50,745 nucleotides of DNA. It comes from Chlorobiota bacterium. GTDB taxonomy: Bacteria > Bacteroidota > Ignavibacteria > OLB7. The position numbers were made by a program, and so were the translations under genes. Shown here piece by piece: positions 1-50,745 of this stretch (its first letter is position 1; every line of letters starts with the position of its first letter). Below the pieces are notes generated by a model. That model ran no database searches and was not told the origin of the DNA. It saw nothing but the letters and a program-made list of their open reading frames with translations. The stretch is from the NCBI GenBank assembly GCA_016788565.1, contig JAEUSP010000059.1, positions 1 through 50,745 of the forward strand. The letters are read 5' to 3'.

Positions 1-1
1 C

Positions 2-3000
2 AATGGTGATGTGAACAGCGGGAACAACAGCGAGGCAACCACAAACATCGGCTACAACGACCCCGACGGCGCGACGGCCACGAACGCCGCCAGCCAGACG
101 AACATATTGGGGAACACAAATCTTGGATCGAACACGGGAAGTGGCGGTGGAGCAACCACAACAAGCGTTGCTGGGAACACCAACATCAATGCTTCCAACC
201 CAGGATCATCGGTTGTCCAGACAACGAACATTGGGTACAACGACCCCGATGGTGCTGGCGCGAACGCAGCCAGCCAGACGACGGTGTTGGGGAACATTAA
301 CCTGAACAACACCAGCCCTGGAAGCACCTCGCCACAGACGACGACAATCGGCTACAACGATCCCGATGCCGCTGGTGCGAACGTGCCATCGCAGACGACG
401 ATTCTTGGGAACACGAATATCAATGCTGGCCCGGTCAGTTCGCCAACATCGCAGACGACGACGATCGGCTACAACGACCCCGACGCAGGTGGTGCGAACG
501 TCGCTTCCACAACAACCGTCAACGGCAACACGAACTTAGGCTCGAACACCGGCAGCGGTGGTGGCCCAACAACAACAACGGTGTTGGGGACAACGAACTT
601 GCAGGGCGCGACAACGAACATCAACACCGCGCCAAACGCAGGCGGGACAACGACGATTGGGAACCCAACCTCAACTACTCAGTTGAACGGGACGGTGAGC
701 TTTGCAAACGCGCCAACGATTCCGCTGGCAACGGATAACCTCTGGGTGGGCGTTGGTGGAGTTCAAACGGCGTATGCACCTGGCACGGCCGGAACAGTGC
801 TGACCGTGGTTGGAACAACACCAACGTGGTCCAACAGCATCGGTAACTCATCAACAGCCGAGAATGTGGTGGGCGGTCCGTTGAATTTGAACAGCACGGC
901 GGCTGGCTCGCCATCAACAACGAACATCAACGCTGCACCGGCAACTGGCGGGACAACGAACGTTGGGAATGGGACTTCGACGACGAACGTTGCAGGCACG
1001 ACTAATCTAACCGGCCCGGCAACGCTGAGCGGAACAACAACGACGATCAGCAGCCCAACCACGAACATCAACACCGCACCGAACGCAGGCGGGACAACGA
1101 CGATTGGCAACCCAACTTCAACTACTCAGTTGAACGGGACAGTGAGCTTCGCAAACGCGCCAACGATTCCGCTGGCAACGGATAATATCTGGCGTGGCGT
1201 TGGCGGTGTTCAAACAGCGTATGCCCCCGGCACAAACGGCACGGTGCTTCAGATCGTTGGAACAACCCCAACGTGGAGCACAACAAACAACTTCAGCACA
1301 ACGGCCCCGGCTGGTGGCGGCGCGGTGACGAACATCAACAGTGGTGATGTGAACAGCGGGAACAACAGCGAAGCAACAACGAACATCGGCTACAACGACC
1401 CCGACGGCGCGACGGCCACGAACGCGGCCAGCCAGACGAACATTTTGGGGAACACAAATCTTGGATCGAACACGGGAAGCGGCGGCGGAGCAACCACAAC
1501 AAGCGTTGCGGGGAACACCAACATCAATGCTTCCAACCCGAACTCGGGAACGGTTCAGACAACGACGATTGGCTACAACGATCCAGACGCAGGTGGTGGG
1601 AACGCCGCCAGCCAGACAACAGTGCTGGGGAACATCAACCTGAACAACACCAGCCCTGGAAGCACCTCGCCACAGACGACGACAATCGGCTACAACGACC
1701 CCGACGGAAGCGGCGGGAACGTGCCATCGCAGACGACGATTCTTGGCAACACCAATATCAATGCAACCAACCCGAACAGCCCAACGGCACAGGTGACAAC
1801 CATTGGGTACAACGACCCAGATGGAGGTGGACCAAACTCAGCTTCTAGCACGGTCTTCAACGGCAGCGTGACGTTTACGAACCCACCAAGCCTGCCGCTG
1901 GCAACAAACAACGTTTACGTTGGCGTGGGCGGCGTTGCAACCGCGCTTCCGCCAACCAACAGCAGCGTGTTTATCACCGATGGATCGGGTGTGCCGCAAT
2001 GGCAAACGATTTCTTCGTTCCTGCCAGCAACGGCGTGGGCATTGGCAGGGAATGCCAGCACAAACCCAGCAACGCAGTACCTGGGAAGCTCCGACGACCA
2101 AGACATTTCGATGCGGACAAATGGAACGGAGCGTGCCCGAATTTACAGCAACACCAACGGCGGCGGCTTCGGCATTACCAACGCATTCCGCCCGGGGGGG
2201 CTGGCTGGTTCAACAGGCCAGGTGCTGACTTCAACGGGAAGCACAACCGCACCAGTCTGGACTGCAAGCGGTGTGTTGAATGCCGTTGGTGGATCGGCTC
2301 CAACCACCGGCATCAACAACGGCGACATCAACAACGGATCGGGGACTGAGTCGGTGACGAACATCGGCTACAACGACCCCGACGGCGCGGCGGCTGGGAA
2401 CGGCCCATCGGTGACAAACATCAATGGGACCACCAACATCGGCTCGGCAACGGGGAACGGCGGTGGGCCAACAACCACAACCTTCAGCGGCAACGTGGTG
2501 TTCAACACCGCGCCAAGCCTTCCGCTAACCAACAAAGCACTGTTTGTTGGGAACGCCTCGAACGTTGCTGTCGCGCTTCCCACAACTAACGTCCCTGGCG
2601 CGGCTCTAATTCAGGATGGAACGGGGACCCCTGTGTGGTCCACAACGCCTGCAATTCAGCTTGCGCAAAACAACATCTGGGTGGGGAATGCCAGCAACCA
2701 GCAGCAGGCGTACGCGCCAACAACCAACGGCGCAATGTTGGTGCTGAACAGCTCGCTGACCCCGGTCTGGTCCAATGCCAATGCTATCTCATCAACCGTT
2801 GGCGCAAACCCAGCAACGAACATCAACACGGGTGATATCAACAGCGGGACCGCAAGCGAATCGGCAACCACGATTGGCTACAACGACCCCGACGGCAACA
2901 CCGCTACCAACGGGCCATCAACAACAACCGTTCTTGGCGACATCAATCTGAACTCTACCAACCCGAACAAGAGCGCGCCGCAAACAACCTTGATCGGCTA

Positions 3001-4147
3001 CAACGACCCCGATGCAGGGGGCGGGAACGTGCCATCGCAAACCACGATTTTGGGCAACACAAATATCAACGCAACAAGCCCAAACAGCCCAAACACGCAA
3101 ACCACAACCATCGGCTACAACGACCCCGATGGAGCCGGAACCAGCGTGGCTTCCACAACCAATATCTTGGGCAACACCAACATCGGTTCGGCCACCGGGC
3201 CAACAACCACAACGTTCTTTGGAAACGTGGTGCTTCCAGCCGGGACTTCGATCCCACTGGCGCAAAACAACATGTTTGTTGGCAACGCCAGCAACGTTGC
3301 AACCGCGCTGCCACCGGTGAACAGTGCGGTGTTGGTCACCAACGGCAGTGGCGTTCCGCAGTGGCAAACAATCGCAACCTTCCCAAGCAACGCTTGGTCG
3401 CTGAACGGCAACACCGGAACCACGCCAGGCGTTGGCGTTGGCCAGAACTTCTTGGGTGCCACCGACGACCGCGATGTGGTGTTTGCCAGCAACAACTTGG
3501 AGCGCGCCCGTGTGCTTAGCACAACCAACGGCGGTGGTTTCCGCATCAGCAATGCTTTCTTGCCAAACGGTCTTGCCGGGTCAAGTGGCCAGGTGCTGAC
3601 CTCAACGGGTTCCTCCACCGCACCGGCATGGACCTCCAGCAACGTCCTTTCGGCACTTGGTGGCGCAACCCCAGTTACCGGAATCAACAGCGGTGATGTG
3701 AACCCCGGCACCAACAGCGAATCAACCACCAACATTGGCTACAACGACCCCGACGGCGCAGCAGCAACGAACGGGCCATCGGTGACAAACATCCGTGGCA
3801 ACACCACGATTGGAAATGCCACTGGCGATGGCGGCGGGCCAACAACAACAACGATTAACGGCAACATGGTGTTTGGGAATCCATCGGCAATCCGCACCGC
3901 GCTTGGCATCTACTCCGGTCGCGTGGCCAACAGCACGGGAAGCAACACGACCACCGTGACCGTGACCGGCGCAACGTTCACCGCAAGCACGGTGATTGAG
4001 ATTAGTTGGGAAGAAGCCGGGGCGGGAAGCTCCACCTACTTGCAATACAAGATCGTGAACCGTTCGGCCCCGGGTGGAAACCAGTTTACCGTCTCCTTCT
4101 CGGCAACGCCGCCGGCTGGGTTTATCAACTACATCGTTCACCAGTAG
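2..4147 (+). CDS. Giant Thr/Asn/Gly-rich repetitive surface or fibre protein, 5' end missing
   Basis: The frame is open from base 2 (Asn-Gly-Asp) and has no credible start. The GTG at 11 lies inside a repeat, so the gene begins to the left of the window. The visible 1,381 residues are low complexity (Thr, Asn, Gly, Ser, Ala) and contain 13 copies of an IGYNDPD motif. Between these lie 'GNTNI/GNTNL' strand-like units and 'PLATNNVYVGVGGVATA' spacers. Two modules near residues 670-770 and 1125-1225 read W-L-x-GN..LG..DD, then ERAR, then GQVLTSTGS, as in phage-fibre-like proteins of Bacteroidota. The last 80 residues form a non-repetitive beta-rich domain ending FINYIVHQ. No T9SS sorting domain, LPXTG or transmembrane anchor is visible. 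It heads a cluster with two related secreted proteins that share the W-L-GN module. A trimeric beta-solenoid fibre is inferred, and the function is unknown. Confidence 0.8.
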   Translation, partial: NGDVNSGNNSEATTNIGYNDPDGATATNAASQTNILGNTNLGSNTGSGGGATTTSVAGNTNINASNPGSSVVQTTNIGYNDPDGAGANAASQTTVLGNINLNNTSPGSTSPQTTTIGYNDPDAAGANVPSQTTILGNTNINAGPVSSPTSQTTTIGYNDPDAGGANVASTTTVNGNTNLGSNTGSGGGPTTTTVLGTTNLQGATTNINTAPNAGGTTTIGNPTSTTQLNGTVSFANAPTIPLATDNLWVGVGGVQTAYAPGTAGTVLTVVGTTPTWSNSIGNSSTAENVVGGPLNLNSTAAGSPSTTNINAAPATGGTTNVGNGTSTTNVAGTTNLTGPATLSGTTTTISSPTTNINTAPNAGGTTTIGNPTSTTQLNGTVSFANAPTIPLATDNIWRGVGGVQTAYAPGTNGTVLQIVGTTPTWSTTNNFSTTAPAGGGAVTNINSGDVNSGNNSEATTNIGYNDPDGATATNAASQTNILGNTNLGSNTGSGGGATTTSVAGNTNINASNPNSGTVQTTTIGYNDPDAGGGNAASQTTVLGNINLNNTSPGSTSPQTTTIGYNDPDGSGGNVPSQTTILGNTNINATNPNSPTAQVTTIGYNDPDGGGPNSASSTVFNGSVTFTNPPSLPLATNNVYVGVGGVATALPPTNSSVFITDGSGVPQWQTISSFLPATAWALAGNASTNPATQYLGSSDDQDISMRTNGTERARIYSNTNGGGFGITNAFRPGGLAGSTGQVLTSTGSTTAPVWTASGVLNAVGGSAPTTGINNGDINNGSGTESVTNIGYNDPDGAAAGNGPSVTNINGTTNIGSATGNGGGPTTTTFSGNVVFNTAPSLPLTNKALFVGNASNVAVALPTTNVPGAALIQDGTGTPVWSTTPAIQLAQNNIWVGNASNQQQAYAPTTNGAMLVLNSSLTPVWSNANAISSTVGANPATNINTGDINSGTASESATTIGYNDPDGNTATNGPSTTTVLGDINLNSTNPNKSAPQTTLIGYNDPDAGGGNVPSQTTILGNTNINATSPNSPNTQTTTIGYNDPDGAGTSVASTTNILGNTNIGSATGPTTTTFFGNVVLPAGTSIPLAQNNMFVGNASNVATALPPVNSAVLVTNGSGVPQWQTIATFPSNAWSLNGNTGTTPGVGVGQNFLGATDDRDVVFASNNLERARVLSTTNGGGFRISNAFLPNGLAGSSGQVLTSTGSSTAPAWTSSNVLSALGGATPVTGINSGDVNPGTNSESTTNIGYNDPDGAAATNGPSVTNIRGNTTIGNATGDGGGPTTTTINGNMVFGNPSAIRTALGIYSGRVANSTGSNTTTVTVTGATFTASTVIEISWEEAGAGSSTYLQYKIVNRSAPGGNQFTVSFSATPPAGFINYIVHQ
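11..1541 (+). repeat. 1,338-bp in-frame super-repeat in the fibre gene
   Basis: Bases 11-203 recur almost unchanged at 1349-1541, an offset of 1,338 bp or exactly 446 codons. A shorter repeat at 611-745 recurs near 1058-1192 with an offset of 447 bp (149 codons). Differences between copies are mostly at third codon positions, so the frame is kept while synonymous changes accumulate. This is what expansion by unequal recombination followed by selection on the protein would leave. The 5' truncation prevents a count of the full copies. Confidence 0.85.
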
Positions 4148-4159
4148 CCAGCAATTCTG

Positions 4160-4193
4160 TTCGTGAGGCAGGGCAAACGCTCTGCTTCACGAA
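4160..4193. terminator. Hairpin after the fibre gene
   Basis: A 12-bp stem (4160-4171 with 4182-4193, one G-T wobble) encloses a 10-nt loop. It lies 13 bases past the fibre-gene stop codon. No T-tract follows on the plus strand; the next bases are A-rich. It could be a factor-dependent or weak terminator, or an mRNA 3'-end stabilising hairpin. Confidence 0.4.
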
Positions 4194-4269
4194 CGGCAAA
4201 AAAAGCTGGTGATTGAAGCAGAGGTAGAAGCCAGTTGTTGTACCGTACTCACCGAATAATTCTCTATCC

Positions 4270-6378
4270 ATGATATCATCTACCATGGTTCCCCATAAGC
4301 GAATCCTGACCAGCACTCTGCGCGGGGCAATCCTGCTTGTTGTGGTGGCCTTCATGGCCAACACAGCGTTGGCGCAGCGGACCACAAAAACGCAAACAGT
4401 GGTGCTGGACGACGGCCAGGGTGTGCCTTCCACCGTTACCTTGCAAACACCAACCGTTCCCTTTACCAGTTGGACGATGACGCTGCCGGACGGCCCGCCG
4501 GGAAGCTCGGGTAGCTTACTCACCTCCGATAATACCGGGAAATTATCCTGGCTGCCAGGCGTGCCACAAAGTGGTTACTGGACCCTGACCGGCAACGCCG
4601 GAACCACAGCCGGAACCAACTTCATTGGGACCACCGATGACGTTGCTTTCCAAATTCACGTCAATAATGTGGCCGCTGGGGCTTTCGGAACGCAAACGCA
4701 AGGGAACGGGCGGGTGATGCGGTTTGAGCCAACCAACCTTAGCCCAAATATTTTGGGTGGGCATCACGATAACTCCATCACGACTGGCGCGCGTGGCGTG
4801 ACGATTGCGGGGGGTGGATCGAACGCTAATCCTAACCGAGTGAACAACGCTGGGGCCGATTTTGCAACGGTAAGCGGGGGCGTTGGCAACACTGTTTCGG
4901 CAATCAATGGAACAGTTGTGGGAGGAACCGGAAACACAGCATCGGGGGATGCAGCGGTAACTGGCGGAACCAGCTCAACCGCCAGCGCGGCAAACGCAAT
5001 TGCGTTTGGAACCAGCACCACCGCAAGCGGAAGCGCGGCGGTGGCAATGGGGGGAAGCACGCTGGCGCGCGGCGCGAACTCGGTAGCCATGGGGTTATCA
5101 GCCCAGACTGCGGTTGCCGCAACCGCCGCCATTTCGTTGGGGAACAGCACCCAAGCCAACGGTGTGAACTCCATAGCAATGGGGAACACCACCACCGCAA
5201 GCGGCAACACCGCAACGGCCATGGGGGGATCATCTACCGCTTCGGGTGATACGGCCACGGCAATCGGCAACTCGGTCACAGCAAGCGGGCGGACGTCGGT
5301 GGCAATGGGGAGCCAAGTAACCGCCAACGCCAGCAACAGCATTGCCATGGGGCAATGGGTAACCGCTGGGGCCGCCAACGCGATTGTGTTTGGCAAAGGG
5401 GTAAGCAATGGAACCCGATTGGTAAACAGCACTGCCAATTCCTTCATGGTCGGTTTTAACTCAGCTTCCCCAACGCTGTTCGTTGGCCCTTATACTTCCC
5501 AGGCGGATAATCGCGGCTATGTTGGAATTGGAACCTCCACCCCGCAAGCACGGTTGGTGGTGGTGGGTGAGAACAACCTGCCAACCAGCGCTGCGCTGAA
5601 CGTCACGAACAACGCTGGCGTGTCGGCATTGTTGGTGACGAACAACCGGAAAGTTGGGATCGGCGGCTTTAACGTGGCAACCTCCGATACCCCCAAAGCG
5701 CGCTTGCACGTGCGTGGGCTTAGCGATGGCGATTTCAGCAGTATCCTGCCAACGCTGGCATTGAATATCAGCAACGCTAACGGCGATCCCTTGCTGCGTA
5801 TTCGCGATGATGGGCGGATGATGATCGGTACCGAAAGCGCGCCGTTTGCCGGCCTTACCTCAAAAGGGAGCATCGGCCCAAGCGCAAGCAACACCTACGA
5901 CTTAGGCTCGTGCGACCTTCAATGGCGCGATGTGTATGTGAACCGCGACATGCTGTTTACCTGCAACAACGTCACCGGCTTCAGCCGTGCCAAGTTCAAT
6001 TACAACACGGCCACCACGGCCAAGTATTTAGATATTTCGGTTGGCTCCGGTGCGGCTGCGCCAACAACCGCAATGGTGATTGCCGAAAACAACAAACGTG
6101 TTGGCTTAACCGATGGCATTGGGGCCACAACCCCCGACCCCTCGTTCAACGCTACCGGAACCGGTGTTGCGCCGCAAGGTGCGTTGGATATCCGCTCATC
6201 AACTGGTGCGCTGATTATTCCCCGCATGACCGCAGCGCAGCGGCTTACGCTTTCGCTGGTGTTGGGAAGCATGGTCTATCAAACCGATTCGCCAGCAGGG
6301 CCAGTTCCCCCGGCAAGCACCGAAGGATTTTGGGTTGTTGAAACCGTTGTCGGTGTCCCAACATGGGTTCGGAAATAA
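4270..6378 (+). CDS. Secreted YadA-head-like repeat protein A
   Basis: A 702-residue exported protein. The N-terminus has a basic stretch, a hydrophobic core and an ALA-Q cleavage site near residue 35. The ATG at 4285 is an equally good start. Residues about 100-125 carry the W-L-x-GNAGT..IG..DD module shared with both neighbours. Residues about 228-376 are some ten 14-residue units of the type xSxAxGxxxxASGxx, the left-handed beta-roll of YadA/Hia head domains. A 'YDLGSCDLQWRDVYV' segment lies near residue 543. The C-terminus (IPRMTAAQR..GSMVYQT..W) is the short end domain common in Bacteroidota fibre-like proteins. There is no coiled-coil stalk or YadA beta-barrel anchor and no T9SS domain, so it is not a standard trimeric autotransporter. 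A structural or adhesive surface role is inferred. Confidence 0.8.
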   Translation: MISSTMVPHKRILTSTLRGAILLVVVAFMANTALAQRTTKTQTVVLDDGQGVPSTVTLQTPTVPFTSWTMTLPDGPPGSSGSLLTSDNTGKLSWLPGVPQSGYWTLTGNAGTTAGTNFIGTTDDVAFQIHVNNVAAGAFGTQTQGNGRVMRFEPTNLSPNILGGHHDNSITTGARGVTIAGGGSNANPNRVNNAGADFATVSGGVGNTVSAINGTVVGGTGNTASGDAAVTGGTSSTASAANAIAFGTSTTASGSAAVAMGGSTLARGANSVAMGLSAQTAVAATAAISLGNSTQANGVNSIAMGNTTTASGNTATAMGGSSTASGDTATAIGNSVTASGRTSVAMGSQVTANASNSIAMGQWVTAGAANAIVFGKGVSNGTRLVNSTANSFMVGFNSASPTLFVGPYTSQADNRGYVGIGTSTPQARLVVVGENNLPTSAALNVTNNAGVSALLVTNNRKVGIGGFNVATSDTPKARLHVRGLSDGDFSSILPTLALNISNANGDPLLRIRDDGRMMIGTESAPFAGLTSKGSIGPSASNTYDLGSCDLQWRDVYVNRDMLFTCNNVTGFSRAKFNYNTATTAKYLDISVGSGAAAPTTAMVIAENNKRVGLTDGIGATTPDPSFNATGTGVAPQGALDIRSSTGALIIPRMTAAQRLTLSLVLGSMVYQTDSPAGPVPPASTEGFWVVETVVGVPTWVRK

Positions 6379-6443
6379 CAAACCCGCCCCGGCCTGCTCT
6401 TTCCCGTGAACGATACCAACTTTAGAACAAGAAGCAAGAACCG

Positions 6444-9215
6444 ATGAAGACTTCGGTACAACCATATCTGCATCTACTGGTGGCGGCCCTGGCATTGCTG
6501 TCCACCCCCGCGTTTGCCCAACGGGCAACGTGGATGGGGGATGAGCTGCAAGTGGATGATAACACTGGCAATACTGTCACGGTGGCTTCCCCTTCCGACG
6601 GGGTCCACACCAGTGCTGGTGGCCGCGACTCGTTGCTGTTCTCCTATATCCTCAAGCTCCCAACCGGGCCTGCTCCTCCAGCAACTGTTCCGGTGGGGCC
6701 GCTCACCACCTACTACCTTGTTGCCGACCCCGATGGAACAAGCTACTGGCAACAGGTCTATCAAAACGCAGGGTTCTGGCTAAGCATGGGGAATGCAAGC
6801 ACGATTGCGGGAACGCAGTATCTGGGAACGTACGACAGTATCAACTTCAACATCCATGTCAATAATGCCGGCTTGGCTTCGCAAGGGCGGCAACGTGCAA
6901 TCCAGTTTCAGCCGCGGCTAACCAGCCCCAATATCATCGGCGGCTTCAATAGTAACTCCATTACGGGTGCTGCCAACGGTGTTGTGATTGGCGGTGGCGG
7001 GCAAAACGGAGCAACCAACCGTGTGTCGGCGGCGGCGGCAAATTTTGCCAACATCGGTGGCGGCCAGAACAACAATGCTTCTGGTGCCAACTCCACAATC
7101 CTTGGCGGATCGGGGAATGCGGCATCGGGAAATGCGGCGATTGTTGCCGGAACAACCAGCACCGGATCGGCGGCAAACGCCGTGGCTATCGGGCTATCAA
7201 GCACTGCATCGGGGGCAGCAGCGGTGGCGTTGGGGCAATCGCTGACCAGCAGCGGGACGAACAGCCTTGCAATGGGGATATCCTCGCAAGCAACCAACGC
7301 CCGCTCCATCGCCCTGGGGAACGCTTCAGTTTCCAGCGGGCAAAACGCTGTGGCCATGGGGAGCGGGTCGCGGGCAACGAACACTTCGGCGGTGGCAATC
7401 GGCGGCTTGGATACGGCTTCTGGGACAACGTCGGTGGCAATGGGGAACACCGCAGCGGCAACCGGAACCTCAGCCATTGCTATCGGTTCGCAGCTGGATG
7501 CACGCCAAACTTCAGCAATGGCGTTTGGCCAATTTGCAACGGCCGATGCGGCAAACGCAATCACCCTGGGGATGGGCTTTGGGGCCACAGCAACCGACCG
7601 GCTAATCAACAGCCGCGCCAACAACATGGCGGTTGGATTCCGTGATGGGACCGGGGCGGGTTCCTCGGTTGCCAACTTCCCAGCACTATCGGTTGATGCA
7701 CAAAATGTTGGAATCGGAATCGAAAACCCAACAGCACGGCTGCAGATCCGCGCCGAAACCAACACCGGGGCTGGCGCAATGGCCCCCAACGGTGCGTATG
7801 CTTTGGACATCCGCGATGCCGTCACCAACTCGGTGGGGTCGCACTTGTTTGTGCGCCACTCCAACAATGCTGGGCATTACCATCCCGGTGGAAGTCTCCC
7901 AGCGAACGGAGCGTTTATCGGCATGGGCGATCCATTCTCCACGCCGGTGATTGACGACACTGCCCGGCTGATGATTCGCGGCATGGGGTCAACCAATCAA
8001 ACATTTGCTCTCTACACCGAAGACAGCACTGCCGAACCCTTGCTTGGCGTTCGCGACGACGGGCGTTTGATCTTCTTCCAGAACACCGTCACCGATTTCG
8101 ATGGGCTGAATATCAAGGGGCATATCGGGCCAGAGGCGAACAATACATTCGATGTTGGCAGCTGCGATATCCAATGGCGCGACCTGTACATGGCCACCGG
8201 GCGGCGGTTCTACTACGACCGCTCCATCCTGCAATTCAACAGCGGCTCGGATTATCTTGATTTCCGAATCTTCGACACCACACTGGTGGGAACCAGCGAT
8301 GTCACCCAGAACTCGAGCAACGCAACGTGGGCTCCCATTCTGAATCTCGGAAGCTACACGGCTTCGCAGACCTTCTCTCCTGGGGGGGCTGGTTCGGTGG
8401 ATGGGGTGGAGGTGTACTTCTCATCGTTTACCCCAAGCAGCACCATCACCCTTACCGTTTCTGGCGGAATTGATGCGCCGAAATCGGTGACAAAGACCAT
8501 GCCCGGTGTTTCTGCAGCAGGGTATGTACTGTTTGAGATTCCACCGTACAGCATTTACGGTTGCAGTGAGGTTCTTACGTGGACCGTGACCTCTACTTCA
8601 ACATTTACGCTGGAGATGTACGACCGCACTCCGTGCTTCACGGGGCTTTCCAGCGACCGCGCCCAGTTCAATTACTCAGCCGACCCGCCCGCCGCCGGAT
8701 GGACCCTCACCAACGGCATTTACGGCGGCGGACAAGCGGACATTACCGACCAGCTTGGGGGAACCGCCGCGATTATCCAGCGCGACACCTTGTGCGGTGC
8801 TAGCGATCAGTTGCTAGGAAATTGCCGTAGCGGCGGAACCTTGTGTGGTGGGACAGGGGCGATTGACCTATCCTCCTTTATTCAGATTTTTGATGGGGGA
8901 ACTTCCGTGAAGCAGGTGAATACGTACCCGATTGATTACCGTTTCCGAACATACCGGATTAACGACCCATCGAACGCGATAGCCATTAAATCCACAACCA
9001 ACCATTTCACCGGAATTGGAACCACCGCCCCGCAAGGCCAGCTGGACGTTGTCTCCACCACTGGGGCAATGATTCCGCCGCGAATGACCCGCGCCGACAT
9101 CCTGTTGCTTCCGGCAATTCCAGGTTCGATCGTCTATCAAACCAACACCGTCCCCGGCTTTGCTGAAGGTTTGTACGGCTACGATGGCACGCTCCCTGGC
9201 TGGAAAAAATTATAG
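6444..9215 (+). CDS. Secreted YadA-head-like repeat protein B, with insertion
   Basis: A 923-residue paralogue of the preceding gene, 65 bp downstream and probably co-transcribed. The signal peptide is residues 1-25 (cut after AFA before Q). It has the same module order: W-L-x-GNAST..LG..D near 116, YadA-type 14-residue repeats at about 219-372, 'DVGSCDIQWRDLYM' near 569, and an IPPRMT..GSIVYQT end near 876. It differs by a Cys-containing insertion of about 230 residues (about 610-840) with beta-sandwich-like sequence between the last two modules. The insertion resembles nothing I can name and may be a binding domain. Like its paralogue it lacks a barrel, a T9SS domain or a lipobox. Confidence 0.8.
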   Translation: MKTSVQPYLHLLVAALALLSTPAFAQRATWMGDELQVDDNTGNTVTVASPSDGVHTSAGGRDSLLFSYILKLPTGPAPPATVPVGPLTTYYLVADPDGTSYWQQVYQNAGFWLSMGNASTIAGTQYLGTYDSINFNIHVNNAGLASQGRQRAIQFQPRLTSPNIIGGFNSNSITGAANGVVIGGGGQNGATNRVSAAAANFANIGGGQNNNASGANSTILGGSGNAASGNAAIVAGTTSTGSAANAVAIGLSSTASGAAAVALGQSLTSSGTNSLAMGISSQATNARSIALGNASVSSGQNAVAMGSGSRATNTSAVAIGGLDTASGTTSVAMGNTAAATGTSAIAIGSQLDARQTSAMAFGQFATADAANAITLGMGFGATATDRLINSRANNMAVGFRDGTGAGSSVANFPALSVDAQNVGIGIENPTARLQIRAETNTGAGAMAPNGAYALDIRDAVTNSVGSHLFVRHSNNAGHYHPGGSLPANGAFIGMGDPFSTPVIDDTARLMIRGMGSTNQTFALYTEDSTAEPLLGVRDDGRLIFFQNTVTDFDGLNIKGHIGPEANNTFDVGSCDIQWRDLYMATGRRFYYDRSILQFNSGSDYLDFRIFDTTLVGTSDVTQNSSNATWAPILNLGSYTASQTFSPGGAGSVDGVEVYFSSFTPSSTITLTVSGGIDAPKSVTKTMPGVSAAGYVLFEIPPYSIYGCSEVLTWTVTSTSTFTLEMYDRTPCFTGLSSDRAQFNYSADPPAAGWTLTNGIYGGGQADITDQLGGTAAIIQRDTLCGASDQLLGNCRSGGTLCGGTGAIDLSSFIQIFDGGTSVKQVNTYPIDYRFRTYRINDPSNAIAIKSTTNHFTGIGTTAPQGQLDVVSTTGAMIPPRMTRADILLLPAIPGSIVYQTNTVPGFAEGLYGYDGTLPGWKKL

Positions 9216-9336
9216 AAGATTCTTCTTGCCATTCAGCCTTGCTGGCAGTACGTTTGCCCGCGTTGACCGAAGCAGACTGCTGCACAACGTGGGCGCGCCC
9301 GAAGCTGCCGGAACCCTTCTCACACACATCATCAGC

Positions 9337-9341
9337 GGAGG
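9337..9341 (+). promoter_or_regulatory. Shine-Dalgarno of mscL
   Basis: GGAGG lies 4 nt before the ATG at 9346. It is one of the few clear Shine-Dalgarno sequences in the window and fixes the mscL start. Confidence 0.6.
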
Positions 9342-9345
9342 CTGA

Positions 9346-9774
9346 ATGCTTAAGGAATTCAAAGAGTTTGCCATGCGGGGGAATGTAGTTGATCTTGCCG
9401 TTGGCGTGATCATCGGCGCGGCGTTTGGGGCAATCGTCAACTCAGTTGTTAATGACCTGCTGAACCCGTTGTTAGGGCTTATTCTTGGCAAAGTGGATTT
9501 TGCTAACCTCTTCCTTCTGCTTCGCGAAGGGGGGAAAGCCGCGGCCCCCTACAACACCCTTGCCGATGCCCAAGCCGCCGGCGCGGTGACGCTGAACTAC
9601 GGCGTGTTCATTTCGGTTGTCATCAAATTCCTGATGACCACGTTCTCCATCTTCCTGATGGTGAAATGGATGAACAAAATGCGCAAGCCCGCGCCGGAAG
9701 CTCCGCCAGCTGGCCCACCAGCACAGGAGGTTCTGCTGGCAGAAATCCGCGACCTGCTGAAGGCGCAGAAGTAG
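9346..9774 (+). CDS. mscL: Large-conductance mechanosensitive channel MscL
   Basis: A 142-residue protein of normal MscL length. The N-terminal amphipathic helix [20 protein letters not shown] leads into TM1 (about 15-45, [19 protein letters not shown]), the signature of the pore-lining helix. A periplasmic loop (48-82) is followed by TM2 (about 84-107) ending in basic KWMNKMRK. A Pro-rich linker and a C-terminal helix ([14 protein letters not shown]) complete the usual cytoplasmic bundle. MscL forms a homopentamer in the inner membrane that opens under high membrane tension to release solutes during hypo-osmotic shock. A strong terminator follows, so it is likely the last gene of its transcript. 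Confidence 0.97.
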
Positions 9775-9803
9775 CCAACAACCCAAACCAACGTTGAAGA
9801 ATA

Positions 9804-9841
9804 AACGGCATTCCGCAGGTAGCGGAATGCCGTTGTTTTTT
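9804..9841 (+). terminator. Rho-independent terminator of mscL
   Basis: A perfect 13-bp stem (9804-9816 with 9822-9834), a 5-nt loop AGGTA, then GTTTTTT. It lies 30 nt past the mscL stop. Confidence 0.92.
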
Positions 9842-9871
9842 GGGGAAGATTCTTGCTGGCCTATTTCACCG

Positions 9872-9913
9872 TAGGAAGTAGAAAATAGGAAATAGGAAAT
9901 AGCATAGCATAAA
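9872..9913. repeat. Heptamer tandem array, TAGGAAA type
   Basis: Consecutive 7-nt words taggaag, tagaaaa, taggaaa, taggaaa, tagcata and gcataaa in one register. The same word family occurs at 45187-45214 and 49425-49452. Confidence 0.7.
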
Positions 9914-9937
9914 GAGCAGATGCCACTGAACGCAGAT

Positions 9938-9985
9938 CTCCGCTCATGCTGAGCCCCGTCGAAGTATGAAGCGGAGCCACCGAAC
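9938..9985 (+). repeat. REP-like palindromic element, copy 1
   Basis: A 48-bp element: CTCCGCTCAT, a conserved centre with GCTGAGCCCCGTCGAAGT, then ATGAAGCGGAG and CCACCGAAC. The outer arms pair as a 10-bp stem; here the right arm carries one extra A. Other copies are at 30166, 45070, 45237, 45643 and 49483. Confidence 0.8.
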
Positions 9986-10039
9986 CAAGAAGCTGCCGAT
10001 CTTCCATCTACTGCTTTTTCGTTCGCAAGCTAACTTGAG

Positions 10040-10213
10040 ATGAGCCAACCTCCATTGCTACTGAAAATGGAAGCCGCAGTTTTGCCTTCACGCAACGTGA
10101 TTCGGCACTTGGCGGCGTTGAACGCTGTGCATAGCATGGCTCACTACGACCGCACGTTGTACATTGCCGACACTGAGAACAGCCGAATCGTGCGATTCCG
10201 GCTGACGACTTAG
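10040..10213 (+). pseudogene. 3' remnant of an NHL-repeat protein gene
   Basis: An open frame of 57 codons from an ATG at 10040 ends with TLYIADTENSRIVRFRLTT, a textbook NHL beta-propeller blade (YIADTxNxRIxRF). Its base composition matches the GC-rich genome, not the AT-rich genes next to it. A single blade is too short to fold alone, so this is probably the tail of a larger gene whose body was lost. Its stop codon overlaps the stop codon of the convergent haloperoxidase gene, placing it exactly at the left boundary of the AT-rich island. Confidence 0.55.
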
Positions 10214-11676
10214 GGCAGCGAGCCATCTTTCTGGCCACGCTCAATTGCATAGGCTCCTACTCTTCTGCCACAGACTAAGCCTGAGTCATTGTCAAACCGG
10301 TAATGAATACCACCATATAATCGTGACATAGCTGCTTCTTGAGCCATTGAATCTAATGCTTGAGCACTGGCAGGAAAAATGTATGATAGAACGGTTGCAG
10401 CTGCTCCAGAAAATGCTGCATGGCCGGAAGTATAAGAAGGGAAATTAGGCAATCCTGTTGCAGGAAGAATACGAGAATCCATTTGACTAGGACGAGGATA
10501 AATGTAGGTGTATTTTGTACTCCAACAACTAATACCTGCGTCCATTAAAGCTGTGTTTAATAGTGCAAATGTTCTTGCTGCGCGAATCTCACTAAAATTA
10601 TTTTCACGAATTAGCCCCTCAGCAATTTCATTCCAATGCCCAGGTGGGCTTGATGTGTTGAAACCATCAGCCCAGAACTGGACGATTCTTAATTGATTAT
10701 ATGTGCGATGAAGACTTATGTAATATACTTCGTCAAGTGCTGATTTAAAGCCCGCAGAACCTATTGTTGGTGGAGGTCCAGCGCTTACAACGCTTACTGA
10801 TCGTATATTCCACATACGAACGGCTCCCCATAATGGAAGCATTGGAGGGAGTGGCTTCTTTAATTGACTTATCCAATGTATTGGATTTGTAAACAATGTG
10901 TCTCCGCCACGAGCATTAATAGCACCATCTGTTTTGGCATAGGCGATTACTTGGGCTGCAACTAAACGTCCTAGTAAATCACCAGCAAGAATTTCACTTC
11001 GAGTATTTGCTCCTGCATGAATACGTGATTGGCAATGCTCTAACACTAATCGCTCAATTTGTGCAGAATCTCCCGGGAATAAAAATTTGAGAATTTCAGA
11101 TGATGTACGAGCTACAACTGCATGCTCTGAAGGGTAAGTGGGAAATTCTTTTGATATAGGAACGATTTGCTTAATCTCGAGATTTAAATAAAGTGGAGCT
11201 ATCCTATGATACATATATTTAATTTTCCATGCGCAAACCAAAGCATCAAACTGTGCTACACTAAGAAGTGCATATATACGAGAAGCAATCGGAGGACTAG
11301 TATAAGGACGTATCGGGTTAATCTTTATTCCAAATAGTGGTGGTTGATTATATTTGGCAGCAAAATTTCGTGCTATTTTATTCCAACCAAGAATAGCACC
11401 AATATCCCAATATCTAATGATGTTAATCTGTTCATCAGTCAGTGAATCCTGTAGATCACAAGCTTCTTGAAGCTCACTAATGTAGTGTGAATCAGTAAGA
11501 TTTAAAGGTGTCAGCAATAAGGAAAATAGTTCAGGGTTGACTACGTAAGTTTTCCAGTTACCTCCTATAGTATCATTGGATTCTTTAGGAGTATTTAATG
11601 CTATAACATTAGTGGTTGTTACTAACATTAAAAGGATAAATTTTAGAAGCATCATCTTAAAAATTATGATGATCAT
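10210..11676 (-). CDS. Vanadium-dependent haloperoxidase / PAP2-type phosphatase, two-domain
   Basis: A 488-residue exported protein (hydrophobic start to about residue 26). The C-terminal half has the full PAP2/vanadium-haloperoxidase signature: K388...R395-P, FPSYTSGH (412-419), then S451-R452-x5-H458. The N-terminal half repeats the pattern in degraded form: K153/R158, PSEH (182-185), then S217-R218-x5-N224, with the catalytic His replaced. The family fold is a duplicated helical bundle with one active site, which fits. The enzyme either oxidises halides with hydrogen peroxide in the periplasm or outside, or hydrolyses phosphate esters; sequence alone does not decide. It is the last gene of the AT-rich operon, 4 nt after the preceding stop. 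Its A+T content is far above that of the surrounding genome. Confidence 0.85.
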   Translation of the reverse strand: MIIIIFKMMLLKFILLMLVTTTNVIALNTPKESNDTIGGNWKTYVVNPELFSLLLTPLNLTDSHYISELQEACDLQDSLTDEQINIIRYWDIGAILGWNKIARNFAAKYNQPPLFGIKINPIRPYTSPPIASRIYALLSVAQFDALVCAWKIKYMYHRIAPLYLNLEIKQIVPISKEFPTYPSEHAVVARTSSEILKFLFPGDSAQIERLVLEHCQSRIHAGANTRSEILAGDLLGRLVAAQVIAYAKTDGAINARGGDTLFTNPIHWISQLKKPLPPMLPLWGAVRMWNIRSVSVVSAGPPPTIGSAGFKSALDEVYYISLHRTYNQLRIVQFWADGFNTSSPPGHWNEIAEGLIRENNFSEIRAARTFALLNTALMDAGISCWSTKYTYIYPRPSQMDSRILPATGLPNFPSYTSGHAAFSGAAATVLSYIFPASAQALDSMAQEAAMSRLYGGIHYRFDNDSGLVCGRRVGAYAIERGQKDGSLP

Positions 11677-11680
11677 AATA

Positions 11681-13048
11681 CTATTGATTCATTGTTAAAG
11701 TAGTAGTAAAATTTTGATTCCCTATTTGAATATAAAGATAATATAATCCGGAATTATATAATGAAAAATCAAGATGTAAATTATTTACTCCTGGATTTAT
11801 AGGTTTATTTATCGATTCTATGATCGTACCGCTTAAATTAGTAATAGATATTTTTGCTTCATTTATTGTATTATGTGAGTCTATTATAGTAATAGGTAAA
11901 ACAATAAAGCCAGTGGTTGGATTAGGGATAGGAGAAGAGACGGAGATTCTATTCTGTTGATATTTATGCACATTGGATAAATTACTATGCTGATAAAGTA
12001 TCCCTCCTGATCCAAAAATTCCAAGTGTGAATATTGAATGGCTTGATGGAGCAATAATAAAATCCAGTTGTGGCGTAGTAGGTAAATATGTTAATTCCCA
12101 TGTCTTACACCCATCACTAGTTTCAGCGATCAATCCATAAAATTTACTACTATCGGGATGTTCACCTGTTCCAACAAACCAGCCATGCAGTGAGTCGATA
12201 AAGACGACATCGTTAAAATAAGCTGTGTTAAAATTTACTGGGACTGGGGTAGGAACTGATTGCCATGTTATTCCACCATCCAATGTTTTATAAAATCCCC
12301 CTTCTTTTTCACAGGCATACCCATGATTTCGGTCTGGAAATGATAGAGCATTTACCGTTCCTTTTTGCGCATAAGGTGGTTCGTTGTGATAATGAATATT
12401 TTTCCACATTGATCCTCCATCAATAGTTGTAGCATGAAGAAAAAAACGATCTCCACCAACTGCCCATCCAGTTAATGAATCAATAAAATAGAGATCGCTG
12501 ACATTGTAAATATCAGATTGCACTTCCGAATTGTAGCTTTGAATTTCCCATGTTTGACATCGATCTGTGGTTTTTAAAATCCCTATAGCATTACTCCCAA
12601 TCCAACCTGTCATTGAATCAATAAAATAAAATGATTCTACTGGATATGAAATAGTAGTGCCGATATACTTTAAAGGAATATTGGCCGCATACGATGTCCA
12701 AGTTGCGCCGCTATCATCCGATGTATAGCTTCCAGAAAATCCATATTTACGGTTAATAAATTGAAAATGATACATATCCACAGGGGGAGTTTTCTGATAA
12801 ACAGTATCCCAGCGTTTACCACCATCAGTTGTTCTTAAAAAGCCATGTGTACTATCTATGTATTTATAAAATGAGATGTAGCCAATTGATTCATTTTCAA
12901 AATAAATGCCATGTAAATTTATTTTCAAATCTTTGCCACGCATTACTATATCCCATTTTTTTTGAGCTTGGACATTGTTTATATAAAATAATAATGTGAT
13001 TAAATTTATATAAAATTGAATGTTCCATAAAAAAAGATGATTTTGCAT
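11681..13048 (-). CDS. Ycf48/BNR-type beta-propeller with T9SS sorting domain
   Basis: A 455-residue protein. A signal peptide (residues 1 to about 28, ending VQA) leads into repeated blades with the pattern G-W-xxG......TxDGGxxW (for example LRTTDGGKRWDTV, YKTLDGGITWQSV, AETSDGCKTWELT), as in Ycf48/photosynthesis-stability-like and BNR propellers. The last 90 residues (SSPIPNPTTG...ISITNLSGTI..YNSGLYYLYI) are a type A T9SS C-terminal domain, so it should be exported through the outer membrane and attached or released there. It is very AT-rich, and the middle gene of the operon with gaps of 15 and 4 nt. Its ligand or function is unknown. Confidence 0.85.
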   Translation of the reverse strand: MQNHLFLWNIQFYINLITLLFYINNVQAQKKWDIVMRGKDLKINLHGIYFENESIGYISFYKYIDSTHGFLRTTDGGKRWDTVYQKTPPVDMYHFQFINRKYGFSGSYTSDDSGATWTSYAANIPLKYIGTTISYPVESFYFIDSMTGWIGSNAIGILKTTDRCQTWEIQSYNSEVQSDIYNVSDLYFIDSLTGWAVGGDRFFLHATTIDGGSMWKNIHYHNEPPYAQKGTVNALSFPDRNHGYACEKEGGFYKTLDGGITWQSVPTPVPVNFNTAYFNDVVFIDSLHGWFVGTGEHPDSSKFYGLIAETSDGCKTWELTYLPTTPQLDFIIAPSSHSIFTLGIFGSGGILYQHSNLSNVHKYQQNRISVSSPIPNPTTGFIVLPITIIDSHNTINEAKISITNLSGTIIESINKPINPGVNNLHLDFSLYNSGLYYLYIQIGNQNFTTTLTMNQ

Positions 13049-13063
13049 GGTAAAATATGATAA

Positions 13064-14953
13064 TTATGGATGTTGAATGAAAACAGATCCTGATACATTC
13101 TCATGAAGAGTTGAAAGTGAATAATGATATAATCCGTGAGGCAATTTGTCTACTGGAATAATAATAGAACCATTATTATTAGTAGTAATTATATCAGTAA
13201 TAGATAAAACCTCTTGCCCTTTTGAGTTGTATATTTTGAGGAAAGCACGTTCACCAGAAGTAATATTATATTCAAAACGAATAAGAGCATCTGCCGGATT
13301 TGGAATACAACGAATAGATAATTCTTTGACTAAATTAATAGTTTTATATGACGAGGAAAGTGGTGGAAAAGCATAAACGACACAAGTGTCAACCCAAGAA
13401 GTGTCAAGCAATCCAAGAGAATTTTGAATAATTGCTTTAAATGTAATAGTAGCACTGTCCGTATTTAAACGAAGAGTATCAAAAAAATTTGTATGGCCAT
13501 CAGCTAATAATGAATCTTCATATCGTGGATAAAACATACGTTCAGGACCGCCGTTTACTTGATAAACTATCCATCCAGAGACCACCATGCATTCATCTTC
13601 AGAACCTTTAATTTTTATTCGTACGGTAGAATCGTTTATTATTAAAGTATTGAGATAGCCTATGATAGGTCGTGTAGTATCATATAAAAAAGGTACATTT
13701 ACAGAATACATAAATTCTCCTATATCATATGCAACAGTACCTCCACGTGAAGTTACATTGCCAAGTAGCTGTACTAAACTGCCATTTTGTATAGAGTTTC
13801 CGCATATAGTACTTGGCATTTCAAATTTCACCTTCATTGTTGCACCCATAAATGGAGTAACCATAAATGGAAAATCAACATTTAAGGTATCACCTACACA
13901 TGCTGAGAGTGTGTCGACAGTATATGAAATAGAATCATAAGTAATTGCAAACTCATCTCCTATTGTGTCTTTAGGATAAGTAATAGTTAATAATGATCCA
14001 CTGGGGGCACCATATAATTTCCCTATAAAACGTGATGGATAATTATCCAAATATTCCATTGTTACCCAGTTGCCTACCTCTACCGTTCCAATACTAAATG
14101 GCAGATTATCAATAGGGCGGCGTATATTACCTAATTTTGCTGCCCATATATTCTTATAATCTGTATCAGTTGATCCACTTGGAGCAATTGGCGCAAGACT
14201 AATATTAAAACCGCCATTTAAATTAGAACATTCTTCGTAATCACAATCATCAGCACGTAAAATATCAATATACCAATCTTTTATGTGCCATGAGTCCAGA
14301 TCGTTATCTTCTCTTAGCGTTAACCTTGAAACATAAATAGTGTCAATGACTAATTCTCCCATAATATCCTTTACAGTAATGCACCTAATTTTAGGTATCT
14401 CTAAACCTACTATATCAAATACTGGAACTTTTCTTCTCCCAGTTCCTGATTTACCTATATGTACCTTTTGGCAGCCAAAATGTAAAGAAGATTGCTTCGT
14501 GCCAACTGGTTGATTTGTTGGCACTTCTATTTCGATACATTTCCATGACCCTGATTTGCCATTAATTATTATTGGGTTGCCTTCGTTATCTAAATATCTT
14601 TCTTTGATAATCGCGAATTTTTTTTCATGCTGACAAATATAAGGATAATTTGCAGGGCTGATTTTTTCATTCTCAAATTGAAGCATGGCGCATACAATCA
14701 CATCATACTCTTCATTGGAATTAATATCATTTTCAAAATATAGCCAAATTCCTAGATACTGAACTGGATTCCCATTCGCATCTACACCATCAGTAATGGA
14801 TATATCATTGGTATATTTAATTTTGCTGTTAGGCTTTCCAGGAACAGAGAATTCCCCTGCTCCGTGGCGATACGGTTGTGCATTCATGCTCTCAACTAAA
14901 AGTATAGTTGAAATCCAAAGAACCGTAATTGCTATTTTTTTTGACATAGCCAC
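13064..14953 (-). CDS. T9SS cargo protein of unknown function
   Basis: A 629-residue secreted protein and the first gene of the AT-rich operon. The signal peptide MAMSKKIAITVLWISTILLV..MNA ends near residue 25 (an alternative start is the Met at codon 3). The central 500 residues are beta-rich without a fold I recognise. They include an early CQHEKKFAIIKERYL stretch and an acidic Cys pair DDCDYEEC near residue 236. The end (IRCIPNPADALIRFEYNI...LKIYNSKGQEVL..LPHGLYHYSL) is a clear type A T9SS sorting domain. The operon partners suggest a surface role, but nothing more can be claimed. Confidence 0.8.
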   Translation of the reverse strand: MAMSKKIAITVLWISTILLVESMNAQPYRHGAGEFSVPGKPNSKIKYTNDISITDGVDANGNPVQYLGIWLYFENDINSNEEYDVIVCAMLQFENEKISPANYPYICQHEKKFAIIKERYLDNEGNPIIINGKSGSWKCIEIEVPTNQPVGTKQSSLHFGCQKVHIGKSGTGRRKVPVFDIVGLEIPKIRCITVKDIMGELVIDTIYVSRLTLREDNDLDSWHIKDWYIDILRADDCDYEECSNLNGGFNISLAPIAPSGSTDTDYKNIWAAKLGNIRRPIDNLPFSIGTVEVGNWVTMEYLDNYPSRFIGKLYGAPSGSLLTITYPKDTIGDEFAITYDSISYTVDTLSACVGDTLNVDFPFMVTPFMGATMKVKFEMPSTICGNSIQNGSLVQLLGNVTSRGGTVAYDIGEFMYSVNVPFLYDTTRPIIGYLNTLIINDSTVRIKIKGSEDECMVVSGWIVYQVNGGPERMFYPRYEDSLLADGHTNFFDTLRLNTDSATITFKAIIQNSLGLLDTSWVDTCVVYAFPPLSSSYKTINLVKELSIRCIPNPADALIRFEYNITSGERAFLKIYNSKGQEVLSITDIITTNNNGSIIIPVDKLPHGLYHYSLSTLHENVSGSVFIQHP

Positions 14954-15029
14954 ACCTTGTTGTTGAAATGGTTGAAGGAGTTCAGCAATAACACAACCAC
15001 ACTCGTTTATTTCTATTGTTTCTCAGCCG

Positions 15030-15058
15030 CAAAGTAACGGATCGTTATATTGTATCCA
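15030..15058 (-). promoter_or_regulatory. Candidate Bacteroidota-type promoter of the AT-rich operon
   Basis: On the minus strand TTG (15056-15058), 20 nt, then TTACTTTG (15030-15037) approximates the Bacteroidota pattern TTG-N19-21-TAnnTTTG with one mismatch. The start of transcription would fall near 15024, giving a leader of about 70 nt before the ATG at 14953. The rest of 14954-15227 shows no gene; a small hairpin TAGGAA/TTCCTA sits at 15214-15230. Confidence 0.4.
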
Positions 15059-15227
15059 AGCAAAAAATTGATAGTGCGATTATTTAGCTGAGCCAAAGGA
15101 AATTATGGTAGTAGGCAAAGAGTTTGAAATGGAGGTTGAGACCGAACAAAGAACTCGCTGACGTTGAAGATGCGAGCGATTCCCCGAAAACTCTGGCGTT
15201 CCTGATGGGGCCATAGGAACGGTATTC

Positions 15228-17015
15228 CTACCGCGCCGCCGTTGCCGTGCCAGCCGCCGAGGTGATGGTTAGCTGTTCTGCCGCGCCACCGCTGGCAAGG
15301 CTTACGCGAACGGTTTGGCCGGTGAAAACATCAAAAGCCGCAACGGTGGTGGAATCTTCCGGAAGGAAAAATTTCTGCATTGCCATCGGCAGATCGGCAT
15401 CCAATGCCATGATTTTCCCGGCGGCCCAGCCGTACATCCCAATCGTTTCGCCACGCTGGAATTTCAGCCGCCAGTAGGTTTCCGCGCTTTGCGGCCCGGT
15501 AACGCCGGTGCCGATAATTTCAGCCCCTTCGTATTCCCCCAAGCTGTCGCGCAGCATTGCGTACAGTTGCTGGGTCCCCTGCTCAACGTGCGCAAACGGA
15601 AGGCTGGGATGCAGATTGTTCTGAAGCTGATCGAACTTCCCTTGTGCGGTCTCGGCAAGAATCTCAGCGGCCAACGCCGATAATTTTTCCGCGATCTTAC
15701 TCTCTTCTTTTGGCGCGCCTGCAAGCAGCCCAATAACGTCGCTCCCTTCTCCGCCAACCAGCAATTTCCCCTGTTCTTCTTGGATGATTAGTTGGCCTCC
15801 GCTCTGCAATCGCCAAGAGCCAAGAAGCTGTTTTGGGATGGAAGTCTCGTCGTTGGCAAGGATGTGAGGTGGTTCGGCATATTTCCCGCCGGTGAGGATC
15901 AAGCTGATGTTGTTCACCACTGCCTGCCGGAACCCTGCCCCCTTCACGCGGGTGTTGCTGGTGAAGATGATGGAGTAGCCTTCATCCACGTAATGGCGAA
16001 GCTCGGTGTTGTAGCCGCCAAAGTCGCCAGCATGGCTTATCACGGTGGTTCCGCGAATCGTTTTTATCACATTCCACCCGTAGGCGTAGCTGAATCCGCG
16101 CCCACCTTCGGCGCGGGGGGCAAGCAGTTCGGCAAGGTGCTCCTTGTTCAAAATTTTCCCTCCCCACAAGGCTTCCTCCCATTTCCGCAAATCGCCGGTG
16201 GTGGAGATCACAGTTCCCGCGCCAACCCCTTTATCGGCGCCGATCATCTGGCCGATTGGCCCTTCGTCGTTGTTGTCGGAGTAGGAATGGAGGAAGTCGT
16301 GGCCGGGCCAGTCGCCGGCCTCACCCTGGAATCGGGTGTTGGCCATCCCGGCAGGCCCGAACAGATTTTTCCGCAGATACTCCTCGAAGGTTTTCCCCGA
16401 TGCCCGCTCGATAATTCCGGCCAGCAGAGTGTATCCCGGGCTGGAATATTGGGCGCGGCTTCCCGGGGGGAACTCAAGGGGCATCCGCAGAACTTCCCAC
16501 ATCACGCTATCGCGGTACATCGGGGCAAAGGGGTTCGCCCCCAAATACGGAAGCCCAGAGGTGTGGCAAAGAAGTTGGTGCAGCGTCACTGCACGGATTT
16601 CGGGGGGGGCAAGGGGGTAGAATCTGCCGACGGTATCCTGCAAGGTCAGCCGCCTCTGCATCGCCAATTTCAGCACCGCCGCAGCGGTGAACTGCTTGCT
16701 AAGCGAAGCAAGGATAAACGGGGTTTCGGCGGTGATTTTTTCGCCGGTGTGGCGGTTCGCAATCCCGTAGCCTTTGTGGAGCATCACCTTCCCATCCTTT
16801 GCCACAAGGATCGAGCCGGCCATGCCGTAGGCTTCAAGCCGGGTCAGGTAGTCATCCAATTGTTTTCCGGTGGCTCCGCTCACTATTCCGTTGCTGGAAT
16901 GGCGGGCGTTTCCACTGGGGATATGATACATCGAAGGTGGTGCCGAGAAGGTGGCCGGTGGAGTAGTGGACATGGCGTGCGCGATAAGAATTGCAGTTGC
17001 GATCAGGCGTTGCAT
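15228..17015 (-). CDS. Serine hydrolase, class C beta-lactamase/penicillin-binding-protein family
   Basis: A 595-residue protein if started at the ATG at 17015, which gives a signal peptide (MQRLIATAILIAHAMS). A longer in-frame start at 17312 would overlap the region upstream of the divergent DUF983 gene and adds sequence without homology-like character. Catalytic motifs are S104-L-S-K107, Y190-S-S192 in the place of YxN, and H328-A-G330. HTSGLPYL and the typical PGxxxxYSSPGYTLLAG stretch support the family. After residue 400 there is a separate C-terminal region of about 190 residues, alpha/beta in look, that may be a DUF3887-like or lipocalin-like module. The protein is probably periplasmic. 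The family includes D-amino-acid peptidases and esterases, and true beta-lactam resistance is not implied. Confidence 0.85.
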   Translation of the reverse strand: MQRLIATAILIAHAMSTTPPATFSAPPSMYHIPSGNARHSSNGIVSGATGKQLDDYLTRLEAYGMAGSILVAKDGKVMLHKGYGIANRHTGEKITAETPFILASLSKQFTAAAVLKLAMQRRLTLQDTVGRFYPLAPPEIRAVTLHQLLCHTSGLPYLGANPFAPMYRDSVMWEVLRMPLEFPPGSRAQYSSPGYTLLAGIIERASGKTFEEYLRKNLFGPAGMANTRFQGEAGDWPGHDFLHSYSDNNDEGPIGQMIGADKGVGAGTVISTTGDLRKWEEALWGGKILNKEHLAELLAPRAEGGRGFSYAYGWNVIKTIRGTTVISHAGDFGGYNTELRHYVDEGYSIIFTSNTRVKGAGFRQAVVNNISLILTGGKYAEPPHILANDETSIPKQLLGSWRLQSGGQLIIQEEQGKLLVGGEGSDVIGLLAGAPKEESKIAEKLSALAAEILAETAQGKFDQLQNNLHPSLPFAHVEQGTQQLYAMLRDSLGEYEGAEIIGTGVTGPQSAETYWRLKFQRGETIGMYGWAAGKIMALDADLPMAMQKFFLPEDSTTVAAFDVFTGQTVRVSLASGGAAEQLTITSAAGTATAAR

Positions 17016-17352
17016 AAGGCTGTTCCATACTGAGTAAGGCGGATAGTTTGTGGGGGGGAAGCAAGCGATTGCAGACAGTGCTGGAGCCGGCCACCATGCG
17101 GTGGCCGCGCCAACGGGGCTGTTCGGAGCGAAGTTTCGCCGTTGGTTGGCATTGATGAAAAAAATCTGTTCGCATCGGTGCGGAAGTGGCCGTATCTTCC
17201 TGCCAACCGAAGCTGGGGGATTTGCTTGCTTGCAACCGAAACTGCATGATGACCGGGCCAACGGCAACCAGAATGGAACCACTCCATTGCAGCAAGGAAC
17301 TATCGGCAACAATAGTGGAACGAACGGTGAACCAGAAGCAGATATTTTTCAG

Positions 17353-17844
17353 ATGAGCCAGCCAAACAAACCGGGATACATCAAAACGATTGCGCACCAA
17401 CGCTGCCCAAAGTGCCGCAAGGGAATCGTGTTCCGGCATGGGATGGAGATGAACAATAAATGCCCCTACTGCGGGGCACGATTCGACCGCGAACCAGGTT
17501 TTTTCACGGGGGCAATGCACCTTGGAACTATCATCGCGCTTCCGGTCGCGTTGCTTCTGATGTTCGTTCTGATGGTTGTTCTCCCCGATGTCCACCCCGC
17601 GCTGCATGGGTTGCTGGCAATGATTGGGGTGCTGCCAATTATTCCCCTAACGGTGCGGTTGTCGCGCGTGTTGTGGCTGGATATTGGTGCCCACCTTACC
17701 CCGCAGGACCCCGACGACGACCCACCTCCACCTCCATCGGCTCCCGACCCCGATCCACCCACCGCGCCCAGCGTGCCAAAAGGGGAGAACAGCCCGATTG
17801 CTGCGGCTGGTAGCCGGTTGCAACGGGAGGAGGTTGGTTCGTAG
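17353..17844 (+). CDS. DUF983 membrane protein with zinc ribbon
   Basis: A 163-residue protein. The ATG at 17353 starts MSQPNKPGY directly ahead of the family signature. Four cysteines in two CxxC pairs (C18/C21, C37/C40, RCPKCRKG...NKCPYCGARF) form a zinc ribbon. It is followed by FFTGAMHLG and two transmembrane helices (about 52-78 and 84-107) ending in the conserved LSRVLWLDI. DUF983 proteins are small inner-membrane proteins, and the biochemical role is not established. The tail (about 118-150) is unusually rich in Pro and Asp, then ends in a short basic stretch. Its 5' flank is shared with the divergent serine hydrolase. Confidence 0.88.
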   Translation: MSQPNKPGYIKTIAHQRCPKCRKGIVFRHGMEMNNKCPYCGARFDREPGFFTGAMHLGTIIALPVALLLMFVLMVVLPDVHPALHGLLAMIGVLPIIPLTVRLSRVLWLDIGAHLTPQDPDDDPPPPPSAPDPDPPTAPSVPKGENSPIAAAGSRLQREEVGS

Positions 17845-17917
17845 TTCTGTGTGGAATGCAGAGCTTCGCAGCCTGCTGATTTTCAACATCCATTAACCGG
17901 CCCGCCCGATCTCTGCC

Positions 17918-19075
17918 ATGCCCAGCCTTTACCTCCATATCCCATTTTGCGAGCGGAAGTGCATCTACTGCAATTTCTACTCAGTGGAAAATCTTGACTC
18001 GCGCGGGCGATTCTTGCAAGCCTTGCTGCGGGAGATTGACCTGCGTGCCGACCAGCTTGCTTCCGACCCTGAAGCCCCAACCAGCTACTCCACGATTTTT
18101 TTTGGCGGCGGAACTCCATCGCTTCTTTCGCCGGAGCAGTTGGGGAGCATCCTTGAATCGCTGCGCCGCCGATTTGTGATTGCGCCCGATGCCGAGATCA
18201 CCATGGAGTGCAACCCGGGCGCGCTAACCGAAGGGTGGCTTGCCGACTACCGCAGTTTGGGGGTGAACCGATTGAGCTTCGGTGTGCAATCCTTCCACGA
18301 TGACGACCTCCAATTTCTTAGCCGCATCCACACCGCCAGCGAAGCGCGCCGGGGCATCACCGCCGCAATGCGTGTGTTCGATAACGTCTCGCTCGATCTG
18401 ATCTTCGCGCTGCCGGGCCAAACCACCGAACGCTGGCGGAGCAATCTGCGGGAAGGGGTGGCGTTGGGGACCGAGCATATCAGTGCCTACGCGCTGATTT
18501 TCGAGGAAGGAACACCGCTGAACGCCATGCGTCTTAGCGGGGTGGTTTCCCCCGCGCCGGATGATCTGGATGCCGAGATGTACGCCGAGACAATGGAGAC
18601 GCTGGCCGAGCATGGATTTCATCAATATGAGGTCAGCAACTACGCCAAGCCGGGGCGGGAATGCCGCCACAACTTGGGATACTGGGAGCGGCAGACCTAC
18701 ATCTCCTTTGGGCCATCGGCTCACAGTTTTTTGCGGGGCGAAACCCGGCAGGAGCGTTGGGCCAACATCTCGAGCCTGACGGCATACCTGCAACAAGTGG
18801 AAGCAGGAACCTTGCCAGTTGCGTCGCGCGAATTGCTATCTTCGCAACTCATTTTGGAGGAGATGGTGATGTTGGGGCTTCGGAGCCGGGGCGTGAATCG
18901 CGCCGAGTTCCGGCAGGTTGCCGGATGCGACCTTGCCGAGTACGCCCCCAACACCGTCGCGATGCTGGCCACGCAAGGCTACGCTACCCTCTCCGAACAC
19001 GTACTCAGCATGACACCCAAAGGCTATCCGTTTGCTGACCGCTTTGCGGTGGAGCTGCTGGTGGGAAGGAAGTGA
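17918..19075 (+). CDS. hemW: Radical SAM heme chaperone HemW (HemN-like)
   Basis: A 385-residue protein, the usual length for HemW. The start MPSLYLHIPFC carries the iron-sulfur motif C11-x3-C15-x2-C18-N-F. HemW has Phe here where the true oxygen-independent coproporphyrinogen oxidase HemN has an additional Cys. Other family blocks are FGGGTPSLL, ECNPGAL, LGVNRLSFGVQSF, DLIFALPGQT and YEVSNYAKPGREC.HNLGYW. The C-terminal HemN-type winged domain is complete. HemW binds a 4Fe-4S cluster and heme and delivers heme to respiratory enzymes in the cytoplasm. Many annotations call this family coproporphyrinogen III oxidase, which the Cys pattern argues against. Confidence 0.93.
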   Translation: MPSLYLHIPFCERKCIYCNFYSVENLDSRGRFLQALLREIDLRADQLASDPEAPTSYSTIFFGGGTPSLLSPEQLGSILESLRRRFVIAPDAEITMECNPGALTEGWLADYRSLGVNRLSFGVQSFHDDDLQFLSRIHTASEARRGITAAMRVFDNVSLDLIFALPGQTTERWRSNLREGVALGTEHISAYALIFEEGTPLNAMRLSGVVSPAPDDLDAEMYAETMETLAEHGFHQYEVSNYAKPGRECRHNLGYWERQTYISFGPSAHSFLRGETRQERWANISSLTAYLQQVEAGTLPVASRELLSSQLILEEMVMLGLRSRGVNRAEFRQVAGCDLAEYAPNTVAMLATQGYATLSEHVLSMTPKGYPFADRFAVELLVGRK

Positions 19076-19128
19076 AAACAGTTTTCTATTCTGCGAAGGT
19101 TATTGCCAGCAACCAGTTTCCGAGCAAA

Positions 19129-19307
19129 GTCAGTAGTCAGTGGTCAGTGGTCAGTAGTCAGTGGTAAGAAGCCTGATTTCCGACAACTGACAACTGACAA
19201 AAGCCATTAATAAGAAGCCTGATTCCCGACTCCCGATCTCCGATCCCCGACAACCAATTTCCGACAACCGATCCCCGGCTCCCGACAACCGATTCCCGAT
19301 TCCCGAC
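19129..19307 (+). repeat. Heptamer tandem array ending at the DUF2723-A start codon
   Basis: About 25 seven-nt words in unbroken register fill this spacer. It begins with five GTCAGTG/GTCAGTA words (19129-19163), passes through mixed words including AACTGAC twice, and ends with eleven CCGANNN words from 19226 plus CCGAC touching the ATG at 19308. No Shine-Dalgarno sequence is present. The rest of 19076-19128 shows nothing. Confidence 0.85.
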
Positions 19308-22300
19308 ATGAACTCTTATCGAACTATCAACCGCGCCCTTGCGGGTGTGGCGTTTCTTGTGACGTTCATCACCTATGCGATGACGTTGCAGCCCTCGGTC
19401 CCGTTCTGGGACTGCGGTGAGTTTTCCGCTGCGGCAACCTGGCAGCAAGTGCCGCATCCGCCCGGCGCGCCGCTGTGGCTGATTATTGGCCGCGTCTTCC
19501 AGATGCTTGTTCCGGGGGACCCAGGCTGGAGCCTGAACCTGTTCAGTGCGTTTTGCTCGGCAATCACTGCGGGGTTGGTCTATCTGATTGTTGTGCGCGC
19601 AATCGAACGCTGGAAGCCGTACCGTGAAGGGGGGAGCATTGCCAGTTATCTGGGAACGTTTGGCGGCGGGCTTATTGGAACCCTGGCATTCACCTTCAGC
19701 GATACCCAGTGGTTCAACAGTGTCGAGTCGGAGGTGTATGCCGGCGGGACAACGCTGATTGCCTTGCTGATGTGGCTGATGATGGTCTGGGATAGCAAAC
19801 ACGATAAGCCCGGCCACGAGCGGTATCTGCTGCTGATCGCCTACGTCTGTGGCCTTGCAATCGGCATCCACTTGCTGGCGTTGTTGGTGATTCCGGCGGT
19901 GGCGTTGGTGATCTACTTCCGCAACTACCGATTCCACTGGCTTTCTTTCCTGATGATGGTGGTGATTACTGGGGTGGCCTTCAATTACTTGGCATACAAG
20001 GGGATCATCGAATATCTGCCGAAAATGATCGCCGGGATGGATGTGAAAGTGGGGCTGATGCTCTTCTCCATCACCATCCCGGCCGGTATGTCCCAAGCCC
20101 TGGGTGTTCTGACGCTACTGGCGATTGCCGGGCTGATCGTCTGGTCGCTGAAAGCCCAGAAACCAAAAATCTTCCTGGCCACAACCTCGCTGGTGATGAT
20201 TATCCTGGGCTTCACCACCTACACCCAGATTCTGCTTCGCGCCAACGCTCATTCCCCGATGAACGAAAACGAACCGGACACCGTGGCCGAGCTGGTAAGC
20301 TACCTGGGGCGCGAGCAGTACGGCAACGCCAACACCTGGCCACGCCGCTACAAGCCGGACCCAGAGTTCCGCCGCTACCAGGATAAATACGGGCCGTGGG
20401 AAGCACCCGTTGACCAAAACCCGGATGGCTCCTTTGTGTTTGCGCCGGGAACTATCCAGGGGGGGGCCGAGCTGAACTTCATGTTCAAATGGCAGATTGG
20501 GCACATGTATCTGCGCTATCTGCTCTGGAATTTTGTGGGTCGCGCCAGCGACGTGCAAGATGCCAACTGGGTGTTTACCCGCGTGACGGATGCAAGCTGG
20601 ATTAGCGATCCCCCCGCCACCAACGACCAAATCCGCCGCCAGTTTGTGGATGCTACCGGCTACGGCGGCGATGTCTTCCCCGTCAAGTTCTACGCCCTTC
20701 CGCTGCTGATTGGGCTGTTCGGCATCTACTTCCACTACAAGCGCGATTGGAAAATGGCGTTCACCTTCACCGCGCTTTTCCTGCTGTTGGGTGTGATTGC
20801 AACGTTGCAGCAAAACCAGCAACAACCGCAACCGCGCGAACGCGATTATTTCTACGTTGGCTCCTTCATGATCTTTGCCATGTGGGTTGGCATTGGCGCA
20901 ACCGGGCTGGCCTCGCTTGCCGCGCGCCGCAAACAGCAGGGGGGAAGCGATGGTGCCGAAGCTGATGGAGTTGATGGAGCCGATGCGGGGAACGGCCTTG
21001 CGATTGCCGCGCTTGCTGCCTGCTTTATTGCCGCGCCGCTAAACATGGCAATGGGGGGGTGGAAATTCCACGACCGCTCGCATAACTGGGTCCCGTGGGA
21101 TTATGCCTACAACATCCTGCAAAGCTGCGAGAAGGATGCCATCCTGTTCACCGCCGGCGATAACGACACCTTCCCGGTGTGGTACTTGCAAGATGTGGCC
21201 GGGGTCCGCCGCGACATCCGTGTGATTAACCTTTCGCTGGCCAACACCCGCTGGTATGTGTGGCAGATGAAGAACGAACAACCCTGGGGAGCCAAAAAAG
21301 TCCCCATCAGCTACGGCAACGACCTTCTTCGGATTAACGAGCTTCAGGCCGACCGGCAGCGGGACGCGCTTTCGACAGAGTTCTCCCCGGGCAAGCCGAT
21401 CTCCATCACCGTTCCTGCCGACGTTCTTAGCCGATTCACCGGCAAAACAGAAACGGAGGGGGGAACGATGAGTTGGACGCTGCGGGGCGCGGCTGCCAGC
21501 AAGGATCAGTACATGATTCGCCCGCAGGATAAAATTGTGGCCGACATCATCCAGACCAACAAGTGGGAACGCCCCATCTACTTTGCCGCAAGCGACCCGC
21601 CCGACAGTTGGGCCGGGTTGGATGACTACTTGCGCCCCGAAGCAATGGCCTACCGCGTTCTTCCGGTGAAGCAGGGGGGCGTGCGCGCCTCGATGAACTA
21701 TCAGGTGATGAAGCAATATCTGATGAACCCGCTTCCCGATGACCAGTACCACAAGGAACCACACTACGGGATCAAACTGCGCGGGCTGAACAATCCGGAC
21801 AACATGTTCTTGGAGGATCACCGCCGCCCGATCATCTACAGCGTTATCCCGCTGTACCAGGCGCTTGCCACCTACGAGCTAACCCAGCGCAACGACCCCA
21901 ACGCGGCGGTGGCAACATTGGACAAAATGGGGGAATTGATCTCCTTCCAGCGGTTCAAAATCCCGTACTTCATGCTCTCGGATATTGCCAACCTGTACAA
22001 GCAGGCGGGAAGCATGGAGAAGGCGCGGAAGTACGCCCAAATGGGGATTGATGCCATTGACAACATGAACGGAGATTACGGCAACGATCCCGCAACGCAG
22101 TACTACCCGCCGCAGCAAATCAAGATGCTGCTGCAAGTGGCCATGGGGGAATATGACCAAGCCATTGCCCAGCTTGAGGCGATGATCCAGCAGTACCCAC
22201 AAGAAGCCGCCACCATCCGCTCGCAGGTTGATGAGTGGAAAGTGGAGAAATTCCTTTCCAAGAAGGACACCGCCGGCGCGTTGGCCGAACTTCAGCGGCT

Positions 22301-22460
22301 GATTGAGGGCTATGCCAGCGCGACCGATCCCAAACTGGTTGCCAACCGCGACGCACTGCGAGCACGCCAGGCAGAGCTAACCGGCAAACCGCTTCTTCCA
22401 CTGGGGGAACCAACCAACGGCGCAGCCGCCCCGGTAGATACCAACAAGAAACCGCAGTAA
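19308..22460 (+). CDS. DUF2723 GT-C-type membrane glycosyltransferase-like protein A, with C-terminal TPR region
   Basis: A 1,050-residue inner-membrane protein. The first 45 residues hold the DUF2723 signature SVPFWDCGEFSAAATWQQV, with acidic D35 and E38 in the first periplasmic loop as in GT-C enzymes, followed by HPPGAPLW. About ten hydrophobic segments extend to residue ~560. A conserved QQNQQQPQPRERDYFYVGSF block precedes the last helices. A periplasmic domain (NDTFPVWYLQDVAGVRRDIRVINL) follows, then TPR-like helices at about 850-1010. DUF2723 is the family of TMEM260, whose human member is a protein O-mannosyltransferase; transfer of a sugar from a polyprenyl-phosphate donor to protein is inferred here. 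It forms a cassette with the GT2 gene and a second paralogue. Confidence 0.88.
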   Translation: MNSYRTINRALAGVAFLVTFITYAMTLQPSVPFWDCGEFSAAATWQQVPHPPGAPLWLIIGRVFQMLVPGDPGWSLNLFSAFCSAITAGLVYLIVVRAIERWKPYREGGSIASYLGTFGGGLIGTLAFTFSDTQWFNSVESEVYAGGTTLIALLMWLMMVWDSKHDKPGHERYLLLIAYVCGLAIGIHLLALLVIPAVALVIYFRNYRFHWLSFLMMVVITGVAFNYLAYKGIIEYLPKMIAGMDVKVGLMLFSITIPAGMSQALGVLTLLAIAGLIVWSLKAQKPKIFLATTSLVMIILGFTTYTQILLRANAHSPMNENEPDTVAELVSYLGREQYGNANTWPRRYKPDPEFRRYQDKYGPWEAPVDQNPDGSFVFAPGTIQGGAELNFMFKWQIGHMYLRYLLWNFVGRASDVQDANWVFTRVTDASWISDPPATNDQIRRQFVDATGYGGDVFPVKFYALPLLIGLFGIYFHYKRDWKMAFTFTALFLLLGVIATLQQNQQQPQPRERDYFYVGSFMIFAMWVGIGATGLASLAARRKQQGGSDGAEADGVDGADAGNGLAIAALAACFIAAPLNMAMGGWKFHDRSHNWVPWDYAYNILQSCEKDAILFTAGDNDTFPVWYLQDVAGVRRDIRVINLSLANTRWYVWQMKNEQPWGAKKVPISYGNDLLRINELQADRQRDALSTEFSPGKPISITVPADVLSRFTGKTETEGGTMSWTLRGAAASKDQYMIRPQDKIVADIIQTNKWERPIYFAASDPPDSWAGLDDYLRPEAMAYRVLPVKQGGVRASMNYQVMKQYLMNPLPDDQYHKEPHYGIKLRGLNNPDNMFLEDHRRPIIYSVIPLYQALATYELTQRNDPNAAVATLDKMGELISFQRFKIPYFMLSDIANLYKQAGSMEKARKYAQMGIDAIDNMNGDYGNDPATQYYPPQQIKMLLQVAMGEYDQAIAQLEAMIQQYPQEAATIRSQVDEWKVEKFLSKKDTAGALAELQRLIEGYASATDPKLVANRDALRARQAELTGKPLLPLGEPTNGAAAPVDTNKKPQ

Positions 22461-22484
22461 TCCGCCCAGCAAGCCGAAAAAAAA

Positions 22485-22526
22485 GTGGGGGAGTTCCAGA
22501 AATTTTGGAACTCCCCCACACTGTTT
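22485..22526 (+). terminator. Intrinsic terminator after DUF2723-A
   Basis: A perfect 14-bp stem (22485-22498 with 22506-22519) and 7-nt loop, followed by TGTTTT. A run of eight A precedes the stem, so it could also act on the minus strand. It lies 25 nt past the stop and separates this gene from the GT2 gene. Confidence 0.88.
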
Positions 22527-22712
22527 TCTGCCCAATCTTGGCCGGGCCAAGTTGCCAGCCAATCTGCAGTGATATGCAAGTGATATTCACCAGTTCGTTT
22601 TTTGGTGGCCGCAATACGGCGGCTCCTTCTTATCTTCGCCCCCCGTAACCCGCTGCTGTGCCAGCGATTGCCGCAGCCGCGTGGGTTTGCAATCGCAGTA
22701 TTTTCCCCCTCA

Positions 22713-23468
22713 ATGGATCTATCATTCATTATCCCAGCCTACAACGAATCAGCCCGCATCGAGAGGTCGTTACAGCAGGCGATGGAGTACTTCCAGTACC
22801 AGCCATATACGTGGGAAATTCTTGTTGTGGACGACGGCTCGCGCGATGACACCGCCGCCATTGTGCGCCGCTACGAAGGGGAGCGGCTGCGGCTGTTGGA
22901 GCAGCCCCGCAACATGGGGAAAGGCGCGGCGGTGCGGCGTGGAATGCTGGAAGCAACCGGGCAGTTCCGAATCTTCAGCGATGCCGATTTCTCAACGCCA
23001 ATCACGGAGACCGGGGGGGTGGTGGTGTTGCTTAGCATGTATGATGTCGTCATCGGCAGCCGTGCGCTGGATCGTAACTTGGTGAAGGTTCACCAACCCT
23101 GGTACCGCGAGACCATGGGGAAAGTGTTCAACCTGATGGTGCAAGCGCTTGCCGTCCCGGGAATCAAGGATACCCAATGTGGGTTCAAGGGGTTCCGCGA
23201 TTACGCTGCCAGGGAAATTTTCAGCCGCACAAAAATTGATGGCTTCAGCTTCGATGCCGAAGCTATTTTTCTTGCACGACGGCTTGGTTTCACAATCAAA
23301 GAAATGCCGGTGGAGTGGCACAACGACGAACGCTCAACCCTTCATCCAATTTTTGACTCGCTGAAGATGATGCGTGAGTTGGTGAAAATCCGAGGGCTGC
23401 ATAAAGGGGAGAAAAGAATACAAGAAGAGCCGAAGCAACCGGAGAGTGAAACGGAGGGTGAGGTGTAG
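22713..23468 (+). CDS. GT2 glycosyltransferase, polyprenyl-phosphate hexose synthase-like (DPM1/ALG5 type)
   Basis: A 251-residue protein. I chose ATG 22713 because MDLSFIIPAYNE is the canonical GT2 start; an earlier frame start at 22602 adds unrelated Arg-rich sequence. Motifs are VVDDGSRDDT (D40/D41, nucleotide sugar), RNMGKGAAVRRGM, the metal-binding D90-A-D92, DTQCGFKGF (153-161) and a late EWHNDERSTLHP. This order is that of dolichyl-phosphate mannose/glucose synthases, which load a sugar onto a lipid phosphate at the inner face of the membrane. There are no transmembrane helices, and the C-terminus is a charged Lys/Glu-rich tail. It lies between two DUF2723 genes, which suggests it makes their lipid-linked donor. 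Confidence 0.88.
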   Translation: MDLSFIIPAYNESARIERSLQQAMEYFQYQPYTWEILVVDDGSRDDTAAIVRRYEGERLRLLEQPRNMGKGAAVRRGMLEATGQFRIFSDADFSTPITETGGVVVLLSMYDVVIGSRALDRNLVKVHQPWYRETMGKVFNLMVQALAVPGIKDTQCGFKGFRDYAAREIFSRTKIDGFSFDAEAIFLARRLGFTIKEMPVEWHNDERSTLHPIFDSLKMMRELVKIRGLHKGEKRIQEEPKQPESETEGEV

Positions 23469-23539
23469 ATAGTGGGCATCGCCCCTACCCGATTTCGAAC
23501 CCCCAATTCCTGAAACTTGATTCCCGAAACCCAATGTAA

Positions 23540-23567
23540 GTCAGTTGTCAGTTGTCAGTGGTCAGTT
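23540..23567 (+). repeat. Heptamer array, GTCAGTT type
   Basis: Four words in register: gtcagtt, gtcagtt, gtcagtg, gtcagtt. It is the same word family as 19129-19163, in the spacer ahead of the second DUF2723 gene. Confidence 0.75.
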
Positions 23568-23642
23568 GCAAAGAAGAAATTCTGCGCGAAGAAGAGAGCG
23601 AAAACTGTTCTTTGACTCGACAGTACCAATCGCCCTCAATCA

Positions 23643-23759
23643 CCGAAACCCGACTCCCGACAACCGACTCCCGATTCCCGATAACCGATCCCCGAAACCC
23701 GATTCCCGATAACCGATTCCCGAAACCCGATCCCCGACAACCAATTTCCGATTCCCGAC
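23643..23759 (+). repeat. Heptamer tandem array ending at the DUF2723-B start codon
   Basis: Sixteen CCGANNN heptamers (variants AAC, CTC, CAA, TTC, TAA, TCC; one CCAATTT) run without a break to CCGAC, which touches the ATG at 23760. It has the same word family, register and junction as the array before the first DUF2723 gene. No Shine-Dalgarno sequence is present, so the repeat itself is the 5' untranslated region. Confidence 0.9.
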
Positions 23760-26621
23760 ATGAACTACCGTACCGTTAATCGCGCCCTTGCTGGGGTTGC
23801 ATTCCTTGTCACGTTCATCACCTATGCCATGACGTTGCAGCCGTCTGTTCCGTTCTGGGACTGTGGCGAGTTTTCGGCAGCGGCAACATGGCAGCAGGTT
23901 CCCCACCCCCCGGGCGCGCCGCTGTGGCTGATTGTTGGGCGCGTCTTCCAACTGATCCTCCCCGGCGATCCGGGATGGAGCCTGAACCTGTTCAGCGCGT
24001 TCTGTTCCTCCATCACTGCGGCGTTGGTCTATCTGGTGATTGTTCAACTGATTGAGCGGTGGCGGCCCTACCGCGAAGGCGCGCCGATTATCAGCTACCT
24101 CAGCACAATTGGCGCGGGTTTGATTGGCACGTTGGCCTTTACTTGGAGCGACACACAGTGGTTCAACAGCGTCGAGTCGGAAGTCTATGCCGGCGGGACA
24201 ACGCTGATTGCACTGCTGGTGTGGTTGATGATGGTCTGGGACAGCAAGCATGATAAGCCGGGCCACGAGCGGTACATTCTTCTGATGGCCTACGTCTGCG
24301 GGCTTGCCATTGGCGTTCACCTTCTGGCATTGCTGATGATCCCCGCCATTGCGCTGGTGATCTACTTCCGCAACTACAAATTTTCCCCGCTCTCCTTTGT
24401 GGGCTTGATGGCCATTACCGGCTTCACCTTCTTGGTGGTGATCTACAAAGGGATGATTGAGTACATCCCCAAAATGATTGCTGGCCAAAACATGAAGGTC
24501 AGCCTTATCCTGTTTAGCGTCCCGATTCCGGGGGGGACTGCGCGGGTGTTGGGGGTGTTGGCAATCATCGGCATTGCTGGGCTGATCTGGTGGTCGCTCC
24601 GCAACCGAAAATCGCAATTCTTCCTTGCCGCCGTTTCCTTCCTGATGATCTTCTTGGGCTTCACCACCTACGTCCAAATTCTGCTTCGCGCCAACGCTCA
24701 CCCACCGATGAACGAGAACGAGCCGGACACCGTTGCCGAGCTTGTCAGCTACCTGGGGCGCGAGCAGTACGGCCAGCGGCCAAGTTGGCCACGCCGCATC
24801 GAATCGGACGGATACTACAGCCGCCACTGGGCGCAGTACGGCGAACCCTGGTCCCCACCTCGTTACGAGCAGAATCCAGAATATCCAGAGTACAGCAACA
24901 ACCCAGCGGTGATCAAGTTCGACCAGATTAACACACCCGGGGAGTTGAACTACATGTTCCAGTGGCAGCTTGGCCACATGTACTTCCGCTACTTGTTTTG
25001 GAATTTTGTTGGGCGCGTGAGCGATGTCCAGGATGCCGGGTTTGCGTTTGGCTCAGTCAGCAACGAAGCTCGCGCAGCGTTCATCACCCCTGCGGGATCG
25101 GGGGCAAAATTCCCTGTGCAGTTCTACGCGCTGCCGTTGTTGTTGGGAATTTTTGGCTTGATCTACCACTTCCGCCGCGATCCCAAAATGGCAACGGTGT
25201 TTCTGGCAATTTTCTTGTTCCAGGGGGCCATTGCAACGTTGCAGCAAAACCAGCAACAACCGCAACCGCGCGAGCGTGATTACTTCTACGTTGGCTCCTT
25301 CATGGTCTTTGCAATGTGGATTGGGTTGGGCGCGTCGGCCATTGCCGAAGCGGCCCGCAAACGCAGCAAAGAAGGGGGAGCATCCGGCGCAACCGCCGCC
25401 AGCAATGACGGCGCAGAAAACACCGGAATGGTGTTTGGCGCGCTGGCACTCTGCTTCATCGCCGTCCCAATCAACATGTGCATTGGCGGTTGGAAACTGC
25501 ACGACCGCTCGCACAACTGGACCCCCTGGGACTTCTCCTACAACGTGCTGCAAAGTTGCCAGAAGGATGCCATCCTGTTCACCAATGGCGATAACGACAC
25601 CTTCCCGTTGTGGTACTTGCAGGACGTTGCCGGGGTCCGCCGCGACGTGCGTGTGGTGAACCTAGAGCTTGCCCAAACCAACTGGTATATGTGGCAGATG
25701 CAAAACGAACAACCCTGGGGAGCAAAGAAAATTCCACTAAGCTGGCCAGCACAGTTTATGAAAGACCCGGAAGGAACCCACCCTGAGCTTGGCCCGCGTG
25801 AGGTTCCCGCGCAAGCCACCGTAGCGGTTCCGGCAGCGATGATGCAATGGGGATTAAGCAGCCCAACGGCCGCCGGGTACATCCCCCCCGATAGCTTGGC
25901 CAAATTCACAGCAACCGATGGAGCAATCACCTGGCCGATGTCTGGGCAGCCATCGGGGCAGGGGAGGGTGTATGCTGGGTTCAAGCAGATTATGGTGAAA
26001 GAAATCCTGACGCAGACCAAATGGGAACGCCCCATCTACTTCTCGGCCACCACCTACCAAGATGCCTGGGGCGGCTTGGAAGAATATCTGCGCCGCGAAG
26101 GAATGGCCTACCGTGTGATGCCGGTTCGCCAAAAGCAAAGCAGCACCTACGGCTTCGCTATTGAGCCGACCATCACCAAGCAATGCGCCATGCAGACGCT
26201 GAAGGATGATGAATCCTACCAGACGCCGCACTTCGGCTTCAAACTGCGGAACATGAACACGCCGGATGCCTTCTTCTTGGAAGATCACCGCCAATGGATT
26301 CCGGGCTATTGGGAACTCTACATCAGCTTGGCCTTGGATGAGCTGAACGTCAACAACAACCCGAAGGAAGCCGTTGCCATCCTGAACAAACTTGAGTCGC
26401 TCATCAATCCCGAAGCGTTGGCAATGCCCTACTGGGTTTCGGCCAACATCGCCGAAACCTACAGCCGCGCCGGCGATTCCGGCAAAGCCAAACAGTACGC
26501 CGAACGTTCGATTGCAATGCTGGATCAGTTAGGCGAGTTCGCCAACCAAGACCGCGCAGCACAGACCTACAACCCAACGGCAATCCGGCAAAAAATGCAG
26601 GCGATGTTGGGAGGGAAATAA
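23760..26621 (+). CDS. DUF2723 GT-C-type membrane glycosyltransferase-like protein B, with C-terminal TPR region
   Basis: A 953-residue close paralogue of the 1,050-residue protein 1.3 kb upstream. The first ~300 residues are nearly identical in pattern, including SVPFWDCGEFSAAATWQQV with both acidic residues, HPPGAPLW and WFNSVESEVYAGGTTLIALL. The transmembrane region runs to about 570 with the same QQNQQQPQPRERDYFYVGSF block. The periplasmic domain diverges more (about 600-800), and the C-terminal TPR region is shorter, with two to three helix pairs at about 850-930. This looks like a local duplication followed by acceptor-side divergence, so the two enzymes may share a donor but act on different proteins. 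Confidence 0.88.
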   Translation: MNYRTVNRALAGVAFLVTFITYAMTLQPSVPFWDCGEFSAAATWQQVPHPPGAPLWLIVGRVFQLILPGDPGWSLNLFSAFCSSITAALVYLVIVQLIERWRPYREGAPIISYLSTIGAGLIGTLAFTWSDTQWFNSVESEVYAGGTTLIALLVWLMMVWDSKHDKPGHERYILLMAYVCGLAIGVHLLALLMIPAIALVIYFRNYKFSPLSFVGLMAITGFTFLVVIYKGMIEYIPKMIAGQNMKVSLILFSVPIPGGTARVLGVLAIIGIAGLIWWSLRNRKSQFFLAAVSFLMIFLGFTTYVQILLRANAHPPMNENEPDTVAELVSYLGREQYGQRPSWPRRIESDGYYSRHWAQYGEPWSPPRYEQNPEYPEYSNNPAVIKFDQINTPGELNYMFQWQLGHMYFRYLFWNFVGRVSDVQDAGFAFGSVSNEARAAFITPAGSGAKFPVQFYALPLLLGIFGLIYHFRRDPKMATVFLAIFLFQGAIATLQQNQQQPQPRERDYFYVGSFMVFAMWIGLGASAIAEAARKRSKEGGASGATAASNDGAENTGMVFGALALCFIAVPINMCIGGWKLHDRSHNWTPWDFSYNVLQSCQKDAILFTNGDNDTFPLWYLQDVAGVRRDVRVVNLELAQTNWYMWQMQNEQPWGAKKIPLSWPAQFMKDPEGTHPELGPREVPAQATVAVPAAMMQWGLSSPTAAGYIPPDSLAKFTATDGAITWPMSGQPSGQGRVYAGFKQIMVKEILTQTKWERPIYFSATTYQDAWGGLEEYLRREGMAYRVMPVRQKQSSTYGFAIEPTITKQCAMQTLKDDESYQTPHFGFKLRNMNTPDAFFLEDHRQWIPGYWELYISLALDELNVNNNPKEAVAILNKLESLINPEALAMPYWVSANIAETYSRAGDSGKAKQYAERSIAMLDQLGEFANQDRAAQTYNPTAIRQKMQAMLGGK

Positions 26622-26743
26622 TTCCCGAGCAATCTTCCCCCCGTGCCAGCCGTACGGCAGCCAACGCTGTGTGGCTGGTGGGGCGGGGAGAGAATCAAGC
26701 GAACCAGAAAACTCCACAGACTCCATTCATCAATCGGCTGTTC

Positions 26744-27472
26744 ATGGGCAATATCCTTTCCATTCATCTTCATCAAGCGGAGTACACCCCAGCGGTGGTT
26801 GCACGGCTGAAGGGATGCTTTCCACTGTTGGAGGTGGAGTGGAGCGGCAGCCGCCAAGCCGATTTTTTTGTTGAACGGCTTTCACCCCAGGACCTACTCC
26901 ATCTTCGCAACGACCTCCTGTTCTACGACCTGAACCCGTTCATCCCTCTGGAGAACCTCTGCTCGCGGCTTGACAACTATCAGCCCAAAAACGAATCCCA
27001 AGAAGCAATGCTCCACTTCGCCAATAAATTGGTGGAGCTAAACGACGACAGCATGGGCGCGGGGCTGTACATGTACGGCGAGGCAGGAATCGGGAAATCG
27101 CACATTGCCGTTGGGATCAGCAAGCAGTTTATGCTGCATGGGTTGCAGCCAAATTTTCAGCCAGCCGACCGCTACACCTTCAGCCAAAATCTGGACCTTC
27201 GCCCCGGGCAAGTGTGGATTATTGACGACCTGAACAGCGGCTTCGGAATGGCTTCCCGGCTCTTCAAAAGTGTGATGTTGAATGCCCACGAACGGGGCGG
27301 GCGAGTGTTCGTCACCAGCAACAAGCCGTACGAGGAGATGCTGAAGGAGATGATGGTGGGCGATTCCCCCGCAAACCGCGTCCGCTACGACGACCGCACC
27401 CGAAGCATGATGAAAGTCCTGCACGTCACTGGCGAAAGCTACCGCCAGCAAAAAGCCTGGTATTTGGAATGA
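26744..27472 (+). CDS. AAA+ ATPase of the DnaA/DnaC-like type
   Basis: A 242-residue protein from the ATG at 26744; a GTG at 26669 in the same frame is a weaker alternative. An N-terminal region of about 100 residues is unfamiliar. It precedes an AAA+ core: Walker A GEAGIGKSH (112-120), Walker B VWIIDDLN with D161/D162, sensor-1 VFVTSNKP (189-195), and a possible Arg finger near RVRYDDRTRSMMK. The layout resembles helicase-loader and DnaA-family ATPases. The lack of a DNA-binding domain I can recognise, and of replication genes nearby, leaves the role open. It is not IstB, since no transposase is adjacent. Confidence 0.75.
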   Translation: MGNILSIHLHQAEYTPAVVARLKGCFPLLEVEWSGSRQADFFVERLSPQDLLHLRNDLLFYDLNPFIPLENLCSRLDNYQPKNESQEAMLHFANKLVELNDDSMGAGLYMYGEAGIGKSHIAVGISKQFMLHGLQPNFQPADRYTFSQNLDLRPGQVWIIDDLNSGFGMASRLFKSVMLNAHERGGRVFVTSNKPYEEMLKEMMVGDSPANRVRYDDRTRSMMKVLHVTGESYRQQKAWYLE

Positions 27473-27473
27473 T

Positions 27474-27681
27474 GGAAATGTCGAATGTCGAATGCCAAAT
27501 GAAGAGTGAGAAGTGAAGAGTGAGATGGGAAGAGTGAGAAGTGAAGAGTGAAGAGTGAGAAGTGAGAAGTGAAATGAAGCCAAAGCCAGAAACTCACCAA
27601 TGACTAATGACCAATGACTAATGACCAATGACTAATGACCAATGACCACTGACCACTGACAACCAACCACTGACCAACCCC
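27474..27681 (+). repeat. Three-part heptamer array filling the spacer and ending at the moxR start codon
   Basis: After the preceding stop come GGAAATG and two TCGAATG words (27474-27494), then eleven GAAGAGT/GAGAAGT-type words (27501-27577). A 20-nt linker, AGCCAAAGCCAGAAACTCAC, is followed by twelve CAATGAC/TAATGAC/CACTGAC-type words (27598-27681) whose last base touches the ATG at 27682. Two 6-nt slips occur, at 27495 and 27592. Almost every base between the two genes is heptamer. Confidence 0.9.
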
Positions 27682-28653
27682 ATGACCGACGTAGAATCCG
27701 TTAAAAACCTCCAACAATCATACCACCGTGTTCGCGGCCAAATTGGCCGTGTGATTGTTGGGCAAGATGCCGTTGTTGAGCAACTACTGATTTCACTGCT
27801 GGCGCGTGGCCACTGCCTTCTGGTGGGGGTGCCGGGGCTGGCAAAAACCTTGCTAATCCGAACTCTTGCCGATGTGCTGAACCTCTCGTTCAATCGCGTC
27901 CAATTCACCCCCGATTTGATGCCTTCGGACATCACCGGCACCGAGATTATCGAGGAGGATCGCTCCACCGGCGAGAAAGTTTTCCGGTTCGTGAAGGGGC
28001 CGATTTTTGCCAACATCGTCCTTGCCGACGAGGTGAACCGCACCCCGCCCAAAACGCAAGCCGCGTTGCTGGAATCCATGCAAGAACACCGCGTCACCGC
28101 CGCAGGGCGAACCTACACGTTGCCGGAACCGTTCTTTGTGCTGGCCACGCAAAACCCGATTGAGCAGGAAGGAACCTACCCGTTGCCGGAAGCGCAGCTG
28201 GATCGGTTCATGTTCAACGTCTGGCTGGATTACCCCTCCTTTGCCGAAGAAGTGCAGATCGTAAAACAGACCACCGCCGGCGGAAGCATCACCCTGGAAA
28301 AAGTTTTGGATGGTGAGGAAATTATCGCTGCGCAGCAGTTGATCCGGCGCGTTCCGGTGGCCGATAATGTGGTGGAGTATGCGGTCAGGCTGGTGGCCAA
28401 CACACGGCCAAAATCGGGGAACGCACCGAAATTTATCGCCGACTTTTTAAGCTACGGTGCCGGGCCGCGCGCATCGCAGTATTTGATTCTGGGGGCCAAA
28501 ACCCGCGCCGTACTGCAAGGGCGGTTCACGCCAGAAATTGAGGACGTTCGCGCAGTTGCGCTGCCAGTGCTGCGCCACCGAATCGTCACCAATTTCAACG
28601 CCGAATCGGACAGCGTGACACCGCAGGAAATTGTGCGGCGATTGTTGGAGTAG
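27682..28653 (+). CDS. MoxR-family AAA+ ATPase
   Basis: A 323-residue protein of standard MoxR length. Walker A is GVPGLAKT (49-56), with Walker B VLADEVNRTPP. The sensor-1 block is VLATQNPIEQEGTYPLPEAQLDRF in the middle third, and a C-terminal lid domain ends in QEIVRRLLE. MoxR ATPases act as chaperone-like partners of VWA-domain proteins, helping metal insertion or complex assembly in the cytoplasm. The usual DUF58 and VWA partners are not next to it. The only VWA gene here (46.1 kb) is a secreted T9SS protein and an unlikely partner. Confidence 0.92.
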   Translation: MTDVESVKNLQQSYHRVRGQIGRVIVGQDAVVEQLLISLLARGHCLLVGVPGLAKTLLIRTLADVLNLSFNRVQFTPDLMPSDITGTEIIEEDRSTGEKVFRFVKGPIFANIVLADEVNRTPPKTQAALLESMQEHRVTAAGRTYTLPEPFFVLATQNPIEQEGTYPLPEAQLDRFMFNVWLDYPSFAEEVQIVKQTTAGGSITLEKVLDGEEIIAAQQLIRRVPVADNVVEYAVRLVANTRPKSGNAPKFIADFLSYGAGPRASQYLILGAKTRAVLQGRFTPEIEDVRAVALPVLRHRIVTNFNAESDSVTPQEIVRRLLE

Positions 28654-28677
28654 GCAGAGCAGAGTTCAAGATATTCA

Positions 28678-28725
28678 ATGGGGAGCCGGGTGCGGGGTGC
28701 ACTCTGGCTCCCCATCGCGTTTCTT
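28678..28725 (+). terminator. Probable terminator of moxR
   Basis: A perfect 10-bp stem (28678-28687 with 28706-28715) and an 18-nt GC-rich loop, followed by CGCGTTTCTTC. It lies 24 nt past the moxR stop, and the T-tract is weak. Confidence 0.6.
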
Positions 28726-28780
28726 CTCAAAAACTGTTTACGAATATCAGAGGACGTTACCTGAAACGATGTCGCCCCTT

Positions 28781-28889
28781 CGTCATCGCGAGGAGCGATA
28801 GCGACGTGGCGATCCCGCGCCCAGCACGGTGTCCGATGATTTCCCAGAAACCCGCGAGATCGCTTCGTCGAAGACTCCTCGCGATGACG
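28781..28889. mobile_element. MITE-like palindromic element, copy 1 (109 bp)
   Basis: A perfect 15-bp terminal inverted repeat, CGTCATCGCGAGGAG at 28781-28795 and its complement at 28875-28889. The body carries GCGACGTGGCGAT and GATCGCTTCGTCGAAGA, which also pair partly, so the element can fold into one long hairpin. It has no coding capacity. The copy at 45485-45593 has the same length. This element and the terminator account for most of the 346-nt gap 28654-28999. Confidence 0.75.
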
Positions 28890-28987
28890 AGACGTGAGTT
28901 TAGGAGAACGCTCTTTTGCTTCGCGCAAACCAATTTGTTCCGAGTATCACTTTCGATGACCCAGCCTGATTACCCCCCATCCCACCG

Positions 28988-28995
28988 TATCTTCG
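28988..28995 (+). promoter_or_regulatory. Candidate promoter -7 element immediately before a start codon
   Basis: TATCTTCG ends only 4 nt before the ATG at 29000 and differs by one base from the Bacteroidota -7 consensus TAnnTTTG. No TTG lies at the expected upstream distance. If used, the transcript would be leaderless. The same arrangement occurs at 38572-38579. Confidence 0.3.
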
Positions 28996-28999
28996 CGCC

Positions 29000-29794
29000 A
29001 TGAACAACATCAGCACCGGAACCTTCCCCCCCGACCAAATCCCTGTCATCAAAGATTGGAATTGGTGGAGCGATTTTTTGCAACGTGAGTACTACGGCAA
29101 CCCCGATGAAGAACCCGCATGGGAGAACGTTGCCCGCAGCATTGCCCGCCAACTGAACATCGGCCCAGGAACTGACGTGTTGGACCTTGGCTCCGGCTGC
29201 GGCGAAGTGGTGATGCGGCTTGCCATGCTGGGCGCGCGTGCGGTGGGGGTGGAACGCTCCGAGCCGTTGGTGATCCATTGCGCCCGCATTGCTGCCGGGC
29301 GTGGTGTGGTTGCCCAGTTCATTGCTGCCGATATGTTCAGCTTCCGGCCCGATGCTCCGTTTGATGTTGTCCTCTCGCTCAACACCAGTTTTGGCTACGG
29401 CAGCGATCAGCAGAACCGTGAGTTTATTCAGAACATCAGCCGCTGGCTGAAGCCGGGGGGGAAACTCTATTTGGACACGTTCACGGCGGACAACGCCGAA
29501 TCGTTCGGCACCTGGAGCGACCCGCTGGCCGGGGGAACGTTTGTGGTGGAGAACAGCTGGGACCCAGAGCAAAGCACCATGATTAGCCACCCCGCCTGGA
29601 TTGCCCCCGACCAAGAGACCGTCTATTATGCCGACCGCCCCGAAGTGGTGCGGCTGTATCTGCGCCAAGAGATTGAAGAGATGATGGTTTCTGGCGGACT
29701 GAAACCGCAGCGATTAACCCGCGCCATGGGTCGCCGTTTCCGCCAGGAAGACACCGACATGCACACCACGTGGATTGCTGAAAAAGAAGTGTGA
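29000..29794 (+). CDS. Class I SAM-dependent methyltransferase
   Basis: A 264-residue protein. Motif I, VLDLGSGCGE (60-69), and the acidic end of strand 2, GVERSE (82-87), bind S-adenosylmethionine. FDVVLSLNTSFGYG and the LKPGGKLYLDTF block complete a Rossmann-type methyltransferase. FGYG and the later QETVYYADRPEVVRLY resemble the UbiE/small-molecule group, but the substrate is not evident. It stands alone between a repeat element and the small-RNA region. No Shine-Dalgarno sequence is present. Confidence 0.88.
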   Translation: MNNISTGTFPPDQIPVIKDWNWWSDFLQREYYGNPDEEPAWENVARSIARQLNIGPGTDVLDLGSGCGEVVMRLAMLGARAVGVERSEPLVIHCARIAAGRGVVAQFIAADMFSFRPDAPFDVVLSLNTSFGYGSDQQNREFIQNISRWLKPGGKLYLDTFTADNAESFGTWSDPLAGGTFVVENSWDPEQSTMISHPAWIAPDQETVYYADRPEVVRLYLRQEIEEMMVSGGLKPQRLTRAMGRRFRQEDTDMHTTWIAEKEV

Positions 29795-29826
29795 GATGGA
29801 GGAGAGCAAGAAGCAAGCGGGGGCTG

Positions 29827-29901
29827 AAAAAAAGTGGAGCCAGCCAAAAATAATGGCCGGCTCCGTTGGGCGAGCACGCCGTCACCCCATCGGCGTGTGT
29901 C
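29827..29901 (-). ncRNA. Candidate small structured RNA, copy A
   Basis: Read on the minus strand, a promoter (29907-29937) is followed by an RNA of about 75 nt. Hairpin 1 is a 7-bp stem CACGCCG/CGGCGTG (29875-29881 with 29891-29897) with loop ATGGGGTGA. A single-stranded CTCGCCC link leads to hairpin 2, a 10-bp stem with one mismatch (29836-29845 with 29855-29864) and a T-rich loop, directly followed by seven U (29827-29833) as an intrinsic terminator. Compared with copies B and C, stem bases change in pairs while the loop and link stay fixed. There is no convincing peptide: the overlapping frame would need a TTG start inside the promoter. The function is unknown. Confidence 0.55.
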
Positions 29902-29906
29902 GTGTG

Positions 29907-29937
29907 CAACAATACTTCGGCTTCGGGGAAGATGCAA
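29907..29937 (-). promoter_or_regulatory. Promoter of small RNA copy A
   Basis: On the minus strand TTG (29935-29937), exactly 20 nt, then TATTGTTG (29907-29914). This matches TTG-N20-TAnnTTTG with one mismatch. An A/T-rich AAAAACG and poly-T stretch lies upstream and is shared with copy B. Confidence 0.5.
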
Positions 29938-29990
29938 GCGTTTTTCTGCGGGGATGAAAAAAAATGTGGGTGGTAAAAATGATGGCTTCT

Positions 29991-30067
29991 GTCATTGGGT
30001 ATTAGTCAGTGGTCAGTTGCTGGCTTTGGCTTCATTTCACTCTTCCCATTTCACCCTTCACTCTTCG
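29991..30067 (+). repeat. Composite heptamer element, partial
   Basis: In one 7-nt register: gtcattg, ggtatta, gtcagtg, gtcagtt, gctggct, ttggctt, catttca, ctcttcc, catttca, cccttca, ctcttcg. It has the same word order as 34797-34873 and, inverted, as 27501-27681. Confidence 0.7.
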
Positions 30068-30165
30068 CTTCGGCTCCCTCTCCCACCCGACGAATGTGAG
30101 GCAAGCAGCACCTTCACCCGTTTGGGAGAGGGCGGGGGGTGAGGGGAGGCAGCGAAGGCGGCTCG

Positions 30166-30213
30166 GTTCGGTGGCTCACGCTCATACTTCGACGTAGCTC
30201 AGCATGAGCGGAG
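30166..30213 (-). repeat. REP-like palindromic element, copy 2 (inverted)
   Basis: The same 48-bp sequence as at 9938-9985 but in reverse orientation, with GTTCGGTGG first and CATGAGCGGAG last. It is the most diverged copy in the centre. Confidence 0.75.
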
Positions 30214-30299
30214 GACGGGGTTCGTGGATGAACGCAGGGGGATTTTTTGGAACTTATTCACTGTCATCATGCTGTTGGCCACGCTGACCTCGGCCTCCC

Positions 30300-30375
30300 A
30301 AAAAAAGTGAGGCCAGCCAAAAAAAATGGCCGGCCTCGGTTGGGCGAGCACGCCGTCACCCCATCGGCGTGTGTC
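30300..30375 (-). ncRNA. Candidate small structured RNA, copy B
   Basis: It has the same layout as copy A, 474 bp away. Hairpin 1 is identical (30349-30355 with 30365-30371). The terminator stem (30309-30318 with 30328-30337) reads GAGGCC where copy A has GGAGCC. The opposite arm changes in step from GGCTCC to GGCCTC, so pairing is preserved. Seven U follow (30300-30306). The unchanged part upstream, including the promoter, is identical to copy A for about 100 bp, so A and B arose by a recent duplication. Confidence 0.55.
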
Positions 30376-30380
30376 GTGTG

Positions 30381-30411
30381 CAACAATACTTCGGCTTCGG
30401 GGAAGATGCAA
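30381..30411 (-). promoter_or_regulatory. Promoter of small RNA copy B
   Basis: Minus strand TTG (30409-30411), 20 nt, TATTGTTG (30381-30388), identical to the copy A promoter. Confidence 0.5.
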
Positions 30412-30505
30412 GCGTTTTTCTGCGGGGTTGAAAAAAAATCTGACTGAAAAAAATCTGGATGAAAAAATTACCGCTGCACGTTGGCTTGCTATACTCGGCG
30501 CAAAT

Positions 30506-30630
30506 TGGTTTGCGAAACTCTACTCAGCTAGGTTCGCTATGGATTCGCTACGCAGGCCTACGGCTCCCGCTTTCGCCCCGACTGGTCGGGGTAAACAGGG
30601 AATGACAGTGATTGAGTTTTTCGCAAACCA
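30506..30630. mobile_element. Small inverted-repeat element between RNA copies B and C
   Basis: TGGTTTGCGAAACTC at 30506-30520 is matched by its inverted form at 30614-30630 with two extra bases. The inside carries CGCCCCGACTGGTCGGGGT followed by AATGAC, a fragment resembling the arm of the long MITE variant at 45303-45457. It looks like a nested, decayed non-autonomous element. Confidence 0.45.
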
Positions 30631-30653
30631 CTCTGTTTGGAGTATAATTGCAC

Positions 30654-30737
30654 AAAAAAAAGAGCTGGCCAAAAAAACGGCCAGCTCCGTGGGCGAGCAC
30701 ACCGTCACCCCAACGGTGTGTGTCGTGTGCAATGATA
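30654..30737 (-). ncRNA. Candidate small structured RNA, copy C (diverged)
   Basis: Hairpin 1 (30698-30704 with 30714-30720) reads CACACCG/CGGTGTG: relative to copies A and B one G-C pair has become A-T on both arms, a compensatory change. The loop differs by one base. The terminator stem (30662-30670 with 30679-30687) is a perfect 9 bp of different sequence, followed by eight U (30654-30661). The flanks CACGACAC and CTCGCCC are kept. A -7 element TATCATTG lies at 30730-30737, but no TTG lies 20 nt upstream, so expression is less certain. Confidence 0.5.
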
Positions 30738-30819
30738 CGGCGCGCAATCGCAGAGAAGTAGTAAATGGTTGTTCTTCCCGACAGTCGCGCAATGTGGCTT
30801 GCACTGTGGAATGCGCCTG

Positions 30820-33800
30820 TCACCCTTTTTTCCCCAGCAAGCACGATTCTTCAATCCAGTACGGGCAGTTGGGGCAATGCGGGGTGCGTAGCGGAAGCCG
30901 CCCGCGCGAAGTGTAGCTCAGGTCGTGGATGTCGCGGAATGCGGTGCGAAGCTCATCCTCGGCACGGTGCATCTCGAACCGGCTGAAGGTGAACTCCTGC
31001 GGCGCGTCGGGGTGCTGCGTGAACAGCACCACACAGCGGAACGTCCGCTGCTCGGGGCGGAGTAGCGATACCAGATAGGCGTACAGCCGAAGCTGCGGCA
31101 GATATTCATCAGCGCTTTTTTTCAGGGCATCGGCTGGCAGGTGTCGGGTCTTGTAATGAAGCACGGTGATCGCCCCGTCGCTTTCCACAATCAAACGATC
31201 CATCACCCCCAACACAAAATCTTGCTCGAACGGAATCCGAAGCTCATGCTCCAGATAGCTTTGGCTCCCTTCCGGCGCAATTGCTTGCCGCGCCTGCGGG
31301 CTGTTCAGTATCCGCCGGAAGGTGGCCACCAGCCGTTGGCGCATCCGCTCGGCTTGGTCGGTCGGGAGCGGTTCGGTGAGCAACACGTCATCGGCCACGC
31401 GCTCCACTGCGTCGCGTGTGTCGGTTGCGGTCTCCGGCTCCGCAGCGGTTTCCTCACCCTCCGCAATCGCCGCGATGGAGTCAAGGTGTTGGCCGTAGAT
31501 GGCTTCAAGGAACTCATCACCCACGCCATGCGTTTGGCTCTCCTCATCGCTGGTGGCTTCGTTCAGTTCGGCAAGCATTTCATCAACCCGCAGCGCGGCG
31601 CGGCGGAACAGCCGTGCAAAGGTGGTCCCGTCCTCGCTGTCGCGGGTGTTGGGATCGAACTCAGGATCGTAGGCCGCCGTCAAATCTTCTGGAATGCCAA
31701 GCCGAAATTTTAGATAATACTTTGTGGGGCATTGGGAATACACCAGAAACTGCGAGGCCGAATAAATATCCCCACGGGCGCGCGCCGGAAGCTCGCCAAT
31801 GTTCACTAAGTCGTTGCGGAAAATTTGGGCCGGGCGCGCCTCGGCTTCGTAGCGTGGTTGCTCCGGCAACTGATACCAAACCTTCACCTGCTGCCGCCAC
31901 TGCTCTGCCGATTTCCTTCTTCCATCCTCGTTCAAAAACCACAACGGTGATGCAATCTCCACAGTGCCATTGTCGGCGGGAAGCTCACCCAACGGAGCGG
32001 TGGCCCAGCTTAACATTGTCCCGCGCTTCATCTTCTCAACATTGCCGGAAAGGATCAGAAGGTCGCGGGCGCGGGTGGTGGCAACGTAGAACAATCGGGC
32101 TTCCTCGGCGCGTTCGCGTTCGCCGCTGCGCAGCCGCATCAGCAAGGTAATGGTTGGATTGTAGTTGTTGTGGTTGAACTTCCAATTCCATCCAAATCCC
32201 AAGTCACGGTCGAACAAAATCGCATCGGTTCGGCGCGGTGGCGAGTGGAGCGTGGGAAGGAAGACAATCGGGAACTCTAACCCCTTGGAGGCGTGCATGG
32301 TCATCAACAACACGGCATCGCGCCCGGTGTTGATCGGTGCTTCGGACTCCACCTCATCCCCTTCAATTTGGGAGCGGATCTGCTCAACAAAGTCGTACAA
32401 GTTGGTGAACCCGCGTTGCTCGAACGCTCGCGCTTGCTCCATCAGCTTGTCAATGTTTGCCATTGCCTGTTCGCCACGCTCGGTTCCGATAACCGCACCG
32501 CGCCAGCCTGTGTGCTCAATCACCCGCCGCATCAGCAGTGATATGGGGATTCGCCCGGCCATTGCGCGGTCTTCTTCAATCGTTTCAACCGCGCGGCGCA
32601 GCGATGAATGCGCGTCGGGATGTGCGGCCTGCTGCAGCGTCCGTTCCCACAACGAACGCCCGGCAACGGCGGTGCCGATTCGATAGAGGTCCAGATCGGA
32701 CACGCCAAAGTATGGCGAACGGAGCAGCCCCAACAAGGCAACATCGTTGTTGATGTTCAGCAGAACGCTTAGGTAGTTTACGATGTCGTAAATCTCCTGC
32801 GAGTCGTAAAACCGCGAGCTGCCGAAGTTCAGAAACGGAATGCCGTGGGTTCGGAAAGCGTCCTCCAATCCCTGAAAGCTGTTTCGCTTGCGGCACAGGA
32901 TGGCGATGTCGCCAAATCGCGCTGGGCGTGGTTGTTCCGGCTGGCCTTTTGCGGGCGGTTCCCACACCACTGGTTCGCCGGAAGTGACAAGCTGAAGAAT
33001 CCGCCGCGCAATCAGTTCCGCTTCGCTGACTATCTCGTTTTCTGGTTGGCCGCCCGCCGCCGCACCCCCCGCTTGCGGTTCTTGTGCGGTGATGCCGACG
33101 CTGGATTCCTGTTGGGTTGCGCTGTTCTCATCGTCCAAATCCTCTTCCGATTCCCGCGCCAGTATCACCTCCACCCCCCCAATGCCACCGGAGCGGCGGG
33201 CGCAGACTAACGGTTCGTACGGAACTCCAAAATTGAACATCCCGTCCGGGGTCATCACCGGCGCGCACGCAAGGTTGACGTAGGCGCAGTTGGAAGGGAG
33301 CAAACGGAAGGAGGCATCAAGCCGGATAATGCCAAGCCGTTCCTCGGGGGAAGTGTCGGGGATTTTTTCGTTGCGGTACTCCAGCGGCTGCGCCTCGCGT
33401 CGCTCCTGAATGTTTTGCTCAATGATGTCGCTGTCGGCGCGGTCGAACACCTCCACTTCGGCGTTGCGGAAACCGTAGATGGATTGCTTCTTATCGCCAA
33501 CAATGCACAGCCTTCCCAGGGCGTGCAACTGGCTAAGCAGGCGGTGCACCACGGTGTATTGCAAGGCGTTGGTGTCCTGAAATTCATCCACCATAATCGC
33601 CTTGAATCGGCTTGTGATTGCCTTGTGATCTTCCGTGTTCTGCAACGCAACCAGCAGCCGAAGCTGAAGGTCCTCGAAGTCCAAAGCGTTGTGGCGGGCT
33701 TTCCGTTGTTCGTAGTTGTGGACCGCAGCGGTGAAGATGTCCAGCAGCACCGCTGTGTCGTCCAGCAGTTGCGGGTGAAGCGTGGGGTCGGTGGGGGTTT

Positions 33801-34731
33801 CCAGCAATGGTTTTGCTTGCTCGATGGCGCGTTGAATCGGTTCGGCAAGGGGGTTCAGCGTTGCAACCTCATCGCGCGATAACCGGAAGATGCCGGTCCT
33901 TTTTGGTGTCCCTTCTTTGGTCAGCATCATCTTTTTTAGCTGGATGAACAGCTCAAGAATGTCCGGCAAGGACTCGGCTTCGCGTAGCTTCTGAAGCCCA
34001 GCAATCGCAGCGTCGGGGGTTTTCATGAACCCGATAAGTTCCTGGAATCCAGAAAGGACTTGGGGGGAACGAAGTGCTGGTTCCACCGCCCGCATGATTG
34101 CCGAATCCCACAACGCCAGCATCTCCTCCTTGCTGCGCGCCAACACCCCGTTGGATTGGCTAAAGGTGATCGGCTCGCGGTTCTTGAACATCATCTGGAC
34201 AATCTCTTCCAACAGCTCGCGGCTGATTCGGCGGGCAGTTTGGTAGGCGGCGGTGAGTTTCGCTGGGTCGTCATGCGGGCTTGATAGCGCGGTCTCGATG
34301 GCATCATCCAACGATTCTTGCTCCATCGCACGCCGTTCGTAGCCGTTAATCACCCGGAAGTTTGGCGGCGTGTCGGTCTCGATTGGGTACTCGTGCAGCA
34401 ACTTCGAACAGAAGCCATGGATGGTGGAAACCATTGCCGAGGTGAACCCTTCGCGGGCTTTTTTCAGCTTCTCCCAGTTGATTTTGTGGGATTCATCGCT
34501 TAGGCGGTGCTCAAGCTCTTCGGCAATGCGGGTGCGTAGCTCGCTGGCGGCTTTTTCGGTGAAGGTGATTGCCGCCATTTCGGCAGGCCTGATCCCCATG
34601 TATTCCACGATGTCGCAGTATCGGCTAACCAGCACACGGGTTTTGCCCGATCCGGCATTTGCGGTGATGGAAAGGTGGCGCGTTGCGTCGTGCGCCTTCA
34701 GTTGGTCAAGCGTAAAGGTGATGTCGGCCAT
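30820..34731 (-). CDS. AddA-like UvrD/RecB-family helicase-nuclease
   Basis: About 1,303 residues from the ATG at 34731 (MADITFTLDQLKAHD); an in-frame start at 34767 adds 12 unlikely residues. Superfamily 1 helicase motifs are complete: Walker A TANAGSGKTR (23-32), Ia AITFTEKAASELRTRI, II VDEFQDTNA, III VGDKKQSIYGFRNA, V TMHASKGLEF, VI FYVATTRARDLLIL. The C-terminal 230 residues form a RecB/Cas4-type nuclease with an iron-sulfur Cys set: a single Cys in SASQFLVYSQCP, then CPNC and a last C in WIEESCL. The expected GxxDR...DYKT motif reads GVMDR (D1178) then H1192-Y-K1194, so one metal-binding Asp is replaced by His. It would resect double-strand breaks. No AddB partner is in the window. Confidence 0.88.
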   Translation of the reverse strand: MADITFTLDQLKAHDATRHLSITANAGSGKTRVLVSRYCDIVEYMGIRPAEMAAITFTEKAASELRTRIAEELEHRLSDESHKINWEKLKKAREGFTSAMVSTIHGFCSKLLHEYPIETDTPPNFRVINGYERRAMEQESLDDAIETALSSPHDDPAKLTAAYQTARRISRELLEEIVQMMFKNREPITFSQSNGVLARSKEEMLALWDSAIMRAVEPALRSPQVLSGFQELIGFMKTPDAAIAGLQKLREAESLPDILELFIQLKKMMLTKEGTPKRTGIFRLSRDEVATLNPLAEPIQRAIEQAKPLLETPTDPTLHPQLLDDTAVLLDIFTAAVHNYEQRKARHNALDFEDLQLRLLVALQNTEDHKAITSRFKAIMVDEFQDTNALQYTVVHRLLSQLHALGRLCIVGDKKQSIYGFRNAEVEVFDRADSDIIEQNIQERREAQPLEYRNEKIPDTSPEERLGIIRLDASFRLLPSNCAYVNLACAPVMTPDGMFNFGVPYEPLVCARRSGGIGGVEVILARESEEDLDDENSATQQESSVGITAQEPQAGGAAAGGQPENEIVSEAELIARRILQLVTSGEPVVWEPPAKGQPEQPRPARFGDIAILCRKRNSFQGLEDAFRTHGIPFLNFGSSRFYDSQEIYDIVNYLSVLLNINNDVALLGLLRSPYFGVSDLDLYRIGTAVAGRSLWERTLQQAAHPDAHSSLRRAVETIEEDRAMAGRIPISLLMRRVIEHTGWRGAVIGTERGEQAMANIDKLMEQARAFEQRGFTNLYDFVEQIRSQIEGDEVESEAPINTGRDAVLLMTMHASKGLEFPIVFLPTLHSPPRRTDAILFDRDLGFGWNWKFNHNNYNPTITLLMRLRSGERERAEEARLFYVATTRARDLLILSGNVEKMKRGTMLSWATAPLGELPADNGTVEIASPLWFLNEDGRRKSAEQWRQQVKVWYQLPEQPRYEAEARPAQIFRNDLVNIGELPARARGDIYSASQFLVYSQCPTKYYLKFRLGIPEDLTAAYDPEFDPNTRDSEDGTTFARLFRRAALRVDEMLAELNEATSDEESQTHGVGDEFLEAIYGQHLDSIAAIAEGEETAAEPETATDTRDAVERVADDVLLTEPLPTDQAERMRQRLVATFRRILNSPQARQAIAPEGSQSYLEHELRIPFEQDFVLGVMDRLIVESDGAITVLHYKTRHLPADALKKSADEYLPQLRLYAYLVSLLRPEQRTFRCVVLFTQHPDAPQEFTFSRFEMHRAEDELRTAFRDIHDLSYTSRGRLPLRTPHCPNCPYWIEESCLLGKKG

Positions 34732-34796
34732 GAGGCAAAAGTAGGAAGTTCTTGGTGGGCGGTGCAAGCAGCAGCAGCAAGAAACTCAGCGAGGGA

Positions 34797-34873
34797 GTCA
34801 GTGGTCAGTGGTCAGTAGCTGGCTTTGGGTCTATCTCACTCTTCCCACCTCACTCTTCACTCTTCAATTCCCC
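34797..34873 (+). repeat. Composite heptamer element
   Basis: Eleven words in register: gtcagtg twice, gtcagta, gctggct, ttgggtc, tatctca, ctcttcc, cacctca, ctcttca twice, attcccc. It lies in the spacer between the 5' end of the helicase gene and the 3' end of the BNR gene. Confidence 0.75.
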
Positions 34874-34880
34874 CAGCATG

Positions 34881-34919
34881 AAAAAACAAATCGGGGAAGT
34901 GATCGCTCACTTCCCCGAT
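34881..34919 (-). terminator. Intrinsic terminator of the BNR/FN3 gene
   Basis: A perfect 13-bp stem (34890-34902 with 34907-34919) and 4-nt loop TCGC. On the minus strand it is followed by TTTGTTTTTT. It lies about 30 nt past the stop of the gene at 34949. Confidence 0.9.
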
Positions 34920-34948
34920 GAAACGATTCTGCTTTGGGTGCTTGCCCG

Positions 34949-37900
34949 CTACTGAACCACAACGCTCTTCACCACAACGTGATCCCCCACGGCCAACCTG
35001 CACCAGTAAGTTCCGGCTGGCAATGGGGTGATGCTCCGTTGGTGGCTGCCAGCTTCAAGCTCGGCGTCGGCTAACGCTGCAACGGGCTGGCCAAGCAGGT
35101 TGAATACTTGCAGTGTTGCTCGGCTGGCGATTGGAAGTTGGTAGCCCAGAACAATCCCACCTGGGACCTGCGTTGCCTGCAACCGAACCCCAGCCTTCTC
35201 CGCTTCATCCACCCCCGACGGAGCTGCGATTGTTGTGAAGCTCCATGGCAGCGACCACCGGCTTTGGCCAGCATCGTTCAAGGCTTGCACACGCCACCAA
35301 TGCTTTGTCTGGTAGGCCAGGTTGGCAAACGAAATCGTTGGGTTCACGCTCGGCTCATCCAGCACGGTTGTGGAGAAATCACTGACGGTGGAAAGCTGCA
35401 CCCGATAGCCAGTGGCACCGGCAGGAGGATCCCACCAAAGGGAGCTGAGTATCGGCACACCGATGGTGTCGTTGCCTGGCGAAAGGAGCTTTGGTATTGC
35501 AGGGGCGGTTGGCTCCTTCTCCATGGTGGTGAAACTCCACACCGGCGACCACGGGCTTGGGCCGATGGTGTTGATTGCTTGGACACGCCAGTAGTGCTTG
35601 GTGCTGGTGCTCAGCACAGGGAATTGCGCGAAGTTTGTTGGAAGATCATTCCTGTCCAACACCGTGGTGGTGAAATCGGGTACAGTGGAAAGCTGCACGC
35701 GATAGCTGTTGGCACCGATCACGGTGTTCCAACGGAGCATCCACACTAACGGAACACCGGTGGAGTCGTTGGTTGGCGAAACCAATGTTGGGGCCGCCGG
35801 GGCTTGGGGCGCATCGTTCACCGTTGTGAACTGCCATGTTTCGGACCAGAGGCTTCCGCCAAAGGAGTTCACCCCTTGCACCCGCCAGTAGAATTTGGTG
35901 TCCGCAGCAATGTTGGTGTAAGGATAAAAGGTTGCCACCACCCCCGATTGATCCAACAACATGCTGGTGAAATGGTTATCCAATGCAAGCTGCACCCGGT
36001 AGCTGGTTGCCGTTGCCGAAGCGTTCCACTGGATGTTTCCGGTGCGGAGTGTGTTGGTGGAAAAGTTGGCGGGGGCAACAAGCTGTGGCGCGGCTGGTGG
36101 CTGCGCGGGCGCGCTGCTGCTGCGCCGCAATCCATGCCCAAAACTGGTTGCCCAAACTTCATCGTTGTACGGGTTGAAGAACACCCGTTCCGGCTGCCGG
36201 AATGGATAGGCCGCAAGCTGCGTAAACGTTGGGCTTGCCGATTTCAGATTGCTGGTGTACCACAGGCCATCGGTCTCGGTGGTGACGTACATCTCGTTCG
36301 CGTTTTTGGGGTTTACCGCGCAGGATGTCACCCGATTGGTGTTGTTTGGCTTGCTGGGAAGGTCCAGCAGAAGGCTCCAATTTTTTCCACGGTCGGTGGT
36401 TTTGTACAGCCCGCCCAACTGGTTCGGCGCGCCCCCCCATCCGCTGAATACGCCAACGTACCAGGTGTTCTGGCTTGCGTCGTGCGGGTCAATCACAACG
36501 TCTTTGGTCCAGTAGAGCATTTCGGGTGAGGAAATATCCACCCACGTTGTGCCGCCATCGCCGCTGCTGAACACGCCGCTGCTGTTGGTGAACGCCTGCG
36601 GGCTTCCGGCGCGCCGCCCTGAGTAGGTGGCCAGCAGTGTGCCATCCTTCAGCACGTTGATGTTGAACGGGTGCCCCTGGGTGCGTGGCGGATTGCTGTA
36701 CGTTTTCCGCCAGCTTGCGGCGGTTCCGTTCTGCAGAGTTTTGGTGAAGTAGATGCCGCCATCTGCGCTGTGGGCAACGCTGGCATACATGGCGTTTGGG
36801 TCGTTCGGGTCAATCGCCAGCCACACCACCGGATGCCCAAAATCGTGCAGTATTTTCCAAGTCTTCCCACGGTCGGTGGAGTAGATAACGCTGCCGCGCC
36901 CGCCATCAATGCGGGCATCGGTAAGGTAGGTGCTTTGGTAGATGTCATGCACCGACGACGTTGCCGCGTACAGCGTTCCGGTGGTGGGGTGTTTGATGAT
37001 GTGGTAGCTGCTGTTGAAATCAAAATCGTTGTAGGGGATGGACCACGTTGTGCCGGCATCCCCCGTGCGGATTCCCTTGATGTCGCTGAACCCAGCCACT
37101 ATGTTGCTGCTGTCGGCCCAGCAGAGCCACCACGATGTTGTGTTCTCCAAGCCGTTCCCCCGATAGGCTTTCCCAACCGGGGTGTTCTGCCCTGCGGGGT
37201 TTTGGTACTGTGAGTTCACGTAGGCTTGTTTCCAGTTTGCGCCGCCATCGCTGCTGACGTGCGCAAAGCCAAGATCGGTGATCACCAGATAGTTCGGATC
37301 GCTTGGGCAGACGTTGAACCCCAGCGCGTACTCACCATAGGTCCAGAAGCGATCGCCCTCCGTGCCGGACCACCCAGTCTTGATGTTCACGTTCCCTTCG
37401 GTCTTGAAATTGTTGGTCCATGTCAATCCGGCATCGGTGGTTTTCAGGACAATGGGAATGCTGAAATCGCTTCCCCCCGCCAGATACACCGTCATGTTGT
37501 TCCCCCGCGCCGCCCCCACAAAGTACGGGCGGAATCCATCGGGGATTGCGCTGGTGCGGGCGGTCCAACTGGTCTCGGTAAGGGTGCGGGTATAAACCCC
37601 TTTGAAGTTGCTGAACTCGGCCCCCGTCACCCCAGGATACACGTCGCCGCTCCCCAACGTCACGCAGTAGAATCGGGTGACACCAAGCTGTTTGCATCCC
37701 ACAAACGAGACGATGGCTTCCCCGTTCAACACCCCGGGTGTCTGTGCCATTGCAAACGATTGCCCGTTGTTGGCCGAGGTCAGCATCCCCAGATTGGTGC
37801 CGATGTAGATGTTGCTCCCATCGAACCAAGCCCCGGCAAGGTAGCAGCCGTTGTCGGATGGGGTCGAGTATTTTTCAACAAAACTCTGCCCGCCATTGCT

Positions 37901-38371
37901 GGAGTAATAGACGTGGCTGTAATCGCTCACGATCACCACGTTGCTGTTGTTGGGGTCGGCAAACAGGCCGTAGGCTTCTCCACTGGTGGGGTCGTCGGCA
38001 AGCGGGGTCCAGGTATCGCCGCCGTCGGTGCTTTTCACGGGGGTTCCGCCATCGTTGCGGCTGTCAATGGTGTACAAGATTTTGGGATCGCTGGTGAACT
38101 GCACGTTCCCCCGAACGTTCCCCCCTTGCAGTTGCCGGAAATCAATCACGCTCCACGATTCCCCGAAGTCATCGGTGCGGAACATCTCGCTCATGTCGCA
38201 GCTGATAAAAACCTCATTCTTGTTGTGCGGGTTAATGCTGCTGTGGAACAGCGCGCCGCCGCCGCCAATGCCGGCGGAGTTCCATTGGCTGGGCTGCGCG
38301 GTGGCAATCAGCGGAGCAAGAAATGCTAGGAATCCAGCAATCGTTTGGTAGAAGGTTTTTTGTTGGTGCAT
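34949..38371 (-). CDS. Secreted BNR/sortilin-type propeller with three FN3-like domains and a T9SS sorting domain
   Basis: 1,140 residues from the ATG at 38371, which gives a good signal peptide (MHQQKTFYQTIAGFLAFLAP..ATA-Q); the frame extends to 38488 without signal character. Residues about 30-740 hold many BNR/Asp-box units (STDGGDTW, SSDGGANW, STDRGKTW, TTDRGKNW), as in sortilin and GH74 xyloglucanase double propellers. Three fibronectin-III-like repeats follow near 754, 857 and 954, each with a YRVQL..F...YWRVQA core. The last 75 residues (LQVFNLLGQPVAALADAELEAG..LPAGTYWCRL) are a T9SS C-terminal domain. Outer-surface delivery is expected. Polysaccharide hydrolysis is possible but unproven. 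Confidence 0.85.
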   Translation of the reverse strand: MHQQKTFYQTIAGFLAFLAPLIATAQPSQWNSAGIGGGGALFHSSINPHNKNEVFISCDMSEMFRTDDFGESWSVIDFRQLQGGNVRGNVQFTSDPKILYTIDSRNDGGTPVKSTDGGDTWTPLADDPTSGEAYGLFADPNNSNVVIVSDYSHVYYSSNGGQSFVEKYSTPSDNGCYLAGAWFDGSNIYIGTNLGMLTSANNGQSFAMAQTPGVLNGEAIVSFVGCKQLGVTRFYCVTLGSGDVYPGVTGAEFSNFKGVYTRTLTETSWTARTSAIPDGFRPYFVGAARGNNMTVYLAGGSDFSIPIVLKTTDAGLTWTNNFKTEGNVNIKTGWSGTEGDRFWTYGEYALGFNVCPSDPNYLVITDLGFAHVSSDGGANWKQAYVNSQYQNPAGQNTPVGKAYRGNGLENTTSWWLCWADSSNIVAGFSDIKGIRTGDAGTTWSIPYNDFDFNSSYHIIKHPTTGTLYAATSSVHDIYQSTYLTDARIDGGRGSVIYSTDRGKTWKILHDFGHPVVWLAIDPNDPNAMYASVAHSADGGIYFTKTLQNGTAASWRKTYSNPPRTQGHPFNINVLKDGTLLATYSGRRAGSPQAFTNSSGVFSSGDGGTTWVDISSPEMLYWTKDVVIDPHDASQNTWYVGVFSGWGGAPNQLGGLYKTTDRGKNWSLLLDLPSKPNNTNRVTSCAVNPKNANEMYVTTETDGLWYTSNLKSASPTFTQLAAYPFRQPERVFFNPYNDEVWATSFGHGLRRSSSAPAQPPAAPQLVAPANFSTNTLRTGNIQWNASATATSYRVQLALDNHFTSMLLDQSGVVATFYPYTNIAADTKFYWRVQGVNSFGGSLWSETWQFTTVNDAPQAPAAPTLVSPTNDSTGVPLVWMLRWNTVIGANSYRVQLSTVPDFTTTVLDRNDLPTNFAQFPVLSTSTKHYWRVQAINTIGPSPWSPVWSFTTMEKEPTAPAIPKLLSPGNDTIGVPILSSLWWDPPAGATGYRVQLSTVSDFSTTVLDEPSVNPTISFANLAYQTKHWWRVQALNDAGQSRWSLPWSFTTIAAPSGVDEAEKAGVRLQATQVPGGIVLGYQLPIASRATLQVFNLLGQPVAALADAELEAGSHQRSITPLPAGTYWCRLAVGDHVVVKSVVVQ

Positions 38372-38571
38372 GGTGCTTCTCTTCTTCTTGTTTCGTTCGT
38401 CGTGAAAGATGGCGTTATGAAATCGTTCAATCTTGGTTCGGTACAGCAAATGATGGGAACAAGGGAGCGGCGGTGGATTGTTCCCCAAGCGGTTTCAATA
38501 TACCACGCCAAGCTATCGGTTCCGCCGGTTTTGATTATCGCTTCGGGGAAAATCCGCGTGGGGGATATGGT

Positions 38572-38579
38572 TATCTTTG
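38572..38579 (+). promoter_or_regulatory. Perfect -7 element next to a start codon
   Basis: TATCTTTG is a full match to TAnnTTTG and ends 7 nt before the ATG at 38587, so transcription would begin at or beside the start codon. No TTG is present about 20 nt upstream. The rest of 38372-38571 shows nothing beyond the purine-rich leader of the divergent gene. Confidence 0.35.
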
Positions 38580-38586
38580 GCGAAGT

Positions 38587-38907
38587 ATGACAGAACCATC
38601 AACGGAACATCCTTCATCAACCAAATCCTTACCTCTGACAGCTAAGCAGGTTTGGACTGGCATGGGCATTATGCTGATTGTGCTCAACGTAGGTTTATAT
38701 CTGACCCTATGGCTGACTATCCACGATTCCCGCACGGTGCGTACCATTGGCGCGTTGGTTGGGGTTCTGTTCATCCCAGTTACATTGGCAATCTTCAGAC
38801 AAATAGACGACAAAAAACCTGAACACCGAGGCCTGTTCGTGGGAGGATTGATAGGGATTGGAGTAGGAGTTTTAATGATTGTCTGGTTGCTTGCCAGCTA
38901 TAAATAA
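38587..38907 (+). CDS. Small membrane protein, paired copy 1
   Basis: A 106-residue protein from the ATG at 38587. A short Ser/Thr-rich N-tail precedes three hydrophobic segments (about 24-45, 53-72 and 83-103), with a charged IDDKKPEHRG turn before the last. It is not a family I recognise. Its C-terminal half (EHRGLFVGGLIGIGVGVLMIVWLL) matches that of the next gene (QHRGLVAGSLIGLGILALIVGGYA), so the two are diverged tandem paralogues. Confidence 0.6.
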   Translation: MTEPSTEHPSSTKSLPLTAKQVWTGMGIMLIVLNVGLYLTLWLTIHDSRTVRTIGALVGVLFIPVTLAIFRQIDDKKPEHRGLFVGGLIGIGVGVLMIVWLLASYK

Positions 38908-38945
38908 AAGCTATCATTACAGCTGTTTCACAGGAGCATGGCAGA

Positions 38946-39263
38946 GTGAAATTCAAGCCGCGCGAAAATCTTTCCCCCAGAACGAAGGTGCCACTGGCCC
39001 CCCGAAGAATCCTTCTTGGAGTTGGAATAATGGTCGGGCTCATGCTTGGCAACATCTGGCTGATGATGGTTCTCATGGCCAGTTCATCGCACATAACAGC
39101 GATTGCCAGCATTATGGCCATGGTGCTTTCTGTGCCAATTTCATTGATGCTGATGGAGCGAAAAGAGGAACAGCAACAACACCGTGGCTTAGTTGCTGGC
39201 AGCTTGATTGGGCTGGGAATTCTGGCGTTGATAGTGGGCGGGTACGCTGTCCTTTGCTACTAA
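38946..39263 (+). CDS. Small membrane protein, paired copy 2
   Basis: A 105-residue protein that starts at a GTG (38946), 38 nt after its paralogue. A basic N-terminus (MKFKPRENLSPRTKVPLAPRR) is followed by three hydrophobic segments (about 22-45, 48-68 and 81-103) and the shared E-x-QQHRGL turn. The positive-inside rule places the N-terminus in the cytoplasm. Function is unknown. The genes probably form a two-cistron unit. Confidence 0.6.
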   Translation: MKFKPRENLSPRTKVPLAPRRILLGVGIMVGLMLGNIWLMMVLMASSSHITAIASIMAMVLSVPISLMLMERKEEQQQHRGLVAGSLIGLGILALIVGGYAVLCY

Positions 39264-39332
39264 CCCTTGCTCCCAACAAGCATATTCTAATCATACCCTT
39301 ACGGGGCATAACCAAACAACCGAACCCAACCA

Positions 39333-39992
39333 ATGAACCTGCAGATCCATACCTTCACCACCGGCCCGGTGATGACCAACAGCTACGTGGTGATTGACCC
39401 CGCCGCCCATGTTGGGGTAATCATTGATGCCCCCCCGGATAGCCAAGAAGGGATCACCCAAGCGTTGGCGGATGCTGGCGTTACCCCGGCCGCTCTTCTG
39501 CTAACCCACACCCATTGGGATCACACCGCCGATGCTGCACCGCTGAAAACGCAGTTTCCAGAAATGCTGATCTACGTCCACCCCGACGATGAGTACCGCC
39601 TTGTTGAGCCGATGCGCCACACCGTTTGGCCGCTCCCTTTCACCCTCCAGCCAGTTGCTGCCGACCGCCACTTGCGGCATGGCGACCGCTTCACGCTTGG
39701 CCACATCAACTTCAACATTCTGCACGCGCCCGGGCATAGCGAAGGGAGCATTGTTTTCCACGATGAAGCAAACCGGGTGGCGTTTTCCGGGGATGTGTTG
39801 TTTTCCGGGTCAATCGGAAGAACCGACTTGCCCGGCGGGGATTTCGAGGCGCTGATGCGGAGCATCGCCACACGGCTGATGCCGCTGCACGATGCCACAC
39901 GGATACTATCGGGGCATGGCCCAGAAACCACCATCGGCCAGGAACGTGAGCGGAACCCGTTTGCGCTGGATTGGGAGGGATATTTGGCGTAG
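39333..39992 (+). CDS. Metallo-beta-lactamase-fold hydrolase, glyoxalase II-like
   Basis: A 219-residue protein. The metal-binding motif is H59-T-H61-W-D63-H64, followed by APGHSEGS, FSGDVLF with bridging Asp, and LSGHGPETTIGQERERNPF. This set is typical of the short glyoxalase II/YcbL group, which hydrolyses thioesters such as lactoylglutathione or a related bacillithiol-type substrate in the cytoplasm. It lacks the C-terminal helical substrate domain of classical GloB, so the exact substrate is open. A shared bidirectional terminator lies 58 nt downstream. Confidence 0.9.
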   Translation: MNLQIHTFTTGPVMTNSYVVIDPAAHVGVIIDAPPDSQEGITQALADAGVTPAALLLTHTHWDHTADAAPLKTQFPEMLIYVHPDDEYRLVEPMRHTVWPLPFTLQPVAADRHLRHGDRFTLGHINFNILHAPGHSEGSIVFHDEANRVAFSGDVLFSGSIGRTDLPGGDFEALMRSIATRLMPLHDATRILSGHGPETTIGQERERNPFALDWEGYLA

Positions 39993-40049
39993 GAGAGGGA
40001 GGGGAAGGGGAAGCAGAGAACGTGGAAACGGAAGCAACAAAAAACATGA

Positions 40050-40091
40050 AATCGGCTGGCCGCATCATTTCCCCGATGCTGCCAGCCGATT
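40050..40091. terminator. Bidirectional terminator between convergent genes
   Basis: A 17-bp stem with one mismatch (40050-40066 with 40075-40091) and 8-nt loop. On the minus strand TTCATGTTTTTTG follows. It serves the response-regulator gene and probably also the MBL-fold gene. Confidence 0.8.
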
Positions 40092-40096
40092 GTTGT

Positions 40097-41023
40097 TCAC
40101 AGGCTTAACTCATAAATCACCACGGGGTCCTGGATATTCTTCACGAAGCGTTCCCCCAGGCTGGCGGCGTGGCAATCAATTTTGTGGCGAATGGCAATGA
40201 AGACGCTATCGGAAACGGTGACGCAACCTGGCGTGGCAATCTGCTGAAGCCGTGCGGCGATGTTGACGGAATCCCCCGCAAGTTTTCCGTCGGCGTGTTC
40301 CAGCACATCACCCAAATGGATGCCGATCCGCACATGCACTTGCTCGGTTTCCGGTTGCTGCTGGTTGTACTCGGCCAGTTTTTTCTGCACCGCCAGCCCA
40401 CACTCCACCGACCGCACCGCGCTGCCGAAGGTGGCCACAAACGCATCGCCGATAATCTCGGCCACCTGCCCGCCATGCCCTTTAATCTCCTCCTGCAACA
40501 GCCGGTTATGCAGCCCCACCAGGCGGACAGCGCGTTGCTCGTTGGCGTTCATCATCTTGGCGTAATCCTTGATGTCGGTGAACATGATTGCCAGCAGCCG
40601 GCGATTGTAGTTCTGCGCTTCTGCGGCTGGGGTGGCCGTTTGGGCCGTCCGTTGGAAACTTCGGGTGTGGGCGCGCACCCGCGCCAGAAGCTCCCGAAGG
40701 TCGAACGGTTTGGTGATGTAATCATCCGCCCCGGATTCCAATCCCAACACTTTGTCAATTTGCTCCGAGCGCGAAGTCAGCATCAGTATCGGCTTAATAA
40801 AACCGCGCCCGCGCAGGTCGCGGCAGATATCCAACCCGTTGCGCCGGGGAAGGGAAAGGTCCAGCAGAAGGACATCGGGGAGAAGCTCCAACGCCCGGTC
40901 AACGGCAGCCCCGCCGTCGTCGCAATGCTCCACAAGGAAATTTTCTGACTCCAGAAACGCCCGCAGCCCTTCGGCAATGGCGGGGTCGTCTTCAACGATC
41001 AAAATTGTTGGTTCGGTAGCCAT
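40097..41023 (-). CDS. Response regulator fused to a class III nucleotide cyclase
   Basis: 308 residues from the ATG at 41023 (MATEPTILIVEDD). The receiver domain (1-120) has acidic E11/D12/D13, phospho-acceptor D55 (LLLDLSLP), T83 and K105. A short linker leads to a class III cyclase domain (142-305): metal Asp D150 (MFTDIKDY) and D193 (IGDAF), and the N254-x3-R258 transition-state pair (DSVNIAARL). Residue E189 sits where adenylate cyclases have Lys, as in guanylate cyclases, but the second specificity position (K247) fits neither class, so cAMP versus cGMP is undecided. Phosphorylation would gate cyclic-nucleotide synthesis. It is divergent from a TPR-LuxR regulator; no histidine kinase is in the window. 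Confidence 0.9.
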   Translation of the reverse strand: MATEPTILIVEDDPAIAEGLRAFLESENFLVEHCDDGGAAVDRALELLPDVLLLDLSLPRRNGLDICRDLRGRGFIKPILMLTSRSEQIDKVLGLESGADDYITKPFDLRELLARVRAHTRSFQRTAQTATPAAEAQNYNRRLLAIMFTDIKDYAKMMNANEQRAVRLVGLHNRLLQEEIKGHGGQVAEIIGDAFVATFGSAVRSVECGLAVQKKLAEYNQQQPETEQVHVRIGIHLGDVLEHADGKLAGDSVNIAARLQQIATPGCVTVSDSVFIAIRHKIDCHAASLGERFVKNIQDPVVIYELSL

Positions 41024-41148
41024 AGTTGTGGCAAGTACAAAAAGGAAGGTTTTCCTGCAAAGAAACGGAATTGCTTGATAGAACAGCAACCAAACTGCTG
41101 CGGCGTATATTCATGCCCAAAAAATTTCCAGCAAATCGCCAGTGAAGT

Positions 41149-42843
41149 ATGTTGGAGTTTCCCCTTTCACAACCGCCAGAGGAGTATCTGGAAAGCGGCC
41201 AGCAGGAGCATCGCACGCTTGCGCTGTTAGTGGTGGCTGGCGAGATTCGTTACTCCAATCCGCAGCGCTCCATGGCGTTGGCCAACGAAGCCGAAGAGCG
41301 CGCCCGTGCCGCCCACGACCACAATCATCTTTCGCGGGCACTGATGTTGAAAGGGGGAATGCAGGTGGACCTCCGTTGTCACGACGATGCGCTATCCTGC
41401 TACAACCAAGCGTTAAAGTTGGCGCGTTTCACCAGCAACCGTGCCATGCAAGCCCGCATCCTGAACGGCATTGGTGCAGTCCACTACAACTTGGGCAATT
41501 ACCCCCAAGCGATTACCGTGTGGGAGCGGAGTTTAGGGCTTAAGGAGGAGTTGGGGGAGCGGGAATCGCAGGCCACCACCTTGCAGAACTTGGGCATTGT
41601 ATATACAACACTTGGCCAGCACGAACGGGCGTTGGAATGCTACAACAAAAGCCTTGCTATCAATGTGGAGTTTGGCGACCAGCGGGGGGTAAGCCGCGCC
41701 TATCACAACATCGCCACCTACTACCTTGATACGCACCAACTGGATGCTGCCATTGAGTTCCTGAATCGTAGCCTTCAGATAAAGGAGCAACTTGACGACC
41801 GGCAAGGAGTGGCCACCACCTACAACAATCTGGGGAACGCCAACTTCGTGCTGGGGGATTACGATAACGCGCTTCAGTATTACCAAAAAAGTTTAGCAAT
41901 CAAGCAGGAGCAAGGGGATAGGATGAGGGCAGCCTCCACCCAAAGCTCCATCGGCAAGGTATATGAAAAACAGGGGGAGATTGAAGCGGCAAAGCAGATG
42001 TTCCACCGCCACCTTGACGTTGCTCGGGAAGTTGGGCAGCCGCTTCAGATTGCCATTGCTCTGGAAGCATTGGGCACAATTCACGCCCGCCAGGACGACG
42101 TGCCGGAAGCCATTGCCTACCTAACCGAAGCCGCCCAGACAGCACGCCAGATAGATGCAAAAACCTACCTGCACGGCATTCTGCAAAACCTGATTGATGT
42201 GCTGCTGCAAACCGAACACCGCAACAATGCCACCCCATTCCTGATTGAGTTTGTGGCACTTCAGAAGGAGATGTTCAACACCGAAGCCGACCGCCGGCTA
42301 AAAAATATGCAAGCATTGTACGAGGTTGAGCAAGCCCGCAAGGAGTCGGAAATTTTGCGGCTGAGCAACCAGCAGCTTGCGCAGGAAGCCGAGTTCCGCA
42401 AAAAAGAATTGACCACCACCGCAATGTATCTGACGCAGAAAAATGAGATGCTCCGGAAGCTGCGGCGGCACGTTGCTGATCTGCGGGAGTTCGTTTCGGA
42501 AAAAGGAGCGCAACCGCTTCGCCAGGTGGAGCAGGAGCTTGCCCTGGCGATTGGGTCGGAGGAGCATTGGAGCGGGTTCCAGCGGCAGTTCCAGCAGGTT
42601 CATTCCGGATATTTGGAATCGCTTGCCGCACGCTATCCCGGCCTTACGCCAACGGAGTTAAAAGTTTGCTCGCTGATTAAAATCAATCTTTCCACCAAGG
42701 AGATTGCGCAGATTTTGAACACCGAATCACGTAGCATCGAGAAGTACCGCCAGCGCATCCGAAAAAAAATGGAGCTTGGGCAGGATGACAATCTTTCAAC
42801 AATTCTTGCTGCGGTTGGCGCGCCGGAATCGCCCCATTCGTGA
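41149..42843 (+). CDS. TPR regulator with LuxR-type helix-turn-helix
   Basis: A 564-residue soluble protein. Six to seven tetratricopeptide repeats (about 60-330; for example ARILNGIGAVHYNLGNYPQA, TTLQNLGIVYTTLGQHERA, TTYNNLGNANFVLGDYDNA) are followed by a coiled coil (about 375-450) and a C-terminal LuxR/GerE-like HTH (about 505-552, LTPTELKVCSLIKINLSTKEIAQIL...SIEKYRQRIRKKM). This arrangement is typical of Bacteroidota one-component regulators, usually with a membrane segment that is absent here. Divergent placement 125 nt from the receiver-cyclase gene suggests a functional pair. The ligand or partner sensed by the TPRs is not evident. Confidence 0.88.
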   Translation: MLEFPLSQPPEEYLESGQQEHRTLALLVVAGEIRYSNPQRSMALANEAEERARAAHDHNHLSRALMLKGGMQVDLRCHDDALSCYNQALKLARFTSNRAMQARILNGIGAVHYNLGNYPQAITVWERSLGLKEELGERESQATTLQNLGIVYTTLGQHERALECYNKSLAINVEFGDQRGVSRAYHNIATYYLDTHQLDAAIEFLNRSLQIKEQLDDRQGVATTYNNLGNANFVLGDYDNALQYYQKSLAIKQEQGDRMRAASTQSSIGKVYEKQGEIEAAKQMFHRHLDVAREVGQPLQIAIALEALGTIHARQDDVPEAIAYLTEAAQTARQIDAKTYLHGILQNLIDVLLQTEHRNNATPFLIEFVALQKEMFNTEADRRLKNMQALYEVEQARKESEILRLSNQQLAQEAEFRKKELTTTAMYLTQKNEMLRKLRRHVADLREFVSEKGAQPLRQVEQELALAIGSEEHWSGFQRQFQQVHSGYLESLAARYPGLTPTELKVCSLIKINLSTKEIAQILNTESRSIEKYRQRIRKKMELGQDDNLSTILAAVGAPESPHS

Positions 42844-42947
42844 GCCCTTCCCGCGAATCGTCAGTGCCGAACAGTAGATTGTGTGTGAGGTCGAGAAAAA
42901 AAAACTTCCGAACATCCACGAACAGCAACAAAGCAACCGAACACACC

Positions 42948-44984
42948 ATGAAGACACTTGCAACGATTACGCTACTGGCCTTTTTTGCCCTTTGCTCCAA
43001 ACCCGCCATTTCCCAGCCGATTGATGTTTCCATCACCATTGCTGCCGATGGAAACCCGCACCCAATCAGCCCGCTGATTTACGGCATCAACGCCTACGTG
43101 TATGATGCCGAATGGCAAAGCGCGAACGATTGGCAAGTTGGGGCGCAGAACCAAGCCGCCAACTTGAACATCACGGCCCAGCGGCTTGGCGGAAACACCA
43201 TGACCAGCTACAACTACGAAAACGGTTTCAGCAACTCCGGTGCCGACGACCGCGACCAGAACGGCGTGTCGCTTCACACCAACAACAGTTTTCAATCATT
43301 CATTGCCGGCGCGGGGGGGGCGCCGTACTCGGTCGGGAAGGCACTCACCACATTCCACGATCACTCACTCAGCTTGGGTGCGGCATCGCTGTTGCAGCTT
43401 CCCGGGGCGGGATATGTGGCCGCCGACGGAAACGGTGCGGTCTCCGTTGCTGAATCGGCCCCGTCGGCCCGGTGGAAGCGGGCCGTGAACGATAAACCAG
43501 GGTCGCCAGCCTCGCTATCGCTTCCCCCCGATCTGGATGACGATGCCATCTACGTGGATGAGGAACTGAACTTCCTGATGAACCGCTACGGCAACGCCGC
43601 TTCGCCGCAAGGAATCGGATTGTACGAGCTTGATAACGAGCCGGGGCTGTGGCACCACTTCCCAACCAACGGGGAATCGGGAACGCATCCGCGATTGCAC
43701 ACCGAGCTTGCCACGTGCGGTGATCTTCTCCAGAAAAACATTTCGCTTGCGCAAACCATCCGCCGCATGGATCCAAACGCACAAATCACTGGGCCGGCAA
43801 TGTGGGGCTATCCAGAGTTTTACAGCCTGTGGAGCATCTACGACGGCCAAAGCCACGCGCCTGCCGATTGGGCCACCTACAACGCCGAACCCTTCCTCAC
43901 CAACAACAGCGGCGACGACTACCGCTACAATCGCATGACCTGGGTGAACGCATATTTAGCCAACATGAAAGCCGCCTCCGACCAAGCCGGTGGGCGGTTG
44001 CTGGATATGTTCACCATCCACTACTACGCCGACGGCGAAGCAATCAGCACCAACGAAAAACGGATGCAAGCAACCCGCAGCCTGTGGGACCCGGCCTACG
44101 TGGAAACAAGCTGGATCACCAAGCAGGGGAACGGCTTCACCGACGGGCGAGCGTTGCAACTGCTCCCGAAATTGAAGCAAGCAATCGCCGATTTCTACCC
44201 CGACACCAAGCTGGGAATCACCGAGTACAGTTTTGGCGGGCGGCATCACATCTCCGGCGCGATTGCCCAAGCCGACGCGCTGGGAATCATGGGGCGCGAA
44301 GGGGTTACGATGGCCTACTACTTCGGCCCCGTGCGCGACTACATCGCCGCTGCGTTCCGGCTGTACCGCAACTACGACGGCAAGAATGGAGCCTTTGGCC
44401 AGATGGGGGCCCAGTGCACCACCAGCGACGCTCAGAACAGTTCGGCCTACGCCGCAATGGATACCCAGGGGCGATTGCACATCATCCTGCTGAACAAAAA
44501 CAGCACCCAACCGCTGATGACCACAATCGCAACCGGGGCAGCCAAGCCGTGGGGCAAGATGACGGCATACGGGATTGACCAAACAGGAACCGAGGTGAAG
44601 AAGATGGAGGAAATGGAGGTGAACGGAACGGACTTCACCTTCCAAGCCGCGCCGCTGACGGCATTGCACCTGGTGTTGCAGCCGCAGGATGCAAGCGATG
44701 TTGAGCAGGGGAGTACTCCAACCGAAAATCTAGAGTTGACGGTCGCGCCAAACATCTTCAGCAGCGGAGGCGTTGTGCAGCTTCGGTTGCCGGAACAGGG
44801 GCTGTTGCGCGTCACGCTGCACGACGCGCTTGGCCGCCTTGTTCGCACACTTGCCGACGGCCAGCAGAGTGGCGGAACAATCATCATTCCACTTTCTGCC
44901 GATGACCTGCCCGCCGGCCAATACCGTGTGGTGGCGCGCGGGGCAAGCGGGGAGCGGACGGAAATGGTGGCGGTGGTGCGGTGA
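42948..44984 (+). CDS. Glycoside hydrolase family 44 with T9SS sorting domain
   Basis: 678 residues from the ATG at 42948, giving a signal peptide (MKTLATITLLAFFALCSKPAIS); the frame opens at 42840 without signal character. GH44 hallmarks are PISPLIYGINAY, RLGGNTMTSYNYENGFSN, LYELDNEPGLW with acid/base E231, and GITEYSFGG with nucleophile E426. A small beta-sandwich follows the barrel. The last 85 residues (LELTVAPNIFSSGG...LHDALGRLVRTLADG..LPAGQYRV) are a T9SS C-terminal domain. GH44 enzymes cleave beta-1,4-glucans and xyloglucan. Delivery to the cell surface is expected, suggesting plant or microbial polysaccharide use. Confidence 0.9.
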   Translation: MKTLATITLLAFFALCSKPAISQPIDVSITIAADGNPHPISPLIYGINAYVYDAEWQSANDWQVGAQNQAANLNITAQRLGGNTMTSYNYENGFSNSGADDRDQNGVSLHTNNSFQSFIAGAGGAPYSVGKALTTFHDHSLSLGAASLLQLPGAGYVAADGNGAVSVAESAPSARWKRAVNDKPGSPASLSLPPDLDDDAIYVDEELNFLMNRYGNAASPQGIGLYELDNEPGLWHHFPTNGESGTHPRLHTELATCGDLLQKNISLAQTIRRMDPNAQITGPAMWGYPEFYSLWSIYDGQSHAPADWATYNAEPFLTNNSGDDYRYNRMTWVNAYLANMKAASDQAGGRLLDMFTIHYYADGEAISTNEKRMQATRSLWDPAYVETSWITKQGNGFTDGRALQLLPKLKQAIADFYPDTKLGITEYSFGGRHHISGAIAQADALGIMGREGVTMAYYFGPVRDYIAAAFRLYRNYDGKNGAFGQMGAQCTTSDAQNSSAYAAMDTQGRLHIILLNKNSTQPLMTTIATGAAKPWGKMTAYGIDQTGTEVKKMEEMEVNGTDFTFQAAPLTALHLVLQPQDASDVEQGSTPTENLELTVAPNIFSSGGVVQLRLPEQGLLRVTLHDALGRLVRTLADGQQSGGTIIIPLSADDLPAGQYRVVARGASGERTEMVAVVR

Positions 44985-44991
44985 GGCATCG

Positions 44992-45047
44992 GAATGTCGA
45001 ATGTCGAATGTCGAATGCCGAATGCCGAATCAAGAATGAAGAATCTT
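44992..45047 (+). repeat. Heptamer array, GAATGTC type
   Basis: Eight words in register: GAATGTC three times, GAATGCC twice, then GAATCAA, GAATGAA, GAATCTT. It starts 7 nt after the GH44 stop. Related TCGAATG words occur at 27481-27494. Confidence 0.85.
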
Positions 45048-45069
45048 GGAGTTTTCTGCGAACCCAGCT

Positions 45070-45117
45070 CTCCGCTCATGCTGAAGCCCCATCGAAGCAT
45101 GAGTGGAGCCACCGAAC
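45070..45117 (+). repeat. REP-like palindromic element, copy 3
   Basis: The same 48-bp family, with arms CTCCGCTCAT and ATGAGTGGAG (one G-T wobble). It is preceded by AACCCAG, a 5' flank shared with copies 4-6. Confidence 0.8.
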
Positions 45118-45186
45118 TCGCGCCCCCCTGCTTCGCTCTAAAGAGCTTCGCGTCCCCCCAATTCTGGGGGGAAACAAGAAGAGGGG

Positions 45187-45214
45187 AAGTAGGAGGTAGG
45201 AAATAGGAGCAAGA
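45187..45214 (+). repeat. Heptamer array, TAGGAAA type
   Basis: Four words in register: aagtagg, aggtagg, aaatagg, agcaaga. Confidence 0.6.
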
Positions 45215-45236
45215 ACAGATGATCGCGAACCCAGCC

Positions 45237-45283
45237 CTCCGCTCATGCTGAGCCCCGTCGAAGTATGAGCGGAGCCACCGAAC
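45237..45283 (+). repeat. REP-like palindromic element, copy 4
   Basis: The cleanest copy: CTCCGCTCAT pairs perfectly with ATGAGCGGAG around GCTGAGCCCCGTCGAAGT. Confidence 0.85.
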
Positions 45284-45302
45284 AGCGCAACTTTCTCTTC
45301 TT

Positions 45303-45457
45303 CGTCATTGCCCCGACGGGTCGGGGTCTTCGACAAGGAGCGTTGAGCGACGTGGCGATTTCGCAGCCAGCAGTGTGTCCGATGCTCTCCCAGAAACCCG
45401 CGGGATCGCTTCGTCGAAGACTCCTTGTCAAGGACCCCGACTCGTCGGGGCGATGAC
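45303..45457. mobile_element. MITE-like palindromic element, copy 2 (long variant, 155 bp)
   Basis: The centre matches the 109-bp copies (GCGACGTGGCGAT ... GATCGCTTCGTCGAAGACTCC). Both terminal arms carry an extra 23 nt or so that are inverted complements of each other, so the hairpin simply becomes longer. The inserted arm contains CCCCGACGGGTCGGGG, itself a palindrome. Confidence 0.7.
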
Positions 45458-45484
45458 AGGGAGTGAGTTCCGTAGAAGCCTATT

Positions 45485-45593
45485 CGTCATCGCGAGGAGC
45501 GATTAGCGACGTGGCGATCTCGCGGCTGGCAATGTGTCCGATGCTCTCTCGGAAATTCGCGAGATCGCTTCGTCGAAGACTCCTCGCGATGAC
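45485..45593. mobile_element. MITE-like palindromic element, copy 3 (109 bp)
   Basis: Same length and ends as the copy at 28781-28889; the terminal inverted repeat GTCATCGCGAGGAG is perfect for 14 bp. It lies 27 nt from the long variant. Confidence 0.75.
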
Positions 45594-45642
45594 AGGGCGT
45601 GAGTTCCGAAAAATCCATCTGATCCCACCTCCGAACCCAGCC

Positions 45643-45690
45643 CTCCGCTCATGCTGAGCCCCGTCGAAGTATGAGCGTGAGCCACCGAAC
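45643..45690 (+). repeat. REP-like palindromic element, copy 5
   Basis: The same family; the right arm has one inserted base (ATGAGCGTGAG), as copy 1 has at a different position. Confidence 0.8.
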
Positions 45691-45704
45691 CGAGAAGCCA
45701 CCAA

Positions 45705-45917
45705 AGCCCCGAATGGGGCGACAGCCAGCTTAGCCCAATGGCGTAAGCCTTGGGTGATTGCGGAAAGGTTTGGATTGAGTAGCCCCGTAGCGGGCGGAAG
45801 AATGGATGATGCCGGTGAACTCTGTCGCCCCATTCGGGGCTGTGGGTTGTTGATGTGCGCGATGTTCCCAGGGCTTACGCCGCTGGGCTATGTGAGAGTA
45901 CCGCCCCATTCGGGGCT
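45705..45917. repeat. Palindromic mosaic with AGCCCCGAATGGGGC ends
   Basis: The left unit (45705-45755) has AGCCCCGAATGGGGCGACAG, then TAGCCCAATGGCGTAAGCC. The right unit (45867-45917) carries the same two blocks inverted and in reverse order. An extra inverted copy of the first block lies at 45822-45841. The outer arms are about 50 bp. It is non-coding. The next 226 nt (45918-46143) are A/T-richer and show nothing clear, so the gap 44985-46143 is otherwise explained by repeats. Confidence 0.65.
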
Positions 45918-46143
45918 AAGAATCGGGGGGCGCGATGGCGAGGAGAAGGGGTGTGGTGAAATTCCCACTGCTTCATTGCCCCCATTTCCGATGACAAAAC
46001 CAGGATCCAGCAAAAGAAAAAATAGAATAGATGAGCAAAGAAGATTCATCAACACCAAAGTCTTCTTAATTTCATCTGCCTTTCTTTCACATTCTCTCAA
46101 TCGCCTTCCGTTTGCAACGTACTTCGTTCAACCAATTTCGGCC

Positions 46144-49100
46144 ATGACACTATCGCGTACCCTTTGCACTGTTGTTGCGTTCCTTGTTGCCCTTGTGGCG
46201 GGGTTGCCAGCACAAAACTTGATTGTGAACCCCGGTGCCGAGGTGCCGATGATTGGCGACTCCATCCCAGGATGGAGCCAGCCAGTGGCGCGAACCTGGA
46301 CCGAGGCAAGCACCGTCCCAGCGTTTGCCGGAACCAACTACTTCTTTGCCGGCGATACTCCACTTTCGGAGTTAAGCCAGGATATTGACGTAACCACCCT
46401 TGCTGCCGGGATTGATGGCGGCACGGTCCGCTTTGTGTTCGATGGGCGGGTGCAATCGTTGCCGGAGGTGATACCGGACAGCGCACGAATTGTGGTGCAG
46501 TGCCGCGATGCCGCCAACACCACCGTGCTCAACAGTTTCAACACCGGGGCGGTTGCGGCCACGGCTGGTTGGCAGCAGGTGTCGGGGTTGTTCACCCCGG
46601 CGGTTGGCACTCGGTTTTTGCGGGTGCGGCTGATTGCGGTGCGCGCAACTGGTGTCAGCAACGATGCCTTCTTCGATGGCCTGTTCCTGAGCGCGATTGC
46701 CCCCAGCGGCGGGCTGAGTGTTATCAACCGCCTCACCAATTTCGACACCACCCTGTGCGGCACAAAAAAATGCAGCACGCTGATCTTCCGCAACGTTGGC
46801 CAAAACCCACTCACGATTGAGTCGGCTGATGCCTTTTTTGGCACGTTCGAGATTGATGCTGGGGTCACCTTCAACTTCCCGCAAACCCTTCAGCCGAACG
46901 AGCAACTCAGTTTCAACGTCTGCTACAACCCAACCGTTCCTGGCCGCGCCGATACCTTCAAAGGGTTTGTTCGGTACGACCTGGCATCGGTGGATTCTTT
47001 CATGTTTGTTGGGCGGGCAACCGGGCCAAGCCTTTCGGCATCGCGAACAAACGTTTCGTTCGGGACTGTTCAGATTTTCAACACCCGCTGCGAGACCATC
47101 ACTCTGCGGAACGATGGCGATGGGCCGCTGTCGCCAGGGGTGATTACCGGGGTGAATCTTCCATTCTTTATCCAAACACCGCCGCCATCGGTGATACCGC
47201 CGGGGGGGACTGCCGATGTTGTGATCTGCTTCACCCCCGATGCCGAAGGGGCGCGGAATGCCACGGCTAACTTCAGCTATGTTTCCTGCGGAGCAACGCA
47301 AAACGTTCCGGTGCAGCTTAGTGGAGTTGGCGCGCTTCCGCCACGGCTGACGCTTGGCCCGGTGCTGCAGATCACCCCCGACCCGTTGGACTACGACACC
47401 ACACTTTGCGGCACGCAGAAATGCCGGAACGTGACGTTCCAAAACATCGGCAACGCGCCGCTGACGATTACCCAGATGGATCCAATCCTTGCTCCGTTCT
47501 CGGTTGCAGCCACCACCCCGCTGAACCTTCCGCTGACGTTGCAGCCGAACCAATCGCAAGTGGCGCAGGTTTGCTACAACCCAACGTTCGCGCCGCGCAT
47601 TGACTCGCAACGGATCGCCTACGTTGCCGATAACCGCGTCTCCCTTTCGATTATGATGGTGTTCGATACCAGCGGAAGCATGACGATACCAACCGGGTCA
47701 GGGGTGAGCCGCATTGTTGCCGCAAACGCTGGCGGGCGGGTGTTCCTGAGCAACTTGGTGAACGACCCAGCGCGCGGTGTGGTGGATGAAGCCGGGATTG
47801 TGGGATTTTCGTCGGGTGTTCGGCTTGTGCAAGATTTCACGACGAACACAGCGTTGCTGCAATCGCGCGTTCCCAGCGCGGCAGCGGGGGGAACGCTGTT
47901 GTATGACGCAGTGGATACGGCACTGAACAGAGTGCTGCAACGGAATTTACCGGGCCGCCGTGTGATTGTGGTGCTGTCCGATGGCGATGACCAGAACGGG
48001 TTCCTGCAAGATCGAATTGATGCGATTGTGGCGCGCTCCATAGATAACGTCCGCATCTTCACCATCGGCTTGGGGAGCGGGTTAAGCAACAATGGCATCA
48101 ATACCTTGCAGCAGATGGCTAACCGGACTGGTGGAAGCAGTTTCTTCACGAACAACCCCGATACATTGGTGCAGATTTACCTCAACATCGCCCAGCAGCT
48201 TAGCCGAAATATCCCCGGAACGTATCTGATTCGTGGGCGTTCGGTTGCCCCGCTGCTGGCTATCAATCCAACCACCATTGACCTGGATTCGGTGCGTGTT
48301 GGGCGTTCGACCTGCCGGCAAATCACCCTTACCAACAACGGCGATGCACCGTTGCAGCTTGCTTCGTTCCCAGCGGCGGTGGGCGGGTTCTCCATCCAAG
48401 CTCCAACTCCATTTCCGGCAATTCAGCCGGGGGGATCGGCCACCATCAGCGCGTGCTTTGCGCCAACGCGGCTGCGTGTGCAAACGGCATCGCTTCCAAT
48501 GCCCTACAACAGTTGCCGCGCCACCGACACGTTGCAGCTACGCGGAGTGGGCTACGACAGCGTTGTGATTGCCATTCGCGATTCGGTGGTGGCGCGGCCG
48601 GGAAGCACGTTCGAGTATCCGGTCTTTTTGATGGATACGATCCCGGCCCACTACGATGTCAGGAACCTCACCTTCACGTTGGGCTACAACAAAACGCTGC
48701 TGTTCCCGCTGGACCCCGCCACCCGTAGCGATGCTGCCGTTGCCGTGCCGCTGACCACAGTCGCAATCAGCAGCGCGTATCTGCCGAACGAGTCGGGCGC
48801 GCTGACCACCTACACGATGTCGGGGACCACACCGATCACTAACGGAACGCCGAACAGCCTGCTGACACGGCTCCGTTTCCGTGCGTTGTTGGGGAATGCA
48901 ATCAGCACACCGCTCACAATCACGGCGGCAACCATGGCCGACGGGAATCCAAAGGTGGGGATTCTCAACCCCGGCAGCTTCCGCATTGATAGCCTCTGCT
49001 ACCTTAACGACCGTTTGCTTGATGCCAGCCGCCGAATCAATGGCACGCTGAAAATGGCGGTGATGAACAACGCCGACGTTGCCGCGCTTGATTTTGTGCT

Positions 49101-49296
49101 GCCGAACGCCGCAATCACACAAGCCACCATTTTCGACCGGCTTGGCCGCGAAGTTCTGCGAAGCAACCAAACAGAAATGAACGCCGGCAACGGCCAGTTG
49201 CTGTTGGATATTTCCACGCTCCGCTCCGGCATCTACTTTGTGCAGCTACGTTCGGGAGGGCTGGTGGATGGTGGGGAGATTGTGGTGGGGAGATAA
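46144..49296 (+). CDS. Secreted VWA protein with HYDIN-like domains and T9SS sorting domain
   Basis: 1,050 residues from the ATG at 46144, which begins a signal peptide (MTLSRTLCTVVAFLVALVAG..A-Q). The open frame reaches 45754 but only through repeat DNA. After a carbohydrate-binding-like N-domain (NLIVNPGAE...) come ASPM/HYDIN-type Ig domains at about 200-296, 298-400 and 416-490, each with FDTTLCGTxKC..(I/V)xFxNxGxxPLTI. A von Willebrand A domain (about 500-690) has the MIDAS residues D508-T-S-G-S, GGT and LSDGDD. A fourth HYDIN-like domain and a cohesin-like beta-sandwich (about 805-950) follow. The end (IFDRLGREVLRSNQTE...LRSGIYFVQL) is a T9SS domain. A calcium/magnesium-dependent surface adhesion role is inferred. 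Confidence 0.87.
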   Translation: MTLSRTLCTVVAFLVALVAGLPAQNLIVNPGAEVPMIGDSIPGWSQPVARTWTEASTVPAFAGTNYFFAGDTPLSELSQDIDVTTLAAGIDGGTVRFVFDGRVQSLPEVIPDSARIVVQCRDAANTTVLNSFNTGAVAATAGWQQVSGLFTPAVGTRFLRVRLIAVRATGVSNDAFFDGLFLSAIAPSGGLSVINRLTNFDTTLCGTKKCSTLIFRNVGQNPLTIESADAFFGTFEIDAGVTFNFPQTLQPNEQLSFNVCYNPTVPGRADTFKGFVRYDLASVDSFMFVGRATGPSLSASRTNVSFGTVQIFNTRCETITLRNDGDGPLSPGVITGVNLPFFIQTPPPSVIPPGGTADVVICFTPDAEGARNATANFSYVSCGATQNVPVQLSGVGALPPRLTLGPVLQITPDPLDYDTTLCGTQKCRNVTFQNIGNAPLTITQMDPILAPFSVAATTPLNLPLTLQPNQSQVAQVCYNPTFAPRIDSQRIAYVADNRVSLSIMMVFDTSGSMTIPTGSGVSRIVAANAGGRVFLSNLVNDPARGVVDEAGIVGFSSGVRLVQDFTTNTALLQSRVPSAAAGGTLLYDAVDTALNRVLQRNLPGRRVIVVLSDGDDQNGFLQDRIDAIVARSIDNVRIFTIGLGSGLSNNGINTLQQMANRTGGSSFFTNNPDTLVQIYLNIAQQLSRNIPGTYLIRGRSVAPLLAINPTTIDLDSVRVGRSTCRQITLTNNGDAPLQLASFPAAVGGFSIQAPTPFPAIQPGGSATISACFAPTRLRVQTASLPMPYNSCRATDTLQLRGVGYDSVVIAIRDSVVARPGSTFEYPVFLMDTIPAHYDVRNLTFTLGYNKTLLFPLDPATRSDAAVAVPLTTVAISSAYLPNESGALTTYTMSGTTPITNGTPNSLLTRLRFRALLGNAISTPLTITAATMADGNPKVGILNPGSFRIDSLCYLNDRLLDASRRINGTLKMAVMNNADVAALDFVLPNAAITQATIFDRLGREVLRSNQTEMNAGNGQLLLDISTLRSGIYFVQLRSGGLVDGGEIVVGR

Positions 49297-49351
49297 CGCC
49301 GGCAATTGCTGCCGTTGTTAGCGCAGCGGGTGAAAGAAATGAAAAGGCAAG

Positions 49352-49390
49352 AACAAAGAAGCCCCAGCAATGTGCTGGGGCTTCTTTGTT
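49352..49390 (+). terminator. Intrinsic terminator of the VWA gene
   Basis: A perfect 17-bp stem (49352-49368 with 49374-49390) and 5-nt loop AATGT. The right arm ends CTTCTTTGTT and runs into TAT. It is the strongest hairpin of its kind in the window and may act on both strands. Confidence 0.9.
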
Positions 49391-49424
49391 TATCTATGTT
49401 TAGTGTGCAAAAGCAGGGAGGAGA

Positions 49425-49452
49425 GGAAAGTAGAAAGTAGGAAATAGAAGTG
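49425..49452 (+). repeat. Heptamer array, GGAAAGT type
   Basis: Words ggaaagt, agaaagt, aggaaat, agaagtg, followed by a run of G. Confidence 0.6.
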
Positions 49453-49482
49453 GGGGGGGGGGAGAGGCCACCGAATCCAGCC

Positions 49483-49529
49483 CTCCGCTCATGCTGAGCT
49501 CCGTCGAAGTATGAGTGGAGCCACCGAAC
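49483..49529 (+). repeat. REP-like palindromic element, copy 6
   Basis: Arms CTCCGCTCAT and ATGAGTGGAG, centre GCTGAGCTCCGTCGAAGT, then CCACCGAAC. Together with the terminator and the array before it, this accounts for the gap 49297-49603. Confidence 0.8.
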
Positions 49530-49603
49530 GGTGAAATCTCCACCGGTACTCAGCGGTTAATTTTTCGGCAAGCTCACTCTTCGGCAATCATAGTATGGCT
49601 GGT

Positions 49604-49951
49604 TCACCACAGCATCCATCGCGGTTTTTCTGGGGGCGGTTGTTCAACGAACACGTCATCACCATCCACCACCACGTTGTAGGTTTTCAGCCGTGCCCCG
49701 CCGATTATTGGTTGGCCTGTCCGCAGGTCGTAGGTCCAGCCGTGCAGCGGGCAAGCAACGGTGCAATCTTCAATAAATCCATCGGCAATGGTTGGGGCGT
49801 GTTGGTGGGGGCAGATATTGCTGACGGCATACACCACGCCATCAATGCGGAAGAGTGCAACCTCGGTGTCATCATCCAACCACACGCGGGTTCCGCGCCG
49901 GCTGGATAACTCACGAAGCGAACACACACGAAGGAGCTGAGGTTGATCCAT
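49604..49951 (-). CDS. Rieske-type 2Fe-2S ferredoxin
   Basis: 115 residues from the ATG at 49951 (MDQPQLLRVCSLREL); an upstream in-frame start at 50053 adds a Cys-rich stretch without domain character. The cluster ligands are C47-P-H49 and C67-P-L-H70 (ICPHQHAPTIADGF...VACPLHGWTYDLRTG), spaced as in stand-alone Rieske ferredoxins and NirD. It transfers one electron in the cytoplasm, usually to an oxygenase or reductase. No oxygenase partner is visible. It is transcribed away from the sigma-like gene at 50145. Confidence 0.92.
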   Translation of the reverse strand: MDQPQLLRVCSLRELSSRRGTRVWLDDDTEVALFRIDGVVYAVSNICPHQHAPTIADGFIEDCTVACPLHGWTYDLRTGQPIIGGARLKTYNVVVDGDDVFVEQPPPEKPRWMLW

Positions 49952-50144
49952 AACAGGAAGATAGGGTACCGGTAGCCGCCAACAGCCAAGCCGGATTGCA
50001 ACGAAGAAATACCGAGAAAGGGGAGCACCACAACCACAGTAAAAACAACGCACCCGGCAATGTGGCGCGGGCTAACTCTTCTCCTGTTATCCCCGTCATG
50101 CTTGTTGTGTCCTCCGTTCCGAATAACGTCTGCGCCTAATTCCC

Positions 50145-50663
50145 ATGAAACGCTCAACAAATCCCGCCTTCGAGACACAACTTCGCGCTGCACGCCAAGC
50201 TGTTGCACGTCAGTTGTTCCGCTTGTTTCCTACCTCCGTGCGTGAGGATATTAGCGATGCCATCAGTGCTGCTACCGAAACATTGCTCAATCGCGCCCCG
50301 CTCCATGTTTCGGAATCCACCGAGGCTATCTACTGCTACCTTCTGACAACTGCAACCCGCAACCTTTTGCATGAACACCGGCGCGCCAAACGGCTCACCT
50401 TGCTTGATGACAACAGCGAACAGAGCCTATTGCTTGCAGCAATTCCTGCCGATGATTCCTCCGACACAGCTGCAGCCGAAGCGGTGCTACGGGAACTCAT
50501 CGAACAACGTATTGGCAGGTTGAACGCTGCCATTGTTTGCATGAGAGTCTTTGATCGTCACTCTATACAGTACATTGCTGATACTGTAAATATCACCGTG
50601 AAAGCAGCCTATAACCGCTATGAACGTAGCCTTCCAAAACTCCTTGATATTGTGGTGGCTTGT
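50145..50663 (+). CDS. Sigma-70-family (ECF-like) RNA polymerase sigma factor, 3' end lost
   Basis: The ATG at 50145 opens MKRSTNPAFETQLRAARQ. The readable protein is 173 residues before the frame enters the poly-G tract. Region 2-like sequence (AIYCYLLTTATRNLLHEHRRAKRLTLLDD) recalls the helix that meets the -10 element. A region 4-like helix-turn-helix (FDRHSIQYIADTVNITVKAAYNRYERSLPKLLDIV) ends the readable part. Spacing and length fit a compact ECF-type sigma factor, so little more than the stop may be missing. No anti-sigma gene can be seen because the contig ends. Confidence 0.6.

Positions 50664-50745
<82 letters not shown>

Follow-up and report, generated by a model that had tools for sequence, protein, structure and literature searches.

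What are the three similar short units that lie side by side between a methyltransferase gene (29000-29794, +) and a UvrD/AddA-like helicase-nuclease gene (30820-34767, -) in the 50,745-nt stretch of DNA analysed here (the window)? Sequence alignment across the window recovered three paralogous units (A, B and C), all on the minus strand and all where the original prediction had placed them, with the consensus GTAT(TG/CA)TTGCACACGACACAC(G/A)CCG(A/T)TGGGGTGACGG(C/T)GTGCTCGCCCA in the three copies, followed by an 11-bp hairpin and a U tract. Their common layout comprises a -7 box, a first hairpin (hairpin 1) with the loop (A/T)TGGGGTGA, a CTCGCCC link and an intrinsic terminator (Table 1). The loop and link that had been predicted were present in every unit, as were the change of a hairpin-1 G-C pair in A and B to A-U in C and the three different, still paired second stems, which were called as intrinsic terminators. 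We propose that A, B and C are probably three sibling genes for trans-acting sRNAs, with RNAs of ~75 nt in which the 5′ loop and link would be functional, while the sequence gives good support for a three-copy small-RNA family with putative promoters and with terminators. The family is new in sequence and ordinary in its kind of regulator.

Table 1 Positions of the three candidate sRNA units and their predicted control elements in the window, with counterparts in the sister species.
Feature	Position	Strand	Details	Counterpart	Basis
Candidate sRNA unit A	29827..29915	-	-7 box TATTGTTG, 5′ hairpin loop ATGGGGTGA, CTCGCCC link, terminator	G001:C98:40180-40268 (orthologue)	alignment, terminator scan
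Intrinsic terminator hairpin, unit A	29836..29864	-	followed by U tract		terminator scan
Putative promoter region, unit A	29916..29964	-	AGAAAAACGCTTGCATCTTCCCC..., -33-like TTG	kept in sister species	
Candidate sRNA unit B	30300..30389	-	layout as unit A; terminator stem GAGGCCGGCCA/TGGCTGGCCTC	G001:C98:39547-39635 (matching position)	alignment
Intrinsic terminator hairpin, unit B	30309..30337	-			terminator scan
Putative promoter region, unit B	30390..30438	-	near-identical to unit A promoter region		
Candidate sRNA unit C	30653..30738	-	-7 box TATCATTG, loop TTGGGGTGA; hairpin-1 A-U pair replaces G-C; terminator stem differs from A/B	G001:C98:39351-39439 (orthologue)	alignment
Intrinsic terminator hairpin, unit C	30661..30688	-			terminator scan
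Conserved upstream block, unit C	30739..30780	-	AAGAACAACCATTTACTACTTCTCTGCG; ~40 nt past helicase stop codon		

Conservation was assessed in the only further species of the genus searched, a sister species (G001, contig JADZEY010000098.1) where a model of the unit (R1) identified three strong copies (E 4e-33 to 1e-28), as many paralogous copies with a shared conserved core as in the genome of the window (G000). The order helicase, C, B, A, methyltransferase and the orientation were the same in both species, with the same AddA/UvrD-like helicase and methyltransferase as flanking genes, and because this order is kept in a second species the layout of the units exceeds chance. Between the species, the 49-nt 5′ part (GTAT to CTCGCCCA) showed zero differences in all three units. 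The terminator halves were 97, 85 and 74% identical (A, B and C, respectively), making them the fastest-changing part of the units, and downstream of B and C the next 100 nt did not align. The protein encoded by the adjoining helicase gene was 86.6% identical and 26.8% of its 560 four-fold sites differed; with sites changing at this rate, the probability of finding 49 identical positions by chance would be ~2e-7 per type (0.732^49). The same five 5′-part positions set C-type units apart from A/B-type units in both species: two lie in the -7 box, one is the loop base and two form a single stem pair. This indicates that the types are older than the species split. A and B shared species-specific bases, GAAGCC in both copies of the window genome and AACCC in both copies of the sister species, and are thus kept alike within each genome, such that they do not count as independent observations, which are few with two species only. 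Judged from sequence, conservation between species is strong evidence for the family and should replace the argument from covariation; it would also reveal the part under selection, with the 5′ hairpin and link frozen and the terminator drifting.

Covariation had been the initial argument for selection on RNA, and this argument is weaker than had been stated. Among the six copies from the two species, 99.2% of cells paired, and the terminator stems diverge between species yet stay paired. Both partners had changed in four pairs; one of these belongs to hairpin 1 and the other three to the terminator, where covariation is a weak argument because any paired stem serves a terminator. The change in hairpin 1 was a single paralogue-level event common to both species, and instead of the further compensatory changes called for in homologues, the sister species added conservation and none that was new in hairpin 1. 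Folding z-scores of -4.5 to -5.3 for whole units are owed to the terminator, since hairpin 1 and the link alone gave z of about -0.5 to -0.7 and were no more stable than shuffled sequence; in unit C, an alternative fold (GCACAC/GUGUGC) also competes. Backed by one compensated pair, the hairpin-1 structure is plausible, not proven.

Upstream of units A and B we found TTG-N20-TATTGTTG, the promoter that had been predicted there, with upstream blocks kept in both species, while unit C has TATCATTG and no TTG at that spacing. The reference promoter consensus is TAnnTTTG (PMC9723704, PMC7366714). A block of ~40-50 nt upstream of the units was conserved between both species, as expected of a promoter, and A and B were near-identical over ~60 nt upstream, which suggests recent duplication or upkeep by gene conversion. 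At their 3′ ends all three units have a GC-rich hairpin and U tract, and the terminator calls were confined to the minus strand. All three units are also preceded by a similar block, AGAA(A/C)AAC..TT(G/T)....CTTC (29930-29960, 30405-30435 and 30755-30785, minus strand), the spacer being ~4 nt longer in unit C; this block is possibly a shared regulator site.

We infer that a separate promoter of the Bacteroidota sigma-A type precedes each unit and would drive transcription of a ~75-nt RNA starting just upstream of hairpin 1 and ending at the intrinsic terminator. The functional module would be the invariant 5′ part, consisting of a 7-bp stem, closed by CGA/UCG, that carries the loop (A/U)UGGGGUGA, and of the unpaired CGCCCAAC after it, and would most likely base-pair with target mRNAs in trans near start codons. 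No Hfq match was found in either genome, and two RRM proteins are encoded in each, such that the RNAs would act in a cell without recognisable Hfq and with two RRM-type RNA-binding proteins, which may or may not have a role. If this proposal is true, an uncultured Bacteroidota-like lineage with no recognisable Hfq has a family of sibling sRNAs conserved in sequence, and the units offer a compact test case for small-RNA use by Hfq-less bacteria having RRM proteins.

The assignment of the pairing region to the 5′ hairpin loop and unpaired link follows the analogy with FopS of Bacteroides thetaiotaomicron, a set of 14 paralogues of ~65-70 nt marked by a conserved 5′ seed (R1') and a 41-nt motif, which repress SusC-type mRNAs via pairing near start codons, are bound by the RRM protein RbpB and are conserved within Bacteroidaceae (PMC11697453). 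Both FopS and the units comprise several paralogous RNAs of ~65-75 nt with sigma-A-type promoters of their own (predicted for the units), a conserved 5′ part and a variable 3′ part, in an Hfq-less cell with RRM proteins. However, FopS has 14 genome copies, whereas the units occur three in a row in one genus and are GC-rich. The units resemble FopS in layout, with membership not claimed and FopS compared by description only. Sibling sRNAs also include LhrC1-5 of Listeria and the NmsR/NgncR pairs of Neisseria, which like the units are near-identical RNAs, some in tandem, with intrinsic terminators and conserved single-stranded stretches, but belong to other phyla and often work with Hfq or other partners; we know of no sequence common to them and the units.

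The original prediction knew of no named family with this layout, and no Rfam 15 family scored above its gathering cut-off, nor did lax thresholds give anything credible. Weak matches of unit C to suhB/mmgR (RF00519; 19.9 vs. cut-off 41) and SorX (RF02784; 15.8 vs. 46.6), which share with it a series of hairpins ending in a terminator, were rejected as scores at chance level, and no sibling sRNA family was found described for this lineage in the literature searched. The covariance-model search of related genomes that had been suggested returned the three sister-species copies and no member outside the genus. Beyond the locus, the genome of the window held no further copy and terminator-only matches to R1, and those R1 matches outside the six copies that were inspected, in this and related genomes, were terminators only. 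A model of the 5′ part (R2) gave nothing outside the genus better than E 0.015 across 391 genomes of the class and in the family, with at most 15 candidates per genome scored in the class search, such that weak relatives may be missed. Pattern scanning of 84,980 species genomes returned 29 stretches, with the full stem formed only in the sister species, while four pattern matches in viral contigs were attributed to chance, plasmids and phages gave nothing of note, and BLAST against 395 genomes of the phylum gave fragments of 20-30 nt only. The unit was absent at the helicase 3′ end in the same-family genomes G002-G004. Outside the genus there were only terminator-like or chance matches, and the family is apparently genus-restricted within a search range from which distant relatives could escape, since the pattern scan required exact matches at 18 bases and the genome searches evaluated a subset of candidates.

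Pairing with mRNAs was weighed against action through protein, in which the G-rich hairpin loop of the sRNAs would be a decoy for an RNA-binding protein. The hairpin loop appears to be the most constrained part and recurs in several predicted transcripts, RRM proteins are encoded, and sites complementary to the link were not enriched: the 10-nt seed complement of the link GTTGGGCGAG had 16 hits in the window genome compared to 27 for the reversed control, and 10 compared to 20 in the sister species (self sites included in both), with no non-self sites common to the two genomes. We nevertheless consider a decoy rather unlikely, as the loop is without the known CsrA motif (A-N-GGA), each RNA has a single motif compared to many in CsrB-type decoys, and the unpaired link varies no more than the loop does. 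Loop (GGGGUGA) and link (CUCGCCC), both invariant, also show mutual complementarity of six base pairs (GGGUGA/UCGCCC), which alone is not evidence because 4-9% of random loops and links reach such complementarity. Within one molecule the link would be too near the stem for such pairing given pseudoknot geometry, so siblings could pair with each other instead; that they form loop-link dimers setting the level of free RNA, as a self-titrating sRNA family, has a slim chance of being correct.

Readings without sRNA function in trans were also considered. The units lie between convergent genes, each ends in a strong terminator and unit C starts ~80 nt beyond the stop codon of the helicase gene, as would be seen if they were terminators separating the helicase and methyltransferase genes, or cis-acting leaders or attenuators. 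This is very unlikely, since no coding gene lies downstream of any unit on its strand, a terminator needs no conserved promoter block and no 49-nt 5′ part free of changes, a series of three would be unusual, and the terminators are what changes fastest. Local spread of a small mobile or repeat element, with conservation reflecting copying, could be suggested by the upstream sequence and species-specific bases that A and B share, a sign of concerted change, and by the true repeats in the same interval. Yet three copies per genome are confined to a single locus with none elsewhere, no terminal inverted repeats were seen around the unit, and C differs from A/B at the same places in both species, such that copying within genomes cannot explain identity between species; we regard this origin as highly improbable. 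Finally, the loop reads AUG GGG UGA in A and B and UUG GGG UGA in C, i.e. start, Gly, stop, but short protein-coding genes or a leader peptide have next to no probability, because every difference of C from A/B within the longer frame that opens at TTG is nonsynonymous, and the linkers differ in length by single bases. A conserved peptide frame, which the original prediction had set against an RNA function, was looked for and not found. The minimal start-Gly-stop frame (29871-29900, 30345-30375 and 30694-30724, minus strand) occurs in two alleles only.

Apart from the units, one protein encoded in the window has a borderline type IX sorting domain, which together with the RRM proteins makes it likely that the lineage is Bacteroidota-like, and the spacers contain repeats. 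A 157-bp MITE-like element at 30490-30646, which starts 6 nt beyond unit C (ending at 30653), has terminal inverted repeats TATACTC...GAGTATA with 28-nt arms that are 79% complementary, and at least 6 further full copies of 90-96% identity in the window genome, with none in the 12-kb stretch around the units in the sister species. A second interspersed repeat (29991-30230) has dozens of genome copies, mostly at 80-91% identity, and similar sequence fills the B-A spacer of the sister species.
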